IMG/VR virus record: IMGVR_UViG_3300024503_000516
Coordinates: 1-39,998 of that record
Strand: one strand, 5' to 3'
Source: a virus
DNA length: 39,998 nt
Positions 1 through 39,998 of the stretch are shown here, piece by piece. Within the stretch, counting starts at the first letter, position 1, and each line of letters begins with the position of its first letter. The notes under the pieces are model-generated. The model ran no database searches. It worked only from the letters and a program-made list of their open reading frames with translations, and was not told where the DNA came from. The translations under genes and the position numbers were made by a program.

Positions 1-110
1 TGGCCTCTTGGTTTAATGTCAACTCGCCGTATTTAATGTTCGGCGTTACCTGAAAATTGAACGGCTTATCAGGCGTAAAACGCACATCATTCGTCAGCGG
101 TTTAGTGCCT
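1..110. repeat. Terminal redundancy, left copy
   Basis: Bases 1-110 are identical to bases 39889-39998. Both copies code for the same part of the endolysin and the frame is continuous across the join. This indicates a circular assembly (circular or circularly permuted genome) rather than a biological terminal repeat. Confidence 0.95.
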
Positions 111-715
111 TTGAGGAACAGATCAAGCTCATCACGCCGACGGCGTACCAAGCCTTCCAGCACCTTGCCGCCACCTTTGTTCCACCTCGGCAGCTCTTCC
201 ATCGCCACCTTTTGCGCATTTTCGCCATTGTTTAGCCGCTTACGCAGCGTGCTATCCATCAATGCACCAGTGCCAACATTGAACGTAAAGCTGATCAATG
301 CGCAACGCTGATTGTCTGTTAGCGGCACACGGATCTGTGAATCAACAGCACTGGCAAAACGCTCAACATCAGACAGAAGCAACGCCTCAGCATCAGCTTC
401 CGTGATCTTCATTCCTTCCTTCACAGTTGGCCCGGTATGGCCATAACCAACAGTCGGTACGCCAGCCGGACAGATATAACCTTCAAGCCGCAGACCTTCC
501 CATTTTTTGATCAGATCAAGCGCAGGCTGCAGATTATTTTCCTCTTGCTTGCCAGATTGGCTCCAGGTCTTGAACCACGCCTGATCACGACCAAGGATGT
601 GCGGATTGGCCTTGTTAATCGCCTCCTCAAGCTCACTGACAGCAGCCATTTGATGTGGCAGGCCAGCCTTGTAAAACCGAAACAGATCAATCAGGCGAAT
701 CTGATTTTGCGTCAT
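1..715 (-). CDS. Endolysin: GH24 lysozyme fused to M15 peptidase (N-terminal part)
   Basis: The reading frame is open from an ATG at 715-713 leftward to base 1. It continues without a stop into the copy at the right end of the window, giving 351 residues in the circular genome. An SD-like GGAG lies just before the ATG. Residues 65-205 form a T4/P21-type lysozyme (GH24) domain with a KKWEG start, a GYGHT block and an E73-x8-C82-x5-T88 triad, so Cys replaces the usual Asp. GH24 enzymes cleave the glycan backbone of peptidoglycan. Residues 215-351 form the peptidase domain described in the right-end entry. The first 60 residues match nothing I recognise and contain no signal peptide, so export probably needs a holin. 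The start overlaps the end of the preceding 93-residue gene. Confidence 0.9.
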   Translation of the reverse strand, partial: MTQNQIRLIDLFRFYKAGLPHQMAAVSELEEAINKANPHILGRDQAWFKTWSQSGKQEENNLQPALDLIKKWEGLRLEGYICPAGVPTVGYGHTGPTVKEGMKITEADAEALLLSDVERFASAVDSQIRVPLTDNQRCALISFTFNVGTGALMDSTLRKRLNNGENAQKVAMEELPRWNKGGGKVLEGLVRRRRDELDLFLKGTKPLTNDVRFTPDKPFNFQVTPNIKYGELTLNQEA

Positions 716-968
716 TGCTCCAAGGGGCGTGAATGCTCATGGCGCCACCAAGTAAGCGGCTGTCACCAGTCTGCAGCGTATCGTCAATTTCGTGGTGCAC
801 AACAACAGGCTTCGACTCCTCTGGCTGCGCCTGATGCCACCTTTGCTCTTCACGGTCTAAGCGCGGCTTGAGCGTCTTCTCAAATTTGTAATCCTGGGCC
901 CAACGACGTAGGTGATGCCGCCAGTCCTTATCGCCAAACCGCGTTAGCCATACCGTATCGGCGTTCAA
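687..968 (-). CDS. Hypothetical protein in lysis cassette (93 aa)
   Basis: The only upstream start options are non-ATG. A TTG at 968-966 overlaps the TGA of the upstream 45-residue gene as TTGA, which suggests translational coupling. The product is hydrophilic and rich in Trp, Arg and Asp near the N-terminus, with no membrane segment or motif I recognise. The 3' end overlaps the endolysin start by 29 bases. Its place between two membrane proteins and the endolysin hints at a lysis role, but nothing in the sequence shows one. Confidence 0.5.
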   Translation of the reverse strand: MNADTVWLTRFGDKDWRHHLRRWAQDYKFEKTLKPRLDREEQRWHQAQPEESKPVVVHHEIDDTLQTGDSRLLGGAMSIHAPWSNDAKSDSPD

Positions 969-1102
969 CGCTTTGGGAACAGCACTTTCAGAGCCTTAAG
1001 GATTAGTTGAATCCAGCTATTTTCCTTGATCGGCAACAGGCTGATGATCTCAGAGCCGGCAGCAATGATGATTGCGATAACGGCAGCGGTGGTGGGATCC
1101 AT
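965..1102 (-). CDS. Small membrane protein, candidate holin (45 aa)
   Basis: ATG at 1102-1100, TGA at 967-965. Residues 5-25 form a strongly hydrophobic segment rich in Ile and Ala, followed by an amphipathic Leu/Lys stretch ending in KR. It lies immediately upstream of the TTG-started gene and the endolysin, so a holin-type or other lysis role is reasonable. A single membrane segment with a positive tail fits a class III holin or a pinholin. Family membership was not established. Confidence 0.6.
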   Translation of the reverse strand: MDPTTAAVIAIIIAAGSEIISLLPIKENSWIQLILKALKVLFPKR

Positions 1103-1134
1103 GACGAATCAACGCTTTCCTTCAGTGTACGGCG

Positions 1135-1386
1135 TTATTTGTGCCTGCCAACCGTCATCTCAATTTGCCTAACCCTTCCTTCAAGATCAGCTAACCGTTC
1201 CTTGCTGTCGTTTTTGAGTTCTTGTATGTCGGCCACTACTGTGTTGACCGATTGATCAAGCTTGGCGACCTGCATAAAAAGACCGCCCAACCCTAAAACC
1301 GCTGCGGTCAAAAGAGCTGGAACGGCTTGATTAAACGGATTTGGTGGTTCAGGCGATGCCGTGTATGCCTCTTCGTGGTTGTCCAT
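1135..1386 (-). CDS. Membrane-anchored coiled-coil protein, putative spanin or holin (83 aa)
   Basis: The N-terminal 20 residues are polar and Pro-rich. Residues 21-42 form one transmembrane helix, and residues 43-80 form a charged coiled coil with a heptad pattern. This architecture fits an inner-membrane spanin (Rz-like) or an XhlA-type lysis protein. It is the first gene of the lysis group, upstream of the 45-residue membrane protein and the endolysin. I saw no lipobox partner protein, so the spanin idea is not confirmed. Confidence 0.6.
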   Translation of the reverse strand: MDNHEEAYTASPEPPNPFNQAVPALLTAAVLGLGGLFMQVAKLDQSVNTVVADIQELKNDSKERLADLEGRVRQIEMTVGRHK

Positions 1387-1494
1387 TGCGAGGCATAGCG
1401 CCGACCCTTGATCTAATTTAGCTGCCTTGGCCGATCAGTTTCTGCCCCTAGTTTTGTCGTGTGCTAGGGTTGCCCCTGGTTATTACACGTTTTT
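1387..1494. other. Intergenic region between lysis cassette and HNH gene
   Basis: This 108-base gap separates the diverging starts of the leftward lysis genes and the rightward HNH gene. It contains two CTAG sites and an imperfect hairpin (CTAGGG-TTGC-CCCTGG) near 1463-1478. I could not place a convincing -35/-10 pair on either strand. Confidence 0.4.
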
Positions 1495-2082
1495 GTGGCC
1501 ACAACGCGCAGCATCAAACCATTACCACCGTTAGCCGATTTGCAGGAGTGGTTCGCTATTGAAGGCCCCGATCTTGTTTGGCGCACAAATTACTTCCCGG
1601 ATTTAATCGGTAAAAGAGCTGGCTACAGGCGTAAAGATGGTTACATCGAAGTCAAAAAACACAAGCACAAAATGTTGGCCCATAGAGTCGCGTATTACTT
1701 GGGAACCCAGCAAGATCCGCAAAATTATTTCATTGACCATATAGACGGAAATCCTTCCAACAATTCACCTGAAAATTTGCGCTTGGCTACTCATATGCAA
1801 AACATGCGCAACTGTAGAAGAATTCGCAGAAACAATACATCTGGCCAGCAGGGTATAACTCGTGCCGTAATTGGTGGCATTGAATACTGGAAGGCTTATG
1901 TAGTCCTCAAGGGAAAAGGTTTGCATTTGGGCTCTTATGCAACAAAAGAGGCCGCTATTGCGGCCCGAGAAGTGGCTGAAAAATTTTTGTACGGGAAATT
2001 TGCTCCTATCGCCCTTGACCACGAAGAGGTTTTTTCCCTCTTTTCCGAGGACGAGAGTTTTGACCATAGCCATCTTTCGTAG
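1495..2082 (+). CDS. HNH homing endonuclease with AP2 domain (195 aa)
   Basis: GTG start. Residues 60-105 carry an HNH core (H63 in the AHRVAYYLG block, D81-H82 in IDHIDGN, N94 in PENLRLAT). Residues 115-167 form an AP2-type DNA-binding domain (GITR, W132, LGSYATKEAA, AREVAEKFLYG). HNH-AP2 proteins are free-standing homing nucleases that nick DNA and spread their own gene. It is transcribed against the surrounding late genes. Its last 77 bases overlap the 3' end of the 45-residue basic gene on the other strand, and the final residues after the AP2 domain look like read-through into that antisense sequence. Confidence 0.9.
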   Translation: MATTRSIKPLPPLADLQEWFAIEGPDLVWRTNYFPDLIGKRAGYRRKDGYIEVKKHKHKMLAHRVAYYLGTQQDPQNYFIDHIDGNPSNNSPENLRLATHMQNMRNCRRIRRNNTSGQQGITRAVIGGIEYWKAYVVLKGKGLHLGSYATKEAAIAAREVAEKFLYGKFAPIALDHEEVFSLFSEDESFDHSHLS

Positions 2083-2143
2083 TTTTAGGACGGCCGGCTT
2101 TGTGGTCGACACGCCCCAGGGCTGTTTTACTTTTGACTGCCAT
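2006..2143 (-). CDS. Small basic protein ending in RGQGR (45 aa)
   Basis: ATG at 2143-2141 overlaps the TAA of the upstream 35-residue gene (TAATG), and the stop is TAG at 2008-2006. The product is rich in Lys, Arg and Gly, begins MAVKSK and ends LRGQGR. I recall short basic proteins with this N-terminus and C-terminus in cyanophages, but their function is not known to me. The gene overlaps the 3' end of the opposing HNH gene by 77 bases. Confidence 0.65.
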   Translation of the reverse strand: MAVKSKTALGRVDHKAGRPKTTKDGYGQNSRPRKRGKKPLRGQGR

Positions 2144-2250
2144 TACCAATAACGGTCTTGCCAATCAGAAGTATGACACCACTGCCAAGCCATCATCCCG
2201 AAAATGGCGAGGATCAGCAGTAGTGCTCCAGCGGTGGTCAGGAGGCCCAA
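2143..2250 (-). CDS. Single-pass membrane protein (35 aa)
   Basis: Likely TTG start at 2250-2248 inside the end of the upstream gene, with TAA at 2145-2143 overlapping the next ATG. Residues 3-22 are a hydrophobic helix rich in Leu, Ile and Ala, followed by a short polar tail with several Trp and Asp residues. The tight overlaps on both sides support translation as part of the leftward unit. It may belong with the lysis or envelope functions downstream. No family is recognised. Confidence 0.5.
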   Translation of the reverse strand: MGLLTTAGALLLILAIFGMMAWQWCHTSDWQDRYW

Positions 2251-2552
2251 GGGACACCGGCGGCTTTGGTTGGATTGCGTTGCTCATCAATTTGAGCTTG
2301 TAGTGCGCCTTCAATTTCGGCAACTTTTTCGTTGCCGCCGAGGGCTTCCTTGACCCAGCCGATCACCAGCTCTTCGGTGAGATCAGCAAAAGGGATCAAC
2401 TCACCCTCGGGGCGCTCAAAACCCAACGAGCCATAGGCACCAGCTTTGTAGGTGCCGTCATTGGCATCAACGGTGTAGTGAGCAGTGAACACGTAGCCGT
2501 CGCTGGTTTCACGCTCCAGCTGCGCAATCTTCCAAGTAAAGGTGGTGGCCAT
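2238..2552 (-). CDS. Conserved phage protein, DUF7936-like (104 aa)
   Basis: Begins MATTFTWKI and continues as a beta-rich domain with a hydrophobic repeat (YVFTAHYTVDA) and an acidic helix near residue 65. I associate this pattern with a small family (DUF7936) found in phages of marine and freshwater bacteria; that assignment is from memory. It follows the fibre genes in the late unit. Its role is unknown; a small structural or fibre accessory protein is possible. Confidence 0.75.
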   Translation of the reverse strand: MATTFTWKIAQLERETSDGYVFTAHYTVDANDGTYKAGAYGSLGFERPEGELIPFADLTEELVIGWVKEALGGNEKVAEIEGALQAQIDEQRNPTKAAGVPWAS

Positions 2553-2615
2553 GAGTGATGTGGCGATGGTTAAAGCTAAAGGTTGTGCAACCTGTTGAGT
2601 AGGCCGGTTGCCCGC

Positions 2616-2668
2616 CTAGTGACGTGGACTAGGAACTCCTAATTAGGAGGAAACTAGGAGGTGGCTAG
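2616..2668. repeat. Palindrome flanked by four CTAG sites
   Basis: A perfect 14-bp palindrome CTCCTAATTAGGAG (2636-2649) is flanked nearly symmetrically by CTAGTG and CTAGGA on the left (2616, 2629) and CTAGGA and CTAGTG on the right (2654, 2665). It lies just after the stop of the S74 fibre gene and upstream of the DUF7936-like gene. The arrangement resembles an operator or a recombination/processing site more than a terminator, because no T-run follows on either strand. Confidence 0.6.
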
Positions 2669-2677
2669 TGAAGGGGA

Positions 2678-4693
2678 CTACGCGCCCTCAAGAGCAGCAA
2701 CTTTGGCTTCAAGGGTTTCGATGCGCTCAATCGACTCTTTGAGAGCGGAAGTTAAAACAGAGATCAGGTTGCCTTCGGCAATGCCAAGGAACTCCTCCTC
2801 TGGAGCAAGTACATTACCGTCAGAACTAATAACAGCAGGCCGAACGTTTTGCTTAATAACGCTATTAAGCCAAGGTTTGCCAGCAAGAACAGTCTGAACC
2901 TCTTGTGCAATGAATCCAACCTGAGTACCACCTGGGAAATTGTGGCCCTCACGTACTAAAACCTCATTACCATCGTCGTTAATACGGGTAATATCTTGCT
3001 GAGGCTTCCAGTCAAATGAAACTGGACGGAGTGCTTTAACAAGATCAATGCAGCCATTCAGTGTTGCAATGTTTTCCTTGTAGCGTCCGTCAGAGGTAGC
3101 GATAGTTGCACTTGTGGCAAAGATCTGACTATTGACTTGTAGACGGTAGGCGCCGTTGTCGGTGGTGTAACCAATGAGTAGCTCTTGCGCATTGTTAATC
3201 CTCATCGCCTCAGTCGGAGTACTCGCTCCGTCTGCGGTTGTAGAGAATATAAGGCGCCCTGGCATGTCATTAGTGCCAGGGGTACCGTCTACTTGGGCAA
3301 GGATTCGTGCAGCAGTTAAGAAAGAGGTACCGTCGTCAGCGGTAAACTCAACTCTTCCGATATTATCACTACTAGAAACAATGCCGTTAGTACCTACAGT
3401 TCCGCCACGGCTTTTTGCAAGAGTGATACCGGGATCTGCCGTGCTTGCATCCCATCGAGATAAGGAAGCCCTGGCCGCGCTTGTAGTGCCAGCAACTTGA
3501 AAACCTTCAAAACCAGAGCTGTAAGAACCAACGTTTAACGCACTAGTCGTCCCAATCAACGTTCGACCCGATGAATCAATACGCAGTCGCTCCGTTGGAG
3601 CACTCGCCCCAGACGCAGTTGTACTCAGCACGATCCTGCCTGGCATGCTATTAGTGCCAGGGGTACCGTCTATTCGAGCTTCAATTTCTGCTGCAAGAAT
3701 AAAGGAAGTTCCATCGCTTCCAGCAAAGTTGATTCTCCCTAGCTGATCGCCATCAATAACAATAGTATTGGATCCGACTGCAGCTCCTTTTGATTTGGCA
3801 AAACCTAGAATTGAGCTAGCACTGTTAACAGAGTTTCTGGTAATAACAAAAGATGTAGTATTTGCATCCGTTCCTTCAAGTTGAGTTTGAGCTGTAACAC
3901 CTGCACTAAGAAAGTTTGTGCGCGCAGTAGATGTGCCAACCAACACGCGACCACTCGCATCAACCCTGAGCCTCTCCGTGCTATTAGTCGAGATGCCTAC
4001 GGTGTTTGCGGCAGGTAGATAAACCCCATTTGTGGGAATGGTGCTGCTGCTTGGAATCAGGCTTGCACCAGTAACCGTACCTGTGGTGGTGACGTTTTGA
4101 CTACCGAAGTCAGGGCTGATCTTGGTGCCGGCAATGGCAGCAGAGGCGTTGACATCAACATCAACAATGGTGCCATTAGCAATCATTGTCGAGGTTACAG
4201 TGCCCGTATCACCCGTGCTAACCAATGTTCCAGTTGCATCGGGCAATGTCAGCGTGCGATCTGACCCAACAGATGCGGGCGCTTGAATAGCAATGTAGTT
4301 AGTGCCGTTAGCAGTGGCTTCACGAAAACGAACCTGTTGCTGATTATCCATCACCAGCGCACCAGTCATGGTGTCACCGCTGGCATTAACAAATTCGCCG
4401 GCTTCACTTTGCCACGCGCTACCGTCCCAGACTTTTAGAACGGGATTAGTTCCGCTGGTATCAAGCCACTGCTCGCCTTTAGTATTGCCTGTTTGACCAC
4501 CTGAAGCAGGGCTGGCATTAGGGGCAGTTGCTCCAACATGGACAGGACCGACCTTAACAAGATCGCCGTTGCTGTCCTTAAAGAAAACACCGGGGCTAGC
4601 GAGGTTGGTATTGATGGCGAGTTGACCATCACTTACGCCGGCCGGCAAAGGGCGCTTGTGAGCAGTGCTGCTGCGCAGATGTTGGAGAGCCAT
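2678..4693 (-). CDS. Tail fibre/spike with C-terminal S74 chaperone domain (671 aa)
   Basis: The C-terminal 138 residues form an intramolecular chaperone (peptidase S74) domain. It begins at Ser534 (SDGRYKENI), followed by VSFDWK, GFIAQEVQ and a terminal coiled coil. In this family the domain drives trimerisation of a fibre and then cuts itself off at that Ser. The body holds two related modules of about 120 residues, each with a DGTSF...DGTPGTN.MPGR...TTA.GAS.PTE motif, so it contains an internal duplication. Beta-rich Ser/Thr/Gly composition and position after the tail tip genes support a receptor-binding fibre. Confidence 0.88.
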   Translation of the reverse strand: MALQHLRSSTAHKRPLPAGVSDGQLAINTNLASPGVFFKDSNGDLVKVGPVHVGATAPNASPASGGQTGNTKGEQWLDTSGTNPVLKVWDGSAWQSEAGEFVNASGDTMTGALVMDNQQQVRFREATANGTNYIAIQAPASVGSDRTLTLPDATGTLVSTGDTGTVTSTMIANGTIVDVDVNASAAIAGTKISPDFGSQNVTTTGTVTGASLIPSSSTIPTNGVYLPAANTVGISTNSTERLRVDASGRVLVGTSTARTNFLSAGVTAQTQLEGTDANTTSFVITRNSVNSASSILGFAKSKGAAVGSNTIVIDGDQLGRINFAGSDGTSFILAAEIEARIDGTPGTNSMPGRIVLSTTASGASAPTERLRIDSSGRTLIGTTSALNVGSYSSGFEGFQVAGTTSAARASLSRWDASTADPGITLAKSRGGTVGTNGIVSSSDNIGRVEFTADDGTSFLTAARILAQVDGTPGTNDMPGRLIFSTTADGASTPTEAMRINNAQELLIGYTTDNGAYRLQVNSQIFATSATIATSDGRYKENIATLNGCIDLVKALRPVSFDWKPQQDITRINDDGNEVLVREGHNFPGGTQVGFIAQEVQTVLAGKPWLNSVIKQNVRPAVISSDGNVLAPEEEFLGIAEGNLISVLTSALKESIERIETLEAKVAALEGA

Positions 4694-4730
4694 TCCTTAA
4701 CGCCCTTAGGCCGGAAATTACCCTTTCAGC

Positions 4731-6440
4731 TTAGTAAGTTCCATCATTTAGATCGCTAGTCAAGGCAACTGTTCCGGTTGCATCCTTGAAGGTAATTGTG
4801 CGATCAGCGGTTGGATCAGTTACTGCAAGAGTGGTTTCGAAGGGATTATCTGTAGCGCCTTCAAATACCAAGCTGCCTGCCGCACCAATCAGCAGCTGAC
4901 CGGTCACTGTGCCACCGGCTTTTGGCAACTTTTCGTCGTCTAGTTCTGCAATAGCACCTTGGACATTGGTACTGGCAATTGTTCCATAAGGTGTAAAGCC
5001 GATATTTGACGCAATTTGCGCCGTGATTGTTTCCGAAGTTTCAATCAGTACATAACTTGTCCCGGTTGAAAGCAAAATATCTGGCGGTTCAAGGGTTACA
5101 GCTGGAGCAGGGGCTGTACCAGTACCTGATTGACTAACAACTACATAAGATCTGTTATTACCAGCAGAAGCAGCAGGCAAGGATTGACCATTTACAAAGC
5201 CAGCGGCAAGGCCTTCAACGGTTACAGAATCAAGAAGATTAGTGCTGGCGTCGTATGTGCCAGCGAGGATAATTTCACCTGCGCTAATTCCTACTGGCTG
5301 ATAAACATTGCCATCCCACAGGTAAAGTTCGCGGGTAATTGGGTTAAAGAAAAACTGGCCAATATGATCTGCAACCGGTTGAGTTTCACCAATCGCTGTT
5401 ACAGAATAGTTAGCAAGTTTATTTGCAACAATAGCCGCATTAGCGATACGAGTTGTTGGGAAAGTTCCCGTTGTAATTTTTGCGGTATCTAGATCTGGAA
5501 TATCTGTAGCAATTAGACCTTCAGATGCGGTTACATGGCCTTCAGTGTCATATGTAATTTTGGTGCCCGTAGTGGCGGTAACTGTATTTGCGTGATTCAG
5601 AAAACCAGTAACGTCAACACCAAGTCCAGTCCCGGGTTTAATTGCCCCAACGGTACTTTCTGTCGCAATAGGCAAATCAGATGGCCCAATTATGCCTCCG
5701 TCGGTGATCAAACCGTTGGCTGTATATGTAACAAGATGTCTTGTGGCACTACTGCTTACAGTATTATTGATTGCAATGGTATCGCCACTTAGGGTTAAGC
5801 CGTTTCCACTAACAATTACGGCGCCCTTAGTGGAAGTTGTTGCAGTAGGAAGATCCGTTGAAGCAATCGTGCGGTAACTTACTGCGCCAGCGCCTCCAGT
5901 TGGACCGGCTAAAAATTGAGCTGCAGCACCGGTGTTATCAAGTGTTGTGCTTATGGTGACTTCATCCCCAGATGTACTAACACTGATATTGACTACTCCA
6001 CTGCTGCTACCAAGAACGCTGTTAATCGATCCAGCTGCTTTAAGGCTGATCCAACTTGTACCATCCCAGCAATAAATTTTGCTGTCATCGGTATCCAAGG
6101 CAATTTGACCGACAAAAGCGCCACTAGCGGGAAGAGTGGTAACGAGATCAACGCTGGATTCGTCGGCCAGCTTTGCGGCTGTTACTGCGTCATTCGCTAA
6201 CTGAGTTTCTGTAACGCTGCTGTTCTGAAGGGCCGCACCAGCAACAGTATTGTTATTGAAGAGAATTTTGGCGCCGGGAATTGTGGCGTCAGCAATCAGT
6301 GTGGTGGCATTGCCCACCAGATCGGTAACAGTGATTCGCTTGGTTTCACTAGCGCTTACGTCTGCGATCGGCAGAAGATCACCTGCGGCAAGGTCATTAC
6401 CAGCAAGTGCCGCTAGTTCGCTGATACGAAGGTCGGCCAT
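4731..6440 (-). CDS. Tail fibre-like structural protein (569 aa)
   Basis: The N-terminus (MADLRISELAAL, then GDLLPIADVS) matches a start that I recall from phage tail fibre proteins. The rest is rich in Thr, Ser, Ala, Gly and Val, as in beta-structured shafts, with repeated AT..T-type segments and a Trp-containing segment (DGTSWISL). No chaperone domain is present. It lies directly upstream of the S74 fibre gene in the same leftward unit. It may form the proximal fibre that attaches the distal fibre to the tail tip; this is inference. Confidence 0.75.
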   Translation of the reverse strand: MADLRISELAALAGNDLAAGDLLPIADVSASETKRITVTDLVGNATTLIADATIPGAKILFNNNTVAGAALQNSSVTETQLANDAVTAAKLADESSVDLVTTLPASGAFVGQIALDTDDSKIYCWDGTSWISLKAAGSINSVLGSSSGVVNISVSTSGDEVTISTTLDNTGAAAQFLAGPTGGAGAVSYRTIASTDLPTATTSTKGAVIVSGNGLTLSGDTIAINNTVSSSATRHLVTYTANGLITDGGIIGPSDLPIATESTVGAIKPGTGLGVDVTGFLNHANTVTATTGTKITYDTEGHVTASEGLIATDIPDLDTAKITTGTFPTTRIANAAIVANKLANYSVTAIGETQPVADHIGQFFFNPITRELYLWDGNVYQPVGISAGEIILAGTYDASTNLLDSVTVEGLAAGFVNGQSLPAASAGNNRSYVVVSQSGTGTAPAPAVTLEPPDILLSTGTSYVLIETSETITAQIASNIGFTPYGTIASTNVQGAIAELDDEKLPKAGGTVTGQLLIGAAGSLVFEGATDNPFETTLAVTDPTADRTITFKDATGTVALTSDLNDGTY

Positions 6441-6485
6441 GCCTCAGTGCCTGTGTGACGATTACAGTTACACCGAGTCTAAGTC

Positions 6486-7382
6486 TTACTCCCGTTCTTC
6501 CAACAGCATAAAGGAATCTGGATCCTGCTCCAGCTCGATCTTGCCTGTGTCTTCCTGCAACAGATAGCGGTTGGGCAATATCTGAGCCTTAAGTCGAATC
6601 GGTCCAGTGGCAACAAAATCAATTGTGCCGACCACAAGTGCATCAGTGGTAAAGCTGACCGCACTAGCAGTCACAAGAGCATCAAATTCCCACCATAGGG
6701 CGTCATTGATCTGAGTTGCCGCAAACGACCCAGCATGTGCAGTCGTATTGGGGTATTTAATATAAAATTTACCGTGAAATGCGGATCCAATTTCAGTCCT
6801 AAGCACTAACTGCATTAAATAATTGACAGGCTCTACTTCGCCATTATTAACGTAATCCCATTGGGCGGTCAGTCGTCCACTTCCAGTGATCAAACTGCTG
6901 TATTGCTGGCGATGCTCGTCACTAAGAGTTGTAATATCAACAACTTCACGATTAGTGTTCAGTTCGTACTCTGTTACCGATGCCAATAGTCGCGAATCAC
7001 GATCACGAATTACGGCGCGAATTGGAATGTCGCGTGCGATAGCAGTAAGTGGGATCAAGCCAGTTGAACCGCCTTCTAGGCTCGCATCAAAACTGCTGTA
7101 CAACTTAATTCCGCCCAAATCATCAACGTAGGCGTACCAGTTCCCGCTTGTTTGAACTGTATTATTGGCCCATCCGCTTGCTGCAACAAAATCTAAATTT
7201 GTGCCGTCAGTTGTCGAAAGCTCCAGTAGATCGCCACTGATTAAAAAACCAGAATCAAAATCGAAGCTAAAACGATCCCTATTCGCATTTACATCGGATG
7301 GATTAACGATAGAAGTTTTATTGCCTTCCAATGATTTGCGCGTCAGCTCAATATTGCCGACATTGCCTAAATAAAGTCCCAT
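6486..7382 (-). CDS. Putative tail protein (298 aa)
   Basis: Begins MGLYLGNVGNIELTR and is beta-rich throughout, with a hydrophilic SGDLLELSTTDGT segment near residue 50. I recall similar N-termini in proteins next to lambda J-like genes in cyanophages. The start abuts the stop of the upstream tail gene (shared base 7382). It is probably a tail tip or fibre-adaptor component. No catalytic motif is seen. Confidence 0.65.
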   Translation of the reverse strand: MGLYLGNVGNIELTRKSLEGNKTSIVNPSDVNANRDRFSFDFDSGFLISGDLLELSTTDGTNLDFVAASGWANNTVQTSGNWYAYVDDLGGIKLYSSFDASLEGGSTGLIPLTAIARDIPIRAVIRDRDSRLLASVTEYELNTNREVVDITTLSDEHRQQYSSLITGSGRLTAQWDYVNNGEVEPVNYLMQLVLRTEIGSAFHGKFYIKYPNTTAHAGSFAATQINDALWWEFDALVTASAVSFTTDALVVGTIDFVATGPIRLKAQILPNRYLLQEDTGKIELEQDPDSFMLLEERE

Positions 7383-7807
7383 TAGATTGTCACCGCAGTG
7401 AGGGCCCCTGTGCCTTGGAAAGAAATCTCTGCACGAGTAACTTCCCCAACACTGGCACCAAAACTTACGCTTGTAATGTATGCAGTTAGTTCAACATCAT
7501 TGACAATTGTTCCGTCTCTAAGGCGAAGACGTAACGTAACAGTGTCTGTACTGGCTACACCATCAACACGTAGAATTTTTTTCAATGCCGTAGCGGCATC
7601 GTTACGATCTTCGTCGTCTTTGTAATACAGAAGTGTGGCACTGCCGTTAAATTCCTGAACGCCAGGTACATAACTACGCTGTGCTTGTCCCAGTGTGGTT
7701 GTCTCAAGAACTTCGAGGGAGCCAGTCAAAGTCCAGTTGCTGACCTTGAGCTGGGAAACGCCGTCGATTAGCAGGCGTCCATCGCGACCGGTATAGACCT
7801 TAGCCAT
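7382..7807 (-). CDS. Tail protein with tube-like features (141 aa)
   Basis: A small beta-rich protein: GRDGRLLIDG near the start, LEVLETTTLG, then a SVSFGASVGEVTRAEISFQG end. The closing segment resembles the C-terminal strand of tail tube proteins, where a similar pattern ends the beta-sandwich. The main tail tube gene is elsewhere (15754-16512), so this may be a tip or distal tail ring protein with a related fold. It overlaps its neighbours by one base on each side. Confidence 0.6.
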   Translation of the reverse strand: MAKVYTGRDGRLLIDGVSQLKVSNWTLTGSLEVLETTTLGQAQRSYVPGVQEFNGSATLLYYKDDEDRNDAATALKKILRVDGVASTDTVTLRLRLRDGTIVNDVELTAYITSVSFGASVGEVTRAEISFQGTGALTAVTI

Positions 7808-8181
7808 TAGATGACTCCCACCAGTTCAACTCTAACGCTGGAAATCCCAGGGCGAATATTGGTCACCTGCGGTGGCGACGAATAACGCCAAGCAGCATTG
7901 GTGCCGCTACCTGCATTTAACGCAGCACCCCTCCAGCCAGTAAGCGCCTCTGTTGGCAAGGTAAAAGTCAAAAAGGTGCCTTGTGTTTCATTGTAATGAA
8001 CAAGGAAAGCGTCGGCATTGGCATCCGTAATGTTGTCGTAACTCAGCGCCAAAGTTGGGTTTGTTCGCTGGTTGCCGTACCGGATGCGTACTTCTGCTCC
8101 AGATTGCGCAGGAAAAACCTTGACCGGCCAATCACCTGGAGCGTAATCGCGGGTTGAAGGAGCAAGCGTTGGATAGGGCAT
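7807..8181 (-). CDS. Putative minor tail protein (124 aa)
   Basis: Starts MPYPTLAPSTRDYAPGDWPV and contains EVRIRYGNQ, then a segment suited to beta-strands ending VRVELVGVI. It lies between the J-like tip protein and the small tube-like protein, sharing its end bases with both. Position and composition suggest a tail tip or distal tail component. I do not recognise a named family with confidence. Confidence 0.65.
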   Translation of the reverse strand: MPYPTLAPSTRDYAPGDWPVKVFPAQSGAEVRIRYGNQRTNPTLALSYDNITDANADAFLVHYNETQGTFLTFTLPTEALTGWRGAALNAGSGTNAAWRYSSPPQVTNIRPGISSVRVELVGVI

Positions 8182-11100
8182 TAGTCAAGGTATTCAAACA
8201 ATGACGAATCCATTACGTCCACAGCCACTTTACTGCGACCATCAGCGTCTGTCGGTACAGCCACAGCGGCGACTTCAACCAAACCATCTTCGTCAAGCGT
8301 CAACTGCTCCACCTGATAAACGCCTTTTCTGTAATTTGTGTTTTGGATGCTGATCAAAGTTGTTCCTGTATCCAAAGCAGGCGTTACAACTCCGTTTGAA
8401 ATTGTGATGGTTTGGGTAGTTACTTCTGTGCTTCCAGGAGCATAGACATATGCCTGATACGTTCCATTTGGAATCAGACTCACGCTAGTTATTGTTCCAT
8501 TTGGTGAAACGAGCGCATTGTTACCAGCACTGTATGTAGTGTCTTCCGTTAATACGCGAATGTATGATCCTGGACCAATCGAAAGCCCATCCGGAACAGT
8601 TTTGAAGTTGATAGTGTGATCAACGTGTTTTCTGACAGCAAGTAAAAACCGTGCGGTAAGCAATGCCTGTGTTTTGCTGCAACAAAATGCCGTAAGATCA
8701 TAATTTTCCGTTATCGTTGTTCCATATTTATTGGTGTTGTAACTTACGATTGAAGATAGTTCTGAGGGCAGTTCGTAAGGAATTGCATCGCGATACCGAA
8801 CAGAAATGCTCAAAGGTTCACGTTGTGCCGCCTCTAAATATGAGAGGCTGAAACTGCCTTCAATGATGTTGCCTGCGCTAAAGATTTGCTCTACAACAAC
8901 AGCATTCGTATTAATCGTGCCATCTGTATTTGTTGGCAGCGCTGGCATCATGCCAAATTTGCCGTTTTTAATAATAAAATTGCACAGTAGCAATGGCGCT
9001 TGGCTCGCCATGAACTCACGGAAGTTCTGCGGTGTCTCTAGCACAGTATTGTATTGAATTTTATTTGCACGTAAAAATGTGCCTGTTGTCCGAAGGGATT
9101 CAACATCAATAAGCGAAGAATTGACCAGGCCGCCAACACCTTGTTTTTTATTGGTGAGGAGATAGTAAACAAGATCCGTAAACTGATTGCTTGGGCCAAC
9201 GGCATCATCGTCATTCAAACGAACAACATCAATGCCTGTTTCTATCCATGCCCGCAGTTGATCAACAGTTTTAAGGCTGGTACTGGATTTGATGCTTAAA
9301 CCGATCATGCTCATATCTTCGTACTGGGCCACTGTGTCATCGGCGATCGCCTCGTTCACATAAACGATTTGATGTTCAGGGCCTTGCTCGCAAGATTTTT
9401 CAAGTTCAACGTAATGGCTGCAATCACTGACTTGACTATTCTCTTCAAAAATGCGGCCCTCTTCGTCAACGCTTACCGAAGTGACGGTTGTCCCAGCTGT
9501 TACTGAGTCAATCTTCAGTTTTACGGCAACTTCCTTGTATCCATAATGTTGGCTGTATTTTGTTCGTGTTAAAACTTGCGTATTCCACGCTGCATCATTA
9601 GCGGCCCATGAACCGGTAGACGACACAATAGTGAACGAATAACTCCCAACCCAACTCCACTTATTGCCAAAAAGCTCAATGTGCTTTGGCCCAGAAGAAG
9701 CTTCGGTTGATGTAGCTGTCAACTTAACGGTAATTGTCCTGCCAGTCCCACCATTGAAAGTAAGGTTTACGCTCTTTGTTTCGCCAGCTTGTGTGGCCGC
9801 GTCTCCTAGCGCCTGATCCATGTAGGCAACAAGAACAAAATTTGCATTGAGATTATCTGCAACAAAAGCTTCAACGGATATAGATTTAGGCTTGGATTCA
9901 GTTGTCGTTGTTTCAGAAATTGTTTTATTGGGATCAGCTACAAGCTCGGGATTGATGGCAATGGCAGATTGGGCTACCTTGTCCCCAACAATTGTCATCC
10001 TGAATTTTCCGTATGTTGTTTCAAAGTCCTCTCCAATGGTTGTGCCAACCTGTTTATTTAGCCGCCAAAAAATAGTGTCTTTTCCTTGAAAAATGGCAAT
10101 ATCGCTGCCGCTGTGGGGAATAAATCGAAACTCGTAGCGGCCGCGATTGCGTGGTCTGATACGAACATAGTTATACATGTCAACAGGAGAATTACCTGTT
10201 ACGCAAAAAATAATCGGAATTCTTGACCACGCCTGCAAAGGCTGATCGGTTTCTTTCCACTCTGGAATTGGACGCACCCATATTGAAAAACATGAAGTGC
10301 GCTCGAAATATTTATCCATTCTTGGCGTATTAAGCTGTATCTCTTTATCGTCTTTTCTTTTTAGTGTTTCTGGGCTAGGAATAGCATTGAAATTGCACAA
10401 TCCGCTAGCGCGATTCCATACCTGTGATTTAATCCCTACTTCAATGGTGTCCGCAATGCGCACCATGCGCACAGTGGCAACATCATATTGAACAAGGTTA
10501 TAGAAAGCTGCCCCACAATGTTTTGTGGGATTTTTTGCGGTGCCCTCATCTCCTCCTAGAGGCTCGGTTGATGCACGCATACCAGCAATGCCAATTTTGG
10601 CCGTGCCAGTAGTGCTTACACACTTAAGAGTTACATTGACGTTGTAACCACGTTCCCAGATTTTCTTTGGTGATGAGGCATCCCTAGAAATGACAACCCA
10701 TTGACTTGCGCCGATCATCCAACGACTGCCAACGGTTAGCAAATTGTCTGCTCTAACGCGCCATGTATCTGCGGCACTGGTTAAATCTTTTAGATTGTGG
10801 CCATACTGTTTCAACGATTTTCCGATATTCTTGTCGTTACTTACATAATCGCTAGCCGCAAAATCATTCCAGTCAAGACTATTGATACGAAATACAATTG
10901 TGTCATTTGCTTTTACATTGATTTCTGTCCGATCTTGATACTCGGTCATTTCCCCTCCAACGGGGGTATGACGAATTAAGCCCATGCGACGGCCGTAGGC
11001 GCGTCCAGTGCCGGGTTGTCCACCCAGGGGTTGATCGCCATCATCGCCTGAAATTTTTCTTCGTAACGAACGCGCTTCACGCATTCCTTCGTCATCAGAA

Positions 11101-12032
11101 CGAAGTGACTTAGGCAGACTTACGACTTCCCAGTTAAATCGAAATGCGCTGCCGTTATGAATTGGGTTGTATTGCCCAAATGTCGATTTGGCATTCGGGT
11201 TATACGCCATACAAAAACCAGCATCCAAAAAAGCATTGGCAACTGGCGCAACAAATGGGTCTGTAATACCATCAAGCTCTAACGGATCGCCTGAATCAAC
11301 GTCAATATTTGTACCAGCAATTCGATCGCTTGTTGTAATTCTATTTGACCCAGCTCTTGACTTCCAATAAACACAGTATTCTCGTGTTCCAAGGGCACTG
11401 ATTGGCGTAGTGCCAAGCCAAAGGCCTTTTAGCGTTGGGGCAGCAATTCCATATTCTCCCGTGCAATAAAGACCCTTGAAGCGTTGTTGTGTGCCCTCAG
11501 AAAAACACCTACTCCAAACAAGTGCAGGAGCAAGTACAAGACCGCCAGTTAATGTGCCATCACTATCCGTCCCCATTTTTCCAAACGGGATGGGGATAAT
11601 ATCGCCATACTCTGCCAAAGCAGAAACGCTATCAAAGGCAGATGTCTGATTAAATCGTGACGGTCCAACTTGATTTGGCAGGCGAGCACTGCGAACACGT
11701 TTGCGCTCTTCAAAAGCTCCAATATCAGGTTTTGGCGCTAATAAGGCTGAGACTGCTGTTAAGGCTACACCAACAGCCAAATTGATAAAAATTGCGGCAA
11801 CAGGTGTAATAGGACCCGCAACAATATCTGGGATATGCTCGTAGTCCGAGGGCCTAATACACGCGTTTTCTTTTACAAAACGAACAAACTTTTTGTATTC
11901 TTCCTCTGTGCAGCCAAGCGTATAAATTAAATCGATTTCATACGGAAGCAATGGTGGATCGTAAAGGCGTCCACCGGCTTCCAGTCCACGCGCTTGGTTT
12001 GCTGATTGACGAATAGAATCCCGGTTTCCCAT
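8181..12032 (-). CDS. Lambda J-like tail tip/host specificity protein
   Basis: A very large late protein (about 1283 residues from the ATG at 12032; the frame could also start at 12065). The N-terminus is polar, then residues 75-99 form a hydrophobic segment resembling the one in lambda gpI/gpJ-type tip proteins. It is followed by a basic patch and long beta-rich stretches. Its place after L- and K-like genes and before fibre genes matches lambda gene order. Tip proteins of this class form the hub of the tail and contact the host receptor. The first 106 bases overlap the NlpC/P60 gene. No ATG sits after that gene's stop, so the overlap appears real. The start is the least certain part. Confidence 0.8.
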   Translation of the reverse strand: MGNRDSIRQSANQARGLEAGGRLYDPPLLPYEIDLIYTLGCTEEEYKKFVRFVKENACIRPSDYEHIPDIVAGPITPVAAIFINLAVGVALTAVSALLAPKPDIGAFEERKRVRSARLPNQVGPSRFNQTSAFDSVSALAEYGDIIPIPFGKMGTDSDGTLTGGLVLAPALVWSRCFSEGTQQRFKGLYCTGEYGIAAPTLKGLWLGTTPISALGTREYCVYWKSRAGSNRITTSDRIAGTNIDVDSGDPLELDGITDPFVAPVANAFLDAGFCMAYNPNAKSTFGQYNPIHNGSAFRFNWEVVSLPKSLRSDDEGMREARSLRRKISGDDGDQPLGGQPGTGRAYGRRMGLIRHTPVGGEMTEYQDRTEINVKANDTIVFRINSLDWNDFAASDYVSNDKNIGKSLKQYGHNLKDLTSAADTWRVRADNLLTVGSRWMIGASQWVVISRDASSPKKIWERGYNVNVTLKCVSTTGTAKIGIAGMRASTEPLGGDEGTAKNPTKHCGAAFYNLVQYDVATVRMVRIADTIEVGIKSQVWNRASGLCNFNAIPSPETLKRKDDKEIQLNTPRMDKYFERTSCFSIWVRPIPEWKETDQPLQAWSRIPIIFCVTGNSPVDMYNYVRIRPRNRGRYEFRFIPHSGSDIAIFQGKDTIFWRLNKQVGTTIGEDFETTYGKFRMTIVGDKVAQSAIAINPELVADPNKTISETTTTESKPKSISVEAFVADNLNANFVLVAYMDQALGDAATQAGETKSVNLTFNGGTGRTITVKLTATSTEASSGPKHIELFGNKWSWVGSYSFTIVSSTGSWAANDAAWNTQVLTRTKYSQHYGYKEVAVKLKIDSVTAGTTVTSVSVDEEGRIFEENSQVSDCSHYVELEKSCEQGPEHQIVYVNEAIADDTVAQYEDMSMIGLSIKSSTSLKTVDQLRAWIETGIDVVRLNDDDAVGPSNQFTDLVYYLLTNKKQGVGGLVNSSLIDVESLRTTGTFLRANKIQYNTVLETPQNFREFMASQAPLLLCNFIIKNGKFGMMPALPTNTDGTINTNAVVVEQIFSAGNIIEGSFSLSYLEAAQREPLSISVRYRDAIPYELPSELSSIVSYNTNKYGTTITENYDLTAFCCSKTQALLTARFLLAVRKHVDHTINFKTVPDGLSIGPGSYIRVLTEDTTYSAGNNALVSPNGTITSVSLIPNGTYQAYVYAPGSTEVTTQTITISNGVVTPALDTGTTLISIQNTNYRKGVYQVEQLTLDEDGLVEVAAVAVPTDADGRSKVAVDVMDSSLFEYLD

Positions 12033-12289
12033 GTTACGCCAAACGCAGGCCGCTGATCGTGCCAAGCGGCAATGTCGCCATTGTAGACGGGGTGCGCAAC
12101 CTGATCTGTGTAACGCTGAAGTTCTTCCAAAATAGCGCTTTTTGACATTCGATACCAGCGACGATCACAGTCGGGCGCATCAAACCCCATGTTGCGCAAC
12201 GCTTGTAGTACAAGATGGATGCAGTCAATCTCGCCATTGCTGCCATCTGCGCCAAGGCGATATTTCAGACCTATTAGGTTTTCACACAC
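11927..12289 (-). CDS. NlpC/P60-like tail hydrolase (lambda K-like)
   Basis: The product carries KYRLGADG followed by DCIHLVLQAL, where the Cys fits the nucleophile of NlpC/P60 cysteine peptidases. A His in GDIAAWHD is a candidate second catalytic residue. In lambda-type phages this protein sits at the tail tip and cuts peptide cross-links of peptidoglycan during DNA entry. I favour the GTG at 12289, which overlaps the end of the L-like gene; a TTG at 12319 is the alternative. Order L-K-J supports the call. Confidence 0.7.
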   Translation of the reverse strand: MCENLIGLKYRLGADGSNGEIDCIHLVLQALRNMGFDAPDCDRRWYRMSKSAILEELQRYTDQVAHPVYNGDIAAWHDQRPAFGVTWETGILFVNQQTKRVDWKPVDAFTIHHCFRMKSI

Positions 12290-12743
12290 GAACCTGGCCC
12301 GTGATAGGAAGATTACCAACCAAATTACGCAACAACCTGCGGTTTGGGATCGAAGCCTTAACAGAATCCATAACAGTGTTGAGTCTTAACTCAATCCGCT
12401 CTGGCGACCACCCACCATTGGCAACAGTGCCGACATATTCGTATAGAACTCGGGAAACGGTTCTTGTTTCTGGATTCACAAGACAAACACTGATTTCGCC
12501 TAACCAACGTTCAGCGATAGCTTGTTCCGCCCATGCTCGCGCCAAATTTGATTGGGTAAGGATGATTGAGGCATCCAAGTTATCTCCTGTGAGGCTGGCA
12601 GTTGCCCCGGAAAAACCAAACGGTATAAATGCGAAAGTCTGTTCAAGATATGTAACATCTGTGCTAACAGCAAAATTTTGAAAACGGTAAATAGTGCCGT
12701 TTTGGGCGGTTGCTTCTAGTAAATGCCCCAGGTTGAATTCCAT
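12282..12743 (-). CDS. Minor tail protein, lambda L-like (153 aa)
   Basis: Beta-rich protein with YRFQNFAVSTDVTYLEQTF near the start, then FSGATASLTGDN and a Trp-containing segment ending in LPITGQVRV. Lambda gpL-type proteins form part of the distal tail tip between the tape measure end and the J hub. The gene follows the tape measure directly, with a one-base overlap, and precedes the NlpC/P60 gene, which is the expected order. A DUF1833-type relationship is possible. Confidence 0.7.
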   Translation of the reverse strand: MEFNLGHLLEATAQNGTIYRFQNFAVSTDVTYLEQTFAFIPFGFSGATASLTGDNLDASIILTQSNLARAWAEQAIAERWLGEISVCLVNPETRTVSRVLYEYVGTVANGGWSPERIELRLNTVMDSVKASIPNRRLLRNLVGNLPITGQVRV

Positions 12744-15112
12744 TAGATTCCAATCCTGCTACGAGTATTTGGTGATTGTTGCAGACGAAGTAGTGTACGG
12801 CGTTCACCTTCGAGAGCGCCCTTAGTTGCAGCCTGCTGCATTCCGCGCTGGAATTGGTCTGCAGTGACGTAATCCACGCTGTTGATGCGTTCGATGCTGT
12901 AGCGCACGTCGATTGGCTCCATTGTGGCGGCACCAGCGCCGGTTTCGCCAGCCTGTGTCCCGCCTTTGCCTGGGATGACAGCAGCACCACGAGCACCAGC
13001 CGCATAACGACCCATTGCGGTACGCATCTTGCTGGCGGGAATAACGTATTCGGGCTCACCACCTTCGCCAATAAGTGCACGAGTTGGTCCTGTGACAAAA
13101 CCGCCTTCCGCAAAAAAGCTAGGCGCACCGGCACCAAACATTGATGCTCCGCCACCAACGCCAGCGGCAGGCATCGTTACGGGCCCTTGCCCACTAAACA
13201 TCCCAGCGCCACCGCCGCCACCACCAAACAAGCCCAGCAATTGCTTAAAGGCAAACATGACAACCATCTGAGCAATGATCTCCGTTGCCATTTGAACGAA
13301 AGCATCGCCAATACCTTTGAAGAAATCAGCCAATACTTGTTTTGTTGACTGAGCACCGGTGATGATTGATTGAAACGCGCTGCTGAATGCGCTGCCAATA
13401 CCTTGGGCACCAGTTATCGCCATATTGACGGGATCAATCAACTCTTCAAAACGCTTTTTCAGTTCTTCTGTTTTCTTGGTGGCATCATCTACCGGACCAA
13501 GATTGATATCAGTTCTAAATGCACCGGCACCACCGCGCAACGGCTCCCCAAAGGTCAAACCAGCACGCTTACCAAATTCTTCAATTTGCTTTTTCAGCTC
13601 TTCGGTTTGAAGCTTGAGCGTGTCAAGTCGTTTAATTTCTTTGTTCAGAGTGGTCAGATTGACCCGTTGCTCCGCATTTTTTAGTTCGCCAATTTGCTTG
13701 GCACGATCTTCAAAGTCAAATTGAATTTGTAGTCTTTTTCGCTCAATCTCTGAACTTGTATCGAGCAAAATCACTTGGCGCTTGAATTCAGTGCCCAAGC
13801 GATCGCCTAACTCAAGAGATTGCTCAATTTCTTTTTTCAGTCTTTCCGCTGCTCGTTCTGCATCAGTTTTTCCTTTTGCCTTTTTTCCGTCTGTGGCGCC
13901 AGAGGAAATGAAAGTGGCCGGTAGATCTGGTGTTGATACTTCGGCAGGTGTCTCCATGCGCTGAAGACGATTTTGCATTAACTGCAACAAAACATCAGTG
14001 ACAGGCTGGCGCCGTTGCCTGGCAAGAAAAGCTGCTTCAGCCTTGAGCCCAGTCAGCCCCGTACCAAACGCTCCACTTGTGCCTTTGAACAACTCACCGG
14101 CACCAGACATGCCACCAAGTCCCGCCAAAGGCAAGCGGCCGCCTTTAATTGCTACAGCAGCAGCGGTTGCCCCGGGCCTTGTTGCCGCATTAATAACATC
14201 TGTAATTGTTCCAATTGTCTGGGCAGCAATTCCGCCAATTCCCCTAATGATTGGACCTAGCGATATAAGTAGTTCACGCAATCCCTTCATCGCGTCAACA
14301 ATTGTCGGTATCAGATCTTGGGTCGCTGCTACCTGAAAATTCTCAAACTCATTCTGTAGATTTTTAACCGCCTGAGCGGGTCCGTTCATTGCAGCCGCAA
14401 GTTCATCAGCACCTTCTGTGCCCGCACGTTTCAATGCACGGATAACAACGTCAGACGTAATTTCGCCTTGTTCGGCAAGTTTCCTGATTTCGCTAACCGG
14501 CTTGCCAAGCTCCTTGGTTAATGCAATAACCAATCCGGGCGCTTGTTCAAGAACAGAATTAAGTTCCTGTCCTCTTAAAACACCAGAACCAAGAGCTTGT
14601 GTTAATTGCAGCAAAGCTCCGGCACTTTCTGCGGTTGTAGCACCGCTTACTTTTGCGGCAGTATTAAAGCCAACAAAAGCAGCGTTAATATCTTCAAGGC
14701 TGACATTGAGTGGACGCAGCCGCCCGTACAGCTGAGCAAATTGTTGGTTACTTTCGCTGGCGCTTAAGCCAAATGTTCTTCCAGATTGCGCCGCTAATTC
14801 CTGCGCTCTCGCAACTTCGCCATAACCTTTTGCTAAAAACGTGAGCCGACGTACTGATTCTTCGCGTTGGATGCCAGCCTGAACAGCCTGTTGTGCCGTT
14901 CTTAAGCCAAGATATGCTGCTGATAATCGACCTAATACGCCGATCAGCTCAGACGCAGAGCTACTCGCGGCTCGAAAAGGCTTGGCACCTGAAGCGCCGC
15001 CAATATCCTCTAATGCTCTTTGCGCTTGTTGAGCTGCTTGCTGAACCTCACGCAGCTTCTGAGTTGCGCCACGGCTATCAACATTGATGGCAACGTTGGC
15101 GACGACAGACAC
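12743..15112 (-). CDS. Tape measure protein (789 aa)
   Basis: The N-terminal 60 residues are helical and Gln/Ala-rich. Residues 55-250 carry a tape-measure domain with QAVQAGIQREESVRRLTF, AQSGRTFGLSASE, and ELNSVLEQAPGLVIALTKEL. A long coiled coil follows at about 410-530, then a hydrophobic Phe/Met/Gly region at 620-670. The C-terminal GGFVTGPTRALIGEGGEPEY segment is typical of many tape measures. The protein sets tail length and passes into the host membrane during DNA injection. Its size predicts a moderate-length tail. Confidence 0.95.
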   Translation of the reverse strand: MSVVANVAINVDSRGATQKLREVQQAAQQAQRALEDIGGASGAKPFRAASSSASELIGVLGRLSAAYLGLRTAQQAVQAGIQREESVRRLTFLAKGYGEVARAQELAAQSGRTFGLSASESNQQFAQLYGRLRPLNVSLEDINAAFVGFNTAAKVSGATTAESAGALLQLTQALGSGVLRGQELNSVLEQAPGLVIALTKELGKPVSEIRKLAEQGEITSDVVIRALKRAGTEGADELAAAMNGPAQAVKNLQNEFENFQVAATQDLIPTIVDAMKGLRELLISLGPIIRGIGGIAAQTIGTITDVINAATRPGATAAAVAIKGGRLPLAGLGGMSGAGELFKGTSGAFGTGLTGLKAEAAFLARQRRQPVTDVLLQLMQNRLQRMETPAEVSTPDLPATFISSGATDGKKAKGKTDAERAAERLKKEIEQSLELGDRLGTEFKRQVILLDTSSEIERKRLQIQFDFEDRAKQIGELKNAEQRVNLTTLNKEIKRLDTLKLQTEELKKQIEEFGKRAGLTFGEPLRGGAGAFRTDINLGPVDDATKKTEELKKRFEELIDPVNMAITGAQGIGSAFSSAFQSIITGAQSTKQVLADFFKGIGDAFVQMATEIIAQMVVMFAFKQLLGLFGGGGGGAGMFSGQGPVTMPAAGVGGGASMFGAGAPSFFAEGGFVTGPTRALIGEGGEPEYVIPASKMRTAMGRYAAGARGAAVIPGKGGTQAGETGAGAATMEPIDVRYSIERINSVDYVTADQFQRGMQQAATKGALEGERRTLLRLQQSPNTRSRIGI

Positions 15113-15138
15113 GGCACAACCCTTTTGCTATCAGCAGT

Positions 15139-15324
15139 CTACCGGCGTCGCTTCATCTGACGTTCTTGCTCTTCGTTTTGCAGCTCAAAATAACTAGACC
15201 AAATCAACAGTTCTTCTAGCGTCACCTCCTGATTCAGGCGAGCCAATGTATATCCCAACTCCTTGGCGACCCCAAGCTGCAGCAACAGCAGGTTGTCTTT
15301 TTTTAGCTCAGCCTTTACGGCTTT
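15139..15324 (-). CDS. Tail assembly chaperone T-like extension, reached by frameshift
   Basis: After the 119-residue G-like frame, an open frame without its own good start runs to TAG at 15141-15139. Its translation (KAELKKDNLLLLQLG, then ELLIWSSYFELQNEEQE) has the Leu-rich, Glu-rich end typical of lambda T-type chaperone domains. The frames overlap between the TGA at about 15329 and the G stop at 15308. Within that stretch, ATG-AAAA-G offers a +1 slip of Lys-tRNA from AAA to AAA. The fusion would be about 175 residues. A -2 shift is formally equivalent. Confidence 0.7.
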   Translation of the reverse strand, partial: KAVKAELKKDNLLLLQLGVAKELGYTLARLNQEVTLEELLIWSSYFELQNEEQERQMKRRR

Positions 15325-15667
15325 TCATGTCTAGGTCTTTTTCTTCCTCAGGATTCGTGATGATCGCCAGCATCAAAGCCTGCAGGTCGGCATCCATCAC
15401 TTCGTTCTTCAGCTCGGCAATCTCACCGGCCTGAAACAGGCGCTGCCCGGCATCGTCAACAGCCTTTGTCACCAGTAGGTTCAGCGCAAAACCATTTGGA
15501 TCATCACCGCCAGGCATCTTCTGCGCACGCTCGCGCTCGGCCATCGTCAACGGGGCGCTGTAAAACTCAAACACGTCGCCGTTTGCCAAGGTCACCACAC
15601 GCTTCACGGGCGTCAGATTGGCGGCCTTTTTCAGGCGGGCAAGAGCTGACGATGCGGGTGCGGGCAT
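15308..15667 (-). CDS. Tail assembly chaperone, lambda G-like (119 aa)
   Basis: Begins MPAPASSALARLKKAANLTP and continues as a small alpha/beta protein with a helical Asp/Glu/Leu-rich end (ALMLAIITNPEEEKDLDM). It lies between the tail tube and tape measure genes, where siphophages encode the chaperone pair that coats the tape measure during tail assembly. A second frame after its stop provides the longer fusion form. No membrane or catalytic features are seen, as expected. Confidence 0.8.
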   Translation of the reverse strand: MPAPASSALARLKKAANLTPVKRVVTLANGDVFEFYSAPLTMAERERAQKMPGGDDPNGFALNLLVTKAVDDAGQRLFQAGEIAELKNEVMDADLQALMLAIITNPEEEKDLDMKSRKG

Positions 15668-15698
15668 AAAAATCAGGTGCTTGTTATCACTTTAGACA

Positions 15699-15728
15699 CA
15701 AAAAAGCCCCCGGTGCAACCCAGGGGCC
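15699..15728 (-). terminator. Rho-independent terminator after tail tube gene
   Basis: On the leftward strand a stem GCCCCTGG/CCGGGGGC (one wobble pair) with a GTTGCA loop is followed by six T. It sits between the tail tube and chaperone genes, so it should lower transcription of the tape measure relative to the tube. Confidence 0.85.
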
Positions 15729-15753
15729 GATCTGAACATTCCTCGCAAGCCTA

Positions 15754-16512
15754 TCAGGCGGAGGTGCTGAAATCGAAGGTCGGCACGCCAGCAGGGCGGA
15801 AGGTGATTTCAACCTGTTGAGCGTCGTCGGGGTTGACGTTCAGGCTTGCGGTCAGCAGCACAGCATCCATGGCAATGGAGCGACTGAGGGCCTCAGAGCT
15901 TTGCTTGTCGGTGTACAGCTTGAAGGCACAACCAACTTGCTGACGCTGCAGCACGTCTTCCACCATGCGGTTAGACAGGGCGCTGTCTTCGTTGGTGACG
16001 TACACAGTGGCAGTGCCAGTGCCATCAGCGAAACCGGGGATATAAGCACGGAAAGGTGCGTACTGCCCAGCGGTTTGACCGATGGTTGTAACATCAATTT
16101 CCGAACGTGAAATTTCAAAGCCCCAGGACTGAACTTGGCCCACGGCGGCATAATCGGCGTAATACACCTCAAACTCGTTAGGTGCAGCAGCAGTGCCATC
16201 ATCAGTGATGTTGACAGCAGCACCGCCAGCAGAAGCGGAAACCTGCAGAGCACCAGAGCTGGCGGTGTAGGCAATTACGTAATAGGTAGTACCAGCAGAA
16301 AGGCCAGCGGGCAGGGTGCCAGTGCCAGCTTCGCCAGTCTGGCTATTAACAACACGGAACTTGACGGGATCGCCAACCTTGAAATTCAGGTAAGGCTCAA
16401 CCGTGATGGTTTCAGTAGAAGTATTCACACCAGACTCACCGAAAGTTCCGGTGGTTCCAGCGGGCTTGTAGTAAAGGGCGCCGGACGTACCGGACAGAAC
16501 AGTGACAGCCAT
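15754..16512 (-). CDS. Major tail tube protein (252 aa)
   Basis: Beta-rich protein with a SWGFEISRSEIDVTTIGQ segment in the middle and an EITFRPAG end, both typical of siphophage tail tube proteins. In that family the former lies at the ring interface. Residues 30-115 look like an inserted domain rich in Gly, Ala and Thr, perhaps surface-exposed. The protein stacks in rings to build the tail. It is followed by a strong terminator, in keeping with high expression. Confidence 0.88.
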   Translation of the reverse strand: MAVTVLSGTSGALYYKPAGTTGTFGESGVNTSTETITVEPYLNFKVGDPVKFRVVNSQTGEAGTGTLPAGLSAGTTYYVIAYTASSGALQVSASAGGAAVNITDDGTAAAPNEFEVYYADYAAVGQVQSWGFEISRSEIDVTTIGQTAGQYAPFRAYIPGFADGTGTATVYVTNEDSALSNRMVEDVLQRQQVGCAFKLYTDKQSSEALSRSIAMDAVLLTASLNVNPDDAQQVEITFRPAGVPTFDFSTSA

Positions 16513-16541
16513 TGTTGTGAACGGTATTGGCTGATCAGATT

Positions 16542-16973
16542 CTAGCTTTGCTCATAAGCTTCAAAAGTTATGACGACCTGCGTTTGCGAAAACCCTTCCG
16601 GTGACGATGGTTCAATGGTGCGCGGACCATTTGCGGCGTCAAACTTTATATTTTCAAGCTGCAAACGTGAAAATAGGGTGATGCAACGCTGAGCAATCGT
16701 CAGGCCAGCACCAGGACCACCACCACGCGGAGCAAAGATGTTGAACACAAGAGTGCCGTTACGACGATCAAAGCCTGCACCAGTGCCACGCGATGACGTT
16801 GTAAGGATCGTCATGTAGGCAGAGTCACCCCAGATAATGCTGGTTTGAATCCAGCTTGCGTTGTTCGGCGGCGTAAAAGGGACGTTCTGATAGGCAACCT
16901 GAATAGCAGGCGAAGCGGCAAACTCCGTTGCGATCCGATTTTCGATGTAGGCGCGGACGGTGTTAAGGCTCAT
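16542..16973 (-). CDS. Tail terminator, DUF4128-like (143 aa)
   Basis: Starts MSLNTVRAYIENRIATEF and contains IQTSIIWGDSAYM and an R-x-G-TLVFNIFAPRGGG segment, then a hydrophobic end (VVITFEAYEQ). This pattern fits the tail terminator/completion family often annotated DUF4128, which caps the tail tube and joins it to the head. The gene lies just before the tube gene and its ATG overlaps the end of the gp10-like gene. Confidence 0.75.
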   Translation of the reverse strand: MSLNTVRAYIENRIATEFAASPAIQVAYQNVPFTPPNNASWIQTSIIWGDSAYMTILTTSSRGTGAGFDRRNGTLVFNIFAPRGGGPGAGLTIAQRCITLFSRLQLENIKFDAANGPRTIEPSSPEGFSQTQVVITFEAYEQS

Positions 16974-17374
16974 GATGATCGACCAATCCGGTCCGCTTCG
17001 GCGTTGACGTAAGTCTGAACGTCTTTGGCAATCGAATCAACCCAGCCGTCTTCCGCCTGTTTGCTGTGCCCCCGTGCAAGGGGTTCGGCGTAAATCAGGT
17101 TGTTGTGAATGCTGTAAACATTCCCGATACGCTCGTTGCCAAGGCTGTAATTGACTGCAGTTGGCGCCGGGTTACTTGGATACTCGCCCTCTGGCTGCCC
17201 TTTTGAAGGTGCTGCGTTTTCGCCAATCGCCCAACTAGCACGAAAGCGACCTGTATCTACAGGGCTGGCAAGCTTCAATCGTTGATCAGCGGTCAACACA
17301 GCGGCTTTAACCAACAGATTTAACTGACGTTCCGCGTAATCACCGATCTCACCAACCCTGATGGTGCGTGCCAT
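16970..17374 (-). CDS. HK97 gp10-like neck/tail completion protein (134 aa)
   Basis: The N-terminal half is helical and is followed by SPVDTGRFRASWAIGEN, a signature of the gp10-like family (DTG.F..SW). A later stretch with NSIHNNLIYAEPLARGHS-type residues (IHNNLIYAEPLARG) is also characteristic. These proteins act at the head-tail interface. The gene overlaps its downstream neighbour by four bases. Confidence 0.82.
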   Translation of the reverse strand: MARTIRVGEIGDYAERQLNLLVKAAVLTADQRLKLASPVDTGRFRASWAIGENAAPSKGQPEGEYPSNPAPTAVNYSLGNERIGNVYSIHNNLIYAEPLARGHSKQAEDGWVDSIAKDVQTYVNAEADRIGRSS

Positions 17375-17375
17375 G

Positions 17376-17732
17376 TCACTCTCTCAGGAATACTTCAAAC
17401 ACAATAGGCGTATTGTCCTGCTCGATTTTGCGCACCTCAACCACCTGCATAATGCGGCTAGATACAGTCACCTGATCAGACACTGCAGGCTCGTAGGCAA
17501 GATCAGCGGCGGCGATTGTGAGCTTCTTATCGGTGCTCTTTACCAGATCGTTGATCTCGCGCTCAATCACATCTTCAAGCACGCCACGCACAACGGTTTC
17601 CGATGCTGTTGGTGTTGCCACGCCTGTGGTTGGGTTGTAAGCGCCGGTGGTAATACGTCGGATGGTGACTTGGCCACCAAATTTCAGCATCAGCTTGCTG
17701 GCGGTCTTCCGCAATGAGGTTGCAAGTGCCAT
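17376..17732 (-). CDS. Head closure/head-tail adaptor protein (118 aa)
   Basis: A small beta-rich protein with VTIRRITTGAYNPTTG, then a VSSRIMQVVEVRKIEQD segment and a strand ending FEVFLRE. Size, fold pattern and position between the paralogue cluster and the gp10-like gene fit the head closure (SPP1 gp16-type) family. It would bind under the connector ring and accept the tail. Confidence 0.7.
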   Translation of the reverse strand: MALATSLRKTASKLMLKFGGQVTIRRITTGAYNPTTGVATPTASETVVRGVLEDVIEREINDLVKSTDKKLTIAAADLAYEPAVSDQVTVSSRIMQVVEVRKIEQDNTPIVFEVFLRE

Positions 17733-17986
17733 CAGATTTTGTAGGCGATGCAGGCGCCGTTTGTAAGTTTGATACTGGTGAAATAACCAGTCAGGTGAGC
17801 ACCGGAATCAATGGCAGCACCGGCAAAATTATTGTCGATCACGTTGGTCGAAATGATCGCGTCAACCGTGCTGTTTTCGTAGAAGTCGATATGACTAAAC
17901 CTGCCGGTATGGGCAACAGTGTCGGTAATCACCTCGGCGCCAACCGCGTAGTCAACAACAGATGCGCCGCCCCGTGCTTTTGCCAT
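17732..17986 (-). CDS. IAYKI-ending paralogue 3 of 3 (84 aa)
   Basis: Last of three tandem related genes. It shares the pattern Y-x-[VI]-G-[A]-E near residue 15, DTVAHTGRF, and a GYFTSIKLTNG...IAYKI end with its two neighbours. Predicted as a compact beta-domain. The ends match those of the others, with only two bases between this start and the previous stop. The function is unknown; a decoration or neck fibre protein is possible from its place among head-tail genes. Confidence 0.8.
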   Translation of the reverse strand: MAKARGGASVVDYAVGAEVITDTVAHTGRFSHIDFYENSTVDAIISTNVIDNNFAGAAIDSGAHLTGYFTSIKLTNGACIAYKI

Positions 17987-17988
17987 GA

Positions 17989-18243
17989 TCAGATCTTGTA
18001 GGCAATGACAGCGCCAGCCGAAGCCAGCGTAAACGCGGTAAAGACGCCTTGCAGTTCAAACCCAGCCGGGAACGATTCACCAACCAAAGTATTGCCCGTG
18101 TAGTTCTGCGCTGTGATGGCAGTGAACGACGTATTGTTTTTGGCGATCACGATGCGATCCCACCGGCCAGTCTTTGCCGCAGTGGTATTCACAAAGTCGG
18201 CACCGATGCTGTAGCTCGGATCAATGCTGTTGGTGTTGGCCAT
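17989..18243 (-). CDS. IAYKI-ending paralogue 2 of 3 (84 aa)
   Basis: Shares YSIGADFVNTTAAKTGRW and FTAFTLASAGAVIAYKI with its neighbours, about the same length and clearly the same fold. The middle portion is the most diverged part, as in proteins with a conserved frame and variable loops. Two-base spacing on each side supports one transcript and coupled translation. No function is recognised. Confidence 0.8.
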   Translation of the reverse strand: MANTNSIDPSYSIGADFVNTTAAKTGRWDRIVIAKNNTSFTAITAQNYTGNTLVGESFPAGFELQGVFTAFTLASAGAVIAYKI

Positions 18244-18245
18244 GA

Positions 18246-18488
18246 TCAGATCTTGTAGGCGACAATCTTGCCGGATGCCAGTGTCACACTGGTGAATACG
18301 CCTTCAATGCTGTCGCCTGCGGTAAGAGGCACAGAGGTGAAGGTATTGCCGCTGGCGTTCTGCACAGTGGCTGTACTGATCACGGCATCGGCCAAGGCAT
18401 ACAGCTTGTAAAACCGGCCGGTGTGAGCAGCAGTATCACTGATGTACTCAAAACCAATGTTGTAGGAGTCGCTATCGGCCATGTTCAA
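18246..18488 (-). CDS. IAYKI-ending paralogue 1 of 3 (80 aa)
   Basis: First of the tandem set: YNIGFEYISDTAAHTGRF, then GNTFTSVPLTAGDSIEGVFT and a KIVAYKI end. The ATG overlaps the stop of the connector gene by four bases. The GN-T-F and FTS..LASG motifs are shared with the second copy, showing ancient tandem duplication with strong divergence. Possibly a small structural protein exposed at the neck or on the capsid; no proof in the sequence. Confidence 0.8.
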   Translation of the reverse strand: MNMADSDSYNIGFEYISDTAAHTGRFYKLYALADAVISTATVQNASGNTFTSVPLTAGDSIEGVFTSVTLASGKIVAYKI

Positions 18489-19051
18489 CTCCGTTTGATA
18501 GAAAAGTTGCCCGGTCCACTGATTCTAAGCCCGGTCAGATAGCGTTCAAACAACGGCGGCACACGATCAGCTCCGGTGGCCATGCTGCTGGCGCCCGCAG
18601 ACTCCACACGCAATGTGCCGATCTGAACCGACTTGTAATCTTCAATGCCGCTCAGGCCCATGCCGTCTTTGTTGTTGTTCAGGTAAACGGCGAGAACGAC
18701 CTGAGCCTTTTTGATCTGATCAGGAATTTCGGTGTCGGTGTAATAGTCCGTAGTGATGCGGAACGGGAACCCAACAGCGTACGTATTGATGTACGTGTCA
18801 GGCTTGCGCACGCCAGTACGCGGCCATTGCAAAGCTTGAGTATCGGTAGCCCGTGCGCCAAGAAAGCGTTCACGATCAAGGCGCTGCGTTGCGGTGTACA
18901 GCGCCCGATTCTTCTGATCGTTCGTGGCTGACGCCCAAGCGGCTACGTCATCGTCTTGAACGAAACCCTCAACTATCAGTTCAGCTGCCGCCAGTGTCAG
19001 GTAGGAATTTGCCGAGGCCCCACCAACAGTGGCGTCAATCGAGATGGCCAT
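18485..19051 (-). CDS. DnaT-like head-tail connector protein (188 aa)
   Basis: Starts MAISIDATVGGASANSYLTL and contains DDDVAAWASATNDQKNRALYTATQRLDR, a helical unit typical of the DnaT-like/gp6-type adaptor family in phages. It is followed by a LQWPRTG segment (a hallmark) and a hydrophobic helix QVVLAVYL. These adaptors form the ring below the portal. The gene overlaps the upstream basic gene by 17 bases and the downstream paralogue by four. Confidence 0.82.
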   Translation of the reverse strand: MAISIDATVGGASANSYLTLAAAELIVEGFVQDDDVAAWASATNDQKNRALYTATQRLDRERFLGARATDTQALQWPRTGVRKPDTYINTYAVGFPFRITTDYYTDTEIPDQIKKAQVVLAVYLNNNKDGMGLSGIEDYKSVQIGTLRVESAGASSMATGADRVPPLFERYLTGLRISGPGNFSIKRS

Positions 19052-19193
19052 CGGTGGGCTCCACTTTGGACTTCACAGTGCGACGCTTTTTAGGCGCCGG
19101 CTCTTCTGTATCAAGTTTAGGTGCAGTTTCTTGATCTTGGATCTTGTTGGCCGCTTTGTTCTCTTGGCGCCTGCGGAAAGCAAAAAGTCCGAT
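19035..19193 (-). CDS. Small basic/acidic protein, apparent ATC start (52 aa)
   Basis: The frame reads xGLFAFRRRQENK, then a Glu/Pro-rich region and APKKRRTVKSK. A strong SD (GGGAG, 19205-19201) lies seven bases before an ATC at 19193-19191, a position where ATG would be expected; an in-frame ATC precedes it. The only in-frame ATG is far upstream at 19283, overlapping the opposing HNH gene and lacking an SD. Position before the connector and composition resemble short disordered genes found there in other phages, from memory. Either ATC is used or the start was lost by mutation. Confidence 0.5.
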   Translation of the reverse strand: MGLFAFRRRQENKAANKIQDQETAPKLDTEEPAPKKRRTVKSKVEPTDGHLD

Positions 19194-19270
19194 GATCTTG
19201 CTCCCTTGCTGTAAAATTGTTGGGCTGGCGAGTTGGCGCTCCCAGCCTTGCGCACCCTGCTCGGAACAGG

Positions 19271-19768
19271 ATGAGAACTCCATTATGGCTTGCGGGCCAA
19301 ACCTTTGGCAATTGGACTGTCATTGGTGACGCACCAATAAAGCGAACAATGCCTAACGGGGCCAAGCGTTGTTATTGGCTGTGCCGCTGTGTGTGCGGTA
19401 GACAAAGGGAAATTCAAGGAACTTCCTTGAAACGTGGACGTTCAAAGTCTTGCGGATGCGTTGCCGGTGTTCCGCGATATGAATTTCACGGATTAAGCGC
19501 AATACCTGAGTATCGGATTTGGCAAGGCATGAGAGAGCGTTGCAACAACCCAAACCACGCCGCATTTCGTTACTACGGAGGCTCGGGCGTAAAGGTTTGT
19601 CAGAGATGGGAAAGTTTTACCGCATTCATTGAAGATATGGGCCCTAGACCGGGGCAAACAACACTGGACAGAATTGACCCATATGGAAATTATGAGCCTC
19701 AAAATTGCCGTTGGGCGACTTGGACAATTCAAGCCTCAAATAAACGCAAACATAAAAAAGAGGGGTAA
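19271..19768 (+). CDS. HNH-like homing endonuclease (165 aa)
   Basis: ATG at 19271 is preferred over a TTG at 19217, because the recognisable fold begins eight residues later with AGQTFGNWTVIG. Cys-rich block C34, C38, C40, C42, then C61-G-C63, is followed by PEYRIWQGMRERC, a YYGGSGVKVC block and TLDRIDPYGNYEPQNCRWAT. These are hallmarks of a phage-borne HNH-like nuclease family. It is transcribed against the capsid and connector genes between which it sits, as expected for a mobile homing gene. Its stop lies inside the loop of the capsid terminator. Confidence 0.85.
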   Translation: MRTPLWLAGQTFGNWTVIGDAPIKRTMPNGAKRCYWLCRCVCGRQREIQGTSLKRGRSKSCGCVAGVPRYEFHGLSAIPEYRIWQGMRERCNNPNHAAFRYYGGSGVKVCQRWESFTAFIEDMGPRPGQTTLDRIDPYGNYEPQNCRWATWTIQASNKRKHKKEG

Positions 19769-19777
19769 AAACCCCTC
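19754..19777 (-). terminator. Rho-independent terminator after capsid genes
   Basis: On the leftward strand a perfect stem GAGGGG/CCCCTC (19760-19777) is followed by six T. It lies just downstream of the decoration gene and overlaps the 3' end of the opposing HNH gene. It should separate abundant capsid mRNA from the connector genes. Confidence 0.85.
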
Positions 19778-19800
19778 CGTTGTTTCGCCTGAAAAATCAA

Positions 19801-20169
19801 TCAGGCAGCAGCTGCCTTGATCACAGCAAAGTTGAGCACCACAGCTTCGCCAGCGGTAGAACCAACGTTGGAAACAGTGATCTCAAAGCTGCCGGCGGCA
19901 GTGGCGGTCACGAAAGGCAGGTACTTACCAGTGGTAGCACCAGACTTGACCGAAACCAGCACAACATCAGTCGCGGCCACTTCGCTGTTGGTCACCGTGA
20001 AGGAAACCTCAGCGTCGCCGGCAAGCGAAGCGTTGTGCATGGTGATGGCGCCACAGGGCTTATTCAGCGTGACGCCAGTGGACTTGCTGGTGGCCTGGGT
20101 AACAGCACCGCCAGTACCGCTGACATAGCCAATCGACTTGCCTGCGGTTACTTCAAAAAGGGAAGCCAT
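19801..20169 (-). CDS. Putative capsid decoration/head fibre protein (122 aa)
   Basis: Small beta-rich protein with SIGYVSGTGGAVTQATSKSTG near the start, then ITMHNASLAGDAEVSFTVTN and an AVVLNFAVIK end. This pattern recurs in proteins encoded next to the major capsid gene in many phages. It lies directly after the capsid gene and before a strong terminator, so it is probably made in large amounts. A role in stabilising or decorating the capsid surface is inferred. Confidence 0.72.
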   Translation of the reverse strand: MASLFEVTAGKSIGYVSGTGGAVTQATSKSTGVTLNKPCGAITMHNASLAGDAEVSFTVTNSEVAATDVVLVSVKSGATTGKYLPFVTATAAGSFEITVSNVGSTAGEAVVLNFAVIKAAAA

Positions 20170-20184
20170 GGTTAGTTGCTCCTA

Positions 20185-21201
20185 TCAGTCGTAATTGGAG
20201 CTGACCGAAGCACGCACGATGCCAATGTTCTTGGTTTCGTACACCTTGCTCCAGTTACCTACCGTGGCCAGTTGAGCGCGGGTGGGGTTCGTGGTGGTCA
20301 CGGCCCACTTTGCACCAACCGGGTGGTAGATGTAGTGCATGTCCAGAGACATTGCATCACTCTTGGCGAGGATGTCTCTATCTGTCTCTGTCCTCATGCT
20401 CGCTTGCTCTCCCGTGGCGATTGCGCCATTGGTGAAGAAATAAGCGGCATAAACACCACCGGAATTGGTGATGTCATCGGACACAATCACGCGCATACCC
20501 ATGTAGGTGGGAACGCGATAGTCGGCGCTGTAGGCAGAAGCCACAGAACCACCGAATGCGTCAGGCATGGAGGTATCGGGAGTGATACCCAGATCCGAAG
20601 CCAGGACATAATCAATGGCCTTGCGCTCAACAAGGTCGTAATAGCAAGCACTGTGCAGAGCCACAGCAGCGAGCTTTTCGCCTTGATCACCAAGCAGTGC
20701 ACGGGCCTTAGCCACGTGGCGGGGGCTCAGAGCGGTTTGGGTGCTGGTATCGAAGCGCAGGGCATCGAAGGCAGGGGAATCGCCACCGGTCAGGGCGCCG
20801 AACACACCTTCCAGACACTTGTACAGGTCAGCCTGCTGCTGGTTAGCAACGTACTCACCAACTTTGGCGCCGATGGCAGCCATGGGGTCGGAACCTGCAG
20901 CCAGAGCAGCAAGGTCGCGGGCCTCAAAGGCACGGCCACGGTGCAGGATCACGCCAATTTGCTTATCAGCAGTGATCTTGCCAGGGGTGAGGCTGGTGGA
21001 ATCAGTGAGAACTTCCAGATCGCCAGACAGGTTGGCTTTCCAGAAAGGAACATTCACGAAATCGCCGCCTTCGGTTGCATTGAGTTCAGCCATGGGCTGA
21101 GCAACACCACTCGCCAGAAAGGCGTTTTTCTGGGTGCTTTGCTCAATGACGTAGGGCGTAAAAATTTCGGGAATGATCACATCGGAGCGAAGAGTCGCCA
21201 C
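20185..21201 (-). CDS. Major capsid protein (338 aa)
   Basis: Starts MATLRSDVIIPEIFTPYVIE, with FVNVPFWKANLSGD near residue 50 and LTPGKITADKQIGVILHRGR, then a SDP-x-AAIGAKVGEYVA spine helix. Later segments include YKCLEGVFGAL and DYRVPTYMGMRVIVSDD. These fit HK97-fold major capsid proteins of the type preceded by a separate scaffold gene. The protein forms the icosahedral shell. It follows the scaffold gene and is paired with the decoration candidate. Confidence 0.93.
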   Translation of the reverse strand: MATLRSDVIIPEIFTPYVIEQSTQKNAFLASGVAQPMAELNATEGGDFVNVPFWKANLSGDLEVLTDSTSLTPGKITADKQIGVILHRGRAFEARDLAALAAGSDPMAAIGAKVGEYVANQQQADLYKCLEGVFGALTGGDSPAFDALRFDTSTQTALSPRHVAKARALLGDQGEKLAAVALHSACYYDLVERKAIDYVLASDLGITPDTSMPDAFGGSVASAYSADYRVPTYMGMRVIVSDDITNSGGVYAAYFFTNGAIATGEQASMRTETDRDILAKSDAMSLDMHYIYHPVGAKWAVTTTNPTRAQLATVGNWSKVYETKNIGIVRASVSSNYD

Positions 21202-21283
21202 GGTGAAAACTCCAAAATTGATTTACGGTGCGGGCGTAACCCAATGACGGACGGCGTAGCCATTCACGTCTAACGGTTACATA

Positions 21284-21979
21284 TTAAGCATTGTTTGCGG
21301 CAGCCTTCAACCGTTCGTATAAATCACGGTCAGTGCGATACAGCCTGGATTGTTCCGTGAGGTTGAAGTATTCACGGGTGAACGGGTTTTTGGTGCCGGC
21401 CGGCACTTCGCCAGAGCTTGCACGAGCGCCGACAGGTGCGCCGGAACCTTTGACCGTCGGTGCCTTGAACAGGTAACCGCGTTCAGCCTTCAGGCGTTCT
21501 ACCCACTGATCCATGGGCACCTCGTTGTAGCCATCAACAGCTACGGGGTTGCCGTGTTCGTCAAGCTTGAGTTGATCGCGTACCAAGCGCAGTGCATCGT
21601 GTGGATTGTGGGCACCCTGCTCGGCAAGGATTGCCACCACGCGATTGTCCAGTTGATTAACGGTCAGCTTCGATTCAAGTTCAGCAATGCGCTTTTTGTA
21701 GCCATCCTCGCGCTCTTGAAATTGCTGAGCGTATTGCTTCAGGGCCTCTTCGTACTTGCCCTTTGACTCAAGCTCTTCCTGTTCTTTCTTTCGCTTGAAT
21801 TCCAACAGCTCCTGAACATCAATGCCGTCAGGAATTGCTGGCGCCTTTTCTTTCTGTTCCTTAAGTTTGCCGATCAGCTCAAAGTTCTTGCGTTCTAAGC
21901 CTTCAATGCTTCGCTTGAGCTTTTCCAGTTCGTCGTTGCTTGCAGTCTGCGTAGCTTCCTGCAGTTGTTCGTCAGACAT
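21284..21979 (-). CDS. Scaffold protein (231 aa)
   Basis: Very charged and helical. Residues 15-125 form coiled coils rich in Glu, Lys and Leu (for example ELEKLKRSIEGLERKNFEL). The C-terminal part is disordered with Gly/Pro/Ala residues, followed by a helical end near LYERLKAAANNA, which may bind the coat. It lies directly upstream of the capsid gene, which is the usual place for a scaffold. No protease domain was found, so the scaffold probably leaves without cleavage. Confidence 0.85.
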   Translation of the reverse strand: MSDEQLQEATQTASNDELEKLKRSIEGLERKNFELIGKLKEQKEKAPAIPDGIDVQELLEFKRKKEQEELESKGKYEEALKQYAQQFQEREDGYKKRIAELESKLTVNQLDNRVVAILAEQGAHNPHDALRLVRDQLKLDEHGNPVAVDGYNEVPMDQWVERLKAERGYLFKAPTVKGSGAPVGARASSGEVPAGTKNPFTREYFNLTEQSRLYRTDRDLYERLKAAANNA

Positions 21980-22036
21980 TGTGACCCGTAGGGTTTACCA
22001 CCAAACTGTATAAGTAAAAGATGCTTTTTGCACGTC

Positions 22037-22231
22037 ATGTCCCGGCGTGAGTGGGATACACCGATCCGTGAGCCGTGGAACCCCGTGATCTACCAGATGC
22101 TGAAGGCGATTGACCTGCACACACAGGCTTATCTGAAGACCGGCGACAGATGGCACGCGGAGAATGCCAACGCGTTGCGTAAGTACGTGGCAGAACTAAA
22201 AGACCGAATCCACAAGGCTGAGCGAGGCTAA
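22037..22231 (+). CDS. Small rightward protein in late region (64 aa)
   Basis: ATG at 22037; a TTG three codons upstream is possible. The product reads MSRREWDTPIREPWNPVIYQ and continues with helical Ala/Glu/Lys segments ending in LKDRIHKAERG. Codon-like composition and resemblance to short phage proteins I recall support a real gene. It is transcribed against the late genes and its end overlaps the opposing 64-residue gene by four bases. The function is unknown. Confidence 0.6.
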   Translation: MSRREWDTPIREPWNPVIYQMLKAIDLHTQAYLKTGDRWHAENANALRKYVAELKDRIHKAERG

Positions 22232-22422
22232 TCTTCGTCGTCTTCGTCGTCTTCGTCGTCACCCTCAGTGCAGGTAATCACCTCAACGCCTTCGGCAAGG
22301 CGACCCATCAATGCACCAAGACCCTCAGGTGAATTGGGCACTGGGAACAGGAATCGGCCCTCAATCAGGCCATCGGCACACTTGAGGTAGGTGCAGCTCC
22401 CTTCCCAGATCTTGCCTTTCAC
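22228..22422 (-). CDS. Small protein with acidic tail (64 aa)
   Basis: Starts MKGKIWEGSCTYLKCADG and ends in a run of Asp/Glu (GDDEDDEDDED). The acidic tail could mimic DNA or bind a basic protein; three of its upstream neighbours are very basic. Its stop overlaps that of the opposing gene by four bases and its start overlaps the stop of the 55-residue gene. No family recognised. Confidence 0.6.
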   Translation of the reverse strand: MKGKIWEGSCTYLKCADGLIEGRFLFPVPNSPEGLGALMGRLAEGVEVITCTEGDDEDDEDDED

Positions 22423-22586
22423 TTTTTGGGCTTCCGTTTTTTGGCGGTTTTGGCGGCAGCCTTGAAGGCACCGGGATCAGGGTAGTCAGCTTCGCCACGG
22501 CGGGCTTTGCGTTCTTTAGATCCTGCCTCCATCCGTTTGCGCTTGGCGTTGATGTTGGCGTACAGGCCAGGTTTCTTTGCCGCCAT
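22419..22586 (-). CDS. Small Lys/Arg-rich protein, MAAKKPGLYANI type (55 aa)
   Basis: ATG at 22586-22584 overlaps the stop of the previous gene (TGATG) and the TGA is at 22421-22419. It begins MAAKKPGLYANINAKRKR and continues with GSKERKARRGEADYPDPGAF and a basic end. I recall this start in short phage proteins of unknown function encoded near head genes. The strong positive charge suggests nucleic-acid binding or packing with DNA in the capsid. Confidence 0.72.
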   Translation of the reverse strand: MAAKKPGLYANINAKRKRMEAGSKERKARRGEADYPDPGAFKAAAKTAKKRKPKK

Positions 22587-22771
22587 CACTTTTTACCTTT
22601 GGGTTTGCGAGCCTTGCCAGCTTCGGATAGAGCAATGGCGATGGCCTGTTTACGGCTTTTGACGGTTGGGCCTTTGCCGGGGCCTTGCTTGCCGCTTTTC
22701 AGCGTTCCGGCCTTGTACTCGCTCATCACCTTGCTGATTTTCTTCTCGGCTTTGGTCGGCTTCTTTGCCAT
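22586..22771 (-). CDS. DUF6496-like basic protein (61 aa)
   Basis: Helical and rich in Lys with KVMSEYKAGTLKSG, then VKSRKQAIAIALSEAGKARK, which is the signature of DUF6496. The ATG at 22771 is preferred; a GTG directly before it is possible. Proteins of this family are common in phages and bacteria and look nucleic-acid binding, but no function is established. It overlaps the upstream reading frame by about 122 bases and is coupled to the downstream basic gene. Confidence 0.72.
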   Translation of the reverse strand: MAKKPTKAEKKISKVMSEYKAGTLKSGKQGPGKGPTVKSRKQAIAIALSEAGKARKPKGKK

Positions 22772-22931
22772 CACGCCAGTCGGTAACTGCCATCAATTTA
22801 ATGCCGAGATCAGGCGTGAACCATCCTTCGTTCGTGTAGATGGCATTGATCCATGTTTCGCCAACCAAGGCGTATAACGGATCGCTGTAAACGTAGCCGT
22901 CGCGGAAATGCTTAAGGCTCGGGTTTTCCAT
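22650..22931 (-). CDS. Hypothetical protein with long 3' overlap (93 aa)
   Basis: The N-terminal 55 residues (MENPSLKHFRDGYVYSDPLY, Trp and Tyr rich) look like a real folded protein and start just inside the end of the Mu F-like gene. The last 35-40 residues are low complexity (Arg, Gln, Glu) and lie over the DUF6496-like gene in another frame. Either the overlap is tolerated, or a frameshift or sequencing error moved the stop. Function unknown. Confidence 0.5.
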   Translation of the reverse strand: MENPSLKHFRDGYVYSDPLYALVGETWINAIYTNEGWFTPDLGIKLMAVTDWRDGKEADQSREENQQGDERVQGRNAEKRQARPRQRPNRQKP

Positions 22932-24222
22932 ATCTCTGCTGTAGCTGTTTCAGGCTAACTTCGCTGCCGTCTTCGCGCACAAAGCGAGCAAGTGCCTGCT
23001 GTGGGCCTAGTTCTTTGCTGAGCTTTTCAAAGTACGGGAGGCGTGATTTACCCAGGACTTCGGCTTGATATTCCTTGGACTGGCGTTGCAGCCATTGCCC
23101 GTAGTTTGTGTCAGCTGAAACCTGACCGCCTTCTGCAGCGCGACGCGCAGGGCCGATCACTTCCTCAGGCGGACGCAGGCCAAGGGCGCGGTAGTCAACG
23201 ATTGGGATTGTGGTGCTACGGCAGTTGAAGTGCACCGGTGGCATTGGGCCTTCGCCGTACTTGAATTCCTTCCCGTCAAGGCTGCGGCAGATCGCTGAGG
23301 TGCGGCTGTCCAGCGTGGCAAGGTAACGGTACTTTTTGGTTACGTCTTGATTGGCGCGGTAGACCTGTTGGCTGGCTTCGTTGGCAACCTGCTGCACGCT
23401 CGTGCGAACAACGGTCAATACCTGATGATCAGCCATTTTGGTTAGCTCACCACCGGCTTGGGCCTGTTGCCGTGCGGTCTTGGCAAGTTGGCCAAACTCA
23501 AGGTTGCCGACCATGCGCCGAGCGATCTGCGGTGTCGGTTCACCTGACAAGATGCCGGTGCGCACGATGGTGTTAAACCGCTGGGACTGTGACTCGGCTA
23601 ATCCGCGAAACGCCTTTTGAACCACCTCGCCGTTAGGTAGTGTGATGGCTGCGCCTTGTGCTGCGGTCAGGTTGAACTGGCCCGTACCTGGCAACGTGAA
23701 GTTCAGATCTGTCGGATCAACGCCGGCGACACTGGCCGCAAAGTTTGGCGCAACCTCAACGGTGTTGACTGCCTGCTGAGCCACGACGCTGGGCTCAATG
23801 CCACGGCCACCAACTTCGCCACCGGCAACAGCAAGACGAAGCTGTTCAGTGACGAATTCCGTTTGCAGCTCAGCCAAGCCTTGAAGTTCACGGGAGGTAT
23901 AGGCAGTGCTGCGATCTGCCCAGCCGTCTAGCGATTCCTTGAGCTGAGCAAGAATGACGCGCAAACGCTGCGCCTGTACAGATGACGGGCTGACAATGCC
24001 TGCGCCTGCGGTTGCCTCACCGAAATCAATGCGCTTCAGATCGTCAACGGCGCTGATGATGATGGCGTTGTAATCCCGCACGATTTGCCGCGCAACAGCA
24101 TTACTGAAACGGTTCAGATCAATGGCGTTGCGGTAGATATTGGCAACAGGATTGCTGCGGTCAATCTTCCGCTTGAATTGCTCAACGTTGAGCAGGCGAG
24201 GTGTAACGCCCGATTGCGTCAT
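22912..24222 (-). CDS. Mu F-like head morphogenesis protein (436 aa)
   Basis: The N-terminal two thirds are mostly helical. A VRTSVQQVANEASQQVYRAN block is followed by LDSRTSAICRSLDGKEF, then PMPPVHFNCRSTTIP. These are the hallmark motifs of the Mu gpF/SPP1 gp7 family (PF04233). Family members attach to the portal and assist head assembly or genome ejection. The gene directly follows the portal gene with a four-base overlap, which is the typical arrangement. Confidence 0.88.
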   Translation of the reverse strand: MTQSGVTPRLLNVEQFKRKIDRSNPVANIYRNAIDLNRFSNAVARQIVRDYNAIIISAVDDLKRIDFGEATAGAGIVSPSSVQAQRLRVILAQLKESLDGWADRSTAYTSRELQGLAELQTEFVTEQLRLAVAGGEVGGRGIEPSVVAQQAVNTVEVAPNFAASVAGVDPTDLNFTLPGTGQFNLTAAQGAAITLPNGEVVQKAFRGLAESQSQRFNTIVRTGILSGEPTPQIARRMVGNLEFGQLAKTARQQAQAGGELTKMADHQVLTVVRTSVQQVANEASQQVYRANQDVTKKYRYLATLDSRTSAICRSLDGKEFKYGEGPMPPVHFNCRSTTIPIVDYRALGLRPPEEVIGPARRAAEGGQVSADTNYGQWLQRQSKEYQAEVLGKSRLPYFEKLSKELGPQQALARFVREDGSEVSLKQLQQRYGKPEP

Positions 24223-25703
24223 TGCATTTCATCGTCAAGGCTTTCCCCGCTTGGGGTTTCCTCGCCCATCACGTCTTCAGAGCCAAGGTTTTCAGGGCCG
24301 CCAAGCTCAATCAATCCACCAGATTGCGTGGCTTCCAGTTCTTCCTCAACATCAAAGTCATCGCCCAATACTTCACCTTGTGCAAGCTGATCAAGAAGTG
24401 TTTTCTGACTGATCACGCCAGCGGTGTAGGTCTGCAGCAACGCAGTGATTTCGGCAGGCTCAAGGCGTGCACCAATGAAGTCACGATTGACGTAGCTGCT
24501 GCCGGATTGCGCTTGGCCGAGGTAGTCAGCGTGATAACGCAGGCAGTTATCAATCAGATCCTGCACCTGCTGTGCGATCACCATCATGGTGGAATCGCCT
24601 TGGCTCCGATCAATGCGCTTTGCCTCGGCGGTTTCAGCACTCAGTTTTTGGCCAAGGATGGCGGACAGGCCAAGTTCGTTGATCTGCGCTGCCAGTTGAG
24701 CAAGACGATCAAACTGCGACTTGAAACTGTTACCACTGGGTTCGATGTATTCAGCGCGGCCTTCAGACGGAAAGGCGATGGCCTCACCAGGACCGGCGCT
24801 TACTTCCTCGGCGCTAGACGGGAAGCCGAAGAATGCCAGCATCGGCACTGCCGAGATGTGCAGCATGTTGTCCAGATCGCTCTGGATTTGGTAGGTCTTG
24901 AGGTTTAGCTCGGCAATGTCTTCCAGCGGCGGGCGCGACTCAAGTAGGCCAACACGGTTGGAGTAGGCAGTGGCGAACGGGATGTAATCAAGGCTGGTGG
25001 TTCCTTCGGCCACCTGTTCAAAGCTTCCCTTAGTGTCGTCTTGACGGAATAAGGCGTAAGAACCTGGCTTCAGTACACGCACCTGCTGTACAACCTTTTC
25101 GCCGTATTCACCATCGGGCACTGTTACCTGTTCCATCAGGCGAAGCTGCGTCAGTTGCTGTGCGCCGTTGATCAACTCAGAACGCCAGCCAAGAATGTCA
25201 CGCGGCGTATAGGTAACCCAGTAAGGACGCAATGCAGAGGCGTCAGTGATGTTTTGCAGTTCGCTGTCGTCTTGACTGGGGAAATCAACGAGAACACCAG
25301 CGTGGCCGTAACGGATTACTTTCCTCGCTAATTCGTAAACATAAATGTTTAGATCATTGCCCTGAAGATCTACATCAAATAACTGCTCACGAATAACATC
25401 AGGCACGTCGTCAAGACGCACAGGCTTACGGGTCAACATGCCCGCCAACATGCGTTCAAGCCGTTGGTAGTAAGGCGGACAAACAGAACGCGCTAGGCGG
25501 TTGTCGTAGCTGTCGTCTTGCTCGCGTGGTTCCTGTGGCAGGTAACGCCGATGCTTACGGCGCATTCCATAAGTGCCCTGCAACAGGTCTTCGATCAGAA
25601 TCCAATGCGGCTCTTGTGCCTGCCAAACTGCGTTGGGATCCTGAACCTGCGTAGCCGTGCGCGTCAGATTCCGGTCGTAGTGCCTGAAACCGGTGTACGT
25701 CAT
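24219..25703 (-). CDS. Portal protein, DUF4055-like (494 aa)
   Basis: Begins MTYTGFRHYDRNLTRTATQV and contains RLARSVCPPYYQRLERMLAGMLTRKP, a pattern of DUF4055 proteins in the portal family. The later part has QSDLDNMLHISAVPMLAFFGF and a helical region with KLSAETAEAKRIDRSQGDSTM, which is seen in siphophage portals. Portal dodecamers form the DNA channel and dock the terminase. Its position between terminase and head morphogenesis genes supports this. Confidence 0.88.
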   Translation of the reverse strand: MTYTGFRHYDRNLTRTATQVQDPNAVWQAQEPHWILIEDLLQGTYGMRRKHRRYLPQEPREQDDSYDNRLARSVCPPYYQRLERMLAGMLTRKPVRLDDVPDVIREQLFDVDLQGNDLNIYVYELARKVIRYGHAGVLVDFPSQDDSELQNITDASALRPYWVTYTPRDILGWRSELINGAQQLTQLRLMEQVTVPDGEYGEKVVQQVRVLKPGSYALFRQDDTKGSFEQVAEGTTSLDYIPFATAYSNRVGLLESRPPLEDIAELNLKTYQIQSDLDNMLHISAVPMLAFFGFPSSAEEVSAGPGEAIAFPSEGRAEYIEPSGNSFKSQFDRLAQLAAQINELGLSAILGQKLSAETAEAKRIDRSQGDSTMMVIAQQVQDLIDNCLRYHADYLGQAQSGSSYVNRDFIGARLEPAEITALLQTYTAGVISQKTLLDQLAQGEVLGDDFDVEEELEATQSGGLIELGGPENLGSEDVMGEETPSGESLDDEMQ

Positions 25704-25826
25704 CTTTTGCGCCTAGCCATGCACAAAGTCTATGGGTATAGGTTAATCGTGAATGATGGCTGGGCCTCCGATACCGCCACACACGGCGTTCAGCCTTACG
25801 GTCAGAACCGACCCAGCAGATTGAAT
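25704..25826. other. Intergenic region upstream of portal gene
   Basis: A 123-base gap with no convincing reading frame. On the leftward strand CCTATACCCATAG occurs near 25735, resembling the core of other regulatory sites here (GGGTATA), but no -35 fits at 17 bp. I see no further structure. Confidence 0.35.
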
Positions 25827-26018
25827 TTAACCGTGGTCTTCGGCGGTTTGAATTTCTTCGTCTAGAGCGTCACCAGCTTCGTCAAACCCTTCGTCGTAGA
25901 GCCACTGTTGAACAGCGGTGAGCATGGCAGCGGCGGCGAGGTTGAATTCGTAATCGCCGTCGGAATCAACGGCGGAGTCAAAGGCGCCTTGAAGATCGTG
26001 CCAAAGGTGCTTTGCCAT
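25827..26018 (-). CDS. Small acidic protein (63 aa)
   Basis: Starts MAKHLWHDLQGAFDSAVDSD and ends DALDEEIQTAEDHG; strongly acidic and helical with aromatic residues. It lies between two late genes, downstream of a terminator, and so would need its own promoter or read-through. No family recognised. The small size and acidity are compatible with an inhibitor or a chaperone for a basic partner, which is only speculation. Confidence 0.6.
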   Translation of the reverse strand: MAKHLWHDLQGAFDSAVDSDGDYEFNLAAAAMLTAVQQWLYDEGFDEAGDALDEEIQTAEDHG

Positions 26019-26052
26019 GGTGATATTTCGGCGGCCTTACGTTAGCGGCAAA

Positions 26053-26074
26053 GAAAAAGCCCCCCGAAGGGGGC
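26053..26074 (-). terminator. Rho-independent terminator after 78-aa gene
   Basis: On the leftward strand a GCCCCC/GGGGGC stem with a short TTCG loop (26059-26074) is followed by TTTTTC. It lies eight bases downstream of the 78-residue gene's stop and isolates that gene from the portal unit. Confidence 0.85.
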
Positions 26075-26081
26075 GAGGCAG

Positions 26082-26318
26082 CTAAACACGCTTGCCATAG
26101 CCCTTAGCCAAATAATCGGCATAAACGCGGCGGGCGTGCTCTTTGGTTAGATATTGAGCGGGAGCATTAGGGGCAAGCCAGCTTTTCAGATCCTGTTTGC
26201 AGAATTTGGTGCCGTAGGTCTGAACCTGAACCTCTTCGGTGTTTGGGAAGAGGATGAACTCAACACAGGCAAAGCCTGATTCGGTGTAGAGGGTGTGGAC
26301 TTCGTTGCGAGGAAACAT
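26082..26318 (-). CDS. Hypothetical protein (78 aa)
   Basis: Starts MFPRNEVHTLYTESGFACVE with a beta-hairpin-like pattern (FACVEFILFPNTEEVQVQTY) followed by a helical end containing HARRVYADYLAKGYGKRV. It has its own candidate promoter upstream and a strong terminator right after it, so it may be expressed as a single-gene unit. No family recognised. Confidence 0.65.
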   Translation of the reverse strand: MFPRNEVHTLYTESGFACVEFILFPNTEEVQVQTYGTKFCKQDLKSWLAPNAPAQYLTKEHARRVYADYLAKGYGKRV

Positions 26319-26354
26319 TTTTCTGTGAGTGGTGGGGTCGCCCCCTGTCCCCTA

Positions 26355-26384
26355 ATTATGGGGTATACCCCTGCCGTTTGGCAA
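26355..26384 (-). promoter_or_regulatory. Candidate promoter with palindromic operator
   Basis: Leftward TTGCCA (26384-26379) and CATAAT (26360-26355) are separated by 18 bases. The spacer contains the perfect palindrome GGGGTATACCCC (26360-26371), a likely repressor-binding site. It lies about 40 bases upstream of the 78-residue gene. Confidence 0.4.
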
Positions 26385-26411
26385 GCACCCCAGTAGGCAG
26401 TTCACAAATCG

Positions 26412-27752
26412 TCAGTACAGCCTGATCCCAGTCCCACGGCCAGCCCCAGCCTGCAGCGGGTTGAACTCACGCCACACCACATACCCCAGCGCGTCAACCA
26501 TGTGATCGTGGCCAGCCTCCTTATCCGGCTCGCCTTTCTCCGTCCAGCTCTGCAGCTCAAGGCATTCGATCAACTTCGGGCAGCCCTGGCTTACGGTCAG
26601 CCTGACTTCGCCCTTGCCGTTTTCCAGCAAAGCCTGAACAGCAGCCACCCGATCACGCACGGCAGGGTTAGACCGCCCAGATTGATTGCTGAAACCGTAC
26701 TGCTCAAGGATTTGAATGTCTGTGCGCGATGCGTTGGTTGAGCGGTTACCACCCGAGGCATCGGGATAAACGTAAACGCGGTGTTGTGGATACCGGCGTT
26801 TGATTTCTTGCGCCAGAGCATCAGTGTCATGTGCGCCGGTGATTTCATCAACAATCGTCAGTCTGTTGCCGCTACGCACACCAATCACGGCTGACATATT
26901 GCCAACGTTGAAGTCAACCCCAACGCGCAATGGTTCGTTACTGAAATCAGCGACAGATGCAACAACGTGTTTGCTGCGATCAAAACGGTCGTACACCTGG
27001 CCCGTGTTCAGATTGACCCATTGGCCTTCTAAATACGACTTGATTAGTTGTGGGGGATAGTTGGCCATCAGGCTGTCAACAAACCCGTCAGGCAAGAACG
27101 GGTTATCCATCGTGCGAGCACGGATCAGCGCAGTGTCTGCCCCGGCGTTGCGGTCAAAGGTATCGAACGCCCAGCCGTAGCCCTCGGGCGTGGTGGCCGC
27201 ATAGAACTGCTGGACATTGCCAGCACGAAGACGGGCAAGCGCCATGCGTGTGGCCTGCTCTGCTACGCGCTTGTTGGCCGTGTCCGCTTCGTCAAAACCA
27301 ATAGCGCAGAGGTTCTGACCACGGATACGGTTCCACGTTTCCATCGTGCGCAGCAGGATCGTGTGGCTGCCCTCAGCAAAGTGCAGCGTGTACTCCGGCA
27401 ACGGGCTGACGCGGAAATCAAACGGTATTTCCCACTCTTCTAATAGGTCATCCATCGTGCGCTGCAGAATGTCCCGGAGCATCGGGGCGACCGGTTCAAA
27501 CAAGGCGCTGACGTACCCGATATTCAGGGCAGCCATGTGAACAGCCTTGGCAACAAGCCCGTGGGTTTTGCCAGCACCGAACCCGCAGACCAGGGCGAGT
27601 TTGCGGTGCTCAGTGTCTTCTAAAAACTTCTGCTGATGCGGCAGGAGATCGGTCTTGACGCGGGCAATGGCCTGCGCTGCCGTCGGCAGGCTTTCAGCAA
27701 AGCCAGGAATGGCGAGGATGCTGCGCTGCTCAACAGCGGCTAGAACGCTCAC
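26412..27752 (-). CDS. terL: Terminase large subunit (446 aa)
   Basis: GTG start overlapping the TGA of the small terminase (GTGA) is preferred over an ATG further upstream. Walker A is GFGAGKT (57-63), Walker B is LCAIGFDEAD with D154-E155. A coupling motif follows in FYAATTPEGYG. The nuclease domain has D280 (VGVDFNVGNM) and a late DHMVDALGY block (D416, D420). The enzyme pumps DNA into the prohead and cuts it. It lies downstream of the small terminase and upstream of the portal gene, separated by two small genes. Confidence 0.95.
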   Translation of the reverse strand: MSVLAAVEQRSILAIPGFAESLPTAAQAIARVKTDLLPHQQKFLEDTEHRKLALVCGFGAGKTHGLVAKAVHMAALNIGYVSALFEPVAPMLRDILQRTMDDLLEEWEIPFDFRVSPLPEYTLHFAEGSHTILLRTMETWNRIRGQNLCAIGFDEADTANKRVAEQATRMALARLRAGNVQQFYAATTPEGYGWAFDTFDRNAGADTALIRARTMDNPFLPDGFVDSLMANYPPQLIKSYLEGQWVNLNTGQVYDRFDRSKHVVASVADFSNEPLRVGVDFNVGNMSAVIGVRSGNRLTIVDEITGAHDTDALAQEIKRRYPQHRVYVYPDASGGNRSTNASRTDIQILEQYGFSNQSGRSNPAVRDRVAAVQALLENGKGEVRLTVSQGCPKLIECLELQSWTEKGEPDKEAGHDHMVDALGYVVWREFNPLQAGAGRGTGIRLY

Positions 27753-28072
27753 GCAATCAGCTTGGCCAATTTGGCCATCGTATTGATGCAACCAAGGGCA
27801 ATATGTAGCTGACCAGCCTTGCGGGCTTCCATGTGGAGCGTGCTGGTTTGACTCAGCAAATCTGCCAGCATTTGCGTGGTGTCGTGCGCCCAGTCTTCCC
27901 TTATTTGTTGACGGGCAAGGTTGATGTATTTATCAACGCTGCGCTCCGAAACCCCCCACGTCTCTGCCGCATAACGAACGCAATCGGAGCGTTTACCACC
28001 GCTTGCAATGATGCGAGCAAGGCGACTAGCGCGGTATTGAGTTTCGGCCCTGGTACTACCTTTGGCAGGCAT
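27749..28072 (-). CDS. terS: Terminase small subunit (107 aa)
   Basis: Starts MPAKGSTRAETQYRASRLAR and carries a helix-turn-helix-like segment (RSDCVRYAAETWGVSERSVD) followed by a long helix, the usual layout for DNA-recognising small terminases. It is directly followed by the large subunit with a GTGA overlap. Its start shares a base with the end of the methyltransferase gene. Confidence 0.8.
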   Translation of the reverse strand: MPAKGSTRAETQYRASRLARIIASGGKRSDCVRYAAETWGVSERSVDKYINLARQQIREDWAHDTTQMLADLLSQTSTLHMEARKAGQLHIALGCINTMAKLAKLIA

Positions 28073-29319
28073 CAGATCTCATCCCCAGCGTCGTTGAAGT
28101 GGGTTTCGGAGGGGATACAGACGGCAGTATTGCCAGTAAAGTCTTCCCAACGCTTGACGATCACGTCGCAGTAGGCGGGGTCCAGTTCCATCATGCGGCA
28201 GTGGCGGTTAGTTTTTTCGCAGGCGATGAGTGTGGTGCCTGAGCCACCAAAGATGTCAAGAACCAACTTGCATTGATGATTCTGTATTGCAACTATTGCT
28301 AGGTCTACTGGCTTTTGTGTTGGATGAATGGTTCTAGCGTCATCATCTGGCGTCATTGGATGATTTGGGACCGTGGCTGGCCATACAGTTGTTTGCTTTT
28401 TGTCGCCAGCCCAAATGTGCGACGCTCCTTTCTTTACTGCATACCAAGCGCATTCATGCTGCCAGTTATAGTCTTGTCTTGACATAATGCCAAAAGGCTT
28501 CATCCAGACTATTTGCTGCTTTACTTCATAGCCAGCAGACGTAAGGCCATCAAACACAAGCCCTGCAAATCGATGGTCGTGCCAAACGTATGCAACGTCA
28601 GCATTCATTAAGGCAAAGGCGTCTTTCCAATCTGCAATGTGATCGTTGGCAACTTTGTGGTCAGTAGAGCCACCAAAATACTTGGAGCCAGCTTTGCGCC
28701 ATGATTCGTCGTATTGGATTCCGTAAGGCGGGTCAGTAAAAACCATGTCGGCCTTTTGCCCATCCATCAGCCGTTCAACGTGCTGCGGGTTTGTGCTGTC
28801 ACCGCAGAGAAGGCGGTGATTGCCGAGGATCCATAGGTCACCGGGCTTGGTGGTTGGCTCAGCAGGGGGCTCAGGGGCGTCGTCGGGGTCGGTGTTGCCT
28901 TCTACGGGATCTAGCCGCTCAACCTGCTCAAGGAGGGCTTCAACGTCGTGGTCGTCAAACCAGGGGCTGATGTCGTGCTCCTTACTGAGCTGCTGCAGCA
29001 TTTCCGCGTCCCATTCGGCTAGGTCAGCGGTGCGGTTGTCGGCGAGGGCTAAGCCGACTTTTTGATCCTCGGTCAGGCCGGTACGGCGGACGGCAATGAT
29101 TTCGTCGGGGCTGGCGTCAACGATGCGGAGCCCTTCGATGCCGAGGTTGAGTGCGGCTTCAACGGTGCCATTGCCGGCAAGGATGCGGTCGTCTTCGTCA
29201 ATGACGATGGAGCGTGCGGGACCGTAACGCTGCAGGGATTCCTTGAGGAGGGACGCGGAGGTTTCAGTGCGCTTGCGAGCGTTTTTGTGATCTTGTTTTA
29301 GGTCCGACAGCGTAGCCAT
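28072..29319 (-). CDS. ParB-like domain fused to beta-class DNA methyltransferase (415 aa)
   Basis: Preferred start at the ATG 29319, because MATLSDLKQDHKNARKRTET begins the ParB-N domain (residues 1-130). The frame stays open to a start at 29394. The methylase domain follows: DPPYGI (196-201) comes before FGGSGT (357-362), the order of beta-class N4/N6 amino-methyltransferases. Such fusions are frequent in phages and may protect DNA from host restriction or mark packaging sites. It lies first in the leftward late block. Confidence 0.9.
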   Translation of the reverse strand: MATLSDLKQDHKNARKRTETSASLLKESLQRYGPARSIVIDEDDRILAGNGTVEAALNLGIEGLRIVDASPDEIIAVRRTGLTEDQKVGLALADNRTADLAEWDAEMLQQLSKEHDISPWFDDHDVEALLEQVERLDPVEGNTDPDDAPEPPAEPTTKPGDLWILGNHRLLCGDSTNPQHVERLMDGQKADMVFTDPPYGIQYDESWRKAGSKYFGGSTDHKVANDHIADWKDAFALMNADVAYVWHDHRFAGLVFDGLTSAGYEVKQQIVWMKPFGIMSRQDYNWQHECAWYAVKKGASHIWAGDKKQTTVWPATVPNHPMTPDDDARTIHPTQKPVDLAIVAIQNHQCKLVLDIFGGSGTTLIACEKTNRHCRMMELDPAYCDVIVKRWEDFTGNTAVCIPSETHFNDAGDEI

Positions 29320-29488
29320 CGTTAATTGAGGTATTGCGCGAAGGATACCGCGATGTTGAAAGTTTAGCCGAAAAACTGTCGCAGGCTGGGACAAGCGGGA
29401 CGCTATCGAGCCTGCGGAAAACCCACCTTTAGAAATCCTGAAATGTGCCGTAGCGCACCTGTCGGGCCGATTTTTTATGGCTAATCTC

Positions 29489-29514
29489 TTCCCGTTGTTT
29501 CCCGGGGATTCCCG
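29489..29514. repeat. Three TTCCCG repeats at 10-bp spacing
   Basis: TTCCCG starts at 29489, 29499 and 29509, exactly one helical turn apart. The array lies in the 215-base region between the diverging methyltransferase and replication-like genes. Phased repeats in such a place suggest an operator or an iteron-like binding site. No clear -35/-10 pair was found beside it. Confidence 0.6.
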
Positions 29515-29534
29515 GACGAACCCGTAAACCTCCG

Positions 29535-30194
29535 ATGCGCCTTGAACTGCAAATTCCCGATGATTTAGCCGAAGACCTAGCCCGTTTCAAGCCGAGAACC
29601 CTGTCCCTGCCTATGTTTTGCGCCTATTTACTGGAGATAGGTATTGACAGGGACGCTAAGCTACCCGCGTACCGTGTCGGTGCGGGGACACCACCTCTAG
29701 GTAACTCCACACCGAAGCAGGTTCAGGATTTAACGCCTCAGCAACCTTCCAGCGAAGGGAAGGCTGTTTCGGCTGTTGGGTTTGATGGCTGTTTGGATCT
29801 TCCGCTCTTGCCCAAAGAATGCGACACAAAAAAAGAAATAGGCTGTAAAAAGCCAAAAAAATCGGCAAAGGTTGAGTACAGCGAGGCGTTTACTTGCCTG
29901 TGGAAAACTTACCAGTCAGCTCCTGAGCGAGTCTCAGCACAGTCCAAGCCAAAGGCGTTTGACGAATGGAAAAAGGTCGTCAAGGAGGAGGGTGAAGAAC
30001 GCCTGCTGGGTGCCGTCAATAACGCCATAGCCGAACAGAAACGACGAAAGGCCTCCGGTGACTTTGTAGGGAGCCTTCCTGACCTGTTTCGCTGGCTTCG
30101 TGACGGCAAGTACGAGGTGTACTTGGAAGAGCACAAGGCACAGCGCAGCGGGCGGTACTGGGATGAGGAAAACCGCTGCTGGCGGGAAGACTGA
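29535..30194 (+). CDS. Replication-like protein, helix-rich C-terminal domain (219 aa)
   Basis: The N-terminal 40 residues (LELQIPDDLAEDLARFKPR) resemble a short DNA-binding or ribbon-like segment. The middle is disordered. Residues 115-195 contain FTCLWKTYQSAPERVSAQSK, then KAFDEWKKVV and SLPDLFRWLRDGKYE. That order resembles the domain found at the end of many phage replication initiator and helicase-loader proteins (F..FW..YP...A...W). This is first in the rightward block and next to the TTCCCG array, which fits an initiator, but it remains inference. Confidence 0.65.
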   Translation: MRLELQIPDDLAEDLARFKPRTLSLPMFCAYLLEIGIDRDAKLPAYRVGAGTPPLGNSTPKQVQDLTPQQPSSEGKAVSAVGFDGCLDLPLLPKECDTKKEIGCKKPKKSAKVEYSEAFTCLWKTYQSAPERVSAQSKPKAFDEWKKVVKEEGEERLLGAVNNAIAEQKRRKASGDFVGSLPDLFRWLRDGKYEVYLEEHKAQRSGRYWDEENRCWRED

Positions 30195-30226
30195 TCTGCC
30201 TTTGTTAATCCAATCTGAGACTCATT

Positions 30227-30514
30227 ATGAAACTATTCGCGCCTGAGAGCAAAGGCATGTACGTCTGGCAGGTGGCTGATCCCAAGACCCGCGCCGTGTC
30301 GTACTTCACCACCAGCAGCCGCCAGGCACCCAATGACGCCTGCTACGGGCATCCCATGGGCAAGTACGACGATCAGGGCATGTACCTGACCTTCTGCCCG
30401 AATGTCGGTGCTGATGACCCCAAGAGCCCGTTGGCCGCCCGGTACGTCGTTCACCCGATGGCGGCGACCGAAAGGGACAAGAGTGAGCGCGAACGCCTGT
30501 GGAGGCAAATCTGA
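30227..30514 (+). CDS. Hypothetical protein (95 aa)
   Basis: Starts MKLFAPESKGMYVWQVADPK and continues with TRAVSYFTTSSRQAPNDACY, then ends in a charged helix (ERDKSERERLWRQI). It appears to be a compact alpha/beta protein. It follows the replication-like gene with a short gap. No motif or family recognised. Confidence 0.7.
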   Translation: MKLFAPESKGMYVWQVADPKTRAVSYFTTSSRQAPNDACYGHPMGKYDDQGMYLTFCPNVGADDPKSPLAARYVVHPMAATERDKSERERLWRQI

Positions 30515-30550
30515 TCCAAACCGCCAGCAAGTTGTTTTAATCGCCTAAAA

Positions 30551-31153
30551 ATGACATTCAACCAATCAAGCAAACGCACGCCATGTCCGGTTTGCGGTAG
30601 AACAAAAGACGGTGACTGCAGATGGTCTACAGACATTATTTTTTGCCATCAAAGCAGTAATTCATCTTTTGCTGATGGAATGAAGCTGGGAGACACTATT
30701 CAGATTCACGGAGAATCTTGGGCGCTTGTTAAATTAAATGGTGGCTTTAGTGGGATGGCTGCTGTATTCAAACCGGACAAAGGCAAGTATCAAAATCCTA
30801 TAAAAGTCTCGCAGATTAAAGCAGTAGCAGCAATCAAGGATCAAGAAAGGCTTGATCATCAGTTGTTCGATTTCAGGATTGCGACGGAAGAAATTCTTGC
30901 AATACCGCCGCTTGAATACTTGCGAGATTCGGACATCAAAATGTACAGAGACAAAGCCGAGCATGTGTTTGAATCAACCAAAAAGATGGAGGCAAGGTTG
31001 ACGCGTCTTGCTCGATCTGATCTATATATAAAAGAGGTGCTCGCTGAATTCAAGTCTGTTCGCAGGCAGATCCAATACCAGCTAAAAGATCTGAGCATGT
31101 ATTGTGATAACCCTGCAAGATATTGGCAAACTTTTATACTTACGCAGAAATGA
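30551..31153 (+). CDS. Zinc-finger primase-like N-terminal protein (200 aa)
   Basis: Residues 12-33 form CPVCG...DGDCRW...IFCH, a zinc-binding motif as found at the start of primases and plasmid/phage primase-helicases. The catalytic TOPRIM part and Walker motifs are absent. The remainder is helical and highly charged, ending with KDLSMYCDNPARYW. It could be a truncated primase or a helper protein that binds DNA through the finger. The DNA here is more AT-rich than flanking genes, which hints at a separate origin. Confidence 0.6.
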   Translation: MTFNQSSKRTPCPVCGRTKDGDCRWSTDIIFCHQSSNSSFADGMKLGDTIQIHGESWALVKLNGGFSGMAAVFKPDKGKYQNPIKVSQIKAVAAIKDQERLDHQLFDFRIATEEILAIPPLEYLRDSDIKMYRDKAEHVFESTKKMEARLTRLARSDLYIKEVLAEFKSVRRQIQYQLKDLSMYCDNPARYWQTFILTQK

Positions 31154-31590
31154 AAAAAGTATTTGATATGGCAGAGGTGATCGCTCTGCTGCGCCGTGGC
31201 ATTGCCGCAGGTTATTGGACGCTGGAAGACCTAGACGTGCCATCACAAGGCTGGGTCATCACAATGGAGGATGCCAAGCGCATTCCCGGTTTCACACCAC
31301 CAATTCACCGCAATCCCCTCAGAGATGAGCCCACAACAGCAGAACGCGTTGAAGTCGTCAGCCCCAGAGACTTCGCGGTGGTTGAAGCCACTCCCGATCC
31401 TGTTCAACGAGGAAGCGCACCGCTACTACCACGAGCCGACGGGGCAGTGGCTGAATCATTCAGTGACGCAGGTGTGCAAGGGGACGAAGGATGCGTGGGC
31501 GATGAAGCGGATCATGGAGACAAAGCACATCTGGGAGCCACGTGGGAAGGCAGTACACAAGGCGTTGGAGGATTTTCTGACGACTGGTGA
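31150..31590 (+). CDS. Hypothetical protein overlapping exonuclease gene (146 aa)
   Basis: ATG at 31150 (MKKVFDMAEVIALLRRGIAA); an ATG at 31168 is also possible. The first 60-70 residues look folded (YWTLEDLDVPSQGWVITMED). The last half is Gly/Asp/Ala-rich and lies over the exonuclease gene in another frame for about 265 bases. Either true dual coding occurs or a shift moved the stop. The N-terminal part resembles short proteins I recall in related gene neighbourhoods. Confidence 0.5.
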   Translation: MKKVFDMAEVIALLRRGIAAGYWTLEDLDVPSQGWVITMEDAKRIPGFTPPIHRNPLRDEPTTAERVEVVSPRDFAVVEATPDPVQRGSAPLLPRADGAVAESFSDAGVQGDEGCVGDEADHGDKAHLGATWEGSTQGVGGFSDDW

Positions 31591-32005
31591 CGCCGGCGAA
31601 TGGCCTGCTGAATACGCGGAATGGATTGAGCCGTTACTGGGCCATTCCGTTTGGCAGACCTATGAGGCCATCGCGTGTGAATACCGATTGTGCGATGTAG
31701 AGCGCAGCATTGCCGGCAGCTTTGATTGCCTGTTGCGCCGTAAGGATGATCATCAACAGCTTGTGTTGGTTGACCTGAAGACGCAGGGCAAGCCTGATGC
31801 CAGCCCGTATGACGTGAGCACGCAGCTCGGCGGCTACCTGGGGATGATGAGCCTGCACTGGCCCAAGCTGTACATCCAAAAGGCTGGTGTGCTGTGGTCT
31901 CGGCCTGGCAGTACGACGCTGCAGAAGGTGGATGTGGATGAGGCAGTGATCGAGTGGCAGGGCGCTAGGGATGCGTTTCTGATGTTGAACGCGCCGGAGT
32001 TCTAA
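31325..32005 (+). CDS. PD-(D/E)XK exonuclease, Cas4/RecB-like (226 aa)
   Basis: ATG at 31325 is preferred over 31271. The fold signature is GKAVHKALEDFL (H78), ACEYRL (E119), GSFDCLL (D134), LVDLKTQ (D150-x-K152) and QLGGYLGMM (Q167, Y171). Enzymes of this type resect double-strand ends to feed annealing recombination. The annealing protein and RusA resolvase lie downstream in the same block, so the three probably act together in phage recombination and concatemer repair. Confidence 0.85.
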   Translation: MSPQQQNALKSSAPETSRWLKPLPILFNEEAHRYYHEPTGQWLNHSVTQVCKGTKDAWAMKRIMETKHIWEPRGKAVHKALEDFLTTGDAGEWPAEYAEWIEPLLGHSVWQTYEAIACEYRLCDVERSIAGSFDCLLRRKDDHQQLVLVDLKTQGKPDASPYDVSTQLGGYLGMMSLHWPKLYIQKAGVLWSRPGSTTLQKVDVDEAVIEWQGARDAFLMLNAPEF

Positions 32006-32097
32006 TGACTGATCCTGTGTGGCCAGTAATGGCGCTGATTGGCGTTGGTTTGCTTGGCGTGACGGCGCTGCTGGCCTGGGTTGCCGTACAGGATTGA
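32005..32097 (+). CDS. Very short membrane protein (30 aa)
   Basis: ATG at 32005-32007 overlaps the exonuclease TAA (TAATG) and the stop is TGA at 32095-32097. The product is almost wholly a transmembrane helix (MALIGVGLLGVTALLAWVAV). The downstream promoter's -35 overlaps its last codons. It is coupled to the exonuclease by overlap. No function is known. Confidence 0.5.
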   Translation: MTDPVWPVMALIGVGLLGVTALLAWVAVQD

Positions 32098-32122
32098 CGG
32101 GCCTTGCGCTTAGGGGTATACT
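32094..32122 (+). promoter_or_regulatory. Sigma70-type promoter P1
   Basis: TTGACG (32094-32099), a 17-base spacer ending in GGGG, and TATACT (32117-32122) followed by CC. It is one of three promoters with the same layout. It drives the 54-residue membrane protein gene whose ATG lies 40 bases downstream. Confidence 0.8.
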
Positions 32123-32161
32123 CCATGTGGGCAGCGATGCCCTCACTACACACAGACCCAA

Positions 32162-32326
32162 ATGACAAACCTTAACCGCGCTACAAAGGCTCAGTTGCTT
32201 GAGCTGATTACCGAGCAGGCCGGCACCACCACAACACTTGAGAAACAGGTGAACGAATCCAGGGAACAGGTCACCATCGCGCTATGGATTGCGGCCATCA
32301 GCTTCTGCCTCGGCCTTCTGTTCTGA
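32162..32326 (+). CDS. Tail-anchored small membrane protein (54 aa)
   Basis: ATG at 32162, TGA at 32324-32326. The first 38 residues are polar and helical with a coiled-coil look (KAQLLELITEQ, LEKQVNESREQ). The last 16 residues form a hydrophobic helix with no charged tail, so the protein would be anchored by its C-terminus. It has its own promoter and terminator, making a compact single-gene unit of about 230 bases. The role is unknown; an early membrane-directed effector is an attractive guess. Confidence 0.65.
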   Translation: MTNLNRATKAQLLELITEQAGTTTTLEKQVNESREQVTIALWIAAISFCLGLLF

Positions 32327-32331
32327 TCACC

Positions 32332-32356
32332 AGCCCCTTCGGGGGCTTTTCTTTTC
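32332..32356 (+). terminator. Rho-independent terminator
   Basis: AGCCCC/GGGGGCT-type stem with a TTCG loop followed by TTTTCTTTT. It directly follows the stop of the 54-residue gene and precedes the next ATG by a few bases. Confidence 0.85.
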
Positions 32357-32361
32357 TTGCC

Positions 32362-32670
32362 ATGAAAAACCCCGAATCACTGCTCGGCGTCATTGCCAGC
32401 ACCAAGATCGAAATCGCCCGCCATCAGGAAATCCTTGATCGCCTTATGGAGGATCTAGCCCTGATGTACACCACAGGTGACCTAGACGATCTAAAGGATG
32501 ACGACGGCAACCTTAGTGCTCACGGAATCAAAGTATCCCGCTGCACACGCACGAGTTGGCAGTACAGCAATGCCGTCAAAGAGCTGCAGCAGCTAGAGCA
32601 ATTTGAAGGCGTCGCCACAAAGCGCGAAACAGAATATTGGAGAGTGACGCTGCCAAAGGCAGAGTTCTGA
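32362..32670 (+). CDS. Hypothetical protein (102 aa)
   Basis: ATG at 32362, right after the terminator, is preferred over an upstream in-frame start at 32284. Helical N-terminal half (MKNPESLLGVIASTKIEIAR), an acidic middle, and a C-terminal segment (YSNAVKELQQLEQFEG, then YWRV) that resembles a short motif I recall in phage proteins near nucleases. It overlaps the next ATG (TGATG). Function unknown. Confidence 0.65.
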   Translation: MKNPESLLGVIASTKIEIARHQEILDRLMEDLALMYTTGDLDDLKDDDGNLSAHGIKVSRCTRTSWQYSNAVKELQQLEQFEGVATKRETEYWRVTLPKAEF

Positions 32671-32876
32671 TGGCTGGCTCTCCCATAGACGATCAGATCG
32701 AAGCCATCTTGGCCAAATATGACCTATGGGATCCAGAGCAATACACCAATGCCGTTGCTGAGCTTGCGAGCTACCTACTGACCGTTGACCCCAAGGAGGA
32801 GGCACGCAGTCTGTACTACAAGTCCGCACGCGAAAAGATTCACCTAGAAAACTGCCTGATTCGATCCAATGGCTAA
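32670..32876 (+). CDS. Hypothetical protein (68 aa)
   Basis: ATG overlaps the preceding TGA (TGATG), so translation is probably coupled. Starts MAGSPIDDQIEAILAKYDLW and is mainly helical and acidic with aromatic residues (YTNAVAELASYLL). Its end overlaps the next ATG by eight bases. No family recognised. Confidence 0.65.
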   Translation: MAGSPIDDQIEAILAKYDLWDPEQYTNAVAELASYLLTVDPKEEARSLYYKSAREKIHLENCLIRSNG

Positions 32877-33012
32877 TCCGTACAACCTGTACAACCTGAC
32901 GTGGCAGACGCGGTTTTTGTTCTGGCTGCTCTCCAAGCGTCCTGACGTTGCCGGCATTACGTTGAGCACGCCAGTTGATCACTTAGCGCGTTGCCTGAGC
33001 CATACGAAATGA
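32869..33012 (+). CDS. Small protein before RusA (47 aa)
   Basis: ATG at 32869; the TGA at 33010-33012 overlaps the RusA ATG (ATGA). The product reads MANPYNLYNLTWQTRFLFWL and then SKRPDVAGITLSTPVDHLA. It is aromatic-rich but lacks a clean membrane helix. The overlaps on both sides support a real, co-translated gene. Function unknown. Confidence 0.55.
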   Translation: MANPYNLYNLTWQTRFLFWLLSKRPDVAGITLSTPVDHLARCLSHTK

Positions 33013-33419
33013 AGTTTGCCGTTCAGGGCATTGAACCCGCCCCGCAAGGCAGCAAACGACACGTTGGCAACGGGCGAATGGTTGAAGCATCAGCAAAGGT
33101 CAAGCCATGGCGTTTTGCTGTCAGCCAGGCAGCCCTTGCAACCGGCGAGGCTATGACCGACGGACAGGTTTCAGTGCAGATCACTTTCCTGTTCAACCGG
33201 CCCAAGGCGCATTACAACAGCAAGGGCGAGCTGAAATTAAAGGCTCCGTTCTACAAAAGCACCAAGCCCGATTTGGACAAACTGTGCAGGTCAACGCTTG
33301 ATGGCATCACAGGCGTCTTGATCAAAGACGATTCACAAGTTGTCAATTTGATCTGCAACAAGGTCTACACCAACGAGGGCGAATTGCCAGGCGCACTGAT
33401 TACCATCAACCCACTGTGA
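33009..33419 (+). CDS. rusA: RusA-like Holliday junction resolvase (136 aa)
   Basis: ATG at 33009. The RusA signature is present: KPDLDKLCRSTLDGITGVLI with D88, D90 and D98, then KDDSQVV with D107 and D108, giving the acidic metal-binding site. RusA dimers cut four-way junctions, which prepares branched phage DNA for packaging. Length is close to family members. It lies between coupled small genes and overlaps the next gene by GTGA. Confidence 0.9.
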   Translation: MKFAVQGIEPAPQGSKRHVGNGRMVEASAKVKPWRFAVSQAALATGEAMTDGQVSVQITFLFNRPKAHYNSKGELKLKAPFYKSTKPDLDKLCRSTLDGITGVLIKDDSQVVNLICNKVYTNEGELPGALITINPL

Positions 33420-34162
33420 AAGGATCAAAGAATCGACGGGAATGCGTCGTTTGCCAGTCAGTCTTTGTTATCCCAATCTTGAAGGGAAATCACAAAAGTC
33501 AACGACTGACCTGCAGTGCGCTTTGCCATCGTCGCTATGTCAGCAGAAATGCAAGGCGTTGGGTCAAAGGTGAACTGGACATTATTGAACAGCTCAGCAT
33601 CTCAATGCCGCCGAAGCGGTTGTACATGACGTATTGCCGAATGGCGGCTGAGCGTGGATTCCCCAAGCGATCAGAGGCCGCGTTTCGTTGCAAATTGCGG
33701 TTGCTTGGCATTCCTTTGATGCCGGAGCTGGACTGGTACAAGCTGAATCAGTTAGCGGAGATGTTTGATACGACTCGGCACTTGGTTTACAAGCTGGTGA
33801 AAAAGGGCTTGAGGGCCGAACGCGAATCAGACCACCCAAATCAGCCTTGGTTTGTAAGCCGCGCAGAGCTGAGGCGTTTCGCACGCAAGCACCCGCAACT
33901 GTTCAGGCACTTCAATCAAGATGGCCTGTTTGTTGCGCTTGAAGATCGCAAGCTTGTTGAGCTGATCATGGCGCAGCCCAAGGTGCATCTACCGAATCGC
34001 TATAACCCAACAACGGTCAGGTGTGTGGAGACTGGCAATATCTACAAGAGTTACAGAGCGGCGGCCAGAGAGGTGTTTGTTGACCCGTCTGCCATCTATG
34101 CATCAGCCAAGCACGGGCACAGAGCAGGCGGCTACCACTGGGTTGTCGTATCTCAAATTTAA
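33416..34162 (+). CDS. Zinc-finger/HTH DNA-binding protein (248 aa)
   Basis: GTG start overlapping the RusA stop. Residues 10-37 form a zinc finger (C10, C13, C33, C37). A helical middle with LNQLAEMFDTTRHLVYKLVKK looks like a helix-turn-helix. The C-terminal 45 residues (VRCVETGNIYKSYRAAAREV, then a SAIYASAK helix) resemble NUMOD1-type DNA-binding modules of homing nucleases. No nuclease motif was found, so it may act as a regulator. It is the last gene before promoter P2. Confidence 0.7.
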   Translation: MKGSKNRRECVVCQSVFVIPILKGNHKSQRLTCSALCHRRYVSRNARRWVKGELDIIEQLSISMPPKRLYMTYCRMAAERGFPKRSEAAFRCKLRLLGIPLMPELDWYKLNQLAEMFDTTRHLVYKLVKKGLRAERESDHPNQPWFVSRAELRRFARKHPQLFRHFNQDGLFVALEDRKLVELIMAQPKVHLPNRYNPTTVRCVETGNIYKSYRAAAREVFVDPSAIYASAKHGHRAGGYHWVVVSQI

Positions 34163-34171
34163 GGGTATACT
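34143..34171 (+). promoter_or_regulatory. Sigma70-type promoter P2
   Basis: TTGTCG (34143-34148), a 17-base spacer ending in GGG, and TATACT (34166-34171) followed by CC. Same design as P1 and P3. It overlaps the end of the zinc-finger gene and faces the annealing protein gene. Confidence 0.75.
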
Positions 34172-34225
34172 CCAGATGGGTCCGAAGCCCCGTCCTCTCC
34201 GATCACCACACATCACCGCACGCTT

Positions 34226-34924
34226 ATGACTGATTACCCCAACCTCGGGGATGTGATCACTCAGGCTGATGTATCGACCAAAGGCACAGGCTCCTACGCC
34301 GCTGATTACATCAACTGGTGTCGCGTCTCCCACCTACTCCACGATCATGCGCCTGGCTGGCAGTTCGCTTTACAGGCTCATCACGAAACAGGCCACGCAT
34401 GGAAAGCTCCCGACGGAACCGCTTATGTGGTCGGGTTCTTTGAGCACGCCAGCGGCCACGAAACGCCGTATTTCCCTCAGGCGGTTATGGACAACCGCAA
34501 CAACGCGATTGCGTTTGAAAAGGTCACAGCCCGTGATCTCACCGATGCGCACCGCCGTTGTCTTTGTACCGCTGCTGCTGCTCAGTTTGGTCTTGGCTGG
34601 CAGCTCTGGGCGCGGGAGCCAGTAGAAAATCCGCACCGTGATACCAAACCTGCACTACAGCAGGAAGCACCCAAGGCCGAACCGTCCCAAGTGCAGGACA
34701 CTCAGCCCAAGGCCAAAGCCAAGCCTGAATCCAAGATCACTTTCCTTACGGACGATCAGGTCGAGGAAGTCAAGGCCATGGTCAAGGCATACGACAAACG
34801 CGACGATCTCATTGCTGCCTTCAAAAAGCAGTTCAAGATCATGGCGCCGCGCATTGCCGACCGCATCCAATTCCCCGAACACAAGGAATTCATTGAGAAG
34901 TACATCGCCGAAAATCCCGTATGA
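34226..34924 (+). CDS. Single-strand annealing protein, Sak3/DUF1071-like (232 aa)
   Basis: Residues 1-135 match the DUF1071 pattern: early aromatic core (YAADYINWCRVSHLLHDHAP), FFEHASGHETPYFPQAVMDN, NNAIAFEKVTARDLTDAHRR and AAAQFGLGWQLW. DUF1071/Sak3 proteins anneal complementary single strands. The middle is a flexible Ala/Pro/Lys linker; the C-terminal 70 residues are helical. It is the first gene after promoter P2. With the PD-(D/E)XK exonuclease and RusA it completes a recombination set. Confidence 0.8.
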   Translation: MTDYPNLGDVITQADVSTKGTGSYAADYINWCRVSHLLHDHAPGWQFALQAHHETGHAWKAPDGTAYVVGFFEHASGHETPYFPQAVMDNRNNAIAFEKVTARDLTDAHRRCLCTAAAAQFGLGWQLWAREPVENPHRDTKPALQQEAPKAEPSQVQDTQPKAKAKPESKITFLTDDQVEEVKAMVKAYDKRDDLIAAFKKQFKIMAPRIADRIQFPEHKEFIEKYIAENPV

Positions 34925-35103
34925 CAGGGCGACAGCCCAGATCCGCAGAGGAAATCAACCGCAAGAAAAACCGCTTTTGTGTAGCGGCCAAACTTCCGGC
35001 TGATCTCCACCGTCAACTAAGGGCTTACTGCGCCAAATCAGGGCAGAACATCAATCAAGCCCTTCGCCACATCATCTCAACCTTCCTAGCTACTCATGGC
35101 TGA
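34921..35103 (+). CDS. Ribbon-helix-helix protein (60 aa)
   Basis: A basic N-terminal arm (RQPRSAEEINRKKNRF) leads into RFCVAAKLPADLHRQLRAYC and QNINQALRHIISTFLATHG, the beta strand plus two helices of a ribbon-helix-helix (CopG/Arc) fold. These proteins bind operator DNA as dimers and often repress their own promoter. It overlaps the annealing protein stop by four bases. Confidence 0.75.
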   Translation: MTGRQPRSAEEINRKKNRFCVAAKLPADLHRQLRAYCAKSGQNINQALRHIISTFLATHG

Positions 35104-35392
35104 TATTGCCTTCACGGCGAAATTCCGAATCCAGGAAAATCGCAACCGCAAAAGTGACAAGTCACCCGAGGAAAACATCGTGGTGGACTTCACCTCAGAG
35201 CAGGCCATGGCCGCTGCCAGCTACCTGATGACAATGGCCGAACAGGCGGAAGCCAAAGGCCAGAAGATCCGCGTTTACACCGGCAAAGACGAATACACCG
35301 AGCAAATCGGTTTTTCGTTGTGGGGCGGAAAGTGGGGTAATAAGGGCTCCTTTACACCGCTCAAGCCCGAATCCCCTGAATCCTCTTTCTGA
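35096..35392 (+). CDS. Hypothetical protein (98 aa)
   Basis: Starts MADIAFTAKFRIQENRNRKS, with VVDFTSEQAMAAASYLMTMA and a Trp/Gly-rich end (GFSLWGGKWG) followed by a Pro/Ser tail. Possibly a nucleic-acid-binding helper of the annealing protein from its position. No family recognised. Overlaps both neighbours by one to eight bases. Confidence 0.65.
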   Translation: MADIAFTAKFRIQENRNRKSDKSPEENIVVDFTSEQAMAAASYLMTMAEQAEAKGQKIRVYTGKDEYTEQIGFSLWGGKWGNKGSFTPLKPESPESSF

Positions 35393-35739
35393 TGTCAACC
35401 ATGATCATCCTTACCGATTCCCAACTCGTTGAGCTGAACAATCGCTTGGGTCAAATCCAGCGCCTGATTGAAACTGCTCAGGTCATCAAGGCTGGTGGCG
35501 TCGCTCAACCTAAGGCCGTGACTGAAGCTGTAGAGGCACCGTCTGTTGTCGGCAAGCGCCGTAAGGCCAAGCGCAAGCGTGGTGCACTGAACGAACAGAA
35601 GGTGGCCGAGATCAAAGCTCGCCTTGCCGCCGGCAACGAATCAGCACAAAAGATTGCTGACGACTACGGGGTGCACTTCACCACCGTGAATCTGATCAAG
35701 TACGGCAAGACTTGGAAGAACGTTCAGGCATCTGCTTGA
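35392..35739 (+). CDS. HTH DNA-binding protein with basic linker (115 aa)
   Basis: The N-terminal 35 residues are helical and coiled-coil-like. A basic linker (GKRRKAKRKRG) leads into a C-terminal helix-turn-helix: KVAEIKARLAAGNESAQKIA, then VHFTTVNLIKYGKTWKNV. The HTH closely parallels that in the 36716-37111 gene. It may be a regulator of the rightward block. Its 3' end overlaps the opposing gene by 16 bases. Confidence 0.7.
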   Translation: MSTMIILTDSQLVELNNRLGQIQRLIETAQVIKAGGVAQPKAVTEAVEAPSVVGKRRKAKRKRGALNEQKVAEIKARLAAGNESAQKIADDYGVHFTTVNLIKYGKTWKNVQASA

Positions 35740-35945
35740 TCTTTCATCAGTTGCAGCTCTAGGGCTGCGATTCGGTTGGTTGCCTGCTGCAGCAGCGTTT
35801 GCTGCATGTTCCATGCTCTGTACAACTGAGCGGCAATGGGGCCGGCGTTGGGGGTGTTCTCCAAGCGTCTGGCCTCTTTTTCTACGTTGAATTGGGAGGT
35901 TGGATCGGCCTTAAGAGTCATCCAATCCCATGCTTCGTGATCCAT
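35724..35945 (-). CDS. Leftward small protein in early region (73 aa)
   Basis: Starts MDHEAWDWMTLKADPTSQFN, with a helical C-terminal half (PIAAQLYRAWNMQQTLLQQA, then NRIAALELQLM) that could form a coiled coil. It is the only leftward gene inside the rightward block and overlaps the HTH gene tail to tail. The composition looks like a real protein. Function unknown. Confidence 0.55.
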   Translation of the reverse strand: MDHEAWDWMTLKADPTSQFNVEKEARRLENTPNAGPIAAQLYRAWNMQQTLLQQATNRIAALELQLMKDQADA

Positions 35946-35994
35946 GGCAGTGGCGGTAGCACATTCACGCTAGAGGCCGTGTCTACGTCACAAA

Positions 35995-36023
35995 TTGCAA
36001 CAGCACTGTTTTCGGGGTTTACT
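35995..36023 (+). promoter_or_regulatory. Sigma70-type promoter P3
   Basis: TTGCAA (35995-36000), a 17-base spacer ending in GGGG, and TTTACT (36018-36023) followed by CC. Same layout as P1 and P2 with a weaker -10. It faces the 45-residue membrane protein gene 70 bases downstream. Confidence 0.65.
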
Positions 36024-36091
36024 CCGCCCAAATAGCCGCTACCATTCACGCAACCGGGGCGACCTGGCCAACCGACAACCCACACCACACC

Positions 36092-36229
36092 ATGAAAAAC
36101 ACCGTTTACAACCTGCTGCTGTTTGTCCTGCCTGCAGCAATCTTCGGCGTCATCATTCACGACGGTCTAACCCTTAAAACCGCTGAACACAGCGGCACTC
36201 AGCGCGCCATCTACGTCACCACAAAATGA
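36092..36229 (+). CDS. Small membrane protein (45 aa)
   Basis: ATG at 36092, TGA at 36227-36229. Residues 5-24 are a hydrophobic helix (VYNLLLFVLPAAIFGVII), followed by a polar tail ending YVTTK. The stop overlaps the next ATG (ATGA). It is the first gene of the P3 unit. In both the P1 and P3 units the first gene encodes a tiny membrane protein. Confidence 0.65.
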   Translation: MKNTVYNLLLFVLPAAIFGVIIHDGLTLKTAEHSGTQRAIYVTTK

Positions 36230-36525
36230 GCCTTGTTGTTCTTTCCGCCCAGTGCGCCGGTATGGTCGCGCCTGTTATTCCGCTCAGTCAAAAGACCTAC
36301 AAAATGTCGCCCAATTCACGCGGCGTCAGAGCTGAACGTGACCTGTGGCGTTTCCATCCCGGTATGCCCTGTTACGTCCGTGGCTGGCCACAAGTAGAGG
36401 CAACGGTGATAGCCAAGGTAGAAGGCTGCTCATGGCCTACCTACATCGTTCAAAGCTTCTCAACTGGCGCCAGTTACCAAGTTTCTCAGCTTTATCTCTC
36501 CAAGCGTCCAATTGAACAACGATGA
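36226..36525 (+). CDS. Hypothetical protein (99 aa)
   Basis: Coupled to the preceding gene by ATGA. Residues 27-95 look like a small beta-barrel (FHPGMPCYVRGWPQVEATVI, then TYIVQSF and YQVSQLYLSK). This may resemble an SH3-like fold. An internal ATG at residue 27 is possible. Function unknown. Confidence 0.65.
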   Translation: MSLVVLSAQCAGMVAPVIPLSQKTYKMSPNSRGVRAERDLWRFHPGMPCYVRGWPQVEATVIAKVEGCSWPTYIVQSFSTGASYQVSQLYLSKRPIEQR

Positions 36526-36716
36526 AAACTCAACTCCAACCACAACCACGCCGTTTCTACTTCACCATTCCGTCAATCAACATCTACGACTGGGTGGTGG
36601 CCTGCGGCTTCACCGAAGCAAAACAACTCGCCCACGCAACATGGGGCACGCACTACCGCGAACCGCAATGGCTAACGCCTGATCGCCATAGTGAGGTAAA
36701 GCTTCCTCGCTTTTAA
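36522..36716 (+). CDS. Hypothetical protein (64 aa)
   Basis: ATG overlaps the previous stop (ATGA). Begins MKTQLQPQPRRFYFTIPSIN and continues with YDWVVACGFTEAKQLAHATW. The pattern suggests one strand-helix unit; aromatic-rich and basic. The stop shares a base with the next start. No family recognised. Confidence 0.6.
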   Translation: MKTQLQPQPRRFYFTIPSINIYDWVVACGFTEAKQLAHATWGTHYREPQWLTPDRHSEVKLPRF

Positions 36717-37111
36717 TGGCACGCCCCCACAACGCCAAACTTTCGCCTGCTGACATTATCTACATCCTGCAGTCCGACAAAGACAATCACACTTTGGGGC
36801 AGGAATTTTGTGTAACTCGGCAGGCGATTTCTTTAATACGCAATGGCAAGGCATACAAAGATGTTGCACCAAACATTCCGCGTATTCCAGTTCGCATTAA
36901 AAACAGCATCCCAAAATCACGCCTTGCCAATGCCAAACACTGCCACAACTGCATCGAATATCGACGTGGCGAATGCTCCTACGGTTTCCCAGAGGCCATA
37001 GATGAACCCGAATTCGCCGCAGCCTGTTCCCTCTACAGCCGAAATCCAGACCATTCTTCAACAGTGCCTTGCCGAATACTGGGCGCCACGGTTCAACAAT
37101 CACACGATTGA
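36716..37111 (+). CDS. HTH protein with four-Cys FPEA motif (131 aa)
   Basis: Residues 8-50 are a helix-turn-helix (LSPADIIYILQSD, then TRQAISLIRNGKAYKDV) much like the one in the 35392-35739 gene. Residues 76-104 carry C76-x2-C79-x7-C87 then SYGFPEA and FAAACSLY with C104, probably one zinc site. The same Cys/FPEA/FAA pattern is found in the 37862-38242 gene. DNA binding is likely from the HTH; the role of the Cys module is unknown. Confidence 0.7.
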   Translation: MARPHNAKLSPADIIYILQSDKDNHTLGQEFCVTRQAISLIRNGKAYKDVAPNIPRIPVRIKNSIPKSRLANAKHCHNCIEYRRGECSYGFPEAIDEPEFAAACSLYSRNPDHSSTVPCRILGATVQQSHD

Positions 37112-37217
37112 TCACTACGCCCGTATGCACGCTGCACTACAGCCATTCATCCGCTATCAACAGGCAAACTGCCCGATAGCCAATGGCACCGATCAAGGCG
37201 GAAGCCAACCGATATGA
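37002..37217 (+). CDS. Hypothetical protein overlapping FPEA gene (71 aa)
   Basis: Starts MNPNSPQPVPSTAEIQTILQ and is helical in the middle (CLAEYWAPRFNNHTIDHYAR). The first 110 bases overlap the FPEA gene in another frame, which weakens the call; the remainder has no other gene. Function unknown. Confidence 0.4.
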   Translation: MNPNSPQPVPSTAEIQTILQQCLAEYWAPRFNNHTIDHYARMHAALQPFIRYQQANCPIANGTDQGGSQPI

Positions 37218-37380
37218 CAGCCCAAGGCATTACTGCTACGGAGCTGATTGGGTCGGTTATGGTCTCAACTCAGCCTTTGAACCGTGGTGTTGGGATGGCA
37301 CAGCCGTATGGCGTGGTCCACTCTGCGACACAAGATCAGAAGCACTCACCATTGCCAAAACCCATGCTGAATCGTGTTGA
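37183..37380 (+). CDS. Small Trp/Cys-rich protein (65 aa)
   Basis: Contains RHYCYGADWVGYGLNSAFEP, then WCWDGTAVWRGPLCDTRSEA and a helical end. The spacing of strands and helix resembles short phage proteins of the type 'W..G.W.G...T..EA' that I cannot name. Overlaps its neighbours by 35 and 17 bases. Probably real, function unknown. Confidence 0.55.
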   Translation: MAPIKAEANRYDSPRHYCYGADWVGYGLNSAFEPWCWDGTAVWRGPLCDTRSEALTIAKTHAESC

Positions 37381-37624
37381 ACTTGACCAGCGCCGCGCTG
37401 ATTTCATGGAAACCCTCTACCAGCAGTACAGCACTGATCACACCTACACGGGTGTGTGGGAGCGTTTTGCCTATGACGTTGCCGGAACTATTCGTGACTT
37501 GGATTACAGCGTGCTTCGCGCTGATCTCATCCGTGCTCTTGGTGTTACTGACAGTGAGCTGGCTAACCGGTACGCTGATACTGCTATCACCGTTCTGACA
37601 AGTCACCTACTGCCACGCAACTAA
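37364..37624 (+). CDS. Hypothetical protein (86 aa)
   Basis: ATG at 37364 is preferred over an upstream start at 37214, because residues from MLNRVELDQRRADFMETLYQ on look like a real helical protein while the extension lies over another gene. It contains VWERFAYDVAGTIRDLDYS and LADRYADTA-like helices. Function unknown. Confidence 0.6.
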   Translation: MLNRVELDQRRADFMETLYQQYSTDHTYTGVWERFAYDVAGTIRDLDYSVLRADLIRALGVTDSELANRYADTAITVLTSHLLPRN

Positions 37625-37626
37625 AC

Positions 37627-37860
37627 ATGGCCGTCAAAGTTCCATTCCTCAATCGTTTTGAAAATTGGTGCTTTAACGTCCTTGCTCGCAGTAAGCGTGT
37701 CGGCACTATTCAAGTCAGGCTGCGTCATACGCCGGTGACCTACATCGTGCGCGATCTCAACGATCCGTGCGTTGAAGGCCAACAACCCGACGAGATGGCA
37801 CCAGATCATTTCAACCTAGAGCGGCTGTTCCATATGCCGTCCTACGGCGAAGACGAATGA
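37627..37860 (+). CDS. Hypothetical protein (77 aa)
   Basis: Starts MAVKVPFLNRFENWCFNVLA and contains a beta-strand pair (TIQVRLRHTPVTYIVRDL), then an acidic end (MPSYGEDE). It follows the 86-residue gene closely and precedes the second FPEA gene by one base. No family recognised. Confidence 0.6.
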   Translation: MAVKVPFLNRFENWCFNVLARSKRVGTIQVRLRHTPVTYIVRDLNDPCVEGQQPDEMAPDHFNLERLFHMPSYGEDE

Positions 37861-37861
37861 A

Positions 37862-38242
37862 ATGATCAACCTTTTCAACGGCCGAGTTGTTTTAGAACGG
37901 CGAACGCTCGTTGAAAATTGGCGTGCCAAGGTCAAGTTGCCTAAACAAGGCGGTGCCTTTGTCGTTATCGACCTTCAGACCGCAAATCTGAAGACCGCCT
38001 TTGTTCGGGCTCACAATATTTACCAAAGCATTAAAAAAGGCCAACAATACGAACAGCTCGATCCACCTGCGTTGACGCACCTGAGCTGCTGGGATTGCTG
38101 TCATTGGTCTGTATTACGCGTCAACAACGGCGGTAATGGCTGCGAATTTGAATTCCCCGAAGCCAAGCAAACCGCCTACGGTAAGTTCGCTGCCCAATGC
38201 CACCTGTATGACGATGGAACCGATAGTGCTGAGCAAGACTGA
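37862..38242 (+). CDS. Second Cys/FPEA-motif protein (126 aa)
   Basis: The N-terminal 65 residues form a small alpha/beta domain (FVVIDLQTANLKTAFVRAHN). Residues 76-113 carry C76-x2-C79, G93-C94, EFEFPEA and FAAQCHLY with C113, matching the motif in the 36716-37111 protein. It lacks the HTH of that protein, so the Cys/FPEA module moves between different partners. Probably zinc-binding; function unknown. Confidence 0.65.
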   Translation: MINLFNGRVVLERRTLVENWRAKVKLPKQGGAFVVIDLQTANLKTAFVRAHNIYQSIKKGQQYEQLDPPALTHLSCWDCCHWSVLRVNNGGNGCEFEFPEAKQTAYGKFAAQCHLYDDGTDSAEQD

Positions 38243-38387
38243 ATTTGACGACGGCAGTTATATCGAAACCCTTGAACCCGCCGATGGCGGTGAGATGTAC
38301 TACCGCAGTTGCTACAAAGGGATGTGTAGGTATTCCAGTGATCTCTGGCAAGCGCAAATTTACATACACCAGATGACAACAACTTGA
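38214..38387 (+). CDS. Small protein at end of early block (57 aa)
   Basis: ATG at 38214 (or 38208) is preferred over an in-frame start at 38136 that lies far inside the preceding gene. The product reads MEPIVLSKTEFDDGSYIETL, then GEMYYRSCYKGMCRYSSDLW. It is the last gene before the terminator of the rightward block. Function unknown. Confidence 0.5.
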   Translation: MEPIVLSKTEFDDGSYIETLEPADGGEMYYRSCYKGMCRYSSDLWQAQIYIHQMTTT

Positions 38388-38393
38388 ACCATT

Positions 38394-38413
38394 GCGGCAT
38401 CAGCCGCTTTTTT
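38394..38413 (+). terminator. Rho-independent terminator of rightward block
   Basis: GCGGC-ATCA-GCCGC (38394-38407) followed by six T. It lies between the end of the last rightward early gene and the stop of the opposing HNH gene. Confidence 0.85.
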
Positions 38414-38723
38414 ATTCTCGATTGATCCAATCCATAATCCTTGCCTCGCCAATCTCTGACCAGAACGGCAAACTTCTATACCAAACCCTCCAGTCCTTGT
38501 GTCCCTTACTCATATTGCAACCGAAGCAACAAGCCACAAGATTATTCATTTCGCTCGTGCCACCTTTGGCTTTTGGCAGCACATGGTCAAGCGTTGGCGA
38601 CCTGCCTAATGGTTCAAAGCAATATGCGCAGTGATAATTAAAGTGCAATAACACCTGATCACGGAACCTTCGCTTTGCATCACGTTTGCGGACAAGCTCG
38701 GTGCCATCAATGTGCTCAACCAC
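38412..38723 (-). CDS. HNH endonuclease (103 aa)
   Basis: Compact HNH fold: C32-x2-C35, then TLDHVLPKAKGG with D46-H47, N61 in MNNLVACC, and C66/C69 of the second zinc knuckle followed by NMSKG. The four Cys pairs bind structural zinc and the His is the catalytic base in the family. The short full-length type is often found near phage terminases or as a free-standing nicking enzyme. It faces the end of the rightward block. Confidence 0.85.
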   Translation of the reverse strand: MVEHIDGTELVRKRDAKRRFRDQVLLHFNYHCAYCFEPLGRSPTLDHVLPKAKGGTSEMNNLVACCFGCNMSKGHKDWRVWYRSLPFWSEIGEARIMDWINRE

Positions 38724-38754
38724 GCGGTAGCCACTGATTTCTTAAACGGTAGCC

Positions 38755-38937
38755 ATGACCACCAATATGAACTACTACATCAAGCTGCCTGACAGAACAC
38801 GGGTCGGGCCATTCCGCACAGTTGGCGCCGTTCAGTTATGGGCTCACCAGCGTGGTTACCAGGAATTTTCTATACATTTTCTGCAGAGCCCTGATCTACC
38901 CAACGAACTACGACACGAGCAAGGGCCAGATCACTGA
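38755..38937 (+). CDS. Hypothetical protein (60 aa)
   Basis: Starts MTTNMNYYIKLPDRTRVGPF and continues with RTVGAVQLWAHQRGYQEFSI, a short alpha/beta protein. It starts 31 bases from the diverging HNH gene and ends just before the leftward terminator. No family recognised. Confidence 0.55.
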   Translation: MTTNMNYYIKLPDRTRVGPFRTVGAVQLWAHQRGYQEFSIHFLQSPDLPNELRHEQGPDH

Positions 38938-38941
38938 GCAA

Positions 38942-38973
38942 TAAAAAACCGCCCAGCCTTGGCTCTGAGCGGT
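38942..38973 (-). terminator. Rho-independent terminator of lysis/dcd unit
   Basis: On the leftward strand ACCGC...GCGGT closes a longer stem with an inner AGCC-AA-GGCT helix and is followed by six T. It lies 22 bases downstream of the dCTP deaminase stop and ends the late unit. Confidence 0.85.
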
Positions 38974-38995
38974 CGGATCCATCTCCCAACTAAAT

Positions 38996-39547
38996 CTAGG
39001 GAGTTACAACAACGGAACCCTTAAATGTTTCCCAAGATGGCATGACGGTTGTATGACCGTTGTAATGACCAATCTCGGCATAGGACCGCTCAGGGTTGTC
39101 AGAAAGTGGCATGAAGAACATTTGACCAATTAGCAGACCAGGCCACAAGGCAACCTTGTGTTTCAGGCGTACATTTTTAAGCTCAAGCGTCAGCCTGCTG
39201 CCGTGCCACCCAGGATCACAAAATCCGGCCAGCATGTGCTGAATGCCAGAACGAGCGCGGCTTGATTTCAGTACAAACTGCGCAGCAATCGCCGGATCAT
39301 CGGGAAGGTTGAAGATCTCTTCCGTTTCGGCAAGGATGAATTCACCTGGCTGCAGCCAATACGGATCTTCCTTGGTATGGCCGGCAATGCTGTGCCTGAT
39401 CAGCTCTGGTGTTTCCGCTACCTCAAGCATGATGTTGTCACCCAAGGCCACGTCATAGCTAGCCGGGTTAAGGCGCTCAGGATCAAACGGATGAATCAGC
39501 GCATGGCTTTGGCACAGTGCGCGAATCTCCGAATCAGGCAGCAGCAT
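38996..39547 (-). CDS. dcd: dCTP deaminase (183 aa)
   Basis: Family motifs: LNPASYDVALGDN, then KSSRARSGIQHMLAGF, DPGWHGSRLTLELKN with the catalytic Glu at 122, and GLLIGQMFF. The enzyme turns dCTP into dUTP, feeding dTTP synthesis. The presence of Glu122 favours the deaminase over a plain dUTPase, but a bifunctional form cannot be excluded. It follows the endolysin with no gap (TGA-ATG), an unusual place for a nucleotide enzyme. Confidence 0.88.
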   Translation of the reverse strand: MLLPDSEIRALCQSHALIHPFDPERLNPASYDVALGDNIMLEVAETPELIRHSIAGHTKEDPYWLQPGEFILAETEEIFNLPDDPAIAAQFVLKSSRARSGIQHMLAGFCDPGWHGSRLTLELKNVRLKHKVALWPGLLIGQMFFMPLSDNPERSYAEIGHYNGHTTVMPSWETFKGSVVVTP

Positions 39548-39998
39548 TCAGGCTCCGTAGTTCCAGCGGACTCTAGGACGTCCTGGCCGAATTCCAAGAT
39601 GGATAAATGAGGGCGCACCATATCCAAGCGAATATGGCCAGTGAGCATCAGCCCAATTCTGCAGCTCATAGGTGTTCACGCCTTCGATAAACCAATCAAT
39701 CGCGCCCGTATCTGCTGCGTCGTACAAATGCTCCGACCTGGCAGATCCGCCAACTTCAGCGTTGATCTTCGCTGGCCTGTAGCCGCTTGTAATTACTACT
39801 GGCTTGTTGCCAAACGCCGTACGTGCACGCTCAGCAAACTGGCAAAGCATCAGCGCCGTATCGCATTGATATTGCTTATTAAATCTTCTGGCCTCTTGGT
39901 TTAATGTCAACTCGCCGTATTTAATGTTCGGCGTTACCTGAAAATTGAACGGCTTATCAGGCGTAAAACGCACATCATTCGTCAGCGGTTTAGTGCCT
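39548..39998 (-). CDS. Endolysin C-terminal part: M15 peptidase domain
   Basis: Continuation of the gene entering from the left end; the last 110 bases here duplicate 1-110. Residues 215-351 of the full protein form an M15-type peptidase: SGYRPAKINAEVGGSARSEH contains H292, then D298 (HLYDAAD) and H335 (FIHLGIRP), the zinc ligands in the H-x5-D...H pattern. M15 enzymes cleave the peptide part of peptidoglycan. The stop is followed immediately by the dCTP deaminase start. A GTG at 39973 could be mistaken for a start, but the frame stays open across the join. Confidence 0.9.
   Translation of the reverse strand, partial: GTKPLTNDVRFTPDKPFNFQVTPNIKYGELTLNQEARRFNKQYQCDTALMLCQFAERARTAFGNKPVVITSGYRPAKINAEVGGSARSEHLYDAADTGAIDWFIEGVNTYELQNWADAHWPYSLGYGAPSFIHLGIRPGRPRVRWNYGA
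39889..39998. repeat. Terminal redundancy, right copy
   Basis: Identical to bases 1-110. Removing one copy gives a circular sequence of 39,888 bp with intact genes across the join. Confidence 0.95.

Follow-up and report, generated by a model that had tools for sequence, protein, structure and literature searches.

The two ends of this viral contig raise the question of whether they hold one intact endolysin gene and, if so, what the parts of its product do. The window, by which we mean the whole stretch of DNA analysed, is a 39,998-b IMG/VR virus record and carries an exact 110-b terminal repeat of which it contains no further copy. Closing the circle at 39,888 b confirmed the proposal of the first-pass annotation that one 351-residue frame runs across the join on the minus strand, and all six residues it had named (E73, C82, T88, H292, D298 and H335) lie where it had placed them in the joined frame (Table 1). 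The gene had been located at 1-715; this holds for its 5' part, and the remainder is at the opposite end of the contig. Three related contigs (L003, L004 and L015) each contain one collinear block of about 2.9 kb through the join, with 90, 92 and 82% DNA identity, respectively, and L003 carries an intact 351-aa homologue in its interior that is 97% identical to the window endolysin. With such interior, collinear copies in relatives, the simplest reading of the repeat is that a genome assembled as a circle was left with overlapping ends. Neither a stop nor a frameshift interrupts the closed circle at the join, and as far as these relatives tell, both are excluded. One could still argue that the joined frame was created by the closing of the contig ends. 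We consider this vanishingly improbable and rejected it, because independent contigs have the identical arrangement inside and are collinear over the join, and because the 110-b overlap is both exact and unique. We conclude that the endolysin gene is intact across the join.

It had also been expected that gene calling on the linear contig would yield two fragments or miss the lysozyme half. Two fragments do result, but the 238-aa product contains the entire lysozyme and the 149-aa product the entire M15 domain. Since each fragment keeps one entire domain, neither domain is hidden.

Both enzyme families that had been assigned to this protein are borne out by profile and structure comparisons. 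Residues 70-196 matched PF00959 with 154.9 bits (curated cut-off 22.3), residues 227-336 matched PF08291 with 55.5 bits (curated cut-off 23.2), and residues 4-349 aligned to positions 5-372 of the endolysin profile PHROG 28234 (E 2.6e-102). The joined protein does not stand letter for letter in the window, and the structure model was made for a 97% identical homologue (L048). This model resembled solved GH24 enzymes (Z 16.0, 3.0 Å, 135 aligned residues for 9KBS) and the zinc DD-peptidase 1LBU (Z 13.8, 2.8 Å, 123 residues). Its mean pLDDT of 76 is moderate: the M15 domain is good and the GH24 active-site lobe poor, with values below 50 at residues 75-83 and 85-103. We conclude that the protein contains a GH24 and an M15 domain; their catalytic activity and the bonds that they would cut, we infer from family membership.

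Table 1. Features of the endolysin locus in the window (strand "." for features without orientation; codons of minus-strand genes are given from high to low position).
Feature	Position	Strand	Remarks
Terminal repeat, left copy	1..110	.	identical to 39889-39998; relatives have a single copy at the join
Terminal repeat, right copy	39889..39998	.	
Endolysin gene, 5' part	1..715	-	ATG at 715; residues 1-238; open at contig edge
Endolysin gene, 3' part	39548..39998	-	residues 203-351 and stop TGA 39550-39548; the 110-b repeat is the overlap with the 5' part
LPHQ head module, residues 1-57	545..715	-	predicted helices 8-13, 20-36, 40-54
GH24 muramidase domain, residues 70-196	128..508	-	PF00959, E 1.6e-45; Z 16 against solved GH24
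GH24 triad codons	E73 499-497, C82 472-470, T88 454-452	-	
Peptidase_M15_3 domain, residues 227-336	39596..39925	-	PF08291, E 7.4e-15; Z 13.8 against 1LBU
Probable zinc ligand codons	H292 39730-39728, D303 39697-39695, H335 39601-39599	-	84/84 conserved
93-aa ORF with a 29-b overlap at the lysin start	687..968	-	matched in 95/279 loci
45-aa hydrophobic protein, holin candidate, upstream of lysin	965..1102	-	hydropathy maximum 2.28 over 19 aa
83-aa protein, one hydrophobic segment, charged C-terminal part	1135..1386	-	
dCTP deaminase gene, directly downstream, abutting the lysin stop	38996..39547	-	PHROG 1663, E 3.5e-44

The GH24 domain has the arrangement E-x8-[DC]-x5-T, with Cys in the middle position of the triad. 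Among 52 related GH24 domains this position is Cys in 26 and Asp in 23, indicating that C82 marks a subtype and is no defect. Fold and motif are shared with the GH24 endolysins of P22, P21 (R21) and Acinetobacter (AcLys, 6ET6) (PMC6024848), whereas the window lysin has Cys at their Asp position and carries a head and a peptidase domain in addition.

For the M15 domain, the zinc site that had been proposed needed to be revised. In an alignment of 84 sequences H292, D303 and H335 are invariant, whereas the D298 position is Asp in 29. HMMER, by opening a gap of one residue, did align D298, not D303, with Asp161, a zinc ligand in 1LBU; we nevertheless rejected D298 on conservation. The zinc site is most likely H292-D303-H335, with conservation as the basis for choosing the Asp. 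The domain shares its fold, the S-x-H motif, a conserved Arg and the third zinc His with the Streptomyces albus Zn DD-carboxypeptidase (1LBU, M15), but its His-Asp spacing is 11 (H292-D303) instead of 7, it has Gly at H335 plus 2, and no PG_binding_1 domain was found in the window lysin. It also differs from 1LBU in having no acid at H335 minus 3. No acidic residue was found at this position among the M15 relatives, so peptidase activity is a prediction; E231 and E291 are invariant among them.

The endolysin as such is ordinary, and its architecture is already known from the cyanophages S-CBS3 and S-LBS1 and from PHROG 28234. The endolysin/lysozyme of these two phages is homologous to the window protein at full length (44-46% identity over 98%), has the same order of head, GH24 and M15, and occupies an equivalent position in the genome, behind tail genes and small ORFs. 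The S-CBS3 triad has Asp where the window lysin has Cys. In the S-LBS1 lysozyme (L129:3483-4589, ATS93202.1) the GH24 profile matches only from about residue 108, and the stretch before this point is possibly frameshifted or mis-sequenced.

A description as a two-domain enzyme overlooks a third conserved module. The N-terminal ~55 residues (about 4-57), here called LPHQ, form a separate conserved unit in which L8, H21, Q22, A25 and L29 are each more than 90% conserved among 117 representatives. When predicted alone, the head folds into three helices with a mean pLDDT of 83.8. Its mean net charge is about zero, and the long form present in the window is homologous to a short form of about 44 aa (hhalign E 1e-10). 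The window contains no second copy. We found no credible match for the head sequence in Pfam, NCBIfam or PDB, and no match for its fold in PDB or BFVD. Because helical models of 58 residues give a fold search little power, and the second aligner compared only two chains, these results do not demonstrate a new fold, and a known wall-binding domain is possible. No description of LPHQ was found in the open-access literature, a scope outside which most subscription journals fall. A survey of cyanophage endolysins counted catalytic domains, and the excerpt considered here mentions no LPHQ-type head (PMC5017753). The head appears to be previously undescribed, non-catalytic and mobile.

An alternative account of the head would be a conserved N-terminal extension or linker with no role of its own on an ordinary two-domain endolysin, and PHROG 28234, S-CBS3 and S-LBS1 are indeed annotated as endolysin or lysozyme over their full length. 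The company that the head keeps argues otherwise. A search with the head residues alone returned 252 viral stretches encoding a relative, of which the best 80 were used; searches with two divergent versions of the head contributed the best 80 of 133 and the best 80 of 145, with contigs partly shared. These gave 195 unique complete proteins among the matches listed, whose counts are not abundances. Among them, 194 have a recognised wall-hydrolase domain by domain profile, and in the remaining protein the partner, left unclassified, aligns with the latter half of an endolysin PHROG. The architectures among these listed matches were module-GH73-C39 (64), module-GH73-M15 (45), module-GH24-M15 (41), module-GH19 (20), module-GH73 (5), module-C39 (5), GH73-module-C39 (3), module-GH24-C39 (3), module-M15 (3), module-GH24 (2), GH24-module-C39 (2), module-YkuD (1) and unclassified (1). 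The head is thus joined to six kinds of partner: GH24, GH73, GH19, M15, C39 and YkuD. Representative partners were confirmed by Pfam; for GH19, whose Pfam score fell short of the cut-off, the assignment rests on PHROG matches.

The position of the module varies as well. A profile search of 60 other virus records recovered second LPHQ copies, most of which lie in frames 207-258 aa long, and in a blind test 22 of 22 second copies fetched had LPHQ C-terminal to a GH24 domain. The isolate S-EIVl encodes both types of LPHQ protein. The module therefore occurs in N-terminal, internal and C-terminal positions, and among all proteins examined it is found only in wall hydrolases. Head and enzyme can also differ in how closely they are related: L060 and L073 are 93% identical in their head DNA and 55% identical over the 300 nt that follow, and further pairs show the same contrast, indicating that lysin domains have been swapped. 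We conclude that LPHQ is conserved, confined to wall hydrolases in the cases examined, and exchanged among them. Six kinds of partner, three positions and near-invariant residues in 117 representatives leave a passive extension improbable; mobility over partners and positions is not what such an extension would show.

Several arrangements of LPHQ genes deserve mention in their own right. Many cyanophage contigs encode a second LPHQ hydrolase about 6-20 kb from the endolysin, a candidate second endolysin or virion lysozyme; the 22 examined (L302:2729-3382 (-), L303:2449-3108 (-) and L304-L323) are all GH24-module proteins. In L269 two LPHQ genes adjoin, at 1776-1949 (+) and 2483-2620 (+), one with a YkuD-like partner and the other with GH24. 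Phage B23 (L141:1898-3160) has YkuD, the LPHQ module and GH19 in one fused protein.

Among isolated phages, those with LPHQ share one host genus. Four LPHQ variants searched by tblastn against 50,697 phage records identified 17 distinct phages, and all 17 infect Synechococcus. They include the siphoviruses S-CBS1, S-CBS2, S-CBS3, S-LBS1 and KBS-S-2A, the Autographiviridae P60, S-B28, S-CBP2 and S-SRP01, and the Kyanovirus B23, plus others; they represent at least three phage lineages and, as related phages, do not count as 17 independent events. The window TerL is closest to those of S-H1, KBS-S-2A and Prochlorococcus phages (54-58%; S-H1 and KBS-S-2A 58%), which supports a picocyanobacterial host. 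The source is probably a cyanosiphovirus, and the host genus would be Synechococcus or a similar picocyanobacterium. A scan of one genome collection with the LPHQ long form returned four contigs from MAGs of unrelated bacteria, each with the same lysin types. These contigs (L130, L131, L132 and L133), binned as Microbacteriaceae, Verrucomicrobiota, Hyphomonadaceae and Planctomycetota, respectively, encode typical LPHQ cyanophage lysins and are probably mis-binned phage sequence. On the strength of this one long-form scan we rejected a cellular origin of LPHQ.

What might such a head do? A plausible reading, to which we give about even credence, is that LPHQ is an undescribed binding domain specific for the picocyanobacterial wall, an exchangeable adaptor common to unrelated phage lineages that is joined to muramidases, glucosaminidases, GH19, M15 or C39 peptidases and L,D-transpeptidase-like domains. 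As sequence and fold searches matched the head to no known wall-binding domain, it is its association with lysins that argues for binding. Association with lysins cannot tell binding from regulation, and a short helical head that has a mean net charge of about zero and matched no known wall-binding domain might instead serve oligomerisation, autoinhibition or targeting to the holin or membrane, and bind no wall. We regard this as possible but rather unlikely. A module that changes both position and partner is better explained as a self-contained unit for binding than as a regulator dedicated to a single active site, and membrane targeting is unlikely for a head that has no hydrophobic segment (maximum hydropathy 0.58 over 19 aa). 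The same value led us to reject a SAR endolysin, as no N-terminal hydrophobic stretch is present.

The closest parallel in the literature is mycobacteriophage Lysin A, in which N-terminal, central and C-terminal domains have been mixed by recombination (Payne and Hatfull 2012, PMC3314691). Like the LPHQ lysins, Lysin A is a host-restricted family with domain mixing and with GH19 and C39-like parts. It differs in its domains and in the host wall; its binding domains are mostly C-terminal and its N-terminal domains are predicted peptidases (PMC3314691), whereas the shared LPHQ head has no recognised enzyme fold.

The genes around the lysin, which follows tail genes and small ORFs, offer candidates for the other parts of a lysis cassette. 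Of 279 related loci, 119 contain a match to the 45-aa hydrophobic protein, 109 of them on the lysin strand; the protein belongs to PHROG 22542, listed as of unknown function. The 83-aa protein had no PHROG match and is a possible member of the cassette. The 93-aa ORF is conserved upstream of many related lysins. Elsewhere in the window, a gene adjoining the terminase gene (28072-29394, -) combines a ParB-like N-terminal part with a DNA methyltransferase part (PHROG 498, E 7e-118). Within the structural region, a 25-b sequence recurs two or three times close to the starts of genes (17979-18003, 18236-18260 and 26011-26035; 100, 96 and 72%), perhaps by chance or perhaps as a regulatory site. Searches of the window for tRNAs and Rfam families found nothing.

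With wall binding as the preferred role of the head, the probable account of the whole, and in our judgement the best explanation, is a combinatorial endolysin whose head binds the picocyanobacterial wall or positions its enzymes on it. The lysin most likely waits in the cytoplasm, having neither export signal nor membrane anchor. Because it has no N-terminal hydrophobic segment, its release would depend on a holin, and the small upstream membrane protein may be the one that opens the inner membrane. The LPHQ head would then most likely anchor the protein to the host wall and position the fused enzymes, glycan strands would be cut by the GH24 domain and stem peptides or cross-links by the M15 zinc peptidase.

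Few studies have addressed cyanophage lysis proteins (PMC9096620), and the LPHQ head is the part of this lysin worth following up. Its wall-binding reading is directly testable with a single short recombinant protein. Should LPHQ prove to bind the wall, cyanophages would have in it an adaptor specific to Synechococcus and related hosts. This would explain why unrelated cyanophages have the heads of their lysins in common and not the enzymes, and LPHQ would provide a sequence marker in metagenomes for phages of Synechococcus-like hosts.
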